A DNA stretch of 64,000 nucleotides from Planctomycetia bacterium (GTDB lineage: Bacteria > Planctomycetota > Planctomycetia > Gemmatales > HRBIN36). Under the pieces are notes generated by a model, which was not told the origin of the DNA, did not search any database, and saw only the letters and a program-made list of their open reading frames with translations. The stretch is from the NCBI GenBank assembly GCA_016795155.1, contig JAEUIE010000003.1, forward strand, positions 124,001-188,000, given 5' to 3'. Positions 1-64,000 of the stretch are shown in pieces. The number at the start of each line of letters is the position of its first letter. Within the stretch, counting starts at the first letter, position 1. Position numbers and translations under genes: made by a program.

Positions 1-759
1 ATCAATCTGAAGGAAGAGCTTCTCGCCTTCCAGCACCGGTGAACTGGCTGTGCCCCAGCCAGCCATCATCGGAAATGAACCGAGGTCTTTTTGCCACAGA
101 AGTTTCCCATCCAGATCGTAGCAGAACACACCCATCATGCCGAAGTAGACATAGAGTCGTTCACCATCGCAGACCGGCGTTTCGGTAGCAAACGTGTTGG
201 AACCATGCGTGGGAATACGAGGCTTGGCTTCGAGCGCCTGCTGTTTCCAGATTTCCTTGCCGGTTTTCTTATCGAGGCAAATCACTTGCCATTGATACAG
301 AGCATTGGGTGGCTGAGGATTTCGGCCATAGCCACCCGGTCCGCCTTGCCCACCGCCGCCACCACGTTGGAAGCCACCCTTGTTCGGTGGCCCATTGCCT
401 TGCTTGCCAGCTTCGCCTTGTTTGGTTGGCGGTCCACCAGAACCACCACGTCCACCACCGGGTCTGCCTCCTCCACCACCGCCCATGCCGCCACCCGATG
501 GCTTGCGCTGATTCTCGGTGATGGCTGTGGTGATAAATACCTTATCGCCCCACACTATGGGCGATGACCAGGCTACGCCGGTGACCTTGGCTTTCCAAAG
601 GATGTTCTTATCCTTGCCCCACTCCATCGGCACACTGACGCCAGTGGCCAGGCCTGAACTGTTTGGTCCGCGGAACTGAGGCCAATCTTCGGCTTGGGCC
701 AATGAAAACAAACCAGTGCCCACCAATCCCAGTACTCCGACTTTGGTTAAGCATTGCAT
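1..759 (-). CDS. Secreted PQQ-type beta-propeller (BamB-like) protein, 3' end outside window
   Basis: Open on the minus strand from ATG 759 to the window edge, so the C-terminus is missing; 253 residues are visible. A good AGGAG lies just upstream of the ATG. The N-terminus is a signal peptide (hydrophobic run ending SLAQA) followed directly by DWPQFRGPNSSG, the opening motif of planctomycete PQQ-like/BamB-like propeller proteins. Propeller pieces such as DKKTGKEIWKQ and YDLDGKLLWQKDLG follow. A low-complexity Gly-rich, Asn/Pro-containing insert at roughly residues 80-125 interrupts the first blades. Such proteins are exported and probably bind a ligand or partner; the substrate cannot be told from sequence. 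Confidence 0.85.
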   Translation of the reverse strand, partial: MQCLTKVGVLGLVGTGLFSLAQAEDWPQFRGPNSSGLATGVSVPMEWGKDKNILWKAKVTGVAWSSPIVWGDKVFITTAITENQRKPSGGGMGGGGGGRPGGGRGGSGGPPTKQGEAGKQGNGPPNKGGFQRGGGGGQGGPGGYGRNPQPPNALYQWQVICLDKKTGKEIWKQQALEAKPRIPTHGSNTFATETPVCDGERLYVYFGMMGVFCYDLDGKLLWQKDLGSFPMMAGWGTASSPVLEGEKLFLQID

Positions 760-972
760 GAAAGTTTCTCCTGATAAATCGCATGACGCTAATCACAGTA
801 CCCGATCAACCATGAAGAAGGCATGAGAGTACGGCATAATCAAGGGCTCCAATATCGAACCCCGTAGTGCTGCATTTGTTTTCCTTAAGGGTTGTGGCAA
901 TACCCACTATTGGAAAAAGCATTGACTGATTAACTTCTTGCATACGGTATTGAATTTGCTAAGTTCATTGGT

Positions 973-1587
973 ATGGCTGAAAGGATCATCTCATTGCCGA
1001 GATTGACACGACAGAGCATTGCTTTGGTCTGTCTTTTGTTGATGATGTTCATGGTCATCGGCTTGCCTGTCCCACCTTCCAATGGAAAAGACCTTAGTAC
1101 GCCTTTTATCTGTATGGAATCCCGTTGCGGATGCATGACTGCAGAGCAATGTTGGAAATATTGTTGTTGTCATACGAACGAAGAAAAACTGGCTTGGGCC
1201 AGGCAACACAACCAGCCCGTCCCCGACTTTGTTGCCCAGGCAGACGTTCAGCTATCTGGTAAATGTGAATCCTGTGAACAGGAATCCAGGCACGAGAATT
1301 GTTGCGAAACAAAGAATGAATCGTGCAACTCGTCCTGTTGTGAGCATCAAAATACTTCTCAAACCTCCAGGCCATCAAAAAGTTTGAAATGGATTGTCAT
1401 GATTCATGCCCACCAATGTCAGGGGCATGATGGCTGGAGCCTGCTTGCAAACACCATTGTTGTGCTTAAATGCGAATGCGCACTCGATCTGCTGGCCTGC
1501 TTGAATTCTGAAAATGTCGTTATCGCCCCATGCGAACTATGTTCACATCGTACCGCACCTGAATCGCCGCCTCCCAAGCATCTCTAG
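973..1587 (+). CDS. Cys-rich secreted/membrane-anchored protein, unknown function
   Basis: 204 residues with a strong hydrophobic N-terminal segment (about residues 15-33), then a Cys-dense body: SRCGCMTAEQCWKYCCCHT near 50-68, GKCESCEQ near 96, NCCE and SSCCEHQ near 110-125, and further pairs towards the C-terminus (KCECALDLLACL, PCELCS). The block CGCMTAEQCW...CCCHT followed by EKLAWARQHNQPVPDFV resembles a small family I recall from planctomycete and some proteobacterial genomes without a known function. The Cys arrangement suggests metal binding or disulfides outside the cytoplasm; this is inference. No clear Shine-Dalgarno precedes the ATG, so the start is uncertain. It lies 159 bases ahead of a DUF4198-type gene on the same strand. 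Confidence 0.7.
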   Translation: MAERIISLPRLTRQSIALVCLLLMMFMVIGLPVPPSNGKDLSTPFICMESRCGCMTAEQCWKYCCCHTNEEKLAWARQHNQPVPDFVAQADVQLSGKCESCEQESRHENCCETKNESCNSSCCEHQNTSQTSRPSKSLKWIVMIHAHQCQGHDGWSLLANTIVVLKCECALDLLACLNSENVVIAPCELCSHRTAPESPPPKHL

Positions 1588-1746
1588 ATCGTAAAAGTTG
1601 AAACAAGCACACGGGGACCAGGCACCTGCCCGGACTTACGTGCACATTATCTTCATTCATGGTGCAAGCACAGCATCGTTTAGCGTTGCGTGAGTGGTTA
1701 TTGCACATTTCGTGATCAACAAGAATCAACACCTACGAGGGATGTG

Positions 1747-2544
1747 ATGGCTCGTCTTTTTTGCGCCACGATTCTCGGCGTATTCGTGATATCTACTTTA
1801 TCAGCCCACGATGTGTGGCTGCAAACCAATACCGCCATCGTTCGTACCGGCGAAGGCATCCATATCGACCTCATGCTCGGCAATCATGGCAATGATCACC
1901 GGGATTTCAAGCTGGCTTCCAAGATTGGTGTGGATAAGGTTCAGCACCTTCAAGTTATCTCGCCCCATGGAAGAAAAACTGATCTGAAACCACTGCTGAC
2001 CGACCTGGGTTACACGCCCAAGGAAGGGTTTCACTCGGCACGTTTTGTTGCTGCAGAGCCAGGACTCTACACCGCAGCCATGTTTACTGATGGCATCGTC
2101 AACCATGGGAAAGCGGTACGTTCGGTTCGTAGCTCCAAGGCTTTCTTTCTTGCCAGCGAGAAGCTGGACAAACTTGGCGACTCATCTGGGTTCGACAAGC
2201 CACTGGGCCATGCCATCGAGATGGTGCCCCTCACCAATCCCATCACGCCGATGGGACCGGGTACTCCAGTCAAACTGCAGTTGTTGCTTCACGGCAAACC
2301 ACTTGCAGGTGTGAAGGTCAGCTTCATTCCTCGCGGGGTCACTCTCAAGGAAGGACTCGATCAGGATTACGAACGCGTTTCTGATGCTCAGGGGCGTGTC
2401 AGCTATGAACCCAAACTCGGAGGCTACTACCTGATTGTGGCACACCACAAGACGGACGAGAAGTCTGCGAATTATGAACTCACTCAATACACCGCAACCA
2501 TGTCGCTTCTCGTTCCAGAGAAGTGCCCCTGTTGCGATGAATAA
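1747..2544 (+). CDS. DUF4198-type secreted protein
   Basis: Start taken at ATG 1747 because it gives a classical signal peptide (MARLFCATILGVFVISTLSA|HD) and has GAGGGA upstream; an in-frame start at 1690 would bury that signal. The 265-residue product begins AHDVWLQTNTAIVRTGEGI, the hallmark start of DUF4198 proteins (His/Asp directly after the signal cleavage, then beta-sandwich domains), with a second Ig-like half from about residue 175 (GTPVKLQLLLHGKPLAGVKVSFIPRG). The family is often found near metal-uptake systems. The protein ends in CPCCDE, an extra Cys motif that could bind metal. The next gene starts 13 bases after the stop, so the two are probably co-transcribed. Confidence 0.8.
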   Translation: MARLFCATILGVFVISTLSAHDVWLQTNTAIVRTGEGIHIDLMLGNHGNDHRDFKLASKIGVDKVQHLQVISPHGRKTDLKPLLTDLGYTPKEGFHSARFVAAEPGLYTAAMFTDGIVNHGKAVRSVRSSKAFFLASEKLDKLGDSSGFDKPLGHAIEMVPLTNPITPMGPGTPVKLQLLLHGKPLAGVKVSFIPRGVTLKEGLDQDYERVSDAQGRVSYEPKLGGYYLIVAHHKTDEKSANYELTQYTATMSLLVPEKCPCCDE

Positions 2545-2557
2545 TCAGGAGATGACA

Positions 2558-3316
2558 ATGAATCGACGCGAAGCGATTGCTGCGCTAGGTGCAGCAGTCA
2601 CGGCAACTGCCGTTGCAAAGGATGATCCACCAGCGAAGAAGCCCACCCAGGCCTTGATGCTGGCATATCCCCAATTCACGTTGCTTGATCTGGTCGGCCC
2701 TCATTCGATACTTTCGATGGTGGCTGGAATTCAGGTCAAGATCGTGGCCAAGACCAAAGACCCGATTACGACAGATACCGGCGTGACCTTACTTCCACAG
2801 CAGACGCTGAAAGACACCACCGAAGAGCCACTGCTGATTTTTGTTCCAGGTGGCACTGCAGGTACGCTGCGAGCCATGGAAGATAAAGAAATCACTGAGT
2901 TTCTGAAGAGCCGTGGTTCGAAGGCCACCTATGTCACCAGTGTCTGCACCGGTTCCCTGGTGCTTGGTGCTGCGGGGCTTTTGAAAGGCTACCAGGCTAC
3001 CACGCACTGGGCAGCCATGGACTTTCTCAAGCCGCTGGGAGCTATCCCGACAGCCAAGCGTGTCGTTGAAGATCGCAACCGCATCACCGGTGCTGGCGTG
3101 ACTGCAGGCCTCGACTTCGGCTTGCGGCTGGCCGCCAAACTCAAGGACGACCGATACGCACAGAACGTTCAGTTAGCGATCGAATACGATCCAGAACCAC
3201 CTTATAAGTGTGGCTCACCAGCATCAGCGAGTGCGGATCAGGTGAAGTATGCCCGCACGCACTTTTCCTTTTTTCTTAAACAGGCTGACACCGTGGTTAA
3301 ACGGGTTGCTCAGTAA
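2558..3316 (+). CDS. Exported DJ-1/PfpI family protein (isonitrile hydratase-like)
   Basis: Start at ATG 2558, six bases after AGGAG; upstream in-frame starts overlap the previous gene. 252 residues. The N-terminus [20 protein letters not shown] looks like a short twin-arginine-type signal, so the protein is probably exported, which is unusual for this usually cytoplasmic fold. The body is a DJ-1/PfpI (class I glutamine amidotransferase-like) domain: [14 protein letters not shown] at about 35-48, FVPGGTAG at 95-102, and the nucleophile elbow [14 protein letters not shown] with Cys130, the pattern seen in isonitrile hydratase/AraC-associated relatives. Substrate unknown. It sits between a DUF4198 gene and a DUF1559 gene in an apparent operon. 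Confidence 0.82.
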
Positions 3317-3335
3317 TCACATACCGGAGATCAAC

Positions 3336-4481
3336 ATGAAGCTTTCACCACGACGGGCATTTACGCTCATTGAACTATTAGTTGTTATTGCCATCATCGC
3401 CTTGCTGATGGCTCTGCTACTACCTGCTATTCAGAAGGTTCGCGAAGCAGCGAACAAGATGCTCTGCGCATCGAACCTGCGACAAATCGCCACGGCTGCC
3501 CATAACTATCACAATGATTTCAGCAAACTTCCGCCTGGTTATTACGGTGCAGTGAGGGCGAATGGTGGCACTACGTTGCCGGTCGATTTCACTCGCGGCC
3601 CGAACATTGGCATCCTGGCTATCCTCTTGCCTTACTTGGAACAGGACAATCTCTTCAAGCAGTTAGCTACTCCACAGATGACATTCCCTGTGCTGGGGCC
3701 ACCATCCGGAACAGGCATTCAGCCGTTGAACATTCGACTGGACTCCGAATATGCACCCTGGTGGACTGCCTTGCTGAATGTTCAACCCAACACAGCGCAG
3801 GCACAGTTCAAGATGTTTCAATGTCCGAGCGATCAGACGACGGAAGACAGTAGCTTTTCCGATCAGATTGGTATCTACGTGGCAAACGGTGTCTTTCGAC
3901 ACACACATTTCTTTTCAGGACTGCAGGTAAAGTGGGGCCGAACCAACTATGTGGGGGTAGCAGGCTGTGCCGGGCCATACGAAAGCCCATCACCAACTGA
4001 TCAGGTATTCGCACAGTTTGAAGGTACTTTGTTCAATCGCTCCCAAGTGACTCTGGGACAGTTGACAGTTCAAGATGGCACCAGCAACACGTTGCTCTTC
4101 GGCGAAGGGTTGGGTGGCTTGTCATCCAATGGGGCGCTGAAAAGTGCAGCATGGACATGGATGGGTGTTGGTGCCATGGGTACTGGATATGGCGTAGGCC
4201 GAGGGAATGCATTCTCCGTAGGAGGGCCAATGCCACCTGCATTTGGTGTAGTTTTGACCAACGGTAACGTCGGCTGCAACTGGTATCGCTTTGGCAGTCG
4301 CCATGCTTCGGGTGCTCAGTTTGCCTTCGGTGATGGCTCGGTGCGAACCATTCGTTATGGCAACACGACGGTGCCCGATATTTCCAACAATGCCAATAAC
4401 ACGTCCGACTGGGCACTTCTGCAGCAACTGTCTGGACGCCGCGATGGACTCATCAACGATACTTCTTCCATTCTGGAGTAA
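3336..4481 (+). CDS. DUF1559 pseudopilin-like protein
   Basis: 381 residues from ATG 3336, with GGAGA upstream and 19 bases after the preceding stop. The N-terminus is a type II/IV pseudopilin leader: [19 protein letters not shown], with the prepilin-peptidase F-T-L-x-E pattern, followed by [26 protein letters not shown]. The C-terminus has the H-X9-DG signature ([18 protein letters not shown]) typical of DUF1559. These proteins are hugely amplified in planctomycetes; they are thought to be processed like pseudopilins and exposed in the periplasm or at the surface, but their role is not established. It is followed after 3 bases by a tiny lipoprotein gene, an arrangement echoed elsewhere in the window. 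Confidence 0.93.
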
Positions 4482-4484
4482 TAC

Positions 4485-4631
4485 ATGACTGCTAGATTGG
4501 TACTGTTAATGAGTGTAATGTTCATGTCTGGTTGTTCTGCCAAACCTGATATGGAACCCGGAACCGTGAAAATTACTTCAACGGCAGACCTGGGTGTTGC
4601 AGCAGGTACTGGCAAGCGGCCTGCAAAATAG
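4485..4631 (+). CDS. Tiny lipoprotein (48 aa) paired with DUF1559 gene
   Basis: A 48-codon reading frame starting 3 bases after the DUF1559 stop codon. The N-terminus is a lipoprotein signal with lipobox FMSGC (Cys17); the mature peptide of about 32 residues begins CSAKPDMEPGTVKI and ends in Lys/Arg. A clear hairpin terminator follows immediately. I do not recognise a family. Its tight coupling to the pseudopilin-like gene and its similarity in design to the lipoprotein at 35792-36007 argue that it is real and acts with DUF1559, perhaps as a membrane anchor or assembly factor; this is inference. Confidence 0.7.
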   Translation: MTARLVLLMSVMFMSGCSAKPDMEPGTVKITSTADLGVAAGTGKRPAK

Positions 4632-4640
4632 ATTTATCAT

Positions 4641-4670
4641 CCCGGTGGTTTGACTTACCCACCGGGATTT
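4641..4670. terminator. Hairpin terminator between convergent genes
   Basis: CCCGGTGG (4641-4648) pairs perfectly with CCACCGGG (4659-4666) across a 10-base loop, followed by ATTT. It ends the DUF4198-to-lipoprotein operon and may also serve the convergent topoisomerase gene, whose stop is at 4677. Confidence 0.75.
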
Positions 4671-4676
4671 CAATCG

Positions 4677-6593
4677 CTACACGTCGAGTTCTTCCATGGA
4701 TGCCATCTCTGCTGAGTTCATGATGAAATCATAACGCAGGGATGGATCTTTCCCCATTAAACTGTTAAACGTCTGGTCGGCTGCCAGGGTATCGTTGATT
4801 TCTACCTGCAACAGGGTTCTACTGCGCGGGTTCAGTGTAGTTTCACCTAGCACCGCTGAATTCATTTCACCCAGTCCCTTGAACCGGGTTATTACCGGCT
4901 TGGCGTTGCTTTTGAGCGATTTCAGAATTTCTTCCTTGTGTACATCATCTCGAGCCCACTGAGCTTCCTTACCTACCACAATACGATACAGCGGAGGCTG
5001 AGCCAGGAACACACGGCCATCACGGATAAGTTGTGGAAGGTAACGGAAGAAAAAAGTCAAAAGTAGCGTGCTGATGTGATGACCATCGTAATCCGCATCC
5101 ATCAGGAGTATGATTTTGCCGTAACGCAGTCGGTTGATATCAAACTTGTCGCCGATGCCAGTGCCGAGAGCTGCGAGCAGATTGCTGATTTCCTGGTTGA
5201 GGATCACTTTGGAAACCGGCAAACCTTCTGAATTGAGAATCTTGCCTCGCAGTGGCAAGATCGCCTGCGTCTTGCGGTTGCGTCCACCAATGGCTGAACC
5301 GCCTGCAGATTCACCTTCAACAATGAACAGCTCTGTTTCATCGAGATTGGTGGAGGTGCAATCAGCCAGTTTACCTGGAAGATTGAGCCGCCGTTCCGAA
5401 ACGGATTTGCGTTTAATGTCTTGAACTGCAGCCCGCGAGGCTTCACGGGCGCGGGCCGCCAGGATGATGCGACCCACAATGCGATCTGCGGAAGCCTTGT
5501 TGGCATTGAGCCAGGCTTCCAGTGCAGGGCGAACCACGCCATCCACATGCGAAGTCATTTCTTCGTTGTTTAACCGCTCTTTGGTTTGTCCCTGAAACTT
5601 CGGCTCACGTACAAACACGGAGAGCAGTCCGACCACACCTTCGCGAATATCTTCCGCAGTAATTGATAGGCCCTTGATTTTGACATCGTGCGTCTCGATG
5701 TAATTGCGGATGGCTTTGACCATTGCTGCCTTGAAACCGTTCTCGTGCGTTCCGCCGCTGGGGGTGCGGATGCCATTTACGTAACTGCGGATCGATTCTT
5801 CGGTGCTCTCCGTCCACTGCAAGGCACATTCGACCTTGGCTTCACGCTCGCCACCTGTGCGGGGCAAGTGAAAGATGATGTCAGTGACAGCAGGCTTCTG
5901 GCTCTCTTTCACCAGATTTCCCAGAAACTCCTGCAACCCACCCTGATGCGTGAGGTCAAGAGTCTCATTCTTCTCCTGGTTGATGAAGATAACCTTCATG
6001 CCGCTGTGTATGTACGCCATCCCATCGAGGTGTTCGCGGATGGTGTCAGCATCGAAGGTCGTGGAACGGAATATTTCCGGATCAGGTTCGAAATAGATGT
6101 TGGTGCCATGCCCGCGTGCCGGGCCAACCTTCTTGATCGCACCTTGGGCTTTGCCTCGGGCAAAGGATTGCGTCCATTCATATCCATCCCGTTTGATGGT
6201 TGCTACCAGCTTTTTTGAAAGTGCATTCACCACGGAGGACCCGACGCCATGCAAACCACCTGAATGGAAGTAACTGTCGCCGTCGCCAAACTTCGCACCA
6301 CTGTGCAAGGTACTCAGGATCAGTTCCAACGCCGATTTCTTGTGTTTGGGATGGATATCAACCGGAATGCCCCGACCGTTATCCTGCACGGTGACTGCAT
6401 CACATTTCTTGTGCAGTGTTACGGTCACCGAGTCGCCATGCCCGTTCAGGTATTCATCAACACTGTTATCAACAATTTCCCATACCAGGTGGTGCAAACC
6501 CTTAACATCCACCCCGCCAATGTACATGGAAGGCCTGCGACGTACCGGCTCCAAGCCTTCCAGTACTTGAATATCCTTGGCTGTGTAGGTCAT
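4677..6593 (-). CDS. parE: Type IIA DNA topoisomerase subunit B (ParE/GyrB family)
   Basis: 638 residues, full length for ParE or short GyrB; ATG 6593 is preceded by GAGGA. It begins VLEGLEPVRRRPSMYIGG and has the GHKL ATPase motifs EIVDNSVDE, DNGRGIPVDIHP and GGLHGVGSSVVNALSKK, then the transducer motif FQGQTKERL, and the TOPRIM motifs EGESAGGSA and DADYDGHHI with PPLYRI and RFKGLGEMN at the C-terminus. The wording (PVDIHP, GQTKERL, GKLADCT) is closer to ParE than to long GyrB, but planctomycetes can carry several B subunits, so the gyrase/topo IV assignment is not certain. No A subunit lies next to it. Confidence 0.93.
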   Translation of the reverse strand: MTYTAKDIQVLEGLEPVRRRPSMYIGGVDVKGLHHLVWEIVDNSVDEYLNGHGDSVTVTLHKKCDAVTVQDNGRGIPVDIHPKHKKSALELILSTLHSGAKFGDGDSYFHSGGLHGVGSSVVNALSKKLVATIKRDGYEWTQSFARGKAQGAIKKVGPARGHGTNIYFEPDPEIFRSTTFDADTIREHLDGMAYIHSGMKVIFINQEKNETLDLTHQGGLQEFLGNLVKESQKPAVTDIIFHLPRTGGEREAKVECALQWTESTEESIRSYVNGIRTPSGGTHENGFKAAMVKAIRNYIETHDVKIKGLSITAEDIREGVVGLLSVFVREPKFQGQTKERLNNEEMTSHVDGVVRPALEAWLNANKASADRIVGRIILAARAREASRAAVQDIKRKSVSERRLNLPGKLADCTSTNLDETELFIVEGESAGGSAIGGRNRKTQAILPLRGKILNSEGLPVSKVILNQEISNLLAALGTGIGDKFDINRLRYGKIILLMDADYDGHHISTLLLTFFFRYLPQLIRDGRVFLAQPPLYRIVVGKEAQWARDDVHKEEILKSLKSNAKPVITRFKGLGEMNSAVLGETTLNPRSRTLLQVEINDTLAADQTFNSLMGKDPSLRYDFIMNSAEMASMEELDV

Positions 6594-6857
6594 AACTTCC
6601 TCATAACTCCATGAGGGGATAGAGTATCAAGGAAACACCGATAAACCAGAAGTTATTCATGGAGATGTTAACAATCGCAAAGGATGAGTTTTTGCTTTGA
6701 TACTTTCAACTTTTTCATTCGTATCAAAATTTCCGAGTATTAATCAGATGAGATTTGTGAGACCTGTTATTGTGAAGATTCGTGGTGCCGATTATAAATA
6801 ATAGAGGTATATTTGAAGTACCAGTCAGCTCAGGCTGGTGTCAGTGGAGATTCGTCG

Positions 6858-7277
6858 ATGCCACCACCCGATGGTGTGCCCCAATCGAGCTTGCAGAATG
6901 AAGGGTTGCAGGCTGCCTTGAAGCATCGCTGGATTGCCAGTGAGCAGGCAGGCCGTGACTTGGGCGAAGAGTGTATTCGCCGCTGGGTGCATGAGCACTG
7001 GAATGGTTTCCTCCGTGCCCGCTGGATGGAACATCTGCAAGGCAAAACCTACTGGATGGAACTCAATCGCAGCGATTTCGGTTTGTTGCTCAATGAATTC
7101 CAGCAGGATGAGCAATTGCTTGACCGCATCCTTGAACGGATGAAGGAAGGCAAGGAAAACCTAGACGTTATCCGCTGGGCGATGGACTGGGGTATTCCTT
7201 CTGATCGCGTTATCCATATCCTCGAAAGACTTGATGTCAATAGTTGCAGATTGAGTTGTCAGTTTTATCAGCAGTAA
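6858..7277 (+). CDS. Small conserved cytoplasmic protein, unknown function
   Basis: 139 residues from ATG 6858 (GGAG 8 bases upstream); an in-frame TTG at 6813 with GAGG upstream is an alternative start. No signal or membrane segment. The protein is rich in Trp, Arg and acidic residues: KHRWIASEQAGRDLGEECIR, then WVHEHWNGFLRARWMEHLQG and YWMELNRSDFGLL. The pattern looks like a compact helical domain that I associate with planctomycete proteins of unknown role. It is divergent from the topoisomerase gene, with 264 bases between their starts. Confidence 0.6.
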   Translation: MPPPDGVPQSSLQNEGLQAALKHRWIASEQAGRDLGEECIRRWVHEHWNGFLRARWMEHLQGKTYWMELNRSDFGLLLNEFQQDEQLLDRILERMKEGKENLDVIRWAMDWGIPSDRVIHILERLDVNSCRLSCQFYQQ

Positions 7278-7606
7278 GTTTCATTTCTTCCACCTCCATC
7301 CTTTGACTTTCTTCCCCCTTTTCATGTGGATAAGATTCCCTGATTCAATGCGTTAGTTGACCACGATGGCTCCTTTGCCTTTTGAAAAGTTATCCATGCA
7401 ACTTTGTATTACAACTTTCCATTTAACATCTGCAACTGGTCAGCCTTGACACTGAAGGTATCATCCGCGTTGAGCGCCAGTTCGCTATGTGTGTGCAAAA
7501 GATTTTCTGATGTTAAGTGGTCACATATCTAATTTGACGGAAATCTGTTACAGTATGGCACGGTTTGAAACCTGTTTGTGTCCATTTTCAAGTGTTGCAG
7601 ACTGCC
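7278..7606. other. Intergenic region, no gene seen
   Basis: About 330 bases between the small conserved gene and the ion-channel gene. No convincing reading frame, tRNA or hairpin terminator is visible. It presumably holds the channel promoter, but no pair of boxes with proper spacing stands out. Confidence 0.5.
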
Positions 7607-8329
7607 ATGCCATCATCCACCTTTTATCAGAAGCGTTTTACCATCCTGCTGTTAATGCTGATCTGTTTCGTCCTGTTGACACCCATGTTATTGCAGACCA
7701 CAGATAGCCCACATTCCCTGACGGTACGACTTCTCTGGTTTGCATTCTCAGTCTCCTGGGCGGCCTCTGCTACCTATGCTGTCAGTGGTGACCGACGGAT
7801 TACCATGGTAGCTGTTCTGCTGATGACGCTTTCCTTAATGCTGGAACTCCTCACCGCTGTCATACTTTCGGATATTTCAGAACTGGTGTTCCACCTACTG
7901 CGCATTTTGTTTCTGAGCTTCATTATCTATCTGCTATTCAGGCAGATTTTTTCCCATGAGGCAATCACGTTTGATACCATCAGCGCCTCCATTTGTATTT
8001 ATCTACTGCTGGGTGCCCTGTGGGCACATATCTACACCATACTGGAACTGGCTACTCCGGGTTCGATTGCATTTTCAGCAGCATCGCACCCACCATCGAT
8101 TAAGGAAAGTGAACTGGCCAGGTCGTACCACATGCTCTATTTCAGTTTCGTGACGTTGAGTACGGTTGGATATGGGGATGCCGTGCCTACGACTCCAACT
8201 GCACGCATGTTTGCATCTGCTGAAGCATTGATCGGACAGATTTATCTGCTGGTGATGGTGTCCAGACTGGTAGGTCTGCAGATTTCACAGAGTATCAATT
8301 CGAAATCGGTGAATAAGCCAAGCGTTTAG
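7607..8329 (+). CDS. Two-pore-loop type ion channel protein (K+ channel-like)
   Basis: About 240 residues from ATG 7607; an in-frame TTG at 7565 would add 14 residues, and neither start has a strong Shine-Dalgarno. Five to six hydrophobic segments (about 10-29, 40-58, 65-85, 93-112, 125-145, 205-225). Between the last two is a pore loop with the selectivity filter STVGYGDAVP (TVGYGD at 186-191), diagnostic for potassium-selective channels of the Kch/Ion_trans_2 type. No RCK/TrkA-N regulatory domain follows; the protein stops about 15 residues after the last helix. Predicted inner-membrane protein. It converges on the exporter operon, with a palindromic repeat in between. Confidence 0.85.
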   Translation: MPSSTFYQKRFTILLLMLICFVLLTPMLLQTTDSPHSLTVRLLWFAFSVSWAASATYAVSGDRRITMVAVLLMTLSLMLELLTAVILSDISELVFHLLRILFLSFIIYLLFRQIFSHEAITFDTISASICIYLLLGALWAHIYTILELATPGSIAFSAASHPPSIKESELARSYHMLYFSFVTLSTVGYGDAVPTTPTARMFASAEALIGQIYLLVMVSRLVGLQISQSINSKSVNKPSV

Positions 8330-8333
8330 CAAG

Positions 8334-8385
8334 AAGAACCCACTCATCCCCAACCTCTCTCCCTCCAGGGGAGAAGGGAGAAAAA
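8334..8385. repeat. Palindromic intergenic repeat, copy A
   Basis: A C-rich lead (ACCCACTCATCCCCAACC) followed by the core CTCTCCCTCCAGGGGAGAAG and an A-rich tail. It is the most diverged of five copies and lies between convergent genes, so it could also act as a terminator here. Confidence 0.8.
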
Positions 8386-8402
8386 CACTTTTCTTAGTGC
8401 TC

Positions 8403-9503
8403 TTATCGGGATTGGGCCTGGGATACTTCTGCTTTGTCGCCGATATCAATGAAGACATCCACCTGCTGACCAACATAGAGACGTGGAGAATCCTGGCTGG
8501 CAGGCTGTACGGCGTAAATCACCTGCAGCACCCGAGTATCAATCCGTTCGGTGGTGTTACCTGTGAGTGATCGTTTAGGTACGACAAAAGGCTCGATGCG
8601 GACAAAGCGAAGCTGATGAAACTGGTTGGCATCGCCTCGCGGGTTGGCTCGAGCGATGGCCCCAGACTTAAACCGTGGAATATCGTGTTCATCAATATCC
8701 ACACGCACATGCAGTTGATCGACATTGCCAATTACGACATACGACTGACCCTGGCCTGGTACGTTGCTGACATACTCACCGGGGCGAACATTGACCTGCA
8801 ACACTTCGCCGGAAACAGAAGCACGAACGATGGTGCGTTCGATTTCCGTTTTGACCATGTCGAGTTGTGCTTGAGCTTGAGCGATCGTTGCACGAGCCAC
8901 AGCTTTGTCGGCTTCCCATGCTCCAGCGAGAAGCAATTTCAAATCAGCCTGGGCAGCGAGTTCCTGCTGCTGTGCCATCTCGTAGGCCTGCCGTCGGCGG
9001 ATGTACTCTTCTTCCGTGATCGCGCCTGATCGTCCGGCGGTTTCGTAGAGTCCTTTGGAGCGTTTCCACAATAATTCCTGATCAGACAGGTTTGCCTGGG
9101 CTTCGCGTAACTTGGCCTGTTTGACTGGTATTTCTTCGGGCCGGGGCATGGACATCAGTTTATCCAGTTGCGCCTGAGCTGAAAGAAGTTCCGATTCACG
9201 GGCTTTCTTCTGGGCTTCCAGATGGCGATTATCGACAGTGAACAGAGGTTGACCTTGCTGTACCTTCTGTCCCACTTTTACCTGCAGTGCATAAACCACC
9301 CCGGGAACCGCAGCGCCAATATTGATGTTTTCGGTGGTTGGCTCTACCAAGCCTGCAGCAGCCACGGTACTGCCATAAGGCGAACGGGCGGGTGGCACCG
9401 ATGGATCAAGCTTGGGTGGAGTCTTCTGCATCCCCAATACATGAGAGATTGCAAACACCAGCAGCCCTGTTGCGAAAAGTGGCATTCCGTATTTACTGAG
9501 CAT
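8403..9503 (-). CDS. ABC exporter membrane-fusion (HlyD/DevB-like) subunit
   Basis: 366 residues, ATG 9503 with AGGAG upstream. One N-terminal membrane anchor (about 8-24) is followed by a lipoyl/barrel-sandwich half (VPGVVYALQVKVGQKVQQGQPLF), a long coiled-coil hairpin (about 90-215, with repeated Ala/Gln heptads), the returning lipoyl half (IVRASVSGEVLQVNVRPGEYV) and a beta-barrel. This is the periplasmic adaptor architecture of DevB/YbhG-type exporters. It is the last gene of the tetR-permease-ATPase-adaptor operon, 18 bases after the ATPase stop. No outer-membrane TolC gene is present in the window. Confidence 0.9.
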   Translation of the reverse strand: MLSKYGMPLFATGLLVFAISHVLGMQKTPPKLDPSVPPARSPYGSTVAAAGLVEPTTENINIGAAVPGVVYALQVKVGQKVQQGQPLFTVDNRHLEAQKKARESELLSAQAQLDKLMSMPRPEEIPVKQAKLREAQANLSDQELLWKRSKGLYETAGRSGAITEEEYIRRRQAYEMAQQQELAAQADLKLLLAGAWEADKAVARATIAQAQAQLDMVKTEIERTIVRASVSGEVLQVNVRPGEYVSNVPGQGQSYVVIGNVDQLHVRVDIDEHDIPRFKSGAIARANPRGDANQFHQLRFVRIEPFVVPKRSLTGNTTERIDTRVLQVIYAVQPASQDSPRLYVGQQVDVFIDIGDKAEVSQAQSR

Positions 9504-9521
9504 GGCAATACTCCTGTCAAC

Positions 9522-10283
9522 TTAATGACCAATCAAATGCACTTCATCCCGGTTGTAAATCCGTTTCACCGCTCCGTCTTCCATTTCCACAATGCGGTCG
9601 CCAAAGGAAAACACGCGGCTGTCATGTGTCACCACGATGACAGCTCGGTTTGACTGCACTGCAACCTGGCGAAGTAGCTGCATCACCGTCTGTCCGGAGC
9701 GGGCATCGAGCGCTGCAGTTGGTTCATCACACACCAGCAGTTTGGGATTGATGACTAGCGAGCGGGCGATGGCCACACGCTGCTGTTGTCCACCGGATAA
9801 CTGTGAGGGCAATGATCGTACTTTGTCAGACAAGCCGACCAGATCGAGACATTCCTTGGCTCGTGAGATAGCCTTCTTTCGCTCCCAACCCGATATCAGC
9901 AGCGGTACAGCAGCATTTTCAGCAGCATTCAACGCGGGTAGAAGATTGTATTGTTGAAATACAAATCCGACGTTTTCGCCTCGAAACCGAGTCTTGCATG
10001 AGTTGCCTATGGTATTGAGATCATAGTTGAGAACTTCAATGGTTCCCGCTGTGGGATTGAGAAGGCCGGCAATGATGCTGATCAATGTTGTCTTGCCACA
10101 CCCGCTTGGCCCGATGAGCAAAGTCATTTCGCCATAGTTGACGTTCAGATCGACGCCACTGAGAGCAGTAACCTTGCTATCACCACTGCCGTAATCCTTG
10201 GTTAATGCATTGCAGCAGACTGCAAAGCGATCGAGAGATAGCTTTGTGGAGGCTGCAACAGGGGTTTCAAGCAAAGCTGACAT
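9522..10283 (-). CDS. ABC transporter ATP-binding protein (DevA/LolD/MacB type)
   Basis: 253 residues. Walker [10 protein letters not shown] at 58-66, Q-loop [13 protein letters not shown] near 108-120, signature [14 protein letters not shown] at 162-175, Walker [13 protein letters not shown] at 182-193 and the switch His in VVTHDSRVF. The spacing and the NLLPALNA...NAAVPLL wording fit the LolD/MacB/DevA family that drives lipoprotein or small-molecule export with an FtsX-like permease. It pairs with the permease at 10528-11670 and the adaptor downstream, though a 244-base gap containing a palindromic repeat separates it from the permease. Confidence 0.93.
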
Positions 10284-10332
10284 GCACCATTCCAGCTGGA
10301 ATCAATGGTTATCGGGTTCTAATTGCATCAAA

Positions 10333-10382
10333 AAGAACCCCCTCACCACCAAGCCCTCTCCCTCCAGGGGAGAGGGGAGAAA
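10333..10382. repeat. Palindromic intergenic repeat, copy B
   Basis: AAGAACCCCCTCACCACCAA, then CCCTCTCCCTCCAGGGGAGA and GGGGAGAAA. Stem CCCTCTCCC/GGGGAGAGGG with a short loop. It lies inside the exporter operon between the permease and ATPase genes; a second, weaker look-alike (AACAACCCCTTACCCGCGAC at 10491) follows it. Confidence 0.85.
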
Positions 10383-10527
10383 TACATTCCTGCATAAGAA
10401 TCATGGGCAAGGAGTTGTTTCCTGTGCGAGTCCAGATCAGTAATGAACGCTCTCCAATCCAAGACTGATTTGAGAATGTTTTCAGGAAACAACCCCTTAC
10501 CCGCGACCCTCCAGCACGAATTCTGGT

Positions 10528-11670
10528 TCATTTGAAAACCACCGCTGGTTCCAGCAGCAGCACTTTGCGCATTGCCAGGAAACTGGCACAGATGGCGATG
10601 ACCGAAACCGCAATGGCAACAATCACTGCAATCTGCCACATCAGATAGAACCCAGCCAGGTGCACCTGGTTCTTGGTTCCTTCAAAAAATGCTGCACAAA
10701 GGCCCATGCCAATCGCATATCCAATGATGGAGACAATCACCACCTGAAAAAGGATCATGGCAATAATGCGGAGGTTGCCTAATCCCATGGCTTTCAGAGA
10801 GCCAAATTGTTTCAGGTTCTCGATGACAAACAGGTAAAATGTCTGGCCGGCGATGGCTGCACCCACAAAGAAGCCGAGGAAAATCGTGATACCAAAGTTG
10901 ATGGGAATGCCAGTTGATCGCAAGTAATACCCTATGGTTTTCCAGTACATGGAATCATCATCATTGGCGGATAAGCCAGTCTGGTCTTGGATGCGCTGAC
11001 AAACCTCACTGCTGCTGACGCCATCTTCAGCGTGTGCAAGAATGGCGGAAAGCTGGTTGCGTTCTGGCGGTGCATATACTCTCGATTGGCTGTATCGCGT
11101 AAACAACACTGGCAATGTCTGAAAAGTGGGCAGACAATCGCATACGCCCACCAGCACTGCCCGTCGATCATTGATCTCGACAATCTTGCCTAACTGATAC
11201 TGCCCCTTATCCTCAGGCCACAGGAAGGTGTAGCCAGCTTTGTCAACAATGAAGGCATCGGGTTTGCGCAAGTCTGCCAGGCTTCCTGCATACATGGTGG
11301 TTGGTGCACCAATCAATGTTGCATCATCGATACCGATCATGAGCACATTGCGGAACGACCCGTCACGGAAACGAATCTGAATCTGATTCTTCATATAGGG
11401 AACTGCCCAAGCCACGCCGGGCACGCCGCGCACGCGGTACAGGTAGGTATCAGGCATGGGCTTGAGTTCTTCGACGTAAATCACATTGGGTTGGGTCACC
11501 CAGATTTCTGCTTCCCGTACATCAACGATTCGCCCCGCGGTTCGCCGCATGATCCCGCAGAAGATGGACATCTGGTGTGCCATCAGCAAGCAGGCGAAGG
11601 CAATGCCGAAGATCAGGCCGAAGTATTTGGCCCGGTCGCCTGTCAGCATTTTCCAGGCTACCCAGTTCAT
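10528..11670 (-). CDS. ABC transporter permease (DevC/FtsX-like)
   Basis: 380 residues from ATG 11670, which overlaps the tetR stop as ATGA and has GGGAG upstream; a longer in-frame extension upstream runs into tetR and is not needed. A first transmembrane helix at about 17-35, a large extracytoplasmic domain (about 40-255, including EIWVTQPNVIYVEE), then three C-terminal helices (about 265-285, 315-340, 350-370), the FtsX/MacB-permease topology. The opening NWVAWKMLTGDRAKYFGLIFG matches DevC-type permeases. It should form the membrane dimer of the exporter energised by the ATPase at 9522-10283. Confidence 0.9.
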   Translation of the reverse strand: MNWVAWKMLTGDRAKYFGLIFGIAFACLLMAHQMSIFCGIMRRTAGRIVDVREAEIWVTQPNVIYVEELKPMPDTYLYRVRGVPGVAWAVPYMKNQIQIRFRDGSFRNVLMIGIDDATLIGAPTTMYAGSLADLRKPDAFIVDKAGYTFLWPEDKGQYQLGKIVEINDRRAVLVGVCDCLPTFQTLPVLFTRYSQSRVYAPPERNQLSAILAHAEDGVSSSEVCQRIQDQTGLSANDDDSMYWKTIGYYLRSTGIPINFGITIFLGFFVGAAIAGQTFYLFVIENLKQFGSLKAMGLGNLRIIAMILFQVVIVSIIGYAIGMGLCAAFFEGTKNQVHLAGFYLMWQIAVIVAIAVSVIAICASFLAMRKVLLLEPAVVFK

Positions 11671-12350
11671 AATCTTCGCTCCCTGGCAATGGCACGGCTG
11701 CGTGTATGAATGACTTTCTTGCCCGGATTGGACAACAAAGGAGGTGTCAGGCCTAGTGCGGCACCTGTGAAGTTGCAAATATGCTGAGCAATCACCTGCG
11801 GAGTGAGTGCACTGAATCGTTCTTTGCCCATGAGTTGTTCGCCAATAGGTCGGTTTTGCCGATAATAAAGACATTGCCCGACAATGCTGAAGCCGATGCA
11901 ATAGAGTTGATCATCCACCACCGGTTTGTTCGACAGTTCTGCGAGTATGGATTTCAAAGTATCAGCGAGTGGTTGAACGTAGTCGCGAATCCACTCCAGG
12001 CATGCTGAGCTTGGTTGGGCCATTTCCCGCATGATGATCTGCGTTTGCCAGGGCTTGTTCTCTGGATCAGTCAGGCGATTGACGAAAGTAGTGATGAAAT
12101 CCTGCAGCCTGTTCCATGCCGGTGTTTTTTCGGGCCATTGGGGCATGGGGTACTTAGTTGCTGATTTCTCACAGGCATATTTGACCGTTTCGGCATAAAG
12201 TCGCTCTTTATCGCCGAAGTAGTAATTGACGGAAGCGATATTAAGCCCGGCAGCCTGGCAGATATCCCTGACAGCAGCGCCAGCGAACCCCAGTTGAGCA
12301 AAGGCAGCACCTGCAGCATCCAGCAAGCGATATTTCGGTGAATCATCCAT
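11667..12350 (-). CDS. TetR/AcrR family repressor with CecR-type C-terminal domain
   Basis: 227 residues. N-terminal TetR helix-turn-helix: LLDAAGAAFAQLGFAGAAVR, DICQAAGLNIASVNYYFGDK, ERLYAETVKYA. The C-terminal part (about 80-205, DFITTFVNRLTDPENKPWQT, MREMAQPSSACLEWIRDYVQ) fits the CecR/YbiH (DUF1956) ligand domain. In E. coli CecR controls an ABC exporter with a fusion protein, and here the same set follows in one operon. The stop overlaps the permease ATG by 4 bases. A twin palindromic operator lies directly upstream of the start, so autoregulation is likely. The effector is unknown. Confidence 0.9.
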   Translation of the reverse strand: MDDSPKYRLLDAAGAAFAQLGFAGAAVRDICQAAGLNIASVNYYFGDKERLYAETVKYACEKSATKYPMPQWPEKTPAWNRLQDFITTFVNRLTDPENKPWQTQIIMREMAQPSSACLEWIRDYVQPLADTLKSILAELSNKPVVDDQLYCIGFSIVGQCLYYRQNRPIGEQLMGKERFSALTPQVIAQHICNFTGAALGLTPPLLSNPGKKVIHTRSRAIARERRL

Positions 12351-12370
12351 TAACTGTATTCCGTTCCGGT

Positions 12371-12416
12371 ATTCAAACGATTGTTTAATACAACTATATC
12401 AAACAAACGTTTGAAT
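12371..12416. promoter_or_regulatory. Twin palindromic operator upstream of tetR/ABC operon
   Basis: ATTCAAACGATTGTTT (12371-12386) and AAACAAACGTTTGAAT (12401-12416) are inverted copies with one mismatch, separated by 14 bases. Each arm is itself a palindrome of form AAACNNNNGTTT, and the second extends to a near-perfect TCAAACAAACGTTTGAA. It starts 21 bases upstream of the tetR start. The symmetry and place fit two TetR-dimer sites controlling the operon; which protein binds is inferred. Confidence 0.8.
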
Positions 12417-12420
12417 AACA

Positions 12421-12932
12421 AGTGATTCTGTCATGCGGGTAGGTTTATTTCACCATTCTTCACATGAAATTCATGACGTTAACAGAAGGTACAGAGTGCT
12501 GCATTGGTGTGTCGTCATCTCGAAACGGTTCCATGTGGAGTTGATGGTTGAGATCAGGAGGCGGAGTCCAGATGCTATGGCAATCATGTTAATATTGGTA
12601 ATTTGCATGCTCTGGTGATTATGTCGATGGCTCAGAAATCCTGCCCACAGTTGTAACATTGAAAAAGCGAAAAATCCTTCATTCGTTTTATTTGACACAT
12701 CAATTGCAGAACCTATTGTTGCTCAACTCGGAACCATGTTGCCCACACTTCTTCATGGTGCGAGTTGATCGCAACCTGTTGATGTCGACCTCCTCCGCCA
12801 GGTCCTTCTACAACCTTTGCGTTCTGCTGATTTTTCAGCAGCCGCTGAGGGTGCGCCCAGGAAAGACGAATCCATGTTTGCACCTCATTATCAATCGTTG
12901 CATACATGCGATTCACAACCGGAGTTCACTGA
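12421..12932. other. Intergenic region of about 510 bases with a promoter, no gene seen
   Basis: Separates the divergent tetR operon and the giant surface-protein gene. Short open frames on both strands lack a Shine-Dalgarno and any recognisable protein character. The only clear element is the promoter at 12692-12719, leaving a leader of about 200 bases before the giant gene. Confidence 0.55.
12692..12719 (+). promoter_or_regulatory. Sigma-70-like promoter for giant surface protein
   Basis: TTGACA (12692-12697) and TATTGT (12714-12719) with 16-base spacing. It is the best -35/-10 match in the intergenic region and points to the gene at 12933. Confidence 0.5.
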
Positions 12933-15900
12933 ATGTCGCGTAAGAAACAACAACAATCACTTTCATGGAAACCTGTGATTGAGGTGCTCGAAGATCGCTA
13001 TGTGATGGATGCCTGGGGATTAGCGCTCGATTTTGGAACACCGACCTCACCGGTTGATCAACTTTTCGACCAGTACGGAACAGATGTCTTTACTGCTGAT
13101 AAAGGCAAGGGCTGGGCCAGCGCAAACGGATTGCAGGCTTACGACACAGGAGTTGGCACGGATCTTACCCGCGATGGTGTTCGGGCTAAACGCAACACAT
13201 TTGTCATGAAGGTACCCAATGGTACTTACAAGGTAACTGCTACTCTGGGCGACGGCATTACTGTATCTGATCGTATCAGCATTTATGTGAATGGCACCAA
13301 GGTCGTCAATTCGTTCACTAACACCAAAGAACAGATTACCAAAATCAGTTTTTCCGCCAAAATCACCAAGGGCGAGTTACGACTTACCTTTGCTGATGAA
13401 GGTGGCAAAAACCAGTATTTCTCGCTGGCCGATCTGGAAGTTCAGCAAGTTGTCAAACCAAACGTAAAACCGTTGGTTGCAAGTATTGAAGCTCCGTCCG
13501 TACTCGATGAAGGAACTCAAGCAGTTTTCAATGCCAAGGTGACTGGCGGGAAAGGCCCGTATAAATACTCCTGGAATTTTGGCGATGGGAGTGCAACAAG
13601 CAGTTCTGCAAACCCAGCATACACATTCAAGGATAATGGTACTTATAAAGTTCAACTCAGTGTGAAGGACGCCATTGGGAAGATCGTTCGACATACCACG
13701 GAAATAGTCGTTAACAATGTAGCTCCGAACGCCACCATAGGCGCGTCGAATAAGGATTCGAGAGACAACACCTTCACATTCAATTCAATAGTTAACGATC
13801 CGAGTCTCGTCGATCAGCAGGCAGGATTCACCTACCGTTGGAATTTCGGTGATGGTGGCACAAGTCAACTGGCCAATCCAAGCCATGCATTCAGTGCCCC
13901 TGGTACTTATACTGTTGCGTTGGTGGTAGCAGATAAAGACGGTGGTTCATCTACCTCCACTACCACAGTGCAGATAGACGGTAATTCAACGCTGACTGCA
14001 TCCATTGTGCCCAGCGTGGCTAATCCATCTGAAGGTCAACCTGTTAACTTTACAGCCCAGGTTTCCGGCGGCGTTGCCCCTTACACCTACGTTTGGAATT
14101 TAAATGGCCAGGAAGCAACATATTCCAGCTCCTACAACTATACGTTTGATGACAATGGCAGCCGGACTATTTCACTTACAGTAACCGATAAGAACCAGGT
14201 ATCCACAACAGTACAGTTGCCTGTCAATATTTCGAATGTTGCACCGACTGCTATTTTCACGGGAACTGTAACCGGTGCCGCTGATCGCAATACATCCCCC
14301 ACGGGTTCCGTGGTATTTCAGAATGCAACCGATATCTCAGCAGCCGATCGTGCTGCGGGCTTCCGATACAGCTTTGATTTCAACAAAGATGGAATTTTTG
14401 AAGTTGTAGATTCGACATCAGCCACCGCCCAGGTGCCAGGCAGTTACCTGCTGCCTGGTAACAATACCGTGCGCGGGCGGATCAAAGACAAAGATAATGG
14501 GTTTACCGACTACAACGCTGTGCTGGTAATTCCAGGAACGGGTGGTGATACTCAGGCGCCCACCGTCAATCTGACAACACCAACACCTCAATCGACCGTG
14601 ACTGGTGTTATTCAGATTGCAGCGCTGGCTACGGATAATGTCGGCGTGGTGGGCGTCAGATTCCTGCTGGATAATCAGCAGATCGGCGCTGAAGTGACAT
14701 CTGCTCCCTTCACGATGTCGTGGAATTCTGCTCAGGTCGGCAATGGTACTCATACTCTGAAGGCAATCGCCCGCGACGCAGCAGGCAATACAACGACGTC
14801 CGCTGTGGTGCAGTTTACCGTCAATAATGTAACATCCGTCGATACGACGGCTCCGACGGTGAACCTGACATCACCTGCGCCTGGATCAACAGTCTCGGGC
14901 ATCGTGAATATTACTGCCAACGCATCGGATAATGTTGGCGTGGTAGGCGTGCAATTCCTGCTTAATAATCAGCCACTGGGTGCGGTAGATACATCAGCAC
15001 CATATTCGTTCTCGTGGAATTCATCTCAAGTGAGTAACGGCACACATACATTGAGTGCGGTAGCACGTGATGCAGCGGGGAATACGACGACTGCCAGTGT
15101 GGTGCAAGTGACTGTCAACAACCAGACGGACACTGTAGCGCCAACCATCACGTTGACTTCACCAACTCATCTGTCGACAGTGACGGGTACCATTAACATC
15201 GTTGCCAACGCCAGCGATAATATTGGTGTAACGGGCGTTCAGTTCATGCTGAACAACCAGCCGTTGGGAGTGATGCAGACATCCGGGAACTACACCTACT
15301 CCTGGAATACAGCATTGGTGACTAATGGTACCCACATGCTGACGGCAGTAGCTCGTGATGCTGCAGGCAATACGACAACTGCAGGGACCGTGATTGTGAC
15401 AGTCAGCAATCCTGTGGACGACGATCCGATTAATAAGCCGCTTCTCAATCAGGGGGACTTTACCTATTTAGGGTCGTTTAATCTTCCCAGATCTGCAAAT
15501 GGATGGAGTTCGGCGTATACGACGGGTGGCTTAACGCATCGCTATGTTAACGGAAATCTTCAGTTCTTGACAACTAGCCATGTGTATTCTGGAGGGCTGG
15601 TTTATGAATTCAACTATCCTGGAATTGCTCAGGGGACAACATTACCAAGAGCAACAGTTGTAAGAAACTGGGGTGATGTCTATACAGGCAACAAATGGGT
15701 TGGAAATGATGGAGGAACTTCACAAATATCTGCAGGAGCTCCCACCTATGGTTTATACTATGATCAGAATCTTGGCAGACTCTACTGGAATTACGGGCAT
15801 TGGTATAACGCTACTCATCCAAACAATCCCAGCATGGGTTATTCAATTTTAAATGACACAACTGGAATAGCTACTGGCGTTGGTGCCTGGAGACTCGAGA

Positions 15901-17168
15901 ATCGTCCAGAGAAATTCAGTCGCGGGGGTACGCTTCGAATCCCCCAATGGTTTGCAGATGAATACACCGATGGGAAATCGCTTGGTGTCGGTTTTGGTGG
16001 CTATTTTTCAATAATCAGTAGTGGTAGCTTTGGTCCGTCATTAGCTGCTGTAAATGATCCTGACATAAATGCCAATCCTAATCGTTCAGCATTAGAAAAT
16101 ACACCTCTTGCTGGATACCCGCATGGCGCACCTGCTCGTGGCGAACGAAATCCCAATTACTATAGTACATATGATGGTGGAGCCTGGAATCCTGAAAATG
16201 GAGTGGGACATTGGACATGGAGTGACATCATCTATGGTAGTGCGACCTGGATAGATAATTCCAATTATGGTGGATTACTCTATCTGGCGAAAACAGGAAC
16301 TGGAAATGTCTACTACCAGAATTCAGACCGACATGCGAGTGGATTCGTTTATGAATGGATGATTTATAATCCAAAAGATCTAGCGGATGTTGCATCTGGA
16401 ATTAAGCAGCAGTGGGAAATCCAACCTCAATATCGATGGGTAGATAACGTACTTCCAAGTAGTCAAAATCCATGGTCTGGAGATGGATTAAGCCAGGTTG
16501 GTGGTGTCACTTTTGACTCGACAACCAATAGACTTTACGTTCTTGTCAATGCAGTTGATCGGGATTTATATGAATCCTTTCCCCGTATGTACGTATACCA
16601 GGTCGGCTCCATCACTGCCCCTAGTGGCATCAGTGAAACCGTTCCTGAAAATGTGATGCAACCTGAAAAGGCTGTTCAGGCAGATGCATCGCTGGTAAAC
16701 AGTCTGGTCAAGCCGGTTGAGCAAACAAAAGTTCAACATCGCTTCCAGTTCGGTCTCAGTGATGCACCGACCGTGGAAGGTTATCAAAAAGTCTCCAAAA
16801 CCAGTACTTTTTCAACAGATGTTGGCTTTGGCTGGCTCACCAAGGATCTGTGGAATGTCAAAAATGGGTCAGGTGATTCATTTGCAACTCAGGGACTCGG
16901 CACATCGAACGGTACCTTTGCTGTGAATTTGCCTAATGGTGAATATCGAGTCACCATCAGATTGGGGCATCCAACTCAGGCACTCAGCAAGATGGGTGTC
17001 TATCTGCAGGGCAGCAAAGTTCTGGAAGCCAACACGGCTGCCGGACAAAGTACGCCACGAACCTTTTCGGTGAAAGTGCATGATGGCAAACTGATGCTCA
17101 AGCTGGCAAACCTCAGCAGCACCACGAAAAACGTTGTGATTCAGTCGCTCGATATCGTCAGCAAGTAA
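12933..17168 (+). CDS. Giant multi-domain secreted surface protein (LEDR motif, PKD and Ig repeats)
   Basis: 1411 residues. N-terminus SWKPVIEVLEDRYVMDA carries the planctomycete LEDR/LEPR export-type motif (19-22) instead of a classical signal. Domains: malectin/CBM-like module (about 27-172, VPNGTYKVTATLGDG); PKD domains at about 182-266, 268-350, 354-437 (YSWNFGDGSAT, YRWNFGDGGTS) and a fourth PKD/EF-like unit to 535; three bacterial Ig repeats starting near 541, 639 and 733 (DNVGVVGVxFLL...WNS...NGTHTLxAxARDAAGNTTT); a unique domain at about 830-1224; and a C-terminal copy of the malectin-like module (1268-1411, LPNGEYRVTIRLGHP). Probably a cell-surface or matrix adhesin or carbohydrate-binding protein. 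The unique domain is AT-richer than its flanks and resembles the separate protein at 46103-47089. Confidence 0.9.
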   Translation: MSRKKQQQSLSWKPVIEVLEDRYVMDAWGLALDFGTPTSPVDQLFDQYGTDVFTADKGKGWASANGLQAYDTGVGTDLTRDGVRAKRNTFVMKVPNGTYKVTATLGDGITVSDRISIYVNGTKVVNSFTNTKEQITKISFSAKITKGELRLTFADEGGKNQYFSLADLEVQQVVKPNVKPLVASIEAPSVLDEGTQAVFNAKVTGGKGPYKYSWNFGDGSATSSSANPAYTFKDNGTYKVQLSVKDAIGKIVRHTTEIVVNNVAPNATIGASNKDSRDNTFTFNSIVNDPSLVDQQAGFTYRWNFGDGGTSQLANPSHAFSAPGTYTVALVVADKDGGSSTSTTTVQIDGNSTLTASIVPSVANPSEGQPVNFTAQVSGGVAPYTYVWNLNGQEATYSSSYNYTFDDNGSRTISLTVTDKNQVSTTVQLPVNISNVAPTAIFTGTVTGAADRNTSPTGSVVFQNATDISAADRAAGFRYSFDFNKDGIFEVVDSTSATAQVPGSYLLPGNNTVRGRIKDKDNGFTDYNAVLVIPGTGGDTQAPTVNLTTPTPQSTVTGVIQIAALATDNVGVVGVRFLLDNQQIGAEVTSAPFTMSWNSAQVGNGTHTLKAIARDAAGNTTTSAVVQFTVNNVTSVDTTAPTVNLTSPAPGSTVSGIVNITANASDNVGVVGVQFLLNNQPLGAVDTSAPYSFSWNSSQVSNGTHTLSAVARDAAGNTTTASVVQVTVNNQTDTVAPTITLTSPTHLSTVTGTINIVANASDNIGVTGVQFMLNNQPLGVMQTSGNYTYSWNTALVTNGTHMLTAVARDAAGNTTTAGTVIVTVSNPVDDDPINKPLLNQGDFTYLGSFNLPRSANGWSSAYTTGGLTHRYVNGNLQFLTTSHVYSGGLVYEFNYPGIAQGTTLPRATVVRNWGDVYTGNKWVGNDGGTSQISAGAPTYGLYYDQNLGRLYWNYGHWYNATHPNNPSMGYSILNDTTGIATGVGAWRLENRPEKFSRGGTLRIPQWFADEYTDGKSLGVGFGGYFSIISSGSFGPSLAAVNDPDINANPNRSALENTPLAGYPHGAPARGERNPNYYSTYDGGAWNPENGVGHWTWSDIIYGSATWIDNSNYGGLLYLAKTGTGNVYYQNSDRHASGFVYEWMIYNPKDLADVASGIKQQWEIQPQYRWVDNVLPSSQNPWSGDGLSQVGGVTFDSTTNRLYVLVNAVDRDLYESFPRMYVYQVGSITAPSGISETVPENVMQPEKAVQADASLVNSLVKPVEQTKVQHRFQFGLSDAPTVEGYQKVSKTSTFSTDVGFGWLTKDLWNVKNGSGDSFATQGLGTSNGTFAVNLPNGEYRVTIRLGHPTQALSKMGVYLQGSKVLEANTAAGQSTPRTFSVKVHDGKLMLKLANLSSTTKNVVIQSLDIVSK

Positions 17169-17191
17169 CATTGTACTCCATTGATGATTCC

Positions 17192-17225
17192 AAGCCTGCT
17201 AAGGATTCAGCAGGCTTGTTTTTTT
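17192..17225 (+). terminator. Rho-independent terminator after giant surface protein
   Basis: AAGCCTGCT (17192-17200) pairs with AGCAGGCTT (17209-17217), loop of 8, followed by GTTTTTTT. It lies 24 bases after the stop codon. Confidence 0.9.
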
Positions 17226-17261
17226 GGATACCTGAACAGAGGTTGCCACTACACTATCCCC

Positions 17262-18413
17262 ATGAACGATGAAACACGCCTGCGGCGCTGGCGTTTGATA
17301 TTGGGTAGTGATGCCGGACCTTCTTCCGGTGAAGGACTTGCAGTTACGCTTTCCGAATCAGAGAGCCAGATGGATCGCATTCTCCAGGCTCTTTACGATT
17401 CCGATCGCAAAGCGGGGTTGGGCAATTCTTCGCCTCATGTCAACCGCTGGCTGGGTGACATTCGCACCTACTTTCCCGCTTCAGTAGTTAGAGTCATGCA
17501 GCAGGATGCCTTGCAGCGGCTCAAACTCACACAGTTGCTGTTCGAAAAAGAAACGCTTGATACTATTGTGCCTGACATCCACTTGGTCAGCACGTTGTTA
17601 ACTTTGAAGAATGTTATTCCCAATAAAACCAAAGCAACAGCCAGGCTGGTGGTTCTGAAAGTCGTTGATGAGCTACAACGGAAGCTGCAGCAACCTCTCA
17701 TGCAGGCAGTGCATGGATCGCTTCATCGAGCCAGTCGCACCAATCGACCTCGAGACAACGAGATTGACTGGCACCGAACGATACGGAAGAACCTGCAACA
17801 TTACCAGCCTGATTATCGCACGGTGATTGCAGAGAAATTGACAGGTTTTCGGCGGAGAGCATCTGCCTTGCAGGATGTCATTTTGTGTGTTGATCAAAGT
17901 GGTTCCATGGCGTCTTCCGTAGTGTATTCGAGCGTATGTGCTGCTGTGCTGGCTTCGTTGAAAACATTGGCCATCCGCCTGGTGTTCTTCGACACCGCGG
18001 TTCTGGATATGACTGAATCGCTGCACGATCCTGTCGATATTCTCTTTGGCGCCCAACTGGGTGGTGGCACCGATATTCATCGTGCAGTGGCCTACTGTCA
18101 GCAGCACATTACCCGACCTGCAAAAACCACGATGGTTCTGATAACCGATCTGGTAGAAGGAGGCGATCGGCAGCAATTGGTGCAGCGTATCAGAGAAACC
18201 GTGCAGAGCGGAGTCCTGGTCATCTGCCTGCTGGCGCTCAGCGACAGCGGTGCAGCCTGTCATGATGAAACACTGGCCAGTGCTTTCGCTTCACAGGGTG
18301 TTCCCTGCTTTGCCTGTACGCCAGACGTTTTTCCAGAACTGATGTCTCAAGCATTACAGCGGCGCGACATTTCACAGTGGGCAGCACGAGAAAAACTGGT
18401 GCTTAAGCAGTAA
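17262..18413 (+). CDS. VWA (CoxE/YehP-type) domain protein
   Basis: 383 residues from ATG 17262; the frame is open further upstream but that part overlaps the terminator. The N-terminal 200 residues are helical and Arg/Leu-rich, without signal peptide. A von Willebrand A domain follows (about 203-365) with the MIDAS motif VDQSGSMASS (near 210-219), the Thr in GGGTDIHRAV, and MVLITDLVEGG. The layout matches cytoplasmic CoxE/YehP/ViaA-type VWA proteins that usually partner with a MoxR-type AAA+ ATPase; none is next to it here. Its 3' end overlaps the convergent TIM-barrel gene by 11 bases. Partner and role unknown. Confidence 0.85.
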   Translation: MNDETRLRRWRLILGSDAGPSSGEGLAVTLSESESQMDRILQALYDSDRKAGLGNSSPHVNRWLGDIRTYFPASVVRVMQQDALQRLKLTQLLFEKETLDTIVPDIHLVSTLLTLKNVIPNKTKATARLVVLKVVDELQRKLQQPLMQAVHGSLHRASRTNRPRDNEIDWHRTIRKNLQHYQPDYRTVIAEKLTGFRRRASALQDVILCVDQSGSMASSVVYSSVCAAVLASLKTLAIRLVFFDTAVLDMTESLHDPVDILFGAQLGGGTDIHRAVAYCQQHITRPAKTTMVLITDLVEGGDRQQLVQRIRETVQSGVLVICLLALSDSGAACHDETLASAFASQGVPCFACTPDVFPELMSQALQRRDISQWAAREKLVLKQ

Positions 18414-19203
18414 AGACGGTACCGACCCCGAGTTTTCGCAGGAAGTTGGCTGCTTCACGAGCTCCATGAACAGGTAGTTGTGTAGCAGTCTGGCGAATGG
18501 TCATCGCTCCCTGGTAGCCACTGGCCTGCAAGGTGCCAAGCCAACTGAGCCAATCGATATCGCCATGCCCAACTGGCACTTCGCGTGCCGGGCGATCAAT
18601 GCGACGAGGCACCGCATCGCGGGCATAACTGTGCAGCAAATGACCGCGCGTTGCCAGCAGCGTTGATTCAATAGGCTGCTTTTCCATTAACAGAGTTGCA
18701 GGATCAATTGATATACCAACATTTCCAGCCTCCAAAGAACGAACCAGGCTCAGCAGTACCTGAATTGGCTCTAGGCCAGCATCAAGTGCAATTTGACAGC
18801 CGATGCGATCACTGAATTGAGAGAGTTCTTGCAACGCCGTTCGCATCCGCAATCGCACCGGAGCATCGTCCTCTGCTGGTACTTCACCAATCCCCAGTAG
18901 AATCAGACGAGCGCCGAGATCAAACGATAACTGCATGGCTTTGCGCAGTCGTTCTAATCGTTGTTCCAGCCCATCCAGTTCTTCCAGTCCTCGTCGCAAG
19001 GGGCATCGCAAAGCAAACAGCTTCAGCAGATGTGAACTGAGTAGATGTCTGACTTCTCGGCGTGCTGTATCGCCCAGTGCATCCGGCCCAAGTGGGCCGA
19101 CAGCGTCAAACACCATTCCCTGCAAACCAGCCTGCGCTGCGGTGATGACTGCTTCGCGCAGAGGTTGACCGAGCGATTCCAGTGTTATGCCCAGTGAAAA
19201 CAT
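18403..19203 (-). CDS. Xylose isomerase-like TIM-barrel protein
   Basis: 266 residues, no signal peptide. The order of elements fits the AP endonuclease 2/sugar isomerase-epimerase fold: LREAVITAAQAGLQGMVFDA (strand 1-helix 1), ARLILLGIGEVPAEDDAPV, CQIALDAGLEPIQ, GNVGISIDPATLLM, HLLHSYARDAVPR and VPVGHGDIDWLSWLGTLQAS. The last block (GHGDIDW) is a frequent metal-site motif. The typical E-x-N metal ligand is replaced by DAGLEP, so activity may differ. No pathway context: flanked by a VWA gene and a HAD phosphatase. Confidence 0.75.
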   Translation of the reverse strand: MFSLGITLESLGQPLREAVITAAQAGLQGMVFDAVGPLGPDALGDTARREVRHLLSSHLLKLFALRCPLRRGLEELDGLEQRLERLRKAMQLSFDLGARLILLGIGEVPAEDDAPVRLRMRTALQELSQFSDRIGCQIALDAGLEPIQVLLSLVRSLEAGNVGISIDPATLLMEKQPIESTLLATRGHLLHSYARDAVPRRIDRPAREVPVGHGDIDWLSWLGTLQASGYQGAMTIRQTATQLPVHGAREAANFLRKLGVGTVFTA

Positions 19204-19211
19204 CGTGATTC

Positions 19212-19258
19212 CAACCCCCTCACCCCTGGTCCCTCTCCCTCCAGGGGAGAGGGGAAAA
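19212..19258. repeat. Palindromic intergenic repeat, copy C
   Basis: CCAACCCCCTCACCCCTGGT, then CCCTCTCCCTCCAGGGGAGA and GGGGAAAAG. It sits between divergent genes, where a transcription terminator would not be expected. Confidence 0.85.
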
Positions 19259-19344
19259 GTCTGATGTTGATATTATCCTACACCCAGTCAGCCTGTTCTG
19301 TATCCTACCCCAACAAAGACTTCAGGATTTATGCGCAGATCCCA

Positions 19345-19992
19345 ATGCTCCTTATTACCGATTTCGATGGCACTCTGGCCCGGCAAGATTTCTATCAACT
19401 GGTTGTTGCACATCTCCTGCCAGCCAATGTCCCCAATTACTGGCAGGATTATCTGCAGAAAAAACTGACGCATTTCGAAGTGCTCAAAAGTTATTTCGCT
19501 GAGATTCGATGCAGCGAGGCCGAGGTGGATAAGCTGCTGCAACGGATGGAACTGGAGCCGGAACTACCTTCGCTGTTGCAGCAACTCCACGAGCAAGGCT
19601 GGGAGGTAGTCATCGCTTCAGCAGGGTGTGCCTGGTACATTCAGAAACTGCTCAGTCATCTGGAGAGAGTTCCACCCATCCATTCAAATCCTGGTCGGTT
19701 TGTCGAAGGGCAGGGGCTTCTGATGAGTTTGCCGCACGGCATGCCCTTTTTCTGCCCCATTAATGGCATTGATAAAGCTGCTATCGTCAAAGCTGGCATT
19801 GCTAAGGCAGGGCAAGCACATGTTGCATATGCTGGAGATGGATTGACTGATGTCATACCTTCACTATTGGTAGATGAAAAATATCGTTTTGCCCGCGGTG
19901 ATTTGTCAAGAGTGCTGGATGATAAGGAACAGAGATATCATCCGTTTGATCGCTGGCGTGATGTAGTTGCCCAGCTTCTCAAGTCTAAATAG
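19345..19992 (+). CDS. HAD-family phosphatase (MtnX-like)
   Basis: 215 residues from ATG 19345, which places the catalytic motif directly at the N-terminus as usual: LITDFDGTLARQDF (Asp6 nucleophile, Asp8). Motif II is VIASAGCAWY, and motif IV is AYAGDGLTDVIPSLL with the acidic pair. A helical cap of about residues 15-75 resembles the subclass IB cap of MtnX/PSPase-type HADs. The likely reaction is dephosphorylation of a small metabolite such as a methylthiopentenyl phosphate or phosphoserine, but substrate cannot be decided and no methionine-salvage genes are nearby. Confidence 0.85.
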   Translation: MLLITDFDGTLARQDFYQLVVAHLLPANVPNYWQDYLQKKLTHFEVLKSYFAEIRCSEAEVDKLLQRMELEPELPSLLQQLHEQGWEVVIASAGCAWYIQKLLSHLERVPPIHSNPGRFVEGQGLLMSLPHGMPFFCPINGIDKAAIVKAGIAKAGQAHVAYAGDGLTDVIPSLLVDEKYRFARGDLSRVLDDKEQRYHPFDRWRDVVAQLLKSK

Positions 19993-20113
19993 CCAAATAC
20001 TTTGATGAAAATCGCTTCATGATAATGGTCTAAATCACCCGGCATCATGTAATGGTAGAAACAGAATGTTTCCATTTTAATCGTGGAAAATTCACAATGA
20101 ACTTGGAGTTACC

Positions 20114-21157
20114 ATGTTGCGTTATTGGCTGAGTCTGACCCTGGTAGCATTGTGCTGCCTGTCGCTTGCCGCACAGGAAAAAGCAGGCAAACCGGAAACA
20201 ACATTGAACATTGGCGATCCCGCTCCGAAGCTGGCGATTACCAAGTGGATGAAAGGGGATGCAGTTCAGGCTTTCAAGCCTGGCAATGTGTATGTTGTTG
20301 AATTCTGGGCGACCTGGTGTGGGCCATGCATTGCCTCCATGCCTCACATTTCCGAATTGCAGTCTGAATATCGCAGCAAGGGCCTGACCATCATTGGTCT
20401 CACTTCCAAAGATCCCAACAATTCGGAAGAACAGGTCACTGACTTTGTCAAGAACCGTGGCGACATCATGCAGTATAACGTAGCCTGGTGCGAAGATCGA
20501 GCTACCAACGATGCTTACATGAAAGCTGCTGGACGCAATGGAATTCCCTGTTCATTCGTTATTGATAAGCAAGGCAACGTTGCTTTCATTGGTCACCCTA
20601 TGATTCTCGACGAAGTGTTGCCCAAGGTCATTGATGGCACCTGGAACGCCAAGGCAGAAGCCAAGGCTTTGGAAGAGAAGCTCGAAGCCACTTTTGAGAA
20701 ACTACAGAAGGCTGGCCAGGATAATGAAAAGGGCTTGGAAATTTTTGCCTCCATCGAGAAAGACACTCCTCGACTGGCAACTCAGTTCGGCGATTTCAAA
20801 CTCATGCTGCTCTTAAAGAACAAAAAGAGCGCTGAAGCTGAAGCACTTTTCAAAACTCTCTTCGAAAAATCAGCCAAGAAGAAAGATGCCAACAAGCTGA
20901 CTTCCATCAGTCGCATGTGGGGCAATACCAGCATGAACACGGAAAAATACAAACTGGAACTGGCTGTTGAAGCTGCTGAAGAAGCACAGAAGCTGGCAGG
21001 CCCCAAGGATATCGGCAGTCTGCTGGCTGCAGCCCAGGCTTACGATGCAGTAGGCAACAAAGCCAAAGCTTCTGAAGCTGCTGACAAAGCCATTACAGCA
21101 GCACCTGATCAACTGAAGGATCGGATCAAGCAGATGGTTGAGAAGTATAAGAAGTAA
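20114..21157 (+). CDS. Exported TlpA-like thioredoxin with C-terminal TPR-like helices
   Basis: 347 residues. Signal peptide MLRYWLSLTLVALCCLSLAA|QE; ATG 20114 follows GGAG. Thioredoxin domain at about 30-175 with active site FWATWCGPCIAS (Cys69, Cys72) and cis-Pro region NGIPCSFVIDKQGNVAFIGHP, typical of TlpA/ResA/AhpC-TSA proteins. The extra Cys in NGIPC is uncommon. The C-terminal half (about 180-347) is highly charged and helical, with TPR-like repeats (LEKLQKAGQDNEKGLEIF, LLAAAQAYDAVGNKAKASEA). Probably a periplasmic thiol-disulfide reductase acting on an unknown partner. A clear terminator follows. Confidence 0.9.
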   Translation: MLRYWLSLTLVALCCLSLAAQEKAGKPETTLNIGDPAPKLAITKWMKGDAVQAFKPGNVYVVEFWATWCGPCIASMPHISELQSEYRSKGLTIIGLTSKDPNNSEEQVTDFVKNRGDIMQYNVAWCEDRATNDAYMKAAGRNGIPCSFVIDKQGNVAFIGHPMILDEVLPKVIDGTWNAKAEAKALEEKLEATFEKLQKAGQDNEKGLEIFASIEKDTPRLATQFGDFKLMLLLKNKKSAEAEALFKTLFEKSAKKKDANKLTSISRMWGNTSMNTEKYKLELAVEAAEEAQKLAGPKDIGSLLAAAQAYDAVGNKAKASEAADKAITAAPDQLKDRIKQMVEKYKK

Positions 21158-21178
21158 ACTGAACGTTTTAATGATCAT

Positions 21179-21210
21179 GCCCACGGACTGCGGTTCGTGG
21201 GCTTTATTTG
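21179..21210 (+). terminator. Rho-independent terminator, CCCACGGACTGCGG type (copy 1)
   Basis: GCCCACGGACTGCGGTTCGT GGGC hairpin followed by TTTATTTG, 21 bases after the tlpA-like stop. Nearly the same hairpin occurs at 22952. Confidence 0.85.
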
Positions 21211-22856
21211 TTTGTGACCGGAGTTAAGTTGAAAACGTGCTGCTTTCCCACATGGTACTTAAGCGTCAGGGTTAACGGCCTGTTTAATCGCAGGAACACA
21301 TAGACATATTCCTTTTCTTGAATGACAGTGCGTTTTACCGCCAGCACTTCAATGTTATCCGCCAGTTTTTCTGTCTTGGATATCCCTTGTTCTGATTTTA
21401 CTTCTACTTCAATTTTCAGTCGATCACCTTCCTTGATCTTACCAGCTCGTTCAACATCCAACTTGAGTCCATGGACGACATCGCCTGGTCGCAGCATCGC
21501 ACTCAACTTATCTTCCAATTCATAGCTCAATTTCATGCGACGGAAAACGACAACTTTTTTTGCTTGCTGTGGCGAGAGAGGCAGAACCACTTCACGATTG
21601 GCAATTGGTTTCCCGTCACCATCCAGCTTATAGTGAATTTTGCCATCGAAAGTGATTTCCAGAGTTTCGCCTTGTTGGACATAGCTACCCATAAATCGTT
21701 CAACTAAATGAGTAGGCCACTCAGAAGGCTTATTCTCACCTTGGAGTAATGCTGCATCATTATTGTAATCAACCAGTTCGATGCGCTTCTGTTCAGGTAG
21801 AAGTTTGAACGTTTTCAGCTCAGTGACCTTGGGTTGAAATGATTTTGTCCCATCCATTTCCATCGGATGGTAACGCATGCGATAGGAATTTCCTTCAAAG
21901 ATAATATCTTCTGCAGCTACAATCTTCCCCGTGACCTCGTTGAGAATGTGCCTGGTCCAGGCACCCTGCAGCTTGGCCAACTCTGCAGGTTCCTGTGTAT
22001 GCAGTTCGTGAGTTATCGGAGAGATAATCATTGAATCGGCAGCAGGTTCTTCTTGAGCAAGCACTTTCCAGCCAACGACCAAGCCGCAGATCAGTAGTGC
22101 GACTGATACAACTATGATTGATCGGAAGGTAAACACCATTAGTATGGCTCCATGCGCCAATGTAATCACGGATGCAGAACTGCCTCCTTGAATGGCTTGA
22201 ACAGTTCGTGAAATCAATCCTGCTGGCAGTGATGCATAGACTTCAGGTAGCAAAAGAGCATGCAGTGCTGCTGGAACGCAACCTTGCTTCATCAAGCGTG
22301 AACGTAACAAAGATTTGGCACGTGAAAGACGGCCAGCCACCGTCCCAACCGGCCAGCCCAGGATTCTGGCTGCCTGTTGGTGAGTTTGACCCTGCAAACA
22401 GCAGAGAATCAATGGATCACGATAATATTGCGGCAGATGATTGACCGCACTATCCAGTTCCTCGAAATCATTACCTGCGTTGTCGAAAACCGCTTCGGTG
22501 CGAGCTATTCTTTCTGCACGTTGCTTTTCACGAACTTGCGTGCGTTGAAGACGTTTTGCTATTCGCAACGTTATTCCATAGAGCCAGCATGCCAGTGAAG
22601 AACGTTGCTGAAATAATTTTCCCTGTTGACAGAGCACCAGAAAGACTGCCTGGAAGACATCTTCCGCATCAGCCTGACTGAGCCGCATCCGACGACAAAC
22701 GCCCCAAACGAGCGGTCCGTGCCTCGAAAGTAGTAACGTGAATGAATACTCATCGCGTTTCGATAACCACAATGCAAGTAGTTCTGCATCAGTCGAGGTA
22801 CGATGTCTTGAGATTGATTGAACAATGGTCGTGGTCAATGTCATAAACGGACTCAT
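21204..22856 (-). CDS. ECF sigma factor fused to a membrane-anchored outer domain
   Basis: 550 residues. Residues about 20-205 are an ECF sigma-70 core: region 2 (YSFTLLLSRHGPLVWGVCRR, SQADAEDVFQAVFLVLCQQG) and region 4 (LPQYYRDPLILCCLQGQTHQ, ILGWPVGTVAGRLSRAKSLL). A linker is followed by one transmembrane helix (about 244-267, SIIVVSVALLICGLVVGW). The outer part has a TIGR03067-like unit (LAKLQGAWTRHILNEVTGK, about 293-420) and a C-terminal stretch reminiscent of CpaB/RcpC (MLRPGDVVHGLKL, IKEGDRLKIEVEV, DNIEVLAVKRT). Such ECFs are known from planctomycetes and may sense an envelope signal without a separate anti-sigma factor. Two start codons (22856, 22844) are possible. Confidence 0.88.
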   Translation of the reverse strand: MSPFMTLTTTIVQSISRHRTSTDAELLALWLSKRDEYSFTLLLSRHGPLVWGVCRRMRLSQADAEDVFQAVFLVLCQQGKLFQQRSSLACWLYGITLRIAKRLQRTQVREKQRAERIARTEAVFDNAGNDFEELDSAVNHLPQYYRDPLILCCLQGQTHQQAARILGWPVGTVAGRLSRAKSLLRSRLMKQGCVPAALHALLLPEVYASLPAGLISRTVQAIQGGSSASVITLAHGAILMVFTFRSIIVVSVALLICGLVVGWKVLAQEEPAADSMIISPITHELHTQEPAELAKLQGAWTRHILNEVTGKIVAAEDIIFEGNSYRMRYHPMEMDGTKSFQPKVTELKTFKLLPEQKRIELVDYNNDAALLQGENKPSEWPTHLVERFMGSYVQQGETLEITFDGKIHYKLDGDGKPIANREVVLPLSPQQAKKVVVFRRMKLSYELEDKLSAMLRPGDVVHGLKLDVERAGKIKEGDRLKIEVEVKSEQGISKTEKLADNIEVLAVKRTVIQEKEYVYVFLRLNRPLTLTLKYHVGKQHVFNLTPVTNK

Positions 22857-22951
22857 TCACGTTACGGATATGTAATAGTTCCCAAGAGTGTTGAGATGCA
22901 TACACCAGTATTATCATTATTTTTGGGAGTAATAGATATCCAGAAATTAAA

Positions 22952-22981
22952 CCCACGGACTGCGGTCCGTGGGCTTTTATT
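22952..22981. terminator. Hairpin terminator, CCCACGGACTGCGG type (copy 2)
   Basis: CCCACGGAC (22952-22960) pairs perfectly with GTCCGTGGG (22965-22973), loop TGCG, followed on the plus strand by CTTTTATTT. It lies downstream of the minus-strand TPR gene; the T-run suits the plus strand better than the gene it follows. Confidence 0.75.
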
Positions 22982-23000
22982 TGGGTGATGCACTTATTAA

Positions 23001-23768
23001 CTACGGCGTCCCATTTCCCAATTCCATTAGTCGTTTGCGGGCTTCATCTTGCCGCTTCGGATCAGAAGTCCGGCTCATTTCCTCACGATATAACTGCACC
23101 GCTTTACTGCGATCATTCAGCGTCCGGTCATACAATCGGGCAGCTCGCAATCTCGCTTCATTCGTCGTCTGGGAGTTCCACTGGAAGCTGCGTTCGTAAT
23201 ACATCGCAGCCCGGCGGTATTGCTTGAATGAACGGCTTTCGTACACATCTCCCAGATGAAAAGCAGTTTCAGAAAGCTTATCACTCTGTGGATAAAGATT
23301 GATCAACTGTTGAAGCAGCAATTCAGCTCGACGGTAATTGTCATCAGATTCCTGCCCCCAGCCTTTCGACTTGAAAGCCACGGCCCGGCGGAAGAGTTCA
23401 TTGGCTTCCGGGATATTCTGATTCGGAGTCAGAGTAGGAGGGGGAACATCGAGTTCCAATCGGTAAGCACGTTTGGAGATGCGATGGTAGCTGAGGAGTT
23501 CTTCTTCGACCTGTCGGACACGCTCAAAGTCTCCCATCTTGAGATAGAAAGCGCGCAGATCTTCCATGGAAGTCTGATATTCATGGCGGGCAGCGAGCAG
23601 ACGTTTCACGGCAACTACATCATCGTTTGCCTGGTTGGCATTGGCTTCCTGGCCTGCTTTACGTTCCTGTGCCAGTAGCGCCAGCGGAGAAATTGCCAGC
23701 AATGTGAGGATAACAATACGTGAATGATACGTCATGATGCACAATCCCCGTAGCTGGGGCTGCATCAT
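23001..23768 (-). CDS. Exported TPR-like repeat protein
   Basis: 255 residues if started at ATG 23768, which overlaps the upstream stop as ATGA and has GAGGTG upstream; ATG 23735 gives a tidier signal peptide (MTYHSRIVILTLLAISPLALLA). After the signal the protein is helical and charged: residues about 40-95 form a likely coiled coil (LLAARHEYQTSMEDLRAFYL), then TPR-type pairs such as ELLLQQLINLYPQSDKLSET, AFHLGDVYESRSFKQYRRAA and RAARLYDRTLNDRSKAVQLY. It resembles periplasmic YbgF/BamD-type scaffolds in design. Function unknown; translationally coupled to the PIN/TRAM gene. Confidence 0.78.
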   Translation of the reverse strand: MMQPQLRGLCIMTYHSRIVILTLLAISPLALLAQERKAGQEANANQANDDVVAVKRLLAARHEYQTSMEDLRAFYLKMGDFERVRQVEEELLSYHRISKRAYRLELDVPPPTLTPNQNIPEANELFRRAVAFKSKGWGQESDDNYRRAELLLQQLINLYPQSDKLSETAFHLGDVYESRSFKQYRRAAMYYERSFQWNSQTTNEARLRAARLYDRTLNDRSKAVQLYREEMSRTSDPKRQDEARKRLMELGNGTP

Positions 23769-24886
23769 GTCGCTTTCACCTCTTCTGGTGCTCCCAATGC
23801 CGGGTGCGAGGTGGATGACAGCCCCGATTTACCATCCGTTCTGCCGAAGATCATACGACCGGCAGAAGTCTGTAGCACGCTGGTAACGGTCATGTGAACA
23901 TCCTGGCCAATCAAGGCCCGGCCCTGTTCCACCACCACCATCGTGCCATCGTCCAGGTAACCTACGCCTTGGCCGATCTGGTCGCCTGGTTTAATGAGTT
24001 TGACCTTGAGCACTTCGCCGGGCAGAGCAACCGACTTCAGTGCATTGGCTAACTCATTAATGTTGATCACTTCCACGCCTTGCAACTGGGCTACCTTGTT
24101 CAGGTTGTAATCGTTAGTTACAACCCTGGCGCTCAGCGTCTTGGCGAGAACGACCAGCTTCTGATCAACTTCATGCACATCCTGCAGTTCCGGAATATTG
24201 CCTTCATGAATGATCAGGTCTACCTTGGGGTTGGCCTGCATTCGCTTGAGCATATCCATTCCGCGCCGACCACGGTTTCGCTTCAGCTTATCCGTCGAGT
24301 CAGCAACGTTCTGCAGTTCCTGCAGTACGAAGCGTGGCACAATCAGTCTTGTGTCGATAATCTTCGTATCGCTGATATCGGCAATGCGGCCATCAATAAT
24401 GACACTGGTATCCAGTACCAGAGCCCTGCTGCCTTTGATCTGTTTGGAAAATTCCACGTAGGGAATGATAAACCGGAAATCATCTTTAGTCTGATAAAGC
24501 GTGCTGACACAGATGTAACAGAAAAACAGGGTAATCAGAATGCGCAGCGGGGTATTCAACCAGCGAGATGCGTCCGTTTCCACCAGTGGGAAAATGGCGG
24601 AACTGAACAGATGGCCAAATAACAAGCCTAGAAGCAGGCCGAAATAAATGGCTGAGATGGTGGTGATTTGCTTGTTCTTGATGATGATGTCGAGTGCGAC
24701 AATGCCGATGCCCAGCAAAACGATCATGACTAGATAAATAAAGGGGATGGCATAGAAACCACCACCCGTTGCTTTGGGATCAACCTGGGAAGTGCCTTGT
24801 ATGGCAAAACCGGTTGCAACTCCCAATATGCAAAGCAGAAATACGCCACGAATAATCCAGATAAGGATCGATCCGGGTTTCGTCAT
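23765..24886 (-). CDS. PIN/TRAM-domain membrane protein (YacL family)
   Basis: 373 residues. Four N-terminal transmembrane helices (about 9-28, 44-64, 78-98, 110-130) are followed by a PIN nuclease domain (about 153-280: ALVLDTSVIIDGRIADI with the metal-binding Asp, RLIVPRFVLQELQNVADS, RVVTNDYNLNKVAQ) and a C-terminal TRAM RNA-binding-type domain (about 290-345: LKVKLIKPGDQIGQGVGYLD, DGTMVVVEQGR). This is the YacL architecture common in Firmicutes, Deinococcus and planctomycetes. The acidic PIN residues are in place, so nuclease activity is plausible; the target is not known. Confidence 0.93.
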   Translation of the reverse strand: MTKPGSILIWIIRGVFLLCILGVATGFAIQGTSQVDPKATGGGFYAIPFIYLVMIVLLGIGIVALDIIIKNKQITTISAIYFGLLLGLLFGHLFSSAIFPLVETDASRWLNTPLRILITLFFCYICVSTLYQTKDDFRFIIPYVEFSKQIKGSRALVLDTSVIIDGRIADISDTKIIDTRLIVPRFVLQELQNVADSTDKLKRNRGRRGMDMLKRMQANPKVDLIIHEGNIPELQDVHEVDQKLVVLAKTLSARVVTNDYNLNKVAQLQGVEVININELANALKSVALPGEVLKVKLIKPGDQIGQGVGYLDDGTMVVVEQGRALIGQDVHMTVTSVLQTSAGRMIFGRTDGKSGLSSTSHPALGAPEEVKAT

Positions 24887-25011
24887 GGGACCCCCGTTAT
24901 TTCATCCTGGAACAGACCATGCAACGTCCCTGCAAGCAGGGTAAGTAAAATAATGGTGTTCGTAAGGCTACGCTGCGAGTCTGTCGGTGGGATAAAAAGC
25001 CAGCCTCACGA

Positions 25012-26190
25012 TCATATTACTATCTTATCCGATTTTTCATGAGATTGGTATAGTTTATGATATTCTGCCACAGCCAGTCGGTCCGTCATGCCAGCCAAAT
25101 AGTCACTGACAGTACGATAGGTATTGCTTACTTTTGCTTTTTCTGCATGAAAAGAAGGCATTTGCGATGGATCAGCTGCATAGGCAGCAAAAAGCTGTTG
25201 AACGATAACCTTTCCCCGGCTTGCCATCTTCAATACCTGTGGATGATGGTAGACCTTTTCGTGTAGAAAATGCCTAAACTCATCGACCATGCTAGTGATT
25301 GCATCTCCTTCGCTGACGATAGGCTCAGCCAGTTGTTTGGCATCGTAAGGTGATTGAAGCCTGGCGTTGACAATGCGTTGTCGGGTTTGTTCCAGCATGG
25401 CTCGTTCACGTTGCGCAAGGAGGTTGCGAAGCACGGTGGGAATCAGTCGGTTGGCAGGGAGTTTACCAAACTGTTTTTCGACGTGTTCTTCGGCATCGCT
25501 CCAACATCTCAATTGCCTGATTTCATCCAGCGTGATCAGGTGCACGCCAAAGGCATCATCAATGTCGTGTATGTCATACACAATACTGTCCGCTGCATCG
25601 ACCACCTGTGCTTCCAGTGTAGGTTGCCTTACCATTTCCGTTTGGGGTTGTGCGTGATGGTTTCGATACTGTGCCACCTGAGGCACCAAAGGACGCTTGC
25701 TATGGAAAGCGAGAGATTCACGCAGCTCCCATGTGAGGTTCAATCCTGGGAAGGTGGGGTATCGCTGTTCCAGTTCTTCTACAATCCGAAGGCCCTGCCA
25801 GTTGTGCTCAAAGCCACCATGCTCCTTCAGGCATGCATCCAGTGCAGCTTCGCCTGCGTGGCCAAAGGGTGGATGTCCCAGATCATGAGCCAGTGCAATG
25901 GCTTCGGTCAGGTCTTCATTCAGACGAAGTTCACGGGCAATGGTGCGACTGACTTGTGCAACCTCGAGCGTGTGTGTCAGTCGGGTGCGATGGTGATCAT
26001 TCGTGCCCCAGACCAGCACCTGAGTCTTGGCTGTTAACCTTCGAAATGCAGAAGCATGCAGTATGCGATCACGATCACGTTGATAAAAACCCCGATACGG
26101 ATGGCCAGGCTCATCATGAAGCCTGCCTAAAGAATCGGCTTCACGCATGGCATAGTTCGCCAGGTCTTTTTCATGTCTGGAATCACTCAT
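25012..26190 (-). CDS. dgt: Deoxyguanosinetriphosphate triphosphohydrolase-like protein
   Basis: 392 residues, the length of the dGTPase type 2/3 family. Start motif YRGFYQRDRDRILHASAFRR, followed by KTQVLVWGTNDHHRTRLTHT (metal His73) and AIALAHDLGHPPFGHAGEAA (His102-Asp103 of the HD motif), then EHNWQGLRIVEELEQRY and VVDAADSIVYDIHDIDDAF with the last metal Asp. All HD ligands appear present. It hydrolyses dNTPs to nucleoside and triphosphate and helps keep dNTP pools in check. Cytoplasmic, apparently monocistronic; divergent from the ExbB gene with 174 bases between starts. Confidence 0.93.
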   Translation of the reverse strand: MSDSRHEKDLANYAMREADSLGRLHDEPGHPYRGFYQRDRDRILHASAFRRLTAKTQVLVWGTNDHHRTRLTHTLEVAQVSRTIARELRLNEDLTEAIALAHDLGHPPFGHAGEAALDACLKEHGGFEHNWQGLRIVEELEQRYPTFPGLNLTWELRESLAFHSKRPLVPQVAQYRNHHAQPQTEMVRQPTLEAQVVDAADSIVYDIHDIDDAFGVHLITLDEIRQLRCWSDAEEHVEKQFGKLPANRLIPTVLRNLLAQRERAMLEQTRQRIVNARLQSPYDAKQLAEPIVSEGDAITSMVDEFRHFLHEKVYHHPQVLKMASRGKVIVQQLFAAYAADPSQMPSFHAEKAKVSNTYRTVSDYLAGMTDRLAVAEYHKLYQSHEKSDKIVI

Positions 26191-26364
26191 ATTGAAATCG
26201 TATCAAAACTTATCGGTCAGCAGTCTGTAAATCGTGTCTGAATGTAAGAAACCTGGCGAAAACGAACTGGAAAAATGCAAGTAAGACTGTTGCACGATGT
26301 CGCTGGTAAGATAGGATAAAGTATCAACCCTGTTTCAGAGTCTTATTTAGTTGGAACACCAACG

Positions 26365-27105
26365 ATGCCCCATTCGTTTTTATTTGCAGAAAGTGCCTTC
26401 ATCAAGTTTGTCACTCATGACACGCTCTTTGCAGTAATCCTGTTCGCAATGACCTTTATCGGTGCAACCTTGGTGGTCTGGCGACTTTGGCTGAATTATA
26501 ACGCTAAGACTGATCTGAATCTGTTTCTCCCCAAGTTTCAGGAAATTCTGAACAAGGAAGGCATCGATGGAGCATTGAAGTTCTGCAAAGCTCAGCCCAA
26601 GAACGAACACATTCCCAGTACACTCTTTGTTGCTGGATTGGAAAAGCACAAAGAGGGTCTAGCAGCTATGCGTAAAGCCATGGCGAATGCTGTCGATCTG
26701 GAAATTATTCCCGCACTGAATTTCCTGCTTCCCACCATTCTGGCTTTTGCCAAGATTGCAACCATGGTTGGGTTGCTCTTTACCATTATCTCGATGATTG
26801 GAACCTTCTCGGCATTGGGTGAAGCCAGTGAGAAGGGGACCGGTGGACAGGCTCAGGCGAGTGCCGAAATCGGTTTGGCACTCTTTGCAACGATGCTGGG
26901 ATTGCTCACTGCAATTCCACTGGTGTTCACTCACACGCTGTGCAAAGCCTGGACACACAAGTTCGAGATCAAGATGAAGAATGCCGGGCAGAAGTTACTG
27001 TTGCTGACCCAGGCAGCCAAGACCACGCCACCCATGCAGGGTGCTGCAGTGCCCATGGCGGCAGCGGTAGCCGGCCGGCCGATGGCTGCTCAAACGGTTC
27101 GCTAA
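26365..27105 (+). CDS. exbB: MotA/TolQ/ExbB proton channel family protein
   Basis: 246 residues. One transmembrane helix near the N-terminus (about 20-42, LFAVILFAMTFIGATLVVWR), a cytoplasmic helical stretch (FCKAQPKNEHIPSTLFVAGL, RKAMANAVDLEIIPALNFLL), and two C-terminal helices (about 118-145 and 170-192) with ATMVGLLFTIISMIGTFSAL and AEIGLALFATMLGLLTAIPL, the conserved ExbB/TolQ pore. The Thr/Gly patterns of the proton path are preserved. The C-terminal tail is Ala/Met-rich. It heads a three-gene set with two ExbD-type genes, forming a stator that uses proton flow to drive an unknown outer-membrane process. Confidence 0.92.
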   Translation: MPHSFLFAESAFIKFVTHDTLFAVILFAMTFIGATLVVWRLWLNYNAKTDLNLFLPKFQEILNKEGIDGALKFCKAQPKNEHIPSTLFVAGLEKHKEGLAAMRKAMANAVDLEIIPALNFLLPTILAFAKIATMVGLLFTIISMIGTFSALGEASEKGTGGQAQASAEIGLALFATMLGLLTAIPLVFTHTLCKAWTHKFEIKMKNAGQKLLLLTQAAKTTPPMQGAAVPMAAAVAGRPMAAQTVR

Positions 27106-27132
27106 TCTTTCTCTTGCGAGTAATGCATCAAG

Positions 27133-27837
27133 ATGCCCGCAGACACCCCCCGTTTCTTCAATGTCTGGCTTGTTCAGCCTAACACCGTCTATCGGGGTGT
27201 GCCTTTTTCTGTCGTCTGCGACTGGATACAGGAAGGCAGGCTACTTGGACGTGATTGTGTGCGTACTCCCGGTGCACCCGCCTGGGAATATCTCGATGCC
27301 CACCCGCTGTTTCAACCTTATTTTGGCCTAGGTGGGTTGCCCACAGCACAGGATGCTGCGGAAGCGCTTGAACCTATCGAGATCGATTTTGCAGCAGCCA
27401 AAAAACCGGAGGAAGAGGATGAAGATGTTGACATGATTCCGCTGATTGATATCAGCATGGTTCTCCTCGTGTTCTTCATGATGACGGCTCAGAATCTGAT
27501 TACCGCTGCACCCTTCAAGATTCCGGCTGTCAAGATTTCGGAAATCTCTGACAGGCAAGGCAATGTCACCATCAGTGCCCGTCGCGATGTGGATGATGAA
27601 ACTAAAATAGCTTATCACTTTAAGGAAAACTATACCGACAAATTCACTGAACAGGAAGTGCTGGACAAGGTGCGGGAGGAAAAGGCTGGTGCCGGTATGC
27701 AGTTGAAGATCGTACTGCAGGTTGAAGCTACATTACCTTTTGAAAAGGTACAGTCGCTGATGATGGGGCTGGAGCGTATGGGAATCAAGAATTATGTTGC
27801 CAAGGTTGCACCAGCAGCCCAGGCAGGTGGAGAATAG
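27133..27837 (+). CDS. ExbD/TolR-type stator protein with GYF-like N-terminal domain (1)
   Basis: 234 residues. Residues about 7-60 form a cytosolic GYF_2-like domain (FNVWLVQPNTVYRGVPFSVV, CDWIQEGRLLGRDCVRTPGA, AWEYLDAHPLF), followed by an acidic linker (EEEDEDVDM). The ExbD core starts at DMIPLIDISMVLLVFFMMTA with the proton-relay Asp in the single transmembrane helix (about 103-122), then a periplasmic domain of about 105 residues. The GYF-like head before the membrane helix is not part of classical ExbD/TolR and could dock a cytosolic partner. It lies 27 bases after exbB and 54 before a second ExbD of the same design. Confidence 0.9.
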   Translation: MPADTPRFFNVWLVQPNTVYRGVPFSVVCDWIQEGRLLGRDCVRTPGAPAWEYLDAHPLFQPYFGLGGLPTAQDAAEALEPIEIDFAAAKKPEEEDEDVDMIPLIDISMVLLVFFMMTAQNLITAAPFKIPAVKISEISDRQGNVTISARRDVDDETKIAYHFKENYTDKFTEQEVLDKVREEKAGAGMQLKIVLQVEATLPFEKVQSLMMGLERMGIKNYVAKVAPAAQAGGE

Positions 27838-27891
27838 TCCCCGTGATTCATCGCGGGTTTTCGAACGGTTACGCTTTCAAGGAATAACGGC

Positions 27892-28572
27892 ATGTCGTGG
27901 CGATTACGTCATGAAGGTTCACCGCAGCCGATTGCTCAGCCTCTCACCACTGAGCAGATCGTTGAAGGGCTGAAAGATGGCGTTTATGCCACGACCGATG
28001 AAGTGCGTGGCCCCAGCGATTCCAACTGGGTTCGTCTGGAAAATCATCCATATTTTGCAGAAGTCTCAGAAGTCATTCAGGACATCGAAAGCGAAGCTAC
28101 GCACGAAGCGGATGATAACAACATCGATATGAATCCGCTGATCGACGTGTGTCTGGTATTGCTGGTGTTTTTCATTCTTGCCACCACCATGTCGGTCATG
28201 GAAAGGGTGATGCGTCTGCCTGCGAACCAGAAAAATGATCAGGAACCGCGTGTACTTCCACCCGAACTGACGCAGAAGTACATCATGCTCCGCGTTGAGA
28301 AAAAAGGGGCTGCCACCCAATTCAAAGTGAATGAATACGTGGCAGATGATGATGACAAATTGCTTCGCGAACTGGAACGGCTTGTCCGCGAAGGCAAAAC
28401 GGAACTCATTCTGGATATTGGCCCTGGCGTTGATTTTGGCAGCTACACCAAGGCTGTTGAAAAAGCGGGTGAAGCTCGCGTGACGCGTATTCTCACGAAA
28501 GCGGTGGCGAAACCCGGGAAACGAGGCGCTGGTCCGCCGGCAAAAGCTGCTGCTCCGGCGCCAGCCAAGTAG
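27892..28572 (+). CDS. ExbD/TolR-type stator protein with GYF-like N-terminal domain (2)
   Basis: 226 residues; AAGGA 8 bases before ATG. The cytosolic head (about 1-60) again looks GYF_2-like: SWRLRHEGSPQPIAQPLTTE, QIVEGLKDGVYATTDEVRGP, NWVRLENHPYFAEV. The ExbD core is NIDMNPLIDVCLVLLVFFIL with the conserved membrane Asp (about 82-102) and a periplasmic domain ending DIGPGVDFGSYTKAVEKAGE. An Ala/Pro/Lys-rich tail closes the protein. Two different ExbD subunits per ExbB suggests a heteromeric plug. The lipase-like gene starts 7 bases downstream. Confidence 0.9.
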   Translation: MSWRLRHEGSPQPIAQPLTTEQIVEGLKDGVYATTDEVRGPSDSNWVRLENHPYFAEVSEVIQDIESEATHEADDNNIDMNPLIDVCLVLLVFFILATTMSVMERVMRLPANQKNDQEPRVLPPELTQKYIMLRVEKKGAATQFKVNEYVADDDDKLLRELERLVREGKTELILDIGPGVDFGSYTKAVEKAGEARVTRILTKAVAKPGKRGAGPPAKAAAPAPAK

Positions 28573-28579
28573 GCTGTTC

Positions 28580-29353
28580 ATGCCCGCTGTTGTTACGTTA
28601 CGTCATCCCCTGATTTTAGTACATGGCCTGTTTGGCTTCGATTCTTTCCGAATCGCTGGCTGGCAGGCCATGAACTATTTTCGGGGCATCGGGGAAGCAC
28701 TCAAAGCGAAAGGTCACCGTGTCACTGCGCCGCGGCTTAGTCCGATGGGTGGCGTGGCAGATCGTGCCAGGCAACTGACCGAGTTCATTCAACAGACACA
28801 TCCCAACGAAAAAGTGCATCTGATGGCTCACAGCATGGGTGGGCTGGACTGCAGGTATGCAGTGACCTGCCTGGGGCTTGATCAACATGCTCTTTCACTT
28901 ACCACCATCGGCACACCACACCAGGGCACCACTGCTGCAGATATTGGCGTCAGCAGGCTGGAAGGCTACATCAAGCCCTGGCTTCGCTATCTCAACATTC
29001 CGCACAATGCCTTTTACGATCTGATGACCGATCGCTGCCAGGCGTTTAACGAAAAAGTAATAGATGTTCCGAGTATACAGTACTATGCGGTGGCTGGTCG
29101 CAATTCTGGCGCCTGGCTCAGCCCCGAATGGTGGGTTTCCTACGGCATCGTAATGCTTCGCGAAGGTGCTAACGATGGCATCGTTTCCATCAAGTCTGCG
29201 GTGCATCACTATGAGCATGAAATCTGGGATGGTGACCATTTGAGCCTGGTCAACTGGCCGAATCCTCGAGCCATCGCCCAGGGCATCTGGCGAGCCAGGC
29301 AGGATCAGTATTTTGCGCTGGTGGATCGATTGTCGGATTTCGAAAATATGTAA
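28580..29353 (+). CDS. Lipase-like alpha/beta hydrolase
   Basis: 257 residues. Opens PLILVHGLFGFDSFRIAGW with the HG oxyanion motif of bacterial triacylglycerol lipases, then VHLMAHSMGGLDCRYAVTCL with nucleophile Ser in AHSMGG (near residue 78), the Asp in EGANDGIVSIKSA and the His in WDGDHLSLVNWPNP, so the triad is complete. TTIGTPHQGTTAAD is also typical for the family I lipases. No signal peptide, so it is probably cytoplasmic. It is only 7 bases behind exbD2 and likely shares the operon; its substrate is unknown. The convergent threonine synthase gene ends 6 bases away. Confidence 0.88.
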   Translation: MPAVVTLRHPLILVHGLFGFDSFRIAGWQAMNYFRGIGEALKAKGHRVTAPRLSPMGGVADRARQLTEFIQQTHPNEKVHLMAHSMGGLDCRYAVTCLGLDQHALSLTTIGTPHQGTTAADIGVSRLEGYIKPWLRYLNIPHNAFYDLMTDRCQAFNEKVIDVPSIQYYAVAGRNSGAWLSPEWWVSYGIVMLREGANDGIVSIKSAVHHYEHEIWDGDHLSLVNWPNPRAIAQGIWRARQDQYFALVDRLSDFENM

Positions 29354-29359
29354 CCAGTA

Positions 29360-30577
29360 TTACATCTTATTCCAATCCATCGCCTCATCCTTGTTCAACT
29401 TCGGCAACTTGAGCGGCACAGCTTCCAGGTACTTCTGGGCAGCACCAGTGTTGAAGACCACAACGTGTTCTGATGGGTCAATCAGACTCTCTTTCACCAA
29501 TCGGTGTAATACATCGAGGCAGATAGCCGTTTCCGGACACAGGCTGATGCCTTCCAGCGAACCGGCCTGTTTCATCCAGTGGCCGATGCTGTCTTCTGTT
29601 CCCGTCAATGCTTGCCCACCACTGGCACGAATGGCATCCAGCATCATGAAATCTCCAACAGCTACCGGCACACGCAATCCGCTGGCTGCCGTGTGTGCAT
29701 TGGGGAAAGGCTCTGCAAACCGTTCCCCCTTGGCAAAGGCAGTGGCGATTGGCGAACAGCCTTCACTCTGGCAACTGTACAATCGTGGAAGCTGTTCGCT
29801 CCGTAACCAGCCCAATTGTTTCAGTTCGTCAAACGCTTTCCACATGCCGATAAGGCCTGTACCGCCACCGGTTGGATAAAAGATGGATGCGGGCAACTTC
29901 CAGTCCATCTGCTCCGCCAGTTCCAGCCCCATTGTTTTCTTGCCTTCCAGCCGATAAGGCTCTTTGAGTGTGGATAAGTCGAACCAGCCCATAGGCTCTT
30001 TTCCCTGCTTGACGATCTTGCCACAATCGTTGATCAAACCATTGACGAGAAAAACACGCGCGCCCAGCAAAGCTGCTTCAAACTGGTTGACTTGCGGAGT
30101 GTCTTCAGGCATGAAGACGAATACTTCCATGCCTGCACGAGCACCATAGGCTGCTGCAGCGCCACCGGCGTTGCCTGCTGTGGGCAGGGCCACTCGGCGG
30201 ATGCCAAGCGCTTTGGCCATGCTGATGGCTGCAGTCATTCCACGCGATTTGAATGAACCGGTAGGCAACTGCGATTCATCCTTGATCCACAATTGTTTAA
30301 GGCCAATTGCCTGGCCCAGTCGTGGGCAGGGCAGCAATGGTGACATACCTTCACCCAGCGTCACCGGTTCAAACTCACTTGGAAGCGGGAGCAGTTCACG
30401 GTATCGCCAGAGCGATGGTTCTCGCCGGGCTATCTCTGTGGTTGTTATCGCCCGTTTGATGGCAGGCAGATCGTATCGCACCCAGAGCGGCCGATCAGCA
30501 TGCATTCCCAGAATCTGCATCGGCTCAAACCGGGTTCCATCGATCGCACTTTCCAGATGGGTGACAAAGCAAGACAT
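29360..30577 (-). CDS. thrC: Threonine synthase-like PLP enzyme
   Basis: 405 residues from ATG 30577, two bases after the cinA stop; a longer frame upstream overlaps cinA and is not used. Fold-type II PLP enzyme: WIKDESQLPTGSFKSRGMTA with the PLP-binding Lys110, PTAGNAGGAAAAYGARAGME, the phosphate loop PTGGGTGLIGMWKAF, and C-terminal VVVFNTGAAQKY. The order and the leading LGEGMSPLLP fit threonine synthase (O-phosphohomoserine to threonine). Cysteate synthase and other relatives share these motifs, so the exact reaction is likely, not proven. Probably co-transcribed with cinA. Confidence 0.85.
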   Translation of the reverse strand: MSCFVTHLESAIDGTRFEPMQILGMHADRPLWVRYDLPAIKRAITTTEIARREPSLWRYRELLPLPSEFEPVTLGEGMSPLLPCPRLGQAIGLKQLWIKDESQLPTGSFKSRGMTAAISMAKALGIRRVALPTAGNAGGAAAAYGARAGMEVFVFMPEDTPQVNQFEAALLGARVFLVNGLINDCGKIVKQGKEPMGWFDLSTLKEPYRLEGKKTMGLELAEQMDWKLPASIFYPTGGGTGLIGMWKAFDELKQLGWLRSEQLPRLYSCQSEGCSPIATAFAKGERFAEPFPNAHTAASGLRVPVAVGDFMMLDAIRASGGQALTGTEDSIGHWMKQAGSLEGISLCPETAICLDVLHRLVKESLIDPSEHVVVFNTGAAQKYLEAVPLKLPKLNKDEAMDWNKM

Positions 30578-30579
30578 GG

Positions 30580-31842
30580 TTATTCCTTGAGTAAAGCAAG
30601 TCGCAAGGCATTGAGTGCGACCTTGGCAACACGGTTCATTACGTCGAGCCGGCCATGAGCCAGGGCATTGACCTGGTGGCTGATGACGCCAAATGGCCCG
30701 GCAACACCGATGTAGGCCAGCCCCACGGGTTTGGTAGGTGTAGCACCGCCCGGTCCGGCAATGCCGGTGGTGCTCACCGCCCACTGAGCGGCAAATTGTT
30801 CGCGAGCACCATTCGCCATCGCCTCAGCTACTTCAGCACTGACTGCGCCATGCTGAGTAATTAACTCGGCTGGTACACCGAGTTGTTTAACCTTGGCATC
30901 ATTGGCATAGGCCACGCAGCCTCCAAGAAAGAACTCGCTGATGCCAGGAATCTGGCACAGCCGGTTCATCACCAGGCCGCCGGTCAGACTTTCTGCAACA
31001 GAGAGCGTTGTCTTCTTCAGTGCCAGGAGATGAGCAACGGCGTGTTGCAGTTCTTCGTCTCCGGTGCCGAATACCATGTTGCCAAAGCGTTCACGAATGG
31101 TTGTTTCAACAGGGGCTATCTGTGCTAATGCTTCTGCTTCATCCTTCCCTGATCCGAAAATGCGTAGCGAAATGGTTGCATCACTCGCGGTAATACCCAC
31201 TTCAGGCACATGTCCTCGTCGAGTGAGATCCATCACTTTCTCTTCGACTGCAGCTTCGCCCAGGCCGAAGAGGTTCAGCTTGCGTTCGAGAATGATGCCT
31301 GCGTGGTCTGTAAACTGCTCACTGATTAGCGGTTTAGCCTGCTCCTGAAACATTCGATGCATTTCACGAGGTACGCCGGGCATGGCGAGAAATACGGCAG
31401 GTGATTGATCCTGGCGAGGAACAGCAAGCCAGATACCAGGAGCTGTGCCGACCGGATTGGGCAACGGTTTGGCACCGCTCGGGAAATAGGCCTGAACGCG
31501 GTTTCGCTCGGTCATCTTTCGGCCAATTTTTTCAAACAACGCAGCGATGGCATCCAGGCAATTTTGATCGAGGACCAGTTCCACCCCTGCCACTGCAGCA
31601 AGCACTTCGCGAGTCAGGTCATCCTGTGTTGGTCCCAGTCCTCCCGTAATGACAATCAAATCTGCACGTTGCAGTGCCACACGAAACGCTGTAATGTTTT
31701 CATTCAGGTCGTCGGCGAGAGTTGTGTGAAAGCGGACAGGGATGCCCATCGCCTGCAGTTCGCGGCTTAGCCATTGTGAGTTGGTATCGAGATTGCGACC
31801 TGAGGTGATCTCGCTGCCAATAGAGATGATCTCTGCTTTCAT
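30580..31842 (-). CDS. cinA: CinA family protein (competence/damage-inducible protein A)
   Basis: 420 residues, both CinA halves present. N-terminal MoCF-biosynthesis-like domain (about 1-170): AEIISIGSEITSGRNLDTNS, DLIVITGGLGPTQDDLTREV and MPGVPREMHRMF. C-terminal NMN amidohydrolase domain (about 255-415): LSVAESLTGGLVMNRLCQIP, FLGGCVAYANDAKVKQLGVP, WAVSTTGIAGPGGATPTKPVG, with the catalytic Ser in AESLTGG. It recycles nicotinamide mononucleotide in NAD metabolism. Start ATG 31842 has a short GAG upstream. Two bases separate it from the threonine synthase gene. Confidence 0.93.
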   Translation of the reverse strand: MKAEIISIGSEITSGRNLDTNSQWLSRELQAMGIPVRFHTTLADDLNENITAFRVALQRADLIVITGGLGPTQDDLTREVLAAVAGVELVLDQNCLDAIAALFEKIGRKMTERNRVQAYFPSGAKPLPNPVGTAPGIWLAVPRQDQSPAVFLAMPGVPREMHRMFQEQAKPLISEQFTDHAGIILERKLNLFGLGEAAVEEKVMDLTRRGHVPEVGITASDATISLRIFGSGKDEAEALAQIAPVETTIRERFGNMVFGTGDEELQHAVAHLLALKKTTLSVAESLTGGLVMNRLCQIPGISEFFLGGCVAYANDAKVKQLGVPAELITQHGAVSAEVAEAMANGAREQFAAQWAVSTTGIAGPGGATPTKPVGLAYIGVAGPFGVISHQVNALAHGRLDVMNRVAKVALNALRLALLKE

Positions 31843-31967
31843 GGTAATCTCGAACAGTGTTCTGTTGTGCCGTTTGCACTTTGGCGGGTTTTCTCATTAC
31901 ATCATAGCGTTTGCAGCGATATCACGTTAGACTTACTGAAATAGTCCCATGAAAAGAGAGGTGTTCC

Positions 31968-34334
31968 ATGTTGTGGAGCATGAATGCATTACTTTGCTTA
32001 CTGTTAGTCACTAGTGCGCCTGACATTATCCAGGATGTGGAGCCGCAACCCCTGTCGGCTCAGGTGGAACGACTGGTGCAGGCACTCGATTTTCTGGGCA
32101 AACCTCTCGATGCTGCCAGCAAGCCAAAGATTCTGAAGGCCATTACTGATCGTAATGTTGTCGCTTTGCAGGAAACGCTCGATCCCCATGCATTGCTGGT
32201 GGTAAACATTAATCCTGAAGCAAGAGTAAAAGTCGCTAGGGGTCCAGCGAGTGCTGTGTTACAACAATCGGGGTATACGCCAGTGCTTATCAAAGTTGTT
32301 AACGAAAGCACGGTGAAGAAGCCGCTACGCATCAGCAGTCCGCAGGCAGGTACCGTTTATTCCGGGGCAGGTCGTAATGAGCGAGCCCACGATGCTGATG
32401 CGAAAATCGTTCAGCGATTCGCAGAACTGGAAATGTACACCGCACCACCCATGACTGCAGAACTCAGTGGCTTGAAAGTGGAATACGCTTTGGCACTGAT
32501 TTACAGCAGTGAAGCAGGCAAGAGGGAAATTACCATCAGTTTTGACATTGGACAGGGTACACAGGATCTGGGTTTTCGTGCTGAGGTTCCTGTTCTCTTT
32601 GACATCAAGCCTGCTGTTCCAGTCAGTATCAGAGTATCAGATGTGGATGGTTCTCCCACGGTAGGTCGATTCACCTTCAAAGACAAGCAAGGGCATATCT
32701 ATCCGCCTCAAGCCAAGCGATTGCGGCCCGATCTGTTCTTCCAGCAGCAGATCTACCGTGCTGATGGTGGCACCGTTCTGCTCCCGCCCGGGGAGTTTCG
32801 AGTCGAATATGGCCGAGGGCCGGAGTACGATCTGAAAACCATGAATTTCACGGTGAAGGCAGACCAGGGCAAGCAGGAGTTAGCAGTCAAACTTTCACGA
32901 TGGATCAACCCGGTTGATTTTGGCTATTACAGTGGCGATCATCACATTCATGCAGCAGGATGTGCTCATTACACGAATCCAACAGAAGGTATCTTCCCTG
33001 AAGACATGTTCCTGCATGTCAAAGGTGAAGCATTAAACGTAGGCTGCTGCCTCACCTGGGGGCCTTGCTACAACTTCCAGCGTCGATTCTTTGCTTCCGA
33101 GCCTTGGAAAAAGAGTGAGCCTTTCACGGTGCTGAAGTATGATGTGGAAGTGAGCGGGTTCGGATCGCAAGCCATGGGGCATGTTTGCCTGCTGAATCTG
33201 AAAGATCAGACGTATCCTGGATCCGAAGGCACCAAGACGCGAGGCTGGCCCACTTGGACCACTCCTCTGATGCGCTGGGCCAAGGCACAGGGTGGCGTGA
33301 CCGGCTATGCGCACTCTGCAAACGGCTTGGGTGTGCACACGGAAAAATCTACCCGCCGACTCATGCAACTGCTTGATCAGAAGAAACAGGGGTACTTCAC
33401 CAAGGCTGATGCGAGTTCCGTTCGCTGGCCATTACCAGAGGCTTTTGAAAAGGTCGATGCGGATGGTGATGGGCAGGTGATCGAACGGGAACTGATGCAG
33501 AGTACTCGCAGAACTTCGACGCAGTTGCCCAATCTGGTGATTCCCGAAATGAACGGCATCGGGGCACAGGAAATTTGTGTTACGACGTCACTGGGAGTCT
33601 GCGATTTTATTTCAGCGATGGATACCGAACGTGTGCCTGAATGGAACTGCTGGTATCATCTGCTTAATTGTGGCTTCCCTTTGAAGGTTTCAGGGGAAAC
33701 CGATTTCCCCTGCATCAGCGGTGGCCGGGTAGGGCAGGGGCGTGTTTATGTCAACCTTGGCAAGGTCAGCAGTGTGAACTTCGCTGACTGGTGCCAGGGT
33801 ATTGCCAAGGGGCAATCCTATGTTTCCGATGGCTACGCCCATGCCTTTGATTTTGAACTCGGTGGCGTTGCCTTGGGTGAGGGAGAAAAGCACATTGCAT
33901 TCCCAGGCATTGTTCATGGCAAAGCGAAAGTCGCCTTCCAGGGCGATATGCCACTCGGTACTGCAGTCGGTGGTCGTGTAGCAAAGAGTTCAGAACGCAC
34001 GGTTGAACTGATCGAAAATGGGCAAGTCATTGCAAAACATGTGGTTCCTGCAGATGGGAAGGTGCATGACGTGGCATTTGATATTCCGGTGAAAATGAGC
34101 AGTTGGTATGCACTTCGCTGCTATCCGCAACTGCACACCAATCCGATCAATGTCATCGTAGGCAAGAAGCCTATTCGGGCTTCCAAAGAAAGCGCCAAAT
34201 GGTGCATCGGCGTCATTGAGCAGTTATGGGCTGTGCGTGAGAAGGATATCAGGGAAGAAGAACGACCCGCAGCGAGAAAAGCATTTGATGAGGCATTGGC
34301 GATATATCACAAGATAGTAGCCGAGGCAGAATAG
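31968..34334 (+). CDS. CehA/McbA family secreted metallohydrolase with EF-hand-like loop
   Basis: 788 residues; GAGAGG precedes ATG 31968 and a signal peptide is visible (MLWSMNALLCLLLVTSA). The N-terminal 310 residues are beta-rich. The CehA/McbA PHP-like core starts at DFGYYSGDHHIHAAGCAHYT with the metal-binding HxH-type pattern, and includes TGYAHSANGLGVH and VSGETDFPCISGG. Inserted near residue 494 is DADGDGQVIERE, a perfect EF-hand/dockerin-type calcium loop. The family covers phosphodiester/carbamate-type hydrolases such as carbaryl hydrolase, but the planctomycete substrates are unknown. A strong terminator follows. Confidence 0.85.
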   Translation: MLWSMNALLCLLLVTSAPDIIQDVEPQPLSAQVERLVQALDFLGKPLDAASKPKILKAITDRNVVALQETLDPHALLVVNINPEARVKVARGPASAVLQQSGYTPVLIKVVNESTVKKPLRISSPQAGTVYSGAGRNERAHDADAKIVQRFAELEMYTAPPMTAELSGLKVEYALALIYSSEAGKREITISFDIGQGTQDLGFRAEVPVLFDIKPAVPVSIRVSDVDGSPTVGRFTFKDKQGHIYPPQAKRLRPDLFFQQQIYRADGGTVLLPPGEFRVEYGRGPEYDLKTMNFTVKADQGKQELAVKLSRWINPVDFGYYSGDHHIHAAGCAHYTNPTEGIFPEDMFLHVKGEALNVGCCLTWGPCYNFQRRFFASEPWKKSEPFTVLKYDVEVSGFGSQAMGHVCLLNLKDQTYPGSEGTKTRGWPTWTTPLMRWAKAQGGVTGYAHSANGLGVHTEKSTRRLMQLLDQKKQGYFTKADASSVRWPLPEAFEKVDADGDGQVIERELMQSTRRTSTQLPNLVIPEMNGIGAQEICVTTSLGVCDFISAMDTERVPEWNCWYHLLNCGFPLKVSGETDFPCISGGRVGQGRVYVNLGKVSSVNFADWCQGIAKGQSYVSDGYAHAFDFELGGVALGEGEKHIAFPGIVHGKAKVAFQGDMPLGTAVGGRVAKSSERTVELIENGQVIAKHVVPADGKVHDVAFDIPVKMSSWYALRCYPQLHTNPINVIVGKKPIRASKESAKWCIGVIEQLWAVREKDIREEERPAARKAFDEALAIYHKIVAEAE

Positions 34335-34346
34335 TTCACGTTATCA

Positions 34347-34382
34347 AAAAAGCCTGCAGGTTGGTGCTGCAGGCTTTTCTAA
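34347..34382. terminator. Bidirectional terminator between CehA-like gene and enolase
   Basis: AAAAGCCTGCAG (34347-34358) pairs perfectly with CTGCAGGCTTTT (34367-34378). The A- and T-runs on either side make it work on both strands for the two convergent genes. Confidence 0.92.
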
Positions 34383-34395
34383 ATTCAAGTGGATT

Positions 34396-35712
<1,317 letters not shown>

Positions 35713-35791
35713 TCAGTCTCCTATCGAAAAAAATGATCAAGCGTGTCTGACACCCTTGCCAGCACGTTACATGTCCATGTTTGATATAGCA

Positions 35792-36007
35792 TTACTTGGA
35801 CTTGCCAGGCTTAGCTGAAGGCGCCAGTCCACCTGATTTTGCTGCAGGTGCTGGGGCACCCATATCTGGAGTTTTCAATTTCGAGAGTTTTACATTAGGA
35901 TCAACAGGAACTTCCCCGCCTTTTTCTACTTTACCTTTATTATCCCCACAACCTGAAAGAATCAGTAGCAGGAATGAGCTAATAAAAATGGCCATGGTGT
36001 AACGCAT
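35792..36007 (-). CDS. Tiny lipoprotein (71 aa) downstream of DUF1559 gene
   Basis: Start at ATG 36007 with GGAG 6 bases upstream (a TTG at 36019 is in frame). Lipoprotein signal MRYTMAIFISSFLLLILSGC with Cys20 in the lipobox LSGC. The mature part of about 52 residues is Lys/Pro/Ala-rich (CGDNKGKVEKGGEVPVDPNV, PAPAAKSGGLAPSAKPGKSK). No known family. It follows the DUF1559 gene at 36276-37403 on the same strand, 268 bases later, mirroring the DUF1559-lipoprotein pair at 3336-4631. Confidence 0.72.
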   Translation of the reverse strand: MRYTMAIFISSFLLLILSGCGDNKGKVEKGGEVPVDPNVKLSKLKTPDMGAPAPAAKSGGLAPSAKPGKSK

Positions 36008-36228
36008 ACGCAACTCCAATACGATACTAAGTACAGTTATACAATTATAACTAACTCAAGCTGAGCACTTTCAGAAGGAGAGCCTGTCTAAAAGGCGATT
36101 TACCATCATATTGATGTGGTTCGCATCGTTGGCAGAATAGTGCATTCCTTGCCGCAAACGCTTGTCACACTTACTGTTATGGAAAACCATCCGTCAGATT
36201 TTGCTCAGTTTGAGTAACTAACAAATAA

Positions 36229-36247
36229 GGGGAGGAATATCCTCCCC
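36229..36247 (-). terminator. Hairpin downstream of second DUF1559 gene
   Basis: GGGGAGGA (36229-36236) and TCCTCCCC (36240-36247) form a perfect 8-bp stem with a 3-base loop, followed on the minus strand by TTATTTGTT. Probable terminator of the DUF1559 transcript, which would place the lipoprotein gene behind its own promoter or partial read-through. Confidence 0.6.
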
Positions 36248-36275
36248 AAATAGGTGAATTACCATCGTCATGTGT

Positions 36276-37403
36276 TTAAGGTTCAAGATTGCTGATATTA
36301 ATCTGCGCACCATCACGCCATCCCCCTAGAGATTGGAGCGTAAACCATTCAGTAGATCCGCTGATATAGGGGGGGGTGTTAAGAAAAGTTCCGCCATCAT
36401 TAGTATTTTCAAATTTGAGAGTACGCACAGAATTGTCCCCAAAACAGAACTGTGATCCCGCAGTATGGGTGCTGCCAAATTTGTACCATTGTGATGCATC
36501 GTTTCCAGAACGTTTGGCACTACCATTTCCCCAGTAAGTCTGCAATGCACCGACACCAACCCACGACAGTGCAGTGTCACGACCAGCAGCTAGATTAGCT
36601 CCAATGGTTTCACCAAAAATAATCGTATTGCTCGTGCCATCTTTGTTCGAAATCTGACCTAGCGTTAAGCTGCTGCGATTGGTCAATACTCCAACGTACT
36701 TATTAGCGGCCAATGCGGACGAGTCAGAAGAAAGAGTAACTTCTCCCAATAAGCCTGCGCATCCAACATAGTTGGTTCGTCCTAAGGCTTCGCCTAGAGC
36801 GCCAGTCAGTGTATCTGCTTGTTTATAGACAAGTAAGTCTGCAGGATTATTGGTAGTTATTAGATACACTATAGTCCCATTGGTAGTTGTTTCTCTTACC
36901 GTATCCGATGGGCATTCAAACATTTTCATCTTGGCTTGAGCTGATAGTTGATTCGCCGCAAGCGTCCACCATGGCAAGCGCGCTTCATTGATGTTCAGAT
37001 TCATCTGCGTGGTGCTTAACGGTACTGGCCCGACAGGTAGCGGAAACATTTTCTGGGTATCGAGAATGCTCGCACGAACAGAATCGAGTTCCAGATATGG
37101 AAGCAGTGTAACCAAGACACCAACATAAGGACCGCCATTGGCTAAATCAAAATTGGGGTAAGTAGGCATTCCTACCACAGAATTGTAACTGCCTGGAGGG
37201 CACTTCTTGGTATCGTTGTGGTAATTATGCATGGCCAAGCCGATTTGGCGAAGATTGTTGGCGCACAACATCGCGTTGGCTGCTTCGCGAACGCGCTGCA
37301 CCGCAGGTAACAGCAGGGCCATCAATAAGCCGATGATGGCGATGACCACCAGTAATTCAATCAGTGTGAAAGCTGACCGTCGTGAAGATGAGGCATGCTT
37401 CAT
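36276..37403 (-). CDS. DUF1559 pseudopilin-like protein
   Basis: 375 residues from ATG 37403 (GGAG 8 bases upstream); the frame is open much further but the upstream part overlaps the next gene and shows no protein character. Pseudopilin leader [20 protein letters not shown], then [20 protein letters not shown]. The C-terminal signature reads [18 protein letters not shown]: the Asp-Gly of H-X9-DG is Asp-Asn here. Otherwise it aligns with the copy at 3336-4481 over its whole length ([68 protein letters not shown]). Envelope protein of unknown role. Confidence 0.92.
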
Positions 37404-37597
37404 CCAATGTTCTCCCATAAAAATCGGTTCAAGATGATGCCATGTTACCCCGGCAACATTACCAGGTAAATACCTTTGCGAGCCAATTGCATCTTTATTG
37501 AATACCAAACCTTTAGTACGAAATAAACACACTGGCTCATTTTGCTGTTGCACTTTGATACCATTTGTGCAGTTACAGCTTCGATGAATCCAACGAT

Positions 37598-38287
37598 TTA
37601 TCCTAACAAACCAACCAACACATTGTAAGCACAATGTGTGCCAACTGCGATACCTAATCCGCGATAATGAAACAATAGTCCAAAATAAACACCACCCATG
37701 CTCCGAAACAGGCAGATTTTCCATTCCCATGCTTCCCCTTGTGGCCCCAGGCAATGGGCTGCTGCAAAACCAAATGCAGAAATCATCAAGGATAATACCA
37801 AGGCTGTACGATCCTGCACCACACTTTTGAACAGCCAGTAGAGCAATCCAAAGCCCAACAGTCTGAAGAGAATCTCTTCAAAAATACCACTGCCCATCAA
37901 CGCCACAGCCTGCAAAGTGCGAGTGTTAATACTCAGATGGGACAATTGAGAAGTCACCACAACTCCCAGCCCCCAGAGAGCCAGGGATAAGGCCAGACTT
38001 TCCAGAAACATGCCCGCTACTAATGTCCACGATTCGGGAGGCGATCTGTCCCACTTCACAACCGCCCAGCCAATACCGATGACTGCTATCATCAGACTGG
38101 GTAAATACTCTGCGGGCATCTGGTTCTGTTTGCACAGGTTCGCGAGCCACTGGTCTATCCCTGCCCGGTATGGCTGCATTCCTTCCATGGTCTGGTACAG
38201 CATGCTGCCTTCGTAAATCACCAGCAAAGGCAGGATGAAGAGCAGGCATGGCCAGGGATGTCGGGTTGATGACCAGTAGAAATTCAT
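37598..38287 (-). CDS. CPBP family intramembrane glutamic endopeptidase
   Basis: 229 residues with about six to seven transmembrane segments. CPBP (CAAX protease/Abi) motifs are complete: [18 protein letters not shown] with Glu137, Glu138 and Arg142; [11 protein letters not shown] with His178; and [14 protein letters not shown] with His218. These are inner-membrane proteases of the Rce1/MroQ type, with varied roles in peptide maturation or immunity. It starts 7 bases after the HD-GYP gene stop, so the two are likely co-transcribed. Confidence 0.9.
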
Positions 38288-38294
38288 GAAATGG

Positions 38295-39503
38295 TTACAC
38301 CACCCTTATGATGTGTCTGTCGCGCACTACATCGAGGTCGAGAAATCTAAGAGATTCGTGGTTACTGCCCATGACGATGATCGGCTTCCAATCACCCGAA
38401 GTCGCCAACTGGTTCCAGGCAATGATCTTTCCGGTTGAACCATCCGCCAGTTCAACCAGACTACCCACGGGTGCACTGGCCCATGGCAACAAGAGCAATG
38501 CTGCAATCTGGTCCAGTCTTCCTTGCCTGGCCTCCTGCAACACCAACTGCACCGCTTTGCGTGTGGAATAGGCTTCACGATGAGGACGAGGCTGGCAAAG
38601 CGCTGCATAACTGTCTGCCACTGCCAATTGTCGTCCCAGATCAATCAATTCCTGCTGCTTCAGTTTCATGGGGTAACCACTGCCATCAAGCCGTTCGTGA
38701 TGCTGAGCAATGGCGAGGGCTACATCAAATTCTTCAGGCTTCAAATAGGGTCGCAAACGTTCTGCCAGCCAGGGAGCGTGATGCCGCCATTGTTGACGGG
38801 TGGTGCTGTTGGTCTGTTCCTGGGCAGCCAGTACTTTCACGGGCAGCCTGGTCATACCTAAATCGTGAAGCAGCCCTGCGAGGATGGCATTCTGAATATG
38901 CCTGGACGAAAATCGCACGGGATGCAGCATCCGCTGCAATACCTGAGCTGTGTTCAACCCATGCGAAGCTGCCCAGAGAAATGGTTCATCGGGTGTCGCC
39001 TGGTACCACCACAGCGGCGGAGCCTGCAACAGATATTCCCGGTACAAATGATTGGCTAACTCTCTTACTCCATCGAGTGGCCAGATGTCTTTCTGAATGG
39101 CATTCTCGAACCATTCCGTGAGCTGGCTGCGCTGGTCTTCATGGTTGTTAAGGATGCGCCGCTGCTGGCTTTGCAGATTCAAGTGCCGAGTCACTTCATC
39201 AAGCACCAGGCGGATATCCTGAAGTTGAGACTGGTTCGCTTCACCAGTTTCCAATGAGCGTATGGTCAGGCGAAGCATCGCCAGGTTCTGCTGCAGTCCG
39301 GGCGTATCGGGTGTCTGTCCCAGGCCTTTCAGCTGTAACAGTAATTGCTTGGCTCGCAGCAACTGCTCGCGCAGGCCCATCTGCGGCCCGGTATCTTCCG
39401 GATCGCTGTCTACCAGCGAAGCAGCGCTGGCATGAGACAACAACCGCAGCCGGGGAGGCAACGACAGCGTTGGCGTGGTTTGATCTGTCGGGAATTGTGC
39501 CAT
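38295..39503 (-). CDS. HD-GYP domain protein
   Basis: 402 residues, no signal or membrane helix. The N-terminal 150 residues are helical (LREQLLRAKQLLLQLKGLGQ, TRHLNLQSQQRRILNNHEDQ) with coiled-coil character. The HD-GYP phosphohydrolase core follows: NAILAGLLHDLGMTRLPVKV with His213-Asp214 and ALAIAQHHERLDGSGYPMKL with the GYP triad at about 276-278, then QLAVADSYAALCQPRPHREA. Such domains hydrolyse cyclic di-GMP to GMP or pGpG. A C-terminal beta segment (VGSLVELADGSTGKIIAW) of about 60 residues matches the small domain found at the end of other HD-GYP proteins. Probably a signalling enzyme controlling surface behaviour. Confidence 0.88.
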   Translation of the reverse strand: MAQFPTDQTTPTLSLPPRLRLLSHASAASLVDSDPEDTGPQMGLREQLLRAKQLLLQLKGLGQTPDTPGLQQNLAMLRLTIRSLETGEANQSQLQDIRLVLDEVTRHLNLQSQQRRILNNHEDQRSQLTEWFENAIQKDIWPLDGVRELANHLYREYLLQAPPLWWYQATPDEPFLWAASHGLNTAQVLQRMLHPVRFSSRHIQNAILAGLLHDLGMTRLPVKVLAAQEQTNSTTRQQWRHHAPWLAERLRPYLKPEEFDVALAIAQHHERLDGSGYPMKLKQQELIDLGRQLAVADSYAALCQPRPHREAYSTRKAVQLVLQEARQGRLDQIAALLLLPWASAPVGSLVELADGSTGKIIAWNQLATSGDWKPIIVMGSNHESLRFLDLDVVRDRHIIRVV

Positions 39504-39657
39504 AAGTTTTCTGATGCCAGTCTGGATGCAGATTCTCGCATCGCTTACTTCGACTGGATGCAGGTGTGACTTGATTGTCCGGTTGCGTTTTCAGGAAATG
39601 CGATGGCAAACTGTAACAGTTCCGCGACGTGTAGGGATCGCACAGCACCTTGATGGT

Positions 39658-41373
39658 TCAATGATTGCCCGAACGAGTGAAGAAGCTCCGTCGTACTATG
39701 ACCCACGCCAACCAGAACCAGGGCAACATCGCTGCAGTTCGGCCCCACCATGGGGAGTGCAAATGCAATGGAAGCTCAAAACAATAAAGCGATCCTTCAG
39801 AAACGATTCTGTCCAAACTGTGGAATTTCTCCATGTAAAGTTTGGAGAGCGCTCCTGGAGCGCCTGTCACCGGGCGCATGTCAAATGTGTGTTCACGGCG
39901 ATTACCTGGCTGATCATCTACCATGGTGGTGTACATCGCTTTGGCAATCGTCGGCTTCACCCGTGCCACCAGGTTGTTGAGTATAGCCCACTTGCCTTCA
40001 AGTAATTCCAAACGTTTAACCCAGGGAGATCGGGTGAGCAGCAAATACTGATACGATCCAGGCAACCAGTTGTGGAAAGAGATTGTGGTGGAATACGGTA
40101 GTACGATCGTACATAGATTTATCAGTTGACCATCCTGAATGGCAAAATGGTAATGTGTTTTTTCTGGATGCTCTTCATAGCTTTCGCCGCTTAGTTCGTT
40201 TCCCGAGACATAGAGTTTCATGTTTGTGTTGTGTAATTCTTCTGAGAACGGCACTCTCTGAAATCCCTGGTCATCCACTTTGAAAATGCTGTATTGAGAA
40301 TAAAAGGAGTTGCTAAAGAGGTTTTTGTTTCGGTTTGCAGCACCTTGGTGAATCTCATTCAGTGTTAATTGAATGTGAGGCTCAGTAGCCAATGAAAAGG
40401 TTATAATATGTGGCCCTTGCCAACTCACACATTTTAAATGCGCTGTTTTATCGCGGTAATGCTGGATGCATTTGCCAGTGGTGGTATCGTAGAGAAGCAA
40501 TCCTTGGGAATCTGGTCGAAACAGATTGAAAAGTTCATCTCCTTCAAACACTTTGCGACCTTTAGCAATGGCTCGTTTCTCTGCCACTCTTTCGTCGCCC
40601 CAGGATTCTGTTACAACAGCACGCTTACCATCGTCTGAGAATTGCCAGTGAGCATGAAGGCGATTCTTGGGAACCGGCCATTGCGAGAGCATTTTCAAAG
40701 GTTGATCGGGATGATCTGGTAACTGCCATGCCTCGTACCATGCTGGCAATTCAACCGATAAAGAATTCGCGAAATACTCCAGGGCATACGACAGGAAGGG
40801 ATTGGTTGGATAAATAATCTGCAGAAAACGCTGCGACCAATTGTAGCGAACAAAAAGAATCTTACTTTTGATGGGCCAGGCAATTCCATGCGAAAACGCA
40901 CCAGGATAGTGCCAGGTGTGAACTGCTTTTTGCTTGTTGTCTTCCTTGAATCGCCAGGAATAGAGCACGTAACCGATGCCGTTCCCGGATTTCTCCATTG
41001 CAGGCCACCAGACAACATCATCGTGAATTCTGGGAACGAAAAGAGTTTCCCCTCTTCGAAGAATGTTGGGATCACTGGTTGATAGTCGATAGAGTTCGCG
41101 ACCTGTCTGTTTGTCAAGTATCACTAAACCCAGAATGTGAACATTCCCAGCAACCTGACCAAACTGATACTCAACAGCCAGCAGATACGGGCCGTTCTCC
41201 TGTTCAAATTGAGGATACAACACTTTTCGTTCAGGCAGCGTAATGGACCAAAGTGGGCGAGGTGACATCAACTTATCGACACCCCACCAAAGGAAACATG
41301 AAGCAGCAACACAGGCTACTACATGCCCTATCTTTAACCAAGGCTTGTGAATCTTCGACCTGTTGTCCGTCAT
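39658..41373 (-). CDS. Membrane-anchored beta-propeller-like protein, unknown function
   Basis: 571 residues with one transmembrane helix near the N-terminus (about 14-32, IGHVVACVAASCFLWWGVDK) and one at the C-terminus (about 545-563, MLPWFWLAWVIVRRS). The extracytoplasmic body in between has repeated beta segments with WD/PQQ-propeller feel: GLVILDKQTGRELYRLST, HAHWQFSDDGKRAVVTESWG, GLLLYDTTTGKCIQHYRD and FSLATEPHIQLTLNEI. No catalytic motif seen. A and T are more frequent here than in its neighbours. Function unknown. Confidence 0.7.
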   Translation of the reverse strand: MTDNRSKIHKPWLKIGHVVACVAASCFLWWGVDKLMSPRPLWSITLPERKVLYPQFEQENGPYLLAVEYQFGQVAGNVHILGLVILDKQTGRELYRLSTSDPNILRRGETLFVPRIHDDVVWWPAMEKSGNGIGYVLYSWRFKEDNKQKAVHTWHYPGAFSHGIAWPIKSKILFVRYNWSQRFLQIIYPTNPFLSYALEYFANSLSVELPAWYEAWQLPDHPDQPLKMLSQWPVPKNRLHAHWQFSDDGKRAVVTESWGDERVAEKRAIAKGRKVFEGDELFNLFRPDSQGLLLYDTTTGKCIQHYRDKTAHLKCVSWQGPHIITFSLATEPHIQLTLNEIHQGAANRNKNLFSNSFYSQYSIFKVDDQGFQRVPFSEELHNTNMKLYVSGNELSGESYEEHPEKTHYHFAIQDGQLINLCTIVLPYSTTISFHNWLPGSYQYLLLTRSPWVKRLELLEGKWAILNNLVARVKPTIAKAMYTTMVDDQPGNRREHTFDMRPVTGAPGALSKLYMEKFHSLDRIVSEGSLYCFELPLHLHSPWWGRTAAMLPWFWLAWVIVRRSFFTRSGNH

Positions 41374-41551
41374 GAATTCGAGATGGATAGATTTATCATC
41401 TGCATAATACCGTACCTGTAAGACTGGAAAAAGAACATTTGTCAGATGCCCTCATTTCGATGGCAACCGGATGTATAATCCACTATCTCCCAGGCAAGTT
41501 GCAGAAGAAAAGTCGGCTGGATGTTAAGCTGAATGATAAGTGGGTTTTACC

Positions 41552-42325
41552 ATGAGTTCTGGAGAGATACTCAACGATCAAGAATCAAAGTTACCCAACT
41601 ATGGCCGCAACCATTCGATGTATGGCACAGGATTGCGGTGGATGAGCATTGAACAGGTTTCGCCTGACAAGGTCAATGCAACGCTTTGGGTGAGTTTGAT
41701 TTTTATCCCACTCATACCGCTGCGGCGCTGGCTTTGCCGTTTCGCAGGATACGATGGCAGCCTGGTATTCCTGGCGCATGAAGTAGAATCACCCTTGCTT
41801 GAAAAGCTGGAAAGAACGCCGGTGACTCTCAGTTCTGTCCTGTCCACTTACGTCTGGGCTTTGGTTACTTGTTGTTTTCTCTTTAGCCCCATTGCGTTCA
41901 TGATCTGGTGGACGAATCAGCGGGCAGCGTTGCCTTTCGAGATCGTTCTGATCTTCTTCTGGATTATTGTCGTTGGTTTGTTCCCCTTCTGGAATGTGAA
42001 ACGTGAGCGGGGCATCCTCGAAGCAATCCGCGGGCAGGAATATGCACAAGCCTGTGAGTTTCAGCGGCTGCAAACCAAAGAATACAATAAACGTAACTGG
42101 GAACAAACTCATTACTTTCCACTCTGGGTCTATTTCATCGCAGGTATCGCTGCGTTCTTTATCGCAAACGAGTTAGCAGACTTCCTCGGCTGGAACAACA
42201 AGGAAGTGAAATCAGTCTTCTGGGTTGCTTTCACTATTCTCCTCAATCTTCCGGTCTATTGGCTGGATCGATATCTCAAGAAACAACAGTTGGCCAGAGA
42301 ACAGCAGGCTTCTGATATATACTGA
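41552..42325 (+). CDS. Multi-pass membrane protein, unknown function
   Basis: 257 residues from ATG 41552 (a GTG at 41540 is in frame). An N-terminal cytosolic stretch of about 90 residues (GTGLRWMSIEQVSPDKVNAT, LWVSLIFIPLIPLRRWLCRF with one weak hydrophobic run) is followed by four clear transmembrane helices (about 92-115, 122-142, 184-204, 215-235) and charged loops (KRERGILEAIRGQEY). No motif of a transporter or enzyme family is seen. It ends 16 bases before a palindromic repeat and 68 before the Nudix gene. Confidence 0.7.
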   Translation: MSSGEILNDQESKLPNYGRNHSMYGTGLRWMSIEQVSPDKVNATLWVSLIFIPLIPLRRWLCRFAGYDGSLVFLAHEVESPLLEKLERTPVTLSSVLSTYVWALVTCCFLFSPIAFMIWWTNQRAALPFEIVLIFFWIIVVGLFPFWNVKRERGILEAIRGQEYAQACEFQRLQTKEYNKRNWEQTHYFPLWVYFIAGIAAFFIANELADFLGWNNKEVKSVFWVAFTILLNLPVYWLDRYLKKQQLAREQQASDIY

Positions 42326-42340
42326 TTTTGGCTGACAAGA

Positions 42341-42390
42341 AAGAACCCCCTCACCCCCGACCCCTCTCCCTCCAGGGGAGAGGGGAGAAA
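42341..42390. repeat. Palindromic intergenic repeat, copy D
   Basis: AAGAACCCCCTCACCCCCGA, then CCCCTCTCCCTCCAGGGGAG and AGGGGAGAAA. It abuts the Nudix gene so closely that its last GGGGAG sits at Shine-Dalgarno distance from the ATG at 42393. Confidence 0.88.
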
Positions 42391-42392
42391 CT

Positions 42393-42833
42393 ATGTCCAA
42401 TCAATCAGATCGCATCTTTGGTCAACGCATTGACGGCGTGGAGTACCAACTTAGGCCAGGCAGCTATGTGGTGATCCAGCACGAGGGTCGCGTTGCCATC
42501 GTGAAAGCAACCAGCGGATATTGTTTGCCGGGCGGTGGTGTGGAGCCGGGCGAAACTCCCGAAGATACCGCCATCCGCGAATGCTGGGAAGAAGTTGGCC
42601 TGCGTGTGAGGTTGATCAGATTGCTGGGCTACGCGGACCAGCTTGCCTACGGCATACCCGAAGAACGCTACTTTCAGAAACAATGCACGTTCTTTCTTGC
42701 TGAATTGGCTGAGAGCGAACGAGGGCCAGGGGAACACGATCACGAACTGCACTGGATGACGAGGGATGAAGCACTTAACAGTTTGGTGCATGAGAGTGAG
42801 AGGTGGATACTCGCTGAACATTCACTGAATTAG
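42393..42833 (+). CDS. Nudix hydrolase
   Basis: 146 residues. Nudix box GGGVEPGETPEDTAIRECWE EVGL at about 49-72 matches GX5EX7REUXEEXGU fully. Before it, YVVIQHEGRVAIVKATSGYCLPGG supplies the beta-strand context. These enzymes cleave nucleoside diphosphates linked to another group; the actual substrate cannot be read. The ribosome-binding site (GGGGAG, 5 bases before ATG) is the end of palindromic repeat copy D. Confidence 0.92.
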   Translation: MSNQSDRIFGQRIDGVEYQLRPGSYVVIQHEGRVAIVKATSGYCLPGGGVEPGETPEDTAIRECWEEVGLRVRLIRLLGYADQLAYGIPEERYFQKQCTFFLAELAESERGPGEHDHELHWMTRDEALNSLVHESERWILAEHSLN

Positions 42834-42934
42834 TTCAGTAGGACATGCTGTTCATGTCTCCCCGAATCAGGTGATGCCACAACAATGCATTTCACCTAGC
42901 GCACAAATCTTTTTGTTACCACAAGCGATGGTGA

Positions 42935-42951
42935 GGCACGCACAGCGTGCC
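42935..42951. repeat. Small perfect hairpin GGCACGC/GCGTGCC
   Basis: GGCACGC (42935-42941) pairs with GCGTGCC (42945-42951) around ACA, 16 bases upstream of the YyaL-like start. A short GC-rich palindrome of this form looks like a member of a dispersed family, but only one copy was noticed here. Confidence 0.5.
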
Positions 42952-42967
42952 CTACTACAATACCTCC

Positions 42968-44995
42968 ATGAACCATCTAGCGAACGAAACCAGCCTGTAT
43001 CTGCGTCAACATGCTTCCAATCCGGTAGAGTGGTATCCCTGGGGTGATGCTGCTCTCAGCAAAGCCAAGGCTGAGAACAAGCCTATCTTTCTCAGCATTG
43101 GTTACTCGGCATGCCACTGGTGCCATGTCATGGAGCATGAGAGCTTTGTCGATCCTGACATCGCAACGATGCTCAATGAACATTTCATCAACATCAAGGT
43201 CGATCGCGAAGAGCGTCCCGATATCGACAACATTTACATGAATGCCACGCTGGCTCTGAATGGCCATGGCGGCTGGCCGATGAGTGTTTTCCTTACGCCT
43301 GATTTACAGCCTTTCCATGCGGGCACCTATTATCCACCAGAGCCACGCTACCAGATGCCTAGTTTCAGGCAGTTGCTGACTGCGGTCATCAATGGCTGGC
43401 GAGATAAACGCGAGATGCTCGTTCAGCAGGCTCAGAATGTGACCAATGCCGTCGTGGAACATGTCAGCCGTGAAGTGACAGGCAATGTTGAGCTTGGTGA
43501 AAACCTGCTCCGTGGTGCCGGGACCATGCTCAACAAGGCTCACGACATGCGCCACGGTGGGTTTGGTAGTGCACCCAAGTTCATGCACACGCTCGATCTC
43601 CGGCTGTTGCTGCGGCTTTCGGCACGATTCAACGATGAAGATGCAAAACAGATAGTTCTCTTCACGCTCGACAACATGGCTCGAGGCGGGATCTACGATC
43701 AGATCGCTGGTGGGTTTCATCGCTACAGCACCGATGCCCGCTGGCTGGTGCCTCACTTTGAGAAGATGCTGTATGACAATGCCTTACTGGTGCCTGTGTA
43801 TCTCGAAGCGTTCCAATCAACAGGCAACCAGGAATTCCTGCGTACTGCTGAAGAAACACTCTCGTGGGTGGAAAGGGAGATGACCAGTCCGTCTGGTGGC
43901 TTCTACAGCACCACCGATGCTGACAGCGAAGGAGTGGAAGGCAAGTTCTTCGTCTGGTCGCAGGCAGAATGCAACGAGGTGCTGGGCGAAGATGCTGACT
44001 TTGCTGCAGGGGTGTTCGACATTACGCAGGCAGGCAACTGGGAAGGGCACAACATTCTCAATCGTCCGAAAACCCTGCATCAGGAACTGGTACTCAACAA
44101 GATTAGCGAGAAGGAGTTTCACGACAGGCTGGCACGCATCAAGATGAAACTGCTTGCGGCCCGCGAGAAGCGAATCAAACCCAACCGCGATGAGAAAATA
44201 CTTGCAGCATGGAATGGACTGATGATTGCAGCTTATGCGCAGGCTGCACAAGTCACCGGCAACAAGCATTATGCCGACATGGCCAGCTGGGCTTCAGACT
44301 TTGTGCTCACTCGCATGCGCCAAGTCGATGGCAGGCTGTACCGCGCCACGCTGGAGAATGGCCAAGCAAAGTTAAATGCGTACCTGGAAGACTATGCCTA
44401 TGTGATAGATGGATTGCTTCACCTGGTCGAAACAACCTGGCAACCGCGTTGGTTGCAGGCTGCCAGGGAACTTGCTGACATTATGATTAAACAGTTCTGG
44501 GATGCATCTTCACCAGGGTTCTTCTTTACAGGTAATGATCATGAATCATTGATCTACCGTGAAAAGCAGATCAACGATAATGCAACTCCGAGTGGAAACT
44601 CTGTGGCGGTAACGGTGTTGTTGAGGTTGGCAAGAATCACGGGCGACAATCGATATCTGCCTTACGTGGAGAAAGTATTGCGGCATTACGCTCCACTGAT
44701 GGAAAAGCAGCCTATGGCATTGGGACAACTGTTCCTGACGTTGGATGATTGGCTGGGGCCAGTCGATGAGTATGCCATCTTGCCGGGCATACAGGCAGAC
44801 GACGCTGAAGCGGCTTTACGATTGCTGCATCGAAAGTACATGCCTCGCAAACTGGTGGTCGGCCCGCCTTTGAAAATTCCATTGCTTGAGCATCGCAATG
44901 CAGTGGATGACCAGGTAACAATCTATCATTGTGTGAATCAGACTTGCGAACAGCCTTGGGTGGGAGTGCAGCAGATTACGAGCAATCTAAACTAA
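42968..44995 (+). CDS. YyaL/SPATA20 family thioredoxin-domain protein (DUF255)
   Basis: 675 residues from ATG 42968 ([25 protein letters not shown]). N-terminal DUF255 thioredoxin-like domain: [20 protein letters not shown] with the CHWCH site, then [20 protein letters not shown] and [16 protein letters not shown]. The rest (about 180-670) is an (alpha/alpha)6-barrel-like region: [40 protein letters not shown] and [20 protein letters not shown]. The family is very conserved and widespread, cytoplasmic, with a suggested redox or sugar-related role that is not settled. No operon partner. Confidence 0.93.
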
Positions 44996-45062
44996 TCCGT
45001 TTGCCCATATCTCCTGAACTTGCATCGTTCAAATTGCCGATAGCGATAAAGACATATTCTTT

Positions 45063-46025
45063 ATGGTCGATAATATGTTGCGGTATGTTTTTACAGGAGT
45101 TGGGCTGCTTTTATTCGTGCTGCCCACATTTGCTCAGGATTTGTTTCCAGTCAGACCCAATACCAATGAGGCGAGCGCTGCACCAACAATGATGATGCAG
45201 CAGGAAATAGATCGCGGTTCAAGGATCGATTCACTGTGGACCATTCGCCGGCCACGCCGCGATGCACTGGGTCAGGAACAAGGAACCCAAGGAAGCTTTG
45301 AACGGCCTGATGAAATTGAGACAGATCGTGATTCATTTACTCCTGCTGTTACGACGGTAGCTCGTCATCGAACGATCCTGGAATCAGCATATACTTTCAC
45401 TGATTTTCGACATGGTGGAGAAGGGCATAGCTTTCCAGAGCTGTTGGTGCGTTATGGTCTCACGGATCGCTGGGAATTGCGTTTGGGTTGGAACTATGAA
45501 ATCGCTGGCATACCAGCACTTGATGGTGAAGGTGCCGCTTTGCCTGACGAAGGCGGAAAAGAGTTTGGCAATCGCGTAACGTATGGTTCTAAATTCCGAC
45601 TGACCGAAGCGGAAGGCTGGATGCCCGGCAGCGCGATCATCCTGGCTGGTGCCACTCCGACAGGCGGTCCGGCAACAGATACACACTTCATTGCTACTTA
45701 TGTTTTCGGATGGGAATTTGCTAACCGATGGAAGCTCGACGCTTCATTCCGCTACGGCACCGGTAGTGAAGAGGAAGACCGCTTCAACGAATGGGCGCCT
45801 TCTCTTGTGTTGAAAGTACCGATAGGGGAGAAGATCAACACCCACGTTGAATATTTCAGTATCTTCTCCACTGGCAAGGAAGAAGCGATACGTGCTCACT
45901 ACTTCAGCCCAGGCGTGCATTTTCTGGTTACAGAGAATTTCGAAATCGGTGTGCGAGTTGCCTGGGGATTGAACGAGCAAGCTACTAACTTCTTTGCCAA
46001 TGCCGGTATCGGCTGGCGTTTTTGA
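45063..46025 (+). CDS. Outer-membrane beta-barrel protein (MetA-pathway/transporter-like)
   Basis: 320 residues with a signal peptide ending LLLFVLPTFAQ; ATG 45075 is an alternative start. After a polar stretch of about 75 residues (SLWTIRRPRRDALGQEQGTQ, RPDEIETDRDSFTPAV) come alternating amphipathic beta strands (LESAYTFTDFRHGGEGHSFP, LLVRYGLTDRWELRLGWNYE, FANRWKLDASFRYGTG, HFLVTENFEIGVRVAWGLNE) and a C-terminal Phe (GWRF), the signature of an outer-membrane barrel. It resembles the phenol-degradation MetA-type channel family. Substrate unknown. Confidence 0.85.
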   Translation: MVDNMLRYVFTGVGLLLFVLPTFAQDLFPVRPNTNEASAAPTMMMQQEIDRGSRIDSLWTIRRPRRDALGQEQGTQGSFERPDEIETDRDSFTPAVTTVARHRTILESAYTFTDFRHGGEGHSFPELLVRYGLTDRWELRLGWNYEIAGIPALDGEGAALPDEGGKEFGNRVTYGSKFRLTEAEGWMPGSAIILAGATPTGGPATDTHFIATYVFGWEFANRWKLDASFRYGTGSEEEDRFNEWAPSLVLKVPIGEKINTHVEYFSIFSTGKEEAIRAHYFSPGVHFLVTENFEIGVRVAWGLNEQATNFFANAGIGWRF

Positions 46026-46102
46026 TCGATATGTTGTAGTCAGTTTTCTTTGACTACCATTACATCATGCCTTAGCATGGCAAGATACACCGGGATGTCA
46101 TC

Positions 46103-47089
46103 ATGAAGCTGTTTACTATTATTGTTGCTTTACTGAGCACTTTACCTGCATGGGCTGAGGACAAGCCTGAGTCTACGTTTAAATTGCTGGGAGGTTGGCG
46201 TATCGCGGGTGAATTTGCCCGTGGTGGTATCGCGATTGATCACGCGAATCGCAAATTGTATATGGTTGGTCATGCACAGCGAAATGAGGTGTATGAATAT
46301 GAGTTGCCTGAACATGGAATTGGTAATGATCCAGCATCGTGGCCAAGGGTTAATATTGTACGCACCATTAAAGGCTGGTGGGAAGGTGGCTATGCAAATA
46401 GCCTTGCGTTTTATGAGGGAAAGCTTTGGGCTGCCCCACGAATGTTCTATGACATGAAACCGCCTCGCAACCTCGTACTTTATGCCATGTCAGGAGAAAC
46501 TAAAAATGTCTTCTTGCCTCGACAGCAGTACGGTGGATTCGTCAAATCGGCTGGCAAGTTTCCTGAAGTAGGAGGCGGTGGTTATGAATCAGGGCAAGGC
46601 ACATCATTTGGACCTACACTTGGCACACTGGATGGAAGAAAACTGATCCATCACGATTTCAGTGGGAAATGGGATACTCGTGAAAAGCGAGAGCCCAATT
46701 ATTACCCTGTTACAAATAAAGATGGATGGACCGCACTTATGCCTCGCGAACTCAATGGAAAGAAGGAAGGCCGTTGGGCTTGCGACAGGATTTACGCTGG
46801 TGGCATACGGTTGCCCTCAGGAATCTATTACTGGCCTAGCATGGGAATTGGTGACATCGATTACAATCGGCAGAATGAAACCTTCGCAGCGAAAAACCTG
46901 ACATATCAGTACCGCTATAACCCCGAGAATTATCAATTGATTGGCTGGAAACTGCTTCCGGACATGGGCATTGTGATTGGCCAAGAATTGTCTCCTGATG
47001 GCAAACTCCTGTATTTGTGTATTCGAAGTATCTGGAAAAGCGGTATGTACAAGGTAGACAACGCAGTCATGGTTTTTGAAGTGAAATAG
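46103..47089 (+). CDS. Secreted propeller-like protein homologous to domain of the giant surface protein
   Basis: 328 residues; signal peptide MKLFTIIVALLSTLPAWA|EDK. The body looks like a beta-propeller: GGIAIDHANRKLYMVGHAQR, NEVYEYELPEHG, RNLVLYAMSGETKNV, LIHHDFSGKWDTREK. It aligns by eye with residues about 830-1224 of the giant protein at 12933-17168: SFGPTLGTL with SFGPSLAAV, REPNYYPVTNKDGW with RNPNYYSTYDGGAW, IYAGGIRLP with IYGSATWID, and NRKLYMVG...VYEYELP with NGNLQFLT...VYEFNYP. No known family name. Function unknown. Confidence 0.75.
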   Translation: MKLFTIIVALLSTLPAWAEDKPESTFKLLGGWRIAGEFARGGIAIDHANRKLYMVGHAQRNEVYEYELPEHGIGNDPASWPRVNIVRTIKGWWEGGYANSLAFYEGKLWAAPRMFYDMKPPRNLVLYAMSGETKNVFLPRQQYGGFVKSAGKFPEVGGGGYESGQGTSFGPTLGTLDGRKLIHHDFSGKWDTREKREPNYYPVTNKDGWTALMPRELNGKKEGRWACDRIYAGGIRLPSGIYYWPSMGIGDIDYNRQNETFAAKNLTYQYRYNPENYQLIGWKLLPDMGIVIGQELSPDGKLLYLCIRSIWKSGMYKVDNAVMVFEVK

Positions 47090-47142
47090 TCAGCAATTGT
47101 ACACGTTGTCTCTTTTATTAATAATCCAATATCATAACACCA

Positions 47143-48630
<1,488 letters not shown>

Positions 48631-48638
48631 ACGAACTC

Positions 48639-50825
48639 CTAAGGCTGCTTCACATTCTCAAACCGAGCAGATTTCAGTGTCCAAGCTTTGCCTGAGACTA
48701 GTTCTGCGCTGCCGCCTTGGGCGAAGAAACGGGCCTGGGTGGCGCGTTCGCCTTGAGGGAAAATCTGCTGGGTGACGCATTGCCTGCCGTTGGCAAACAC
48801 TTCCAGCACGGGGCCATCAATAAATATTCGCAGCTTGAGCAGTTCATCCGGCTTCAGTTCAAGTGGAGCATCTACCGTCAACTTGGGTGCATGATGGCTG
48901 CCATACCCATCGAGTGGGCCAGCGGAGTACTTTACATCCTTGCGAAGAGTTGACTTGCTCATGTCAATACTGATGGTCTTCTTCACTGGTGAATACCGAA
49001 TGACGGTTTCCTCTTTCGTAACAGGATCGCAGAATACCTTGATGCCGACTTCACTGGCGGTGCGAACCCTGATGTTTGCTTCGATCTCCAGCGATTTGCC
49101 ATCAACCCGGCCCAGAGGCAATTGACCGTTCTGTGTTCTCATGTAATTGAGCTTGATTTCATTCTCGCGGAGTGCCTGCAGTTCGGGAACAGGCTCAATG
49201 GTTAATTGACCATCTGGAGATAAGCCCAGCACTCTCGGCATGCTCTGTACTCCAGAACCAGTTGCCCGTTGTGTGGTCATCTTGCGTGGATCGGTAATCC
49301 AGGCCCAGAATATCCTTCGACCTTTATCATCCAGCAGGCTTTCAGGGGCAAAGTAGGTGCCACCGGGCCAGTTCATGCGGATGTGTTGCTCCGGGAAGAA
49401 TTTTTCCTTAGCTGGATCAAATGTACCCAGATACACACGTGCCCCGACTTTATGACTGATGCACAGCAATGCATGCTTGTTGCCGATTTTGAAAAAGTCG
49501 GGACAGGAGCAGTCCTCGCCATCTACCGTCCAGTTCATTTCTTTATGTTCAAAAAAGGCGTGCTTGGGTGTCCAGTTGACTAAATCGGGTGATGTGCACA
49601 AGTAAAGCGTGTCTTTTTTGTCGGGCAAATTGTTCCCGCCCAGCAGACACCAATACTGTCCACCTTCAAACCACAGGTATGGATCCCATACAGTGTACTT
49701 CCCGAAGTTCGGCTCACCCTTTTTGGGCATCGGAACGACAGGATTGTTGGCATGCTTCTTCCATTTGATCAAATCATCATCCTCTGCGGTGGCGACACAC
49801 ACACCGCCGTTGATGCCAAACCAGCAAAGCATCGGCTTGCCTTCTTTGTTGATAAAGGCGTTGCCTGAAAAAATACCGACATCCGTGCCATGCAGTTCCG
49901 AAAGCAGTGCAGGGGGATGGAACGTCCAGTTCACCAGATCAGTGCTGGAAAGGTGTCCCCAGCAATGTCCGCCATGAGGCCGCTTCGGATCCTGATAAAT
50001 GTACATGAGGTGATACTTACCCTTCCAGAAGATGCAGCCATTGGCATCGTAAGGCAACGCCACCCCTTCGTGAGGCCGAGCAGTAACGTGCCATGCTGGC
50101 CACAGTTCTGTTTCACGGGTACGAGTCGGCATACCACCTACCTGGAAAAAACTGACGCCGCCAGGCAAACGCAATGCCCCCGATTCCAGTTTGGCTTGAC
50201 CAAGTAATTTACCAGTAGGGAACATGCCCATACGGTCATCCAGTTTGCCGGTGCTGAAATCCCACCATGCCAGAGGTTTGATGTTGGTGAGTGCACCCGG
50301 TTTCATCACGCCCAGTGCATCGGCAGAGAGTGCATGTGAGTAGATACGAGCATCCACAATGCTGCCAGCAAAGCATGCCCTATCGCTTGCATCGAGATGA
50401 CGCAGCCCCATCACCACCGTGCTTTGCTCATCAAAACGAACGGGTTCTGAAACTGCGCTTTCTGAAATAGTTATGCCATCACGGATGATGCGTACAGTTT
50501 TCCCCTGATACACGATGGCAATCTGAACCAGTTGATCCGTCTTGGCAGTCTCAGCAGGCCACTTGGATTGATCCGTTGGTGTGCGATGAAAAAACTCGCT
50601 GCCCGGCATCCATTTCGCAGGCTCCTTCTCGCCGAATACGATGGCATCAAAAGCCCCGTCGCTGTTTTCAATGGTCAGTACACTTCCGCCTCGTTGCGTA
50701 AGGCTGTCGATCTTCACCCAGGCTACCAGAGTCTTGTCCGTCAGCAGCCAGGTGCGGGAAAGCTGAGCGTGTGCAGGAGTAAAAAAGAGAACGAAAGCCA
50801 ACAGGCCGAAGAGATACTGTTGCAT
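48639..50825 (-). CDS. Secreted GH32-like glycoside hydrolase with LamG-like N-terminal domain
   Basis: 728 residues. Signal peptide MQQYLFGLLAFVLFFTPAHA. Residues about 25-230 are a LamG/concanavalin-like domain (TLVAWVKIDSL, GSIVDARIYSHALSADALG). The five-bladed GH32 propeller follows: VALPYDANGCIFWKGKYHLM with nucleophile-position Asp260, GIFSGNAFINKEGKPMLCWF, TVWDPYLW with Asp381 of the RDP-like motif, and EDCSCPDFF at 437-445, where the usual WECPD acid/base Glu is not in its normal place. A C-terminal beta-sandwich (about 560-728, VLEVFANGRQCVTQQIF) completes it. Expected substrate: fructan or sucrose-like sugar, but the altered motif makes this uncertain. Confidence 0.85.
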   Translation of the reverse strand: MQQYLFGLLAFVLFFTPAHAQLSRTWLLTDKTLVAWVKIDSLTQRGGSVLTIENSDGAFDAIVFGEKEPAKWMPGSEFFHRTPTDQSKWPAETAKTDQLVQIAIVYQGKTVRIIRDGITISESAVSEPVRFDEQSTVVMGLRHLDASDRACFAGSIVDARIYSHALSADALGVMKPGALTNIKPLAWWDFSTGKLDDRMGMFPTGKLLGQAKLESGALRLPGGVSFFQVGGMPTRTRETELWPAWHVTARPHEGVALPYDANGCIFWKGKYHLMYIYQDPKRPHGGHCWGHLSSTDLVNWTFHPPALLSELHGTDVGIFSGNAFINKEGKPMLCWFGINGGVCVATAEDDDLIKWKKHANNPVVPMPKKGEPNFGKYTVWDPYLWFEGGQYWCLLGGNNLPDKKDTLYLCTSPDLVNWTPKHAFFEHKEMNWTVDGEDCSCPDFFKIGNKHALLCISHKVGARVYLGTFDPAKEKFFPEQHIRMNWPGGTYFAPESLLDDKGRRIFWAWITDPRKMTTQRATGSGVQSMPRVLGLSPDGQLTIEPVPELQALRENEIKLNYMRTQNGQLPLGRVDGKSLEIEANIRVRTASEVGIKVFCDPVTKEETVIRYSPVKKTISIDMSKSTLRKDVKYSAGPLDGYGSHHAPKLTVDAPLELKPDELLKLRIFIDGPVLEVFANGRQCVTQQIFPQGERATQARFFAQGGSAELVSGKAWTLKSARFENVKQP

Positions 50826-50902
50826 GATAAGCCCGGCAAGTGTGAGTTCTTCTCAGTGTAGAGGAAGATAGCCCACTGGGCAGTAATGAATATGCGTGTA
50901 CG

Positions 50903-52234
50903 TCACTTCCCATCCACAGCACAGCGAGATTGATTGTCAGCCCACCACTGCTGCCAGGTTTTCTGCATCGATTGGCAACTCATTGGCGCTGCGGCTTGCC
51001 AGGCCTGGGTGGAATATCCAAGTTCCTGACCTGTCAACCTCTTCAACCCTGCTGCGATGCCAGCCCGCACTTGTGGATCGCGGTCTGTTAACAATGGAAT
51101 GAGTTCACCAATGGAACGTGGCTGTGCCAGATCAGCCAGCAGGCGAGCCGCTTTCCTTCGTTTGAAATCCTCATCACGGGATCGATCAGATTGCAGATAC
51201 CGTATCAGCGGAATTACAGCGTGATCGCCCAACAGACGAATCTCCTCATCCAGCAGGAACTCCATCTTGGTATGGCCAATGCCTGCAAAGATATCATTGA
51301 TGCGGCGGGACAATTCCGGGTTATCTCGCCCTTTGAGCACCAGAATTTCATGTACCCAGTTGGTTGCCTGGCATAATTCAAATTCCTGCTTGGGTAATTT
51401 ACTTTCCTGCTGCTTGTCCACCAGAAATTGATGCCCTGAGCCTACTTCGAAAATCTTGCCCTGGTTCTCCACCCGAGTGTTACCTTCCAGAACCGAGAGC
51501 ATGGTTCGATCAGGCAAATGTGCAAGATCGAACTGAGTGCCCAGCGCTGTCACCGTCATCGTGGCGGCAAAAACCTGGAAAGGATCAGGCGCTTTCGCGA
51601 CCGTTGACCAGACCTGCCCTTTCTGCAATCGAATTTGTCGTGGGCTATTGAACACCATCTCCGTGCCATGATTCAACCTGACTTCAGAACCATCGGGCGT
51701 ACGAAACTCACACCGGCCTCGTTCTGACGTGCGCACTGGAACTCCACACCCAACCAAACCGCCGGTGGGCATTGCCGTCCAGTTGCCGTCTTTCTGTATT
51801 TCCACTGCACCGCTGGCAACTGTGAGTTGCATTGTTGACGCAGGAGAAGGGTTCACATTAGCTAGGTCTTGAGCCGGATTGATCTGTCCTGCAGCTGGAC
51901 GGGGCAGCCACAGCCAGGCGAGGAGAAACCCTGCCGCTGCAGCTGAGACAGCCAGCAACCATGTTCGCCAAGGGGTAGTACTGATGGACTTATTCTGCCA
52001 TGGAACTATGACTGGCTTCACTTCAGCCAGAACCGCCTCAGCGATTTGATGGGCATGCTGTTGATACGGCTGCATTTCTAAATGCAAACGCTGATCAAGT
52101 GTACGCAATTCCTCAGCCAGTGCTCGGCATGCATCGCAGCGCTGAACGTGCGTGGCAACCTGTTGCTGCAGTTCTGTAGGCAATTCGTCATCGATCCATG
52201 CGCTCAGATGTTCAATGATTGAGTCGCAGTTCAT
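50903..52234 (-). CDS. Anti-sigma factor with zf-HC2, FecR-like and HEAT-like domains
   Basis: 443 residues from ATG 52234, overlapping the sigma stop as ATGA. The N-terminal zinc-binding anti-sigma domain reads ELQQQVATHVQRCDACRALA (H-x3-C-x2-C). One transmembrane helix at about 90-110 (WLLAVSAAAAGFLLAWLWLP) is followed by a FecR-like domain (about 135-275: LTVASGAVEIQKDG, VWSTVAKAPDPFQVFAATMT, VTALGTQFDLAHLP, VLEGNTRVENQG). The C-terminal 120 residues carry HEAT-like helices (AVIPLIRYLQSDRSRDE, SIGELIPLLTDRDPQVRAGI). It should hold the ECF factor encoded just upstream until an envelope signal arrives. Confidence 0.88.
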   Translation of the reverse strand: MNCDSIIEHLSAWIDDELPTELQQQVATHVQRCDACRALAEELRTLDQRLHLEMQPYQQHAHQIAEAVLAEVKPVIVPWQNKSISTTPWRTWLLAVSAAAAGFLLAWLWLPRPAAGQINPAQDLANVNPSPASTMQLTVASGAVEIQKDGNWTAMPTGGLVGCGVPVRTSERGRCEFRTPDGSEVRLNHGTEMVFNSPRQIRLQKGQVWSTVAKAPDPFQVFAATMTVTALGTQFDLAHLPDRTMLSVLEGNTRVENQGKIFEVGSGHQFLVDKQQESKLPKQEFELCQATNWVHEILVLKGRDNPELSRRINDIFAGIGHTKMEFLLDEEIRLLGDHAVIPLIRYLQSDRSRDEDFKRRKAARLLADLAQPRSIGELIPLLTDRDPQVRAGIAAGLKRLTGQELGYSTQAWQAAAPMSCQSMQKTWQQWWADNQSRCAVDGK

Positions 52235-52779
52235 GGTCTGGACTCCTGGGGACAAAGTTTCTGTCGTAATAGCATCCGAGCTTTGGTCAACCTGGCATTC
52301 ACGGTTGCAGAAGAAACCTGCAGAACGGTTGCCAGTTCCTGGTATGTCACATCCTGGTAATAGTAAAGGAGCAACACTTCACGAGACTCCTCAGGCAATT
52401 CAGCCAGTGCCAGTGATAATTCTTCCTGATGTTCTTCCGCTGGGCTGATAGGTCGGCCGGGTATTTCATTAGCCAGGTTGGTTTGGCCGTTCAGAGAACT
52501 GAATGGCACCGTGGTGCGTGCCTTGGCTTTCAGCCAATCAAGGCAAACCCGGCGGCCAATGCCCCGCAGCCAGGCGCCAAAATGTTCAGGCACCTGCAGC
52601 GTGTTCAGGCTTCGAATGCCGCGCAATAAGGTTTCCTGAGCCAGATCGGGAGCAACATCTCCCCGCCGTACCAGCGCATGACACTGCGCAAGGATTCTCC
52701 CCGACCAACGGTGCACGAGTTCCGTCAGTGAAGCAGTATTGCCTGCCCAGATTTGACGGACCAGCTCACCGTCCGTCAT
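52231..52779 (-). CDS. ECF RNA polymerase sigma factor
   Basis: 182 residues with AAGGAG 6 bases before ATG 52779. Region 2 at about 10-75 (LTELVHRWSGRILAQCHALV, VAPDLAQETLLRGIRSLNTL, HFGAWLRGIGRRVCLDWLKA) and region 4 at about 125-175 (LPEESREVLLLYYYQDVTYQ, ELATVLQVSSATVNARLTKA). A standard ECF without extra domains. Its stop overlaps the anti-sigma start by 4 bases, so the pair is translationally coupled and probably autoregulated. Confidence 0.93.
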   Translation of the reverse strand: MTDGELVRQIWAGNTASLTELVHRWSGRILAQCHALVRRGDVAPDLAQETLLRGIRSLNTLQVPEHFGAWLRGIGRRVCLDWLKAKARTTVPFSSLNGQTNLANEIPGRPISPAEEHQEELSLALAELPEESREVLLLYYYQDVTYQELATVLQVSSATVNARLTKARMLLRQKLCPQESRP

Positions 52780-52906
52780 GAATGCTCCTTAAAACCTTGC
52801 CAGTTTTCGGTGTACACTCTCAAGGTACGCCTTCTTAGTAGAGCATCATGACAAAGTTATTAGGAAAAATGCAGAGAATAATCTGCCATGCAACAGAAAG
52901 TACATT

Positions 52907-53776
52907 TCATCTTTTCTGAGTATCTATGATTTGCCACTTCTCCAACTGCCTTCGCATCGCAGGCAGGCTCATGCTGACCAGGGTGAATTCGCCACCACCT
53001 GCTAATATTCCTACCACCTTGCCTTGTTGATCAATGAACGGCAGGCCGACCAGTTCTTCAAAATCAAACCGTTCCAGGGGTTGAAGGTACATTATTTTAT
53101 CATTGACATTCATGATCCGGCATCGATAAAGCTGCTGTGGCTTTTTCATCGGATCGCCCACCAGCCAAACCAATTGATCCTTGCTCGATTCTTGCGCGAG
53201 CGACAAGCCAGGCAGCTTCACCGTGTTGGGTAATGGCCAGTCTGCCATGTCTTTTCCCATGTCAGGATTTTCGAGCATGTTCACCGGACGATCTTCTGTG
53301 TGTTCACCCAAATGTTGCGGTGGACCTTGCAATTCTTCTAGTCGCAAACTTAAAGTGGATGCCAACCGGATGCGCTTCACCCTTTCCCATTCAGCTTGGC
53401 TCATGCAACTTGCAGTGGTGACTACATACTGCTTTCCGGAATGAAGAAGAAACGCATTCACAGTGAGTGGCTTATCTTGTGCCTCATACATGGTGAGCCT
53501 GAGAGTGGCACCCTCAGGCAGCGGAGGAAGTGTCAAGTTCGTGGTTGGTTTGGTTTCTTTCTGTGGTGAAACAGATGCGATCGGTTTGGTATTCAATGGC
53601 TCCGTATTGGTATTCTGACTGAGTGAGGTTGTTCTTGGAATTACGTTTTGCTGAATCAAACGATAGACCAGCACAATAATCAGAAGAAACGCAAGAAGAA
53701 AAGCAACGAGAGCGGGCAGGCTTACCCAAAACCCGCGTCCATCATCACGTGTTCTCGATGATCCCGAATTACTCAT
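52907..53776 (-). CDS. Membrane-anchored protein with degenerate trypsin-like fold
   Basis: 289 residues. One transmembrane helix at about 17-40 (VSLPALVAFLLAFLLIIVLV), then a Thr/Pro/Asn-rich linker. The outer domain from about 85 looks like a trypsin-like serine protease: VNAFLLHSGKQYVVTTASCM resembles the His strand but has no His, QLVWLVGDPMKKPQQLY fits the region after the Asp, and ELVGLPFIDQQGKVVGILAG sits where GNSGGPLVD would be, without Ser. So all catalytic residues appear lost. Perhaps a binding or scaffolding role. It overlaps the isomerase stop by 4 bases (ATGA). Confidence 0.65.
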   Translation of the reverse strand: MSNSGSSRTRDDGRGFWVSLPALVAFLLAFLLIIVLVYRLIQQNVIPRTTSLSQNTNTEPLNTKPIASVSPQKETKPTTNLTLPPLPEGATLRLTMYEAQDKPLTVNAFLLHSGKQYVVTTASCMSQAEWERVKRIRLASTLSLRLEELQGPPQHLGEHTEDRPVNMLENPDMGKDMADWPLPNTVKLPGLSLAQESSKDQLVWLVGDPMKKPQQLYRCRIMNVNDKIMYLQPLERFDFEELVGLPFIDQQGKVVGILAGGGEFTLVSMSLPAMRRQLEKWQIIDTQKR

Positions 53777-54615
53777 GCTTTCCAGTGCTTACGAATGAAG
53801 TCGTAACCTTCCTGGTAAACTTCTTCGCGTGAAGTGAAGAAATCACGCCAGACACGGGTGGCTGCTGCCAGTTCAGGCAGTGCCCGGCCAAAGGCTTCGA
53901 TGACCATCCAGCCATCGTAACCCGTCTTCTTGATGGCCTTGAACGAATCGGCCCAGCGGACTTGGCCTGTGCCCGGCGTGCCTCGATCATTTTCACTGAT
54001 GTGGACATGGAACAGATGCGGAGCCACAGTGGCAATGGCACTGACGGGATCCTTTTCTTCGATGTGAGCATGGAAAGTATCGTACATGCAGCCGAAGTTG
54101 GGATGATTAACCTGCTTCACAAAGGCTGCGGTATCGACGGCAGTATTGATGAAATAACATTCAAACCGGTTGAGGTATTCAATCGCCAGTCTGACTTTCG
54201 CCTGTGCAGCATATTCAGCTACAGTACGCAGGGTCTCTGCTGCAAACTTCTTTTCATCCTTCGTGGCGCCGGTACCACTGAATACGCCTAGCGGTGAATG
54301 GTAAGGCCCGCAAAGCGTTTCGCCGCCAAAGGCATGAATCATATCGATCACCCACTTCAGGCGATCAACGGCGGCCTGGCGAATGGCGGCATCGCTGCTG
54401 CTCGGATTGGTTTCTGGTCCGACCACCGTGACTGCTGTGGAACGCAATCCCTGGTTCTTAAGCTCTCGGCCTATGTTCTGGTATTGGGCGAGGGTGCCAT
54501 CAAAAATAGGTAACTCCACGCCATCAAAGCCGGTAGCTCTGATAGCTGCGATCACAGGGAAATGTTCTTCGGTGACCTGGGAAGTCCACAACAGCAGATT
54601 CATGCCAATGTTCAT
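53773..54615 (-). CDS. Sugar phosphate isomerase/epimerase (D-psicose 3-epimerase-like)
   Basis: 280 residues, cytoplasmic. TIM-barrel of the xylose isomerase-like family: NIGMNLLLWTSQVTEEHFPV, GFDGVELPIFDGTLAQYQNI, CGPYHSPLGVFSGTGATKDE, VRLAIEYLNRFECYFINTAV (metal Glu in IEYLNRFE), FGCMYDTFHAHIEEKDPVSA (Asp), HLFHVHISENDRGTPGTGQV (His) and GWMVIEAFGRALPE (Glu). The order matches D-tagatose/D-psicose 3-epimerase relatives with all four metal ligands in place. A hexulose 3-epimerase reaction is likely; the exact sugar is not known. Coupled to the downstream protease-fold gene. Confidence 0.88.
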   Translation of the reverse strand: MNIGMNLLLWTSQVTEEHFPVIAAIRATGFDGVELPIFDGTLAQYQNIGRELKNQGLRSTAVTVVGPETNPSSSDAAIRQAAVDRLKWVIDMIHAFGGETLCGPYHSPLGVFSGTGATKDEKKFAAETLRTVAEYAAQAKVRLAIEYLNRFECYFINTAVDTAAFVKQVNHPNFGCMYDTFHAHIEEKDPVSAIATVAPHLFHVHISENDRGTPGTGQVRWADSFKAIKKTGYDGWMVIEAFGRALPELAAATRVWRDFFTSREEVYQEGYDFIRKHWKA

Positions 54616-54799
54616 GGAGGAAAGCCCTGAAGTAATTCAATCGTTGAAACTCAGATGGACATCTTACATGGTTCAGTGGGAAAAGGTGATGACAAAATAT
54701 TGTTACATCGGAGATGTGATGACTACAAACCAATGTGATGACTACCAACCATGCAGCCTGTAGAATGTAATGGGATAATTAACTTGTCTGCGAGACAGT

Positions 54800-55732
54800 A
54801 TGCGTGTGATTCTTGCCAACCCGCGGGGCTTCTGTGCGGGTGTGAATATGGCGATTGAAGCACTCGATCAATCCATCAAACAGTTTGGCACGCCGCTCTA
54901 CGTCTATCATGAAATCGTTCACAATCGATACGTGGTTGACCGTTTCAAAACGCAGGGAGTTACCTTCGTTAACGAAATTGCGGAAGTGCCTAATGGTGGT
55001 ACGGTTCTTTATTCCGCTCATGGCGTCTCGCCAGCATTGAGGCAGGAAGCCAAGGCTCGGCAGCTACGGGCCATTGATGCGACCTGTCCGCTCGTTACCA
55101 AAGTGCACATGGAAGCGATCAAATTTGCCAAAGACGGTTACCATATTCTGCTCATCGGCCATGCAGATCATGATGAAGTGATTGGCACCATGGGCGAAGC
55201 GCCAACCGTGATGACGTTGGTCGAAACAGTGGAAGATGTAGAGAAACTTCCTTTCACTACTGAGAGCAAGCTGGCGTATCTCACGCAGACTACGCTCAGC
55301 GTCGATGATGCAAATATGATCATTTCGGCCTTGAAAAAGCGGTTTCCGCAACTCATCGGGCCGAACAAGGAAGATATCTGTTACGCCACGCAGAACCGCC
55401 AGGAAGCAGTAAAAGAGCTAGCCAAGGAAGTTGATCTGGTACTGGTGCTTGGCAGTCAGAACAGTTCGAACAGTCAACGCCTGGCAGAGCTTGCCAAACT
55501 GATGGGCAAGCAGGCGCATTTGATCGATACGGTGGCGGAACTTGACCCGGCGTGGTTACTTAATGTAAAGTCGGTGCTGGTCACAGCCGGCGCGAGCGCG
55601 CCTGAAGTGGTGGTGCAGGACCTGATCGATTACCTGATCCGTTGCTACGGCGCCAAGGTCGAAACGCACACGGTAAGGGAAGAACATGTCAGGTTCCCAT
55701 TGCCGAAAGAACTCAGGTTAGTTATGGCATAG
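54800..55732 (+). CDS. ispH: 4-hydroxy-3-methylbut-2-enyl diphosphate reductase
   Basis: 310 residues, full length. Last step of the MEP isoprenoid pathway, giving IPP and DMAPP. Motifs: RVILANPRGFCAGVNMAIEA (cluster Cys12), VYHEIVHNRYVVDRFKTQGV, VLYSAHGVSPALR, IDATCPLVTKVH (Cys96), LIGHADHDEVIGTMGEAP, LAYLTQTTLSVDDANMI, DICYATQNRQEAV (Cys194), VLGSQNSSNSQRLAELA and TAGASAPEVVVQDL. All three 4Fe-4S ligands are present. Divergent from the epimerase gene. Confidence 0.98.
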   Translation: MRVILANPRGFCAGVNMAIEALDQSIKQFGTPLYVYHEIVHNRYVVDRFKTQGVTFVNEIAEVPNGGTVLYSAHGVSPALRQEAKARQLRAIDATCPLVTKVHMEAIKFAKDGYHILLIGHADHDEVIGTMGEAPTVMTLVETVEDVEKLPFTTESKLAYLTQTTLSVDDANMIISALKKRFPQLIGPNKEDICYATQNRQEAVKELAKEVDLVLVLGSQNSSNSQRLAELAKLMGKQAHLIDTVAELDPAWLLNVKSVLVTAGASAPEVVVQDLIDYLIRCYGAKVETHTVREEHVRFPLPKELRLVMA

Positions 55733-55808
55733 TATTAAGAGAAGAAGTATAGTGAGCGTGATGCTATGGATGGCATTACGGCAATACCTTTTGCTGAGAG
55801 ATGACAAC

Positions 55809-56990
55809 ATGTCGGAACGTATGGATGCAGCCGACGGCACTATCCTGTCGATGGTGCATCACCGCTTGAGTCGACACAACGAGCCTATGGCACGCAAAGG
55901 TCTCCACATCGCTCTGGTCTACAACACCTTTCAGGACAGTGCGCCTGAGAACCCGAACGACCGTGGTGGCATGGGCGATCTTCGCGCCATGATCCGCCGC
56001 CAGGCACGCGGGTTGCGAAAAGCTGGCTTCCAGGTCACTGTGTTGCCTCTCGCCTCGGATCTGCTGGCGTTCCAAAGACGTCTTCGCCGTCTGATGCCTG
56101 ATGTCGTTTTCAACCAATATGATGATGTGGTTTACGGCGCCAAGTATGAAATGAGGCTGGCTGCTGTCGTCCGTATGATGGGCTTTCCGATCAGCGGTTC
56201 GCCAGCACTTGCGTTGGGCTTGTGCCGGGAGAAATACAGCACAGCTTGTTTGTTAGCCGGACAGGGCATTCCCATTCCGGGCGAAACTGCCATGCTCAGC
56301 AGCATCAAACAGGTGGATGAGCGTGATTGGCAATTCCCACTCATCGTACAGGCGAGTCAGGAGCATTGTGGCCTGGGGCTGGATCGCAACAGCGTGGTAC
56401 ATTCCAAGCGTGCCTTGCGGGAAAAAGTGCGACAGGTGGTGCGTGAGTTCAATCAACCGGCATTAGCGCAAAAGTTCCTGCCTGGCAGGGAGTTCAACGT
56501 CGGCCTGGTAGGTGGCAACAAGCTTCGCATCATGCCACTGGCTGAGGTTGATTACTCTCGTTTGCCGAGCGAGATTCCACCCATCATGTCGTATGCCGCT
56601 AAGAACATGGAAAACACGGTGGAGTACAAGAACACCTCGGTAGTGTGTCCTGCCCAGAATGTCGAGCCTGAGGTTGCCAAGCGTATTGGCCAGGTGGCAG
56701 CCCGGGCTTTCCGTGCAGTTGGCGGTTGGGGCTATGGCCGTGTTGATGTCCGTCTTGATGAGGATGGCACACCTCGCGTACTTGATATCAACTGCAACCC
56801 GCTACTTGATGAAGGCATTGGCCTGGCACGCAGCGCGGAGAAAGCAGGCCTCAGTTGGCCCAAGCTTCTGAAATTGATTGTCAATGCAGCGCTGGAACGC
56901 ATGCCACACGATATCAGTGTGCCCATGCTGCCCCATAATAATGGCATGGCACGGGGCGCCCAGTTGATGACAGCGGGGAGTGTTGGGTAA
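55809..56990 (+). CDS. ATP-grasp ligase, D-alanine-D-alanine ligase-like
   Basis: 393 residues from ATG 55809 (GAGAG 8 bases upstream); a GTG at 55752 or ATG at 55887 is possible. N-terminal Rossmann-like part (LHIALVYNTFQDSAPENPND, VVFNQYDDVVYGAKYEMRLA), then GFPISGSPALALGLCREKYS and the ATP-grasp fold: FPLIVQASQEHCGLGLDRNS, KFLPGREFNVGLVGGNKLRI, GYGRVDVRLDEDGTPRVLDI NCNP, where the Asp, Asp and Asn metal ligands lie. The pattern fits Ddl-type and related peptide ligases. No mur or ddl neighbours, so it may join other carboxylates or amines. Confidence 0.85.
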   Translation: MSERMDAADGTILSMVHHRLSRHNEPMARKGLHIALVYNTFQDSAPENPNDRGGMGDLRAMIRRQARGLRKAGFQVTVLPLASDLLAFQRRLRRLMPDVVFNQYDDVVYGAKYEMRLAAVVRMMGFPISGSPALALGLCREKYSTACLLAGQGIPIPGETAMLSSIKQVDERDWQFPLIVQASQEHCGLGLDRNSVVHSKRALREKVRQVVREFNQPALAQKFLPGREFNVGLVGGNKLRIMPLAEVDYSRLPSEIPPIMSYAAKNMENTVEYKNTSVVCPAQNVEPEVAKRIGQVAARAFRAVGGWGYGRVDVRLDEDGTPRVLDINCNPLLDEGIGLARSAEKAGLSWPKLLKLIVNAALERMPHDISVPMLPHNNGMARGAQLMTAGSVG

Positions 56991-56993
56991 ATA

Positions 56994-58799
56994 CTACTTT
57001 GACTTCTCTTTCGCTTCCGCGGCTTCGGTGCGGGTACCGATGATTCTAGCGGCCTGCTTGGCTGCCAATCCTACATGGGGATCGTTATACAGCTTGCGTA
57101 ATGGCGGCAGGCTTTCCTTGGTGCCGATTCGGGCCAGAATCTCGATCGCCAGGTGACGTGTCTTCGGTTCGATATCGTTCAAAATGGGAATAACGCTCGG
57201 TTCTGCGCCAGGTCCCATTTCGATAAGGGCATCAGCAGCTTCCTTGTTGTCAAACGAACGCTCCTTAAGGCTGCGGGCAATCTCCTTGCTGGCCGAGATC
57301 ACTTTGTTTTCGCCGTACCAACGCATAGCTGATTTTTTGAGGCCAAAGTCGTTGAGAAAAACGCCAGCATATTTGCCAACCATTTCTTTTTCTTCCTGGG
57401 TCTTTGCCCACTTCTTGAAGACTGGGAACAAATCGTCATGGTGACTCTTCAGATCAGATGACTCCATCATTTCGCAGGCTGTCTCCAAGACATCCTTGCG
57501 CAAATCATCGGAAACAGGCAGTGATTGCAGCATTCGCATGATCTCCAGTTTTTCATGGAACTTTGCATGCTTGAATGCCTTGAGCTGTTCTCGGGGACTC
57601 ATGTTATTGAGATTCAAATCGGGCCTGGATATCGTTGGTGAATTATTCTCCGCTCCTCTGCCTCGACTCCTCGGCCTTGTTCCAGCCAGGTTCGTTCCCA
57701 CCTGGGGAATAGTCACAACAAACTGACCGTAGGTTAAGCTATCCAACTTGAGATCACTGTACTCATCGGAGCTTTCTGCCATCGCTTGGCGAAAATCTTC
57801 TCTGGCAAGCATTCCGCTGATCAGAGTCTGAATTTTGGAGACCAGTGTCTGGCATTCTGCATCGTATTCGTTACGTTCCGCGAACGACAATCCGATGAAC
57901 CGCAGATTCTTCTCCCGCGTACGGTCTATCAAGCTGTCCAGTTGGTCTTTGTACTTCTCGAATTCATCTGCAAATTGACGCAGTTGAAACGGAACACGAA
58001 TCACTTCAGCCTGAAACGCAAGTGTTCGCAATGCCTGAACGCATTCCAGGAAAATTTGCTGACGCCCGCCGTTTTCATAATCCTCAAATTCATCTCGCAA
58101 AATGTTGGAACGAGGATTTCCTCGCTTCTGATTTGGCGAAGACATGACTCCACTGTACAAAGGGCTGACGCCTGCCTGAGCTATTGCCTGGCTGAGCAAC
58201 GGGTTTGCGCTTAAACGTTCCTGCACTGCTTTGAACCGCGCTTCAAGAGGTCTCATCCTCTGAGCTATGGTGATCAATATCCTGCCTGCTTCATCCATGT
58301 CTTTGCTGTTCCGCGCACGCGCATCCAGGCGAGATTGAACCCGACGCATTTCGGTGCCAATGTTATCGAGAGTTTTCCTTGAATTGATCACGTCTTCAGG
58401 CGTGTTGATTTTTTCCAGTTCGCCAAGCATCATTTCGATGAGTTGGCACATACGATCCACCAGTGCATCGCCTGATAAATTTTCAATATCCTCCTTCTGC
58501 ATGGCAGCAATCTGCTTGGTGGCACTGCCCGAAGATATCAGGAAATAGATGCCAATGCCGAGACCAGTCAGCGCTAAAAGACCGAAGCCGACACCAAGTA
58601 CTATCGCCGCTGGAAAGGCGGATCGCCGTCGGATCGTTTTCTTGGCTCGTCGCAGAGTTGCAGATTTTTCAACGACTTGATGATTCGCTACGGAGACTAA
58701 TCCCTGGCACCCGGCACAGCGTACCATGGGATGCTGCCGAGTCATCTCTTCACTGATCTTGACCACAGCTTTGCAGGCTGGGCATTGAAGGCGGACCAT
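56994..58799 (-). CDS. Membrane protein with zinc ribbon and HEAT-like repeats
   Basis: 601 residues from ATG 58799; an in-frame TTG at 58808 is weaker. The N-terminus is a zinc ribbon (VRLQCPACKAVVKI...MVRCAGCQGLVSV), a common planctomycete head. One transmembrane helix at about 63-90 (AAIVLGVGFGLLALTGLGIG) follows. The middle (about 95-330) is helical with coiled-coil character (QSRLDARARNSKDMDEAGRI). The C-terminal 250 residues are helical, ending in HEAT-like repeats (SVIPILNDIEPKTRHLAIEI, SLPPLRKLYNDPHVGLAAKQ). Function unknown. It converges on the ATP-grasp gene, with 3 bases between the stops. Confidence 0.75.
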   Translation of the reverse strand: MVRLQCPACKAVVKISEEMTRQHPMVRCAGCQGLVSVANHQVVEKSATLRRAKKTIRRRSAFPAAIVLGVGFGLLALTGLGIGIYFLISSGSATKQIAAMQKEDIENLSGDALVDRMCQLIEMMLGELEKINTPEDVINSRKTLDNIGTEMRRVQSRLDARARNSKDMDEAGRILITIAQRMRPLEARFKAVQERLSANPLLSQAIAQAGVSPLYSGVMSSPNQKRGNPRSNILRDEFEDYENGGRQQIFLECVQALRTLAFQAEVIRVPFQLRQFADEFEKYKDQLDSLIDRTREKNLRFIGLSFAERNEYDAECQTLVSKIQTLISGMLAREDFRQAMAESSDEYSDLKLDSLTYGQFVVTIPQVGTNLAGTRPRSRGRGAENNSPTISRPDLNLNNMSPREQLKAFKHAKFHEKLEIMRMLQSLPVSDDLRKDVLETACEMMESSDLKSHHDDLFPVFKKWAKTQEEKEMVGKYAGVFLNDFGLKKSAMRWYGENKVISASKEIARSLKERSFDNKEAADALIEMGPGAEPSVIPILNDIEPKTRHLAIEILARIGTKESLPPLRKLYNDPHVGLAAKQAARIIGTRTEAAEAKEKSK

Positions 58800-58887
58800 T
58801 GCATCCAACTATTTACTATTTTGACACAATATCTTGCCTGATTATCTTGGTGATTGCAAGCCGTCGTTATGCAGATTCATGACCGCT

Positions 58888-59862
58888 CTATGCCCACTTG
58901 GGTTCAACGCTGACTTCGCGCAGTTGCTGGTCGCGTATCACTTCCAGCATGACACCCTGGCCTGGAGGCACGCTGGCCAGCACGCGGTGGAGATCGTCCA
59001 TGCCTGCAATGACTCGCCCTGCCGCAGTGACGATGACATCGCCTGCAGCCAGGCCGGCACGATCCGCTGGTTCCTGGGGAATCACCTCCACTATTTCGAC
59101 TGCATGATCGCTGAGCAAATCCAGGTCGCGTGACAGCCAGCGGGGGACCAGTGCCGCTGAGACTCGTATGCCGAGCGACAGTCGCCGAACAAGACCATGA
59201 CTGAGCAGTTCACTCACCACCCATCGGGCCGTGTTGCCTGGCACTGCGAAGCCCAACCCTTGCGCATAAGCAATGATGGCAGTATTTACACCAATCACTC
59301 GTCCGCGTGAATCGACCAGTGGTCCGCCACTGTTGCCTGGGTTTAGTGGAGCGGTATGCTGAATAATGTTCTCAATCAACCTGCCGGCCTGGCTTCGCAT
59401 AGATCGCCCCAGTGCACTGACCACTCCTGTTGATACGGTAGAACGGAACCCAAACGGGTTGCCTACTGCAATCACCAGTTGGCCAGCGACCAGCAATTCG
59501 GAATCGCCCAGTTCAGTGTGGGGCAGATCGCGTGCTGCCACTCGCAGCAATGCCAGATCGGTAGCAGGATCATTGCCGATAAGATCAGCGCTCAGCTTGT
59601 CGCCATCTTCGGTCGTTACCTTCAAATTCCGTTGTCCCTGCACAACATGATTGTTGGTGAGGGCAATGCCATCTGGCGTAATCATAAACCCGGAACCGGT
59701 GGCTTGTTCTATTTCGCTAGTCACGGTCAGCACCGCAGGGCCTACCTGTTGCACCACCTGCACGACAGCCTGGGAATAGGCATCCAGCACATCGGATTCG
59801 CGAGACTGTTTGCGAACGGGTTCTTCGCTGGAACGGGATGTTGATATCCAACTGCTTAGCAT
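58888..59862 (-). CDS. Trypsin-like serine protease with PDZ domain (HtrA/DegP type)
   Basis: 324 residues from ATG 59862 with AAGGA 6 bases upstream. S1C protease domain with complete triad: GIALTNNHVVQGQ (His72), DPATDLALLRVA (Asp102) and APLNPGNSGGPLVDSRGRVI (Ser178). A PDZ domain covers about 240-320 (PQEPADRAGLAAGDVIVTAA, GRVIAGMDDLHRVL). No signal peptide or membrane helix is visible, unusual for DegP/HtrA; it is probably cytoplasmic or exported by an unrecognised route. Likely quality-control protease. A palindromic repeat lies between its start and the next gene. Confidence 0.92.
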   Translation of the reverse strand: MLSSWISTSRSSEEPVRKQSRESDVLDAYSQAVVQVVQQVGPAVLTVTSEIEQATGSGFMITPDGIALTNNHVVQGQRNLKVTTEDGDKLSADLIGNDPATDLALLRVAARDLPHTELGDSELLVAGQLVIAVGNPFGFRSTVSTGVVSALGRSMRSQAGRLIENIIQHTAPLNPGNSGGPLVDSRGRVIGVNTAIIAYAQGLGFAVPGNTARWVVSELLSHGLVRRLSLGIRVSAALVPRWLSRDLDLLSDHAVEIVEVIPQEPADRAGLAAGDVIVTAAGRVIAGMDDLHRVLASVPPGQGVMLEVIRDQQLREVSVEPKWA

Positions 59863-59899
59863 GGTTGTTCCTTCAGTCACATAGAGCGTCTGACAGCAT

Positions 59900-59948
59900 G
59901 AACCCCCTCACCCCCAACCCCTCTCCCTCCAGGAGAGAGGGGAGAAAA
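59900..59948. repeat. Palindromic intergenic repeat, copy E
   Basis: GAACCCCCTCACCCCCAACC, then CCTCTCCCTCCAGGAGAGAG and GGGAGAAAA. One arm differs (GGAGAGAG instead of GGGGAGAG), which weakens the stem. It lies between divergent genes. Confidence 0.82.
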
Positions 59949-60072
59949 CGGAGATCATGTCTGTATGAATGGTAAGGGAAACCATGCTGTCGCGTATTTG
60001 CTTGGGATATGTGGATGCAATAGACTGGCTACACGTAGATTTGCTGTGCACAAAACCTGTGGGAGTTCAATT

Positions 60073-61095
60073 ATGCGATGGATGTTGCTTTCTGGTGTAT
60101 TGGCTTTGATGACAACTTTGACTTCTCTGGGACAAGACACCCAATCGATGCGAGTCACCGTTGAAAATTTCAAGCGGGCTGAATCTGATCTCTATTTCGC
60201 CAAATTCGAGAAGGATGGTGGCTTTGGCAAGTTCCACCACGAACGGGAACTGGCCTCCATTGATCACCAGACAGTTATCCGTCTGAACCGTGATACGCTC
60301 TATTCGTTTGGCGTATTTGATCTTGATGCTTCACCGGTGACGGTGACACTGCCTGACCCCGGCAAGCGATTCATGTCCATGCAGGTGATTAACGAAGATC
60401 ATTATGCACTCGATGTCTTTTATGCACCGGGAAAGCATTCCTTCACCAAAGAACTGGTTGGCACACGCTATGTCTGCCTGGCCATTCGCACTTTTGTAAA
60501 TCCCAATGACACAGCTGATGTCAAGGAAGTGCATGCATTGCAGGATGCATTGAAAGTTGAACAGCAGAGCACCGGCAAGCTGGAACTGCCTCACTGGGAT
60601 CAGGTCTCGCAAAAGAAAATCCGGGATGCGTTGCTGGCCCTGGTTGCTGCCAATGGTGGCATCGATTCCTCGAAAATGTTTGGCCGCAAGAACGAGGTTG
60701 ATCCGGTGGAACATCTCCTTGGCACGGCAGCAGGGTGGGGTGGAAACCCACGCACCGCTGCACTCTATGCTGGGTCTGAGCCAAAACACAACGATGGAAA
60801 AACTGCTTACACGCTCACCGTCAAGGATGTACCTGTCGATGGCTTCTGGTCAGTGAGTGTTTACAACAAGGAAGGTTTCTTTGTCAAAAATGCAAAGAAT
60901 GCCTACACGTTGAATAACATCACGGCCAAGCCCGCTGCCGATGGTTCTTACACCATACATTTTGGCGGCGATGAGAATGTTCCGAACTATTTACCCATCA
61001 TACCAGGCTGGAACTACACGGTACGCATGTATCGCCCACGAAAGGAAATTCTGGACGGGCAATGGAAGTTTCCAGAGGCTGAAGCGGTGAAGTGA
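60073..61095 (+). CDS. Secreted DUF1254/DUF1214 protein
   Basis: 340 residues from ATG 60073 (GGGAG 7 bases upstream); signal peptide MRWMLLSGVLALMTTLTSLG. The DUF1254 part (about 25-150) has FAKFEKDGGFGKFHHERELA, VIRLNRDTLYSFGVFDLDAS and VTLPDPGKRFMSMQVINEDH; the DUF1214 part (about 230-335) has KTAYTLTVKDVPVDGFWSVS and VYNKEGFFVKNAKNAYTLNN. The pair of domains usually occurs in one secreted protein of unknown activity. Its biological role here is not clear. Confidence 0.88.
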   Translation: MRWMLLSGVLALMTTLTSLGQDTQSMRVTVENFKRAESDLYFAKFEKDGGFGKFHHERELASIDHQTVIRLNRDTLYSFGVFDLDASPVTVTLPDPGKRFMSMQVINEDHYALDVFYAPGKHSFTKELVGTRYVCLAIRTFVNPNDTADVKEVHALQDALKVEQQSTGKLELPHWDQVSQKKIRDALLALVAANGGIDSSKMFGRKNEVDPVEHLLGTAAGWGGNPRTAALYAGSEPKHNDGKTAYTLTVKDVPVDGFWSVSVYNKEGFFVKNAKNAYTLNNITAKPAADGSYTIHFGGDENVPNYLPIIPGWNYTVRMYRPRKEILDGQWKFPEAEAVK

Positions 61096-61297
61096 ACCGA
61101 AGCTTATGGTGCGGATCGCTTCATGCCCTGCAGAGACTGTCGCAGGGTCGTAACGGTACTCTGTTTCTTAGATGTAATGTCGTTGCAAATGCACAGGGTC
61201 GAGTAGAGTACCACACGACCCTGGCACAGCTCCTTGGTTCGATTCGCGCGAGTGCTAATGACAAGATTTCCCGGCGTGGCGACACACCCTGCATAAG

Positions 61298-61864
61298 CTA
61301 TTGGTCAACTGCGAACACGATTGCAAGTCCTCGGTGCACGGCTGCCCGATAGAAATTCTTCACTTCAACAAAATACTCCCACGTGTACTCGAAGTCGGTT
61401 TCGGTCAACTCAATTTCGTAACGATGGACCATGAATCCTCTTGGAATTCGACCAAGGGCGAAATATTGCGACCTGAACCAAGGTTGCTCAATTGCGTTGA
61501 TTGCATTGTTGACGCGCCGAACTAGGTCTGGGTCGACGTATGAAATGATCCAGTTAGCCTGATTCGAGAGTTGTCTCGCGCCCATGACGCAAGATCGCAT
61601 TGATTCGTCACTATGCTTGGCGTCGAGCCAACCACCGCATAAACAGCGATGCATGGCGTCCCATGACTTATCGACTAATAAAACGCGTCCATCATTTTCA
61701 GCTATAGCAAACAATGAATTTATGAATTCAAGGCGCTCATCAACCGATTTCAGTTCCAAAAGAGTTGCTGCCTCTGGAAGTTGCAGCGCAGTGAAGTAAC
61801 CACGGCAAGCCAAATTACACCTGCTAACTGAAATTGGATAGAAACTTTTCTGCCAAACCCACAC
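61298..61864 (-). CDS. DUF1877 family-like protein
   Basis: 188 residues starting at GTG 61864; no ATG is available before residue 70, so the start is uncertain. Characteristic pieces: VLLVDKSWDAMHRCLCGGWL (matching the K-W-h-h-h-L family motif), ARQLSNQANWIISYVDPDLV, RRVNNAINAIEQPWFRSQYF and YTWEYFVEVKNFYRAAVHRG LAIVF. DUF1877 (YfbM) proteins are cytoplasmic and often lie in toxin-immunity or accessory regions, with no fixed function. The gene has unusual flanks without operon partners and may be acquired. Confidence 0.65.
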   Translation of the reverse strand: MWVWQKSFYPISVSRCNLACRGYFTALQLPEAATLLELKSVDERLEFINSLFAIAENDGRVLLVDKSWDAMHRCLCGGWLDAKHSDESMRSCVMGARQLSNQANWIISYVDPDLVRRVNNAINAIEQPWFRSQYFALGRIPRGFMVHRYEIELTETDFEYTWEYFVEVKNFYRAAVHRGLAIVFAVDQ

Positions 61865-62260
61865 GGCTTTGCCATTAGGCTAAATGCTGCATTGTTCTAT
61901 TGCAAGTTATAATTGTCCAAGCCCACACCCCTACCGGGGTGTGCAGGGAGAAAATTCACTCTCTCCAATTCCCGTGGCATCGCTTCGCTCAACCAACCGG
62001 CTACCATCTGGTCATCCATATCGGGATTAACAGAATTCACGGCAAAGATATCGAAGTGTGGCAACACACCCCGCATATGCTTTTATTTTCAAGGGGGCGG
62101 TTACTATAGGGCGGCCTCATTTATTGTGGGATTTGCGAAATGTAGGCCCTGATGCTCCGAAAAACCCAGTTTCTCCCTTGCCAGCCCACTTATCACCCAT
62201 AATATTCACTTTCTCCCCTTAATCCGGGGAGATTTTTTCGTCTGAACAGGCTGAACGACT
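61865..62260. other. Leader region of the ribosomal operon, no gene seen
   Basis: About 395 bases between the DUF1877-like gene and rpmJ. No reading frame is convincing. It holds a perfect hairpin CACACCCC/GGGGTGTG (61924-61943), a TATAAT at 61908-61913 without a good -35, and a terminator-like hairpin right before rpmJ. Confidence 0.55.
62213..62240 (+). terminator. Terminator-like hairpin just before rpmJ (possible attenuator)
   Basis: CTCCCC (62213-62218) pairs with GGGGAG (62226-62231), followed by ATTTTTTCG. It is a textbook intrinsic terminator placed 21 bases before the rpmJ ATG, with no gene for it to end on this strand closer than 61095. That suggests leader attenuation of the ribosomal operon. 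Confidence 0.7.
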
Positions 62261-62374
62261 ATGAAAGTACGATCCAGCGTTCGTCGTATCTGCAATAAGT
62301 GCAAGATCGTACGACGACACGGCAAGGTATATGTGATCTGCACGGATCCTCGCCACAAACAGCGGCAAGGCTAA
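62261..62374 (+). CDS. rpmJ: 50S ribosomal protein L36
   Basis: 37 residues: [20 protein letters not shown], then [17 protein letters not shown]. The zinc-type CxxC...C...H arrangement (Cys11, Cys14, Cys27, His32) is complete. It opens the ribosomal set and lies 12 bases ahead of rpsM, as in the alpha operon of many bacteria. Confidence 0.97.
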
Positions 62375-62386
62375 GGGAGAGTTTGC

Positions 62387-62773
62387 ATGCCCCGTATTAT
62401 GGGTGTTGACATTCCGCCAGATAAGCCCACGCATATTTCGCTGCGCTATCTGTACGGCATTGGGCCGACTACTGCGGTCCAAATCTGTCAGCAACTGAAC
62501 ATCGATCCACAACGTCATGCCCGCGAATTGGGTGATGATGAAATTGCACGCATTGCCAAGATGCTGGAAAACGAATTCAAGGTAGAAGGTTTCCTTCGCC
62601 GCGAAATCCAGCAGAACGTGGCCCGCTTACGAGATATCGCCTGCTTCCGGGGCTTCCGCCATCGTCGCGGTCTGCCTGTCCGAGGCCAGCGAACCCGCAC
62701 CAATGCCCGCACCCGCAAAGGCCCCCGCAAGACTGTGGCAGGCAAGAAGGGTGTGAAGGAAATGCGTGGGTAA
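62387..62773 (+). CDS. rpsM: 30S ribosomal protein S13
   Basis: 128 residues, full length, starting 12 bases after rpmJ. Conserved parts: RIMGVDIPPDKPTHISLRYL, YGIGPTTAVQICQQLNIDPQ, REIQQNVARLRDIACFRGFR, HRRGLPVRGQRTRTNARTRK and GPRKTVAGKK. Head protein of the small subunit that contacts tRNA and S19. The following gene is rpsK, but 169 bases away instead of the usual few. Confidence 0.98.
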   Translation: MPRIMGVDIPPDKPTHISLRYLYGIGPTTAVQICQQLNIDPQRHARELGDDEIARIAKMLENEFKVEGFLRREIQQNVARLRDIACFRGFRHRRGLPVRGQRTRTNARTRKGPRKTVAGKKGVKEMRG

Positions 62774-62942
62774 TCTAATAGCTGCTAACCTGTGGCTAGT
62801 AGATGAAAGAACAACTTAACCGCTTGTGAATGATGTAGCTCTCCACTGTGACCAGCTACACGGACAAGCAAGCACCCAAGAGCATAGATCGCGCTCCTGG
62901 GTCTTTTCATCGAATCACTGATCTGGAATTCAAGGCAGTAAC
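62774..62942. other. Long spacer between rpsM and rpsK with hairpins
   Basis: Contains GTAGCT (62835-62840) pairing with AGCTAC (62854-62859), and ACCCAAGAGC paired with GCTCCTGGGT (62874-62902) with one mismatch, followed by CTTTTC. No reading frame of note. Possible regulatory RNA structure or processing site inside the operon. Confidence 0.5.
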
Positions 62943-63323
62943 ATGGCCAAAGCAAAGAAGAAAAAAGCCAGGCGTAATGTGTCGCGAGGAGTCGCACACA
63001 TCCTCGCCACCTTTAACAACACCATTGTCTCCATCTCCGATACCAATGGCGATGTGCTGACTTGGGCATCCGCTGGTACGGTTGGCTTCAAGGGCAGCCG
63101 AAAGAGCACGCCGTTCGCTGCTCAGCGAGCCAGCGAAGTCGCTGCAGACAAGGCCATGAAGTACGGCCTGCGTGAAGTGGAAGTCCGCATCAAGGGGCCA
63201 GGTTCAGGCCGTGAATCTGCAGTCACAGCACTGCAGGCAGCAGGCCTGGCCATCAAGGCGATCGAAGACATCACGCCGCTGCCCCACAACGGCTGCCGAC
63301 CACCGAAGAGACGACGAGTATAG
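62943..63323 (+). CDS. rpsK: 30S ribosomal protein S11
   Basis: 126 residues. Typical start [20 protein letters not shown] and body [80 protein letters not shown], ending [11 protein letters not shown]. Platform protein of the small subunit near the E site. Flanked by long spacers on both sides. Confidence 0.98.
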
Positions 63324-63324
63324 A

Positions 63325-63438
63325 AGCTATTAGCTGTCAGCTATCAGCTGTCAGCGATGCAGAATAAGAAAACAAGAACCAGAAACTCGAACATTTGCAC
63401 CTGTTTGGCTGATAGCTAAAAGCTGACAGCTGACAGCT
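63325..63438. repeat. Long imperfect inverted repeat of AGCTGTCAGCT units
   Basis: Left arm 63325-63354 is built from AGCTATTAGCTGTCAGCTAT and CAGCTGTCAGC; right arm 63408-63438 from GCTGATAGCTAAAAGCTGAC and AGCTGACAGCT. The arms are imperfect reverse complements and each holds several small palindromes (AGCT, CAGCTG). It fills nearly the whole rpsK-rpsD spacer. Confidence 0.75.
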
Positions 63439-63455
63439 AAAAACGACGGAAAACC

Positions 63456-64000
63456 ATGGCACGATACATTGATTCAGTTTGTAAGCTTTGCCGCCGGGAA
63501 GGGGAAAAGCTTTATTTGAAGGGCGCCCGCTGCGATTCACCGAAGTGTGCAGTGGAACGCCGCAAGACTGCTCCCGGCATGCACGGCATGAAGCGGGGCA
63601 AGCTCAGCGAATACGGCGTGCGTCTGCGTGAAAAGCAGAAGCTCAAACGCTTTTATGGCATTCTCGAACGGCCATTCCGCCGCGTCTTCGAGCTTGCCAG
63701 CCGCTCAACCGCCAACACCGGCGAGGTGCTTCTGGCCCTGATGGAACGTCGCCTCGACAACGTCGTTCACCGTCTGGGCTTTGCCATGAGCCGGGCAGCC
63801 GCTCGTCAGCTTGTCACACATGGCCACGTTTATGTCAATGGACGCCGCTGCAATATTGCCAGCTTCCTGGTCAAAGCCAACGATGTCATCACCATCAAGG
63901 ATCGCAAGGAAATTCGCGATCTGGTGAAGATGTCCTTCGGCCAGAACCCGCCAGCAGTGCCCGATTATCTGCAGCGCACCAGCGAAGAACCACCCGAAGG
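63456..64000 (+). CDS. rpsD: 30S ribosomal protein S4, 3' end outside window
   Basis: The first 181 residues are visible; the frame runs off the window. Opening [20 protein letters not shown] with a zinc-type Cys set (CKLC...CDSPKC), then [29 protein letters not shown]. The S4 domain follows: [40 protein letters not shown] and [16 protein letters not shown]. Primary 16S rRNA-binding assembly protein and often a translational repressor of its own operon. Preceded by the AGCTGTCAGCT inverted repeat. Confidence 0.97.

Follow-up and report, generated by a model that had tools for sequence, protein, structure and literature searches.

The window analysed here, a 64,000 bp stretch of contig JAEUIE010000003.1 from a Planctomycetia bacterium of the Gemmatales, encodes a putative inner-membrane motor comprised of one ExbB/TolQ-like subunit and two different ExbD/TolR-like proteins, both of which carry a small cytosolic head ahead of the transmembrane helix. 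The architecture of this headed ExbD motor is well supported. Judged by sequence, the best candidate partner that we found for the heads is a single-helix, TonB-like protein, and our proposal, tentative and in our estimate somewhat short of an even chance, is that the heads dock the tail of this transducer, which would thereby be matched to its motor.

The headed ExbD locus

The ExbB/TolQ-like motor subunit (246 aa, 26365..27105, + strand; Pfam MotA_ExbB 4.8e-15) is followed on the same strand by ExbD1 (234 aa, 27133..27837; Pfam ExbD 1.8e-12, residues 94-225), by ExbD2 (226 aa, 27892..28572; Pfam ExbD 2.6e-11, residues 74-200), and by a lipase-like alpha/beta hydrolase (28580..29353; Pfam Abhydrolase_1 7.4e-9), whose ATG lies 7 bases downstream of the ExbD2 stop codon. 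The first-pass annotation had placed these genes within 26365-29353 and reported the same gap, both of which were borne out. ExbD1 and ExbD2 pass the PF02472 (ExbD/TolR) cut-off of 25.4 bits with 47.9 and 44.1 bits, respectively. In ExbB, two helices each contain a Thr that aligns (phmmer) with a Thr of TolQ chains, and we take these two residues to be the channel Thr residues of ExbB/TolQ. An ExbB homologue is located upstream of ExbD1 in 56 of the 65 compared loci (the window plus loci L065-L128), a number that, like all adjacency counts on this set, is a lower bound because some loci end at contig ends. The G, L and f codes (f1-f91) used here are our genome, locus and family labels.

About 96 residues precede the transmembrane helix in ExbD1 and about 76 in ExbD2, in each case a head of approximately 60 residues and an acidic linker. 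Head 1 comprises residues 8-66 (27154..27330), with a GYF-like fold according to the predicted structure (model mfbdbf97ef6a9) and a structure search, and is joined by a long linker of low predicted confidence to the transmembrane helix (27421..27498, from alignment and model; helix at 107-124 in the model), where the conserved Asp106 is encoded at 27448-27450. The periplasmic ExbD domain (27553..27813) matches TolR/ExbD periplasmic domains with VIA-align Z 7.2-10.6, including 10.6 to TolR 5by4 and 10.2 to ExbD 8p9r. Head 2, identified by hhalign profile comparison, comprises residues 1-57 (27892..28062), and the aligned transmembrane helix of ExbD2 (28120..28197) contains the conserved Asp85 (codon 28144-28146). 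D106 is identical in 61 of 61 ExbD1 rows and D85 in 45 of 45 ExbD2 rows, with a row-finding motif that permitted Asp or Asn at both positions.

Relationship of the heads to GYF domains

The suggestion made at first pass that both ExbD proteins carry GYF-like heads holds, for head 1 by predicted fold and structure search and for head 2 by profile comparison. Structure prediction, the check that had been proposed for the N-termini, returned a folded, GYF-like rather than disordered ExbD1 head: residues 11-60 have block means of pLDDT between 94 and 97 and the order strand-strand-helix-strand. The structure search matched head 1 with the GYF domains of GIGYF1/2, Smy2 and GltJ (VIA-align Z 6.4, rmsd 2.5 over 56 residues for 7ruq; Z 6.4 for 3fma, 6.3 for 7rup and 5.8 for 3k3v; Z 6.3, rmsd 4.8 over 70 residues for the GltJ domain 7z3c). 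Five of the eight listed matches that cover head 1 are GYF domains; the other three are chloroplast TIC or TOC-TIC chains with higher Z (7.9, 7.2 and 6.9), and a VIA-align Z below 8 is weak taken alone.

In a Pfam search of the window proteins, head 1 had no match to GYF_2 (PF14237) up to E 1, and head 2 alone reached E 0.13 and 12.5 bits, below the cut-off of 25.8. Among relatives, 3 of 30 ExbD1 (best 0.018) and 1 of 22 ExbD2 proteins (0.0015) matched GYF_2 up to E 1. When profiles of relatives were aligned with 20 GYF_2 domains using hhalign, the probability was 87.4 for head 1 and 63.6 for head 2; a controlled repeat gave scores of 30.3 and 27.8, respectively, which none of 100 column-shuffled controls reached. 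The ExbD2 head compared with ExbD1 heads gave a probability of 94.7. A PDB sequence search with the heads returned nothing credible, and it was from predicted structure and profile comparison that the GYF relation emerged. As modelled, the ExbD1 head is a GYF fold; the ExbD2 head appears related to it and to GYF_2, its fold being assigned by profile comparison only.

The ligand-binding signature of GYF domains, as given in PMC12034629, is GP[YF]xxxx[MV]xxWxxx[GN]YF, and neither head carries it completely. Head 1 mostly retains VP[FY], W and G, replaces YF mostly by R[LV], and has a spacing two shorter; from head 2 both GP[FY] and the helix W are missing. Of the earlier notion of a proline-rich-peptide-binding head, the GYF-like fold thus stands, and the classical ligand is doubtful.

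Distribution and conservation of the headed ExbD proteins

The genome set consists of the window genome and 60 relatives. A search with one query protein found homologues of ExbD1, head included, in 51 of these 61 genomes, and some ExbD is present in all 61. A headed ExbD2 accompanies the headed ExbD1 in 57 of 60 named loci. W12, P24, D41 and W51 of head 1 are identical in alignments of 30 and of 61 rows; Phe replaces W12 in the head-bearing loci L121 and L125, both missed by the row-picking pattern, as were L126, in which the head is present, and the cut locus L127. For head 2, G9, D36, W46 and H52 are identical in 45 aligned rows, the exceptions being L114, with Phe for W46, and L105 and L112, with a divergent head and Tyr for H52.

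Mean pairwise identity is 0.51 for the head versus 0.30 for the periplasmic domain in ExbD1, and 0.485 versus 0.37 in ExbD2; these values, like the invariance of the above residues in the 61- and 45-row sets, are somewhat flattered since the rows were picked by patterns that need two head Trp and the helix motif. In sets free of the two-Trp pattern (all 30 loci of the homologue search for ExbD1, 22 of 30 for ExbD2), the corresponding values are 0.46 versus 0.25 and 0.46 versus 0.30. Rows above 90% identity were left out of all means, which reduced the pattern-picked sets from 61 to 53 and from 45 to 42 rows, and the other two from 30 to 26 and from 22 to 19. Conservation in these alignments is higher for both heads than for the periplasmic ExbD domains, and it implies a cytosolic partner, as the first-pass annotation had anticipated.

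In a sample of the phylum, the ExbD1-head profile matched six further genomes, with four headed ExbDs and two other proteins (L134, L138). A second head profile matched eight genomes, six with headed ExbDs (G086, G104, G111, G131, G149, G167) and two with other proteins (G205, G355); G086 and G104 are new, whereas the others include genomes that had been known before or had gone into the profile itself. A lone headed ExbD adjoins ExbB in families f32, f45 and f60, and in four of six genomes of these families a vWA protein is encoded beside the GYF-headed ExbD, the one in G131 matching VWA_3 (4.9e-13). A scan of named genomes used clade-derived patterns (PLID[IV]S[LM]VL plus an acidic stretch) and therefore says little on other phyla; in its three Elusimicrobia loci the ExbD part alone matches. 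In the open-access literature, GYF domain and ExbD, TolR and GYF, or DUF4339 and ExbD were not found together, and the matches listed for ExbD with zinc ribbon concern other subjects.

A TonB-like transducer with a conserved tail

In relatives, a single-helix TonB-like protein is often encoded beside the motor; a gene of this cluster lies downstream of the motor, in convergent orientation, in 24 of the 65 loci. The window genome has two such genes, unlinked to the motor and on other contigs, where the first-pass annotation could not see them; their neighbours, with ORF starts read by eye, gave no hint of a shared function. With the transducer counted by a profile, headed ExbD1 and transducer are both present in 50 of the 61 genomes and both absent from nine, with one alone in two (G004, headed ExbD without a transducer match; G054, the reverse). 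The Fisher p of 5.7e-9 for this co-occurrence is too small, because the tested genomes are related.

The transducers share a juxtamembrane tail with the consensus [F/L/I]WxxYSxHxEFP[L/I]S, which would be cytosolic, on the same side as the heads, if the protein has TonB topology. The tail pattern occurs in 45 of 47 non-redundant transducers (7 of 54 matches having been dropped for identical last 80 residues), 42 of which have the Trp and 40 a Pro at most 9 residues away. The tail was also considered as a classical, proline-rich GYF ligand; this was rejected, as PP precedes it in 23 of the 45 transducers only, and in neither of the window genome's two. A His at TonB spacing is found in the helix of 34 of the 45 tail-bearing transducers, the remaining 11 being without it, and in these 34 the Ser position is occupied by Ser (23), Ala (8) or Thr (3); both transducers of the window genome keep the His and have Ala at the Ser position. 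A Pfam search of 19 members gave no match, TonB and vWA included, and the confidently predicted C-terminal domain had no structural match above Z 2.8, which is compatible with a TonB/TolA fold and is no evidence of a new one.

The tail pattern was found in none of 33 transducers of other families (L242 counted despite a doubtful reading-frame start, a second copy in G367 left out), at whose loci no motor-strand ORF of at least 100 codons matches a head profile. In the other families with an adjacent ExbD pair, the second ExbD carries a CxxC...CxxC, zinc-ribbon-like head in 24 of 27 cases. This head occupies the same place as the GYF-like head. By sequence, the tail differs where the heads differ, a correlation that mainly reflects one phylogenetic split.

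Alternative roles for the heads

The heads might instead bring the motor to some other protein of the cytosol with a positional or regulatory role, with the transducer tail binding ExbB or membrane lipids; we regard this as unlikely, though far from negligible. In eukaryotes, GYF domains bind peptides within other proteins, and the cytosolic part of the Myxococcus gliding protein GltJ is proposed to recruit its motor to a cytosolic partner. The GYF domain of GltJ is among the structural matches of head 1, and the zinc-ribbon-like head of the sister families parallels the zinc finger that GltJ also has. A case of a eukaryotic GYF domain binding a peptide of another protein is described in PMC12034629. 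Beyond ExbB, the ExbDs and the transducer, however, no gene cluster is common to more than 16 of the 65 loci, reading-frame shadows aside. The GltJ partner MglB belongs to the Roadblock/LC7 family; against a partner of this type, Roadblock/LC7 (PF03259) was found in none of the 61 genomes, the same search matching 3 of 14 control genomes, and a Myxococcus-like, MglB-type partner was rejected. It is distinctly less probable that the target of the heads is the motor to which they belong, through ExbD1-ExbD2 dimerisation or as an inhibitory plug over cytosolic ExbB, with no third protein involved. Such a role would fit the fixed pair of two different, mutually related heads and the long, poorly predicted acidic linkers, but not the single headed ExbD beside ExbB in families f32, f45 and f60, and it leaves the conserved transducer tail unexplained. 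That the heads are ordinary stabilising extensions with no specific ligand would agree with their incomplete ligand-contact signature; we consider this improbable, since head identity exceeds that of the periplasmic domain and the W, P and D positions hardly vary.

The first-pass annotation had read the downstream hydrolase as a sign of a membrane-lipid or uptake job. Neither link fared well. A lipase homologue lies near the motor in one other of the 65 loci (E up to 1e-8), namely in L074, where it is 52% identical and directly upstream of ExbB; with two loci and differing positions, the lipase was rejected as a general feature of the motor locus, and from its distribution the system can probably do without it. 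The plug domain of TonB-dependent receptors was detected in 12 of the 61 genomes (11 over the cut-off), compared with 51 for headed ExbD. The window genome is among the 12, with two matches, and all 12 also have headed ExbD; 39 of the 51 headed-ExbD genomes are without a plug-domain receptor, so that energising of receptors may apply in the 12 but cannot explain the other 39. A unit serving lipase-linked or uptake functions is thus very improbable, even with the 7-base gap, the L074 homologue and the two plug-domain matches in its favour.

Proposed mechanism and significance

We propose that the products of the locus form an inner-membrane motor of the 5:2 type, powered by protons, in which an ExbB pentamer would surround an ExbD1-ExbD2 pair, each ExbD contributing a proton-binding Asp and holding its GYF-like head on the cytosolic side through a flexible acidic linker. 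The heads, head 1 above all, would dock the conserved cytosolic juxtamembrane tail of the TonB-like transducer. Because the window genome additionally encodes a headless ExbB-ExbD-ExbD set, two motors need sorting, and docking would pair the transducer with the headed motor and keep it apart from the headless ExbBD in that cell; engagement of the motor could thereby be gated from the cytosol. Counting against the proposal are the incomplete GYF signature, the limited occurrence of PP before the tail, and the lack of linkage between the transducers and the window. The tail could equally contact ExbB.

In related genomes the motor and one TonB-like protein occur nearly always together, which points to selection or control of the motor by the cell from inside. 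A broader reading, which we find doubtful though worth stating, is that exchangeable ExbD heads (GYF-like ones in Gemmatales and three further families, zinc-ribbon-like ones in the sister families) form a pairing code, in which they would read matching transducer tails. If this were true, cells with several proton motors could link each of them to its own transducer and switch it from inside. ExbBD, TolQR and MotAB motors have been studied mostly from the membrane and periplasm side; the present system bears on how a cell pairs several such motors with their own transducers or controls them from the cytosol. It offers, in an order with cultured members, small cytosolic domains whose conservation exceeds that of the periplasmic domain, together with a matching candidate ligand. 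Whether a proton-driven force motor is controlled from the cytosol can thus be tested directly, using peptides and small domains.

Comparison with known systems

Head 1 resembles GYF and GYF_2 domains in its predicted fold, and both heads resemble them in profile comparison; the heads differ from these domains in falling below the Pfam cut-off, in the replaced Tyr-Phe of head 1, and in the absence of GP[FY] from head 2. With GltJ of the Myxococcus Agl-Glt gliding machinery the motor shares a GYF domain that faces the cytosol in an envelope machine powered by TolQR-like proteins; in the gliding machinery, this domain is not known to sit on a stator subunit, and unlike for the gliding machinery no MglB-type Roadblock family was found in the 61 genomes.

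Other force transducers, with a vWA domain, occur with TolQ and a pair of heterologous TolRs, as described in PMC12204202. To these the Gemmatales system is similar in phylum, in its paired TolRs and in a TonB-like transducer with another output domain; it differs in that the 19 transducer members examined have no vWA match, and the word GYF is absent from the main text of PMC12204202.

The cytosolic end of E. coli ExbD and TolR is short. Unlike the ExbBD-TonB and TolQR-TolA motors, the motor described here combines two distinct ExbDs that both bear a cytosolic head, and unlike TonB systems it has a transducer without a Pfam match and occurs mostly in genomes without a plug-domain receptor. 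Shared with these motors are the ExbB/TolQ subunit, an ExbD/TolR with a transmembrane Asp, and, in the ExbD1 model, the periplasmic ExbD fold. The single-helix protein resembles TonB in part, with the His at TonB spacing in 34 of the 45 tail-bearing members and the Ser as well in 23. The ExbBD-TonB and TolQR-TolA motors are therefore the closest known kind, and the headed ExbD motor is best regarded as a variant of these.

Organisation of the motor genes

The genome containing the window comprises 5.28 Mb in 68 contigs. Four genes follow one another on the plus strand, namely ExbB (246 aa), ExbD1 (234 aa, 27 bases after ExbB), ExbD2 (226 aa, 54 bases after ExbD1) and a lipase-like protein (257 aa, 7 bases after ExbD2), and in the ORF reading all four lie within the span given in the first-pass annotation. 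ExbB and both ExbDs were identified by Pfam; with phmmer, ExbB groups with the TolQ chains of the PDB, two helices each having an aligned Thr. A different contig of the genome bears a further ExbB-ExbD-ExbD set (locus L174, G000:C55:1145-2276), whose ExbD pair has short cytosolic ends only and provides a useful contrast to the headed ExbDs inside one cell. The lipase-like hydrolase, initially regarded as a coupled part, was placed outside the conserved unit by locus comparison. In another Gemmataceae locus, a homologue (52% identical, L074:3341-4108) is found immediately upstream of ExbB, thereby flanking the motor on the side opposite to the lipase of the window.

GYF-like heads of the two ExbDs

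The first-pass annotation had proposed GYF_2-like cytosolic heads on both ExbDs (head 1 and head 2, respectively). Direct Pfam matches of the heads to GYF_2 stayed below the cut-off. Profile-profile comparison linked head 1 to head 2 (probability 94.7), and both to 20 GYF_2 domains from the same genome group (87.4 for head 1, 63.6 for head 2); when six profile comparisons were repeated locally, none of 100 column-shuffle controls scored as high as the real alignment in any of them. An AlphaFold2 model of ExbD1, made from 61 sequences, predicts a folded, GYF-like N-terminus (pLDDT 94-97 for residues 11-60) consisting of strands 8-13 and 18-24, helix 25-34 and strand 42-44, and its C-terminal part matches TolR and ExbD structures, with Z reaching 10.6. 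GYF domains represent five of the eight listed structural matches covering head 1: GIGYF1 (7ruq, Z 6.4, rmsd 2.5 over 56), Smy2 (3fma, Z 6.4; 3k3v, Z 5.8), GIGYF2 (7rup, Z 6.3) and GltJ (7z3c, Z 6.3, rmsd 4.8 over 70). The remaining three are chains of chloroplast TIC or TOC-TIC complexes (Z 7.9, 7.2 and 6.9), and the Foldseek E-values of GYF entries against the ExbD1 model, at least 0.07, are not significant alone. Taken together, the profile matches, shuffle controls and predicted structure support the view that head 1 has a GYF fold and that head 2 is related to it, so that the original proposal holds for head 1 at the level of the modelled fold and for head 2 through its profiles.

Head 1 retains two Trp (the first one and that of the helix), the Gly and, in most cases, VP[FY], but mostly has Arg-Leu/Val in place of the Tyr-Phe of GYF; in head 2, neither the helix Trp nor the GP[FY] stretch is present. 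Judged by these residues, the ligand signature is incomplete in both heads.

Among the 61 genomes compared (60 relatives and that of the window), 51 encode ExbD1 relatives whose match includes the head. Residues W12, P24, D41 and W51 of head 1 are invariant in three alignments (18 heads, 30 rows and 61 rows), with Phe for W12 in two further loci. In head 2, G9, D36, W46 and H52 are invariant in two alignments (16 heads and 45 rows), the exceptions, all among loci not picked for alignment, being Phe for W46 (L114) and Tyr for H52 (L105, L112). Of the 60 named loci encoding a headed ExbD1, 57 also have, by profile, a headed ExbD2; in the other three no ExbD2 was seen. Mean pairwise identities for head, linker, helix and periplasmic domain are 0.51, 0.27, 0.71 and 0.30 for ExbD1, and 0.485, 0.34, 0.81 and 0.37 for ExbD2; smaller sequence sets gave 0.46 vs 0.25 (ExbD1) and 0.46 vs 0.30 (ExbD2) for head vs periplasmic domain. 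By this measure of identity, the heads are therefore under more constraint than the periplasmic domains.

A candidate transducer partner

One gene cluster supplies the convergent downstream gene in 24 of the 65 loci compared. Its products, TonB-like single-helix proteins of 310-360 residues, hereafter transducers, combine a short tail and a single predicted membrane helix with a glycine-rich linker and a C-terminal domain; Pfam searches with 19 members gave nothing convincing (best E 0.07). The C-terminal domain was predicted with high confidence for one member (L074:6423-7466, minus strand; model m0eb419aac17e, residues 206-348); Pfam offers nothing convincing for it and no PDB entry exceeds Z 2.8, so that it may represent a new or strongly changed fold.

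The transducer profile is present in 51 of the 61 genomes, including two copies in the genome of the window, both off the window's contig (C12 and C15). Fifty genomes have both headed ExbD1 and transducer, one has ExbD1 alone (G004), one the transducer alone (G054) and nine neither (Fisher p 5.7e-9, which overstates the case since the genomes are related). The absences are spread over several genera, and genera g13 and g17 each contain both states. Some ExbD is found in all 61 genomes; therefore, it is the headed kind that accompanies the transducer.

One tail pattern, with the consensus [F/L/I]WxxYSxHxEFP[L/I]S, fits 45 of 47 non-redundant transducers, the other two being close variants; the Trp is present in 42 of these 45, a Pro at most 9 residues upstream in 40, and a PP there in 23. 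A subgroup of loci (L105, L112, L115, L117, L118) has IPA for VP[FY] in head 1 and ESF for EFP in the tail, both sides of the proposed contact changing together. The helix carries His at the E. coli TonB spacing in 34 of the 45, with Ser (23), Ala (8) or Thr (3) at the Ser position; both transducers of the window's genome have Ala. In PMC12204202, the Ser-His motif is described as the site through which TonB and TolA bind the motor. The transducer therefore resembles TonB, a likeness rather than proven membership.

Sister families and other occurrences

In a phylum sample of 392 genomes, the transducer profile matched 34 other genomes; all but one belong to families f3-f7, which are in the same class. 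The tail pattern occurs in none of 33 loci from these families; 32 show, by eye, a different motif around [YF][DEN] before the helix. An ExbD pair adjoins in 27 loci, and in 24 of these pairs the second ExbD has CxxC...CxxC before its linker; head 1 and head 2 profiles matched no ORF of at least 100 codons on the motor strand of the f3-f7 loci. A differing head therefore comes with a differing tail, a joint difference that is one split in the tree and not many. The ExbDs with zinc-ribbon-like CxxC...CxxC head and acidic linker (L215-L246, e.g. L243:3654-4427 and L222:3643-4272) adjoin the homologous transducer; Pfam searches with two such heads gave nothing over the cut-off.

A GYF-headed ExbD beside or near ExbB was found in six of the 392 genomes, from families f32, f45 and f60 (L170, L171, L172, L173, L251, L252), with no second ExbD within the stretches read. 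Four such heads, as a profile, matched head 1 (probability 97.1) and GYF_2 (95.0). Four of the six genomes encode a vWA protein alongside (one by Pfam, three by eye), with S...H in the helix of all three with a readable start, and this protein looks like a force transducer. The head is therefore not limited to Gemmatales and occurs with two transducer kinds. Headed ExbD loci resembling those of Gemmatales were also seen under the labels Bacteroidales (L103) and Candidatus Kuenenia (L115), whose taxonomic labels or bins may be wrong.

Possible role of the heads and relation to known systems

Based on family knowledge and conserved residues, ExbB, ExbD1 and ExbD2 would form a proton-driven motor, with the heads carried by flexible linkers on the cytosolic side, where the transducer tail is also expected. 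Binding of the tail by a head would pair this motor with this transducer, and is the simplest reading of the co-occurrence and of the way head and tail differ together. We consider such docking possible and propose it tentatively; counting against it are a GYF signature that is incomplete, a tail of modest proline content and the absence of Ser in the transducers of the window's genome, and the tail may touch ExbB instead of the head. That the heads recruit the motor to another partner is rather unlikely, and an action on their own motor seems improbable.

We found no open-access paper joining GYF with ExbD or TolR. GYF domains in planctomycete conflict systems are mentioned in PMC7159879, where the words ExbD and TolR do not occur. 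vWA transducers with paired TolRs are known in Planctomycetes (PMC12204202). The kind of motor is already known, and its GYF-headed ExbD variant appears new within the open-access literature searched.
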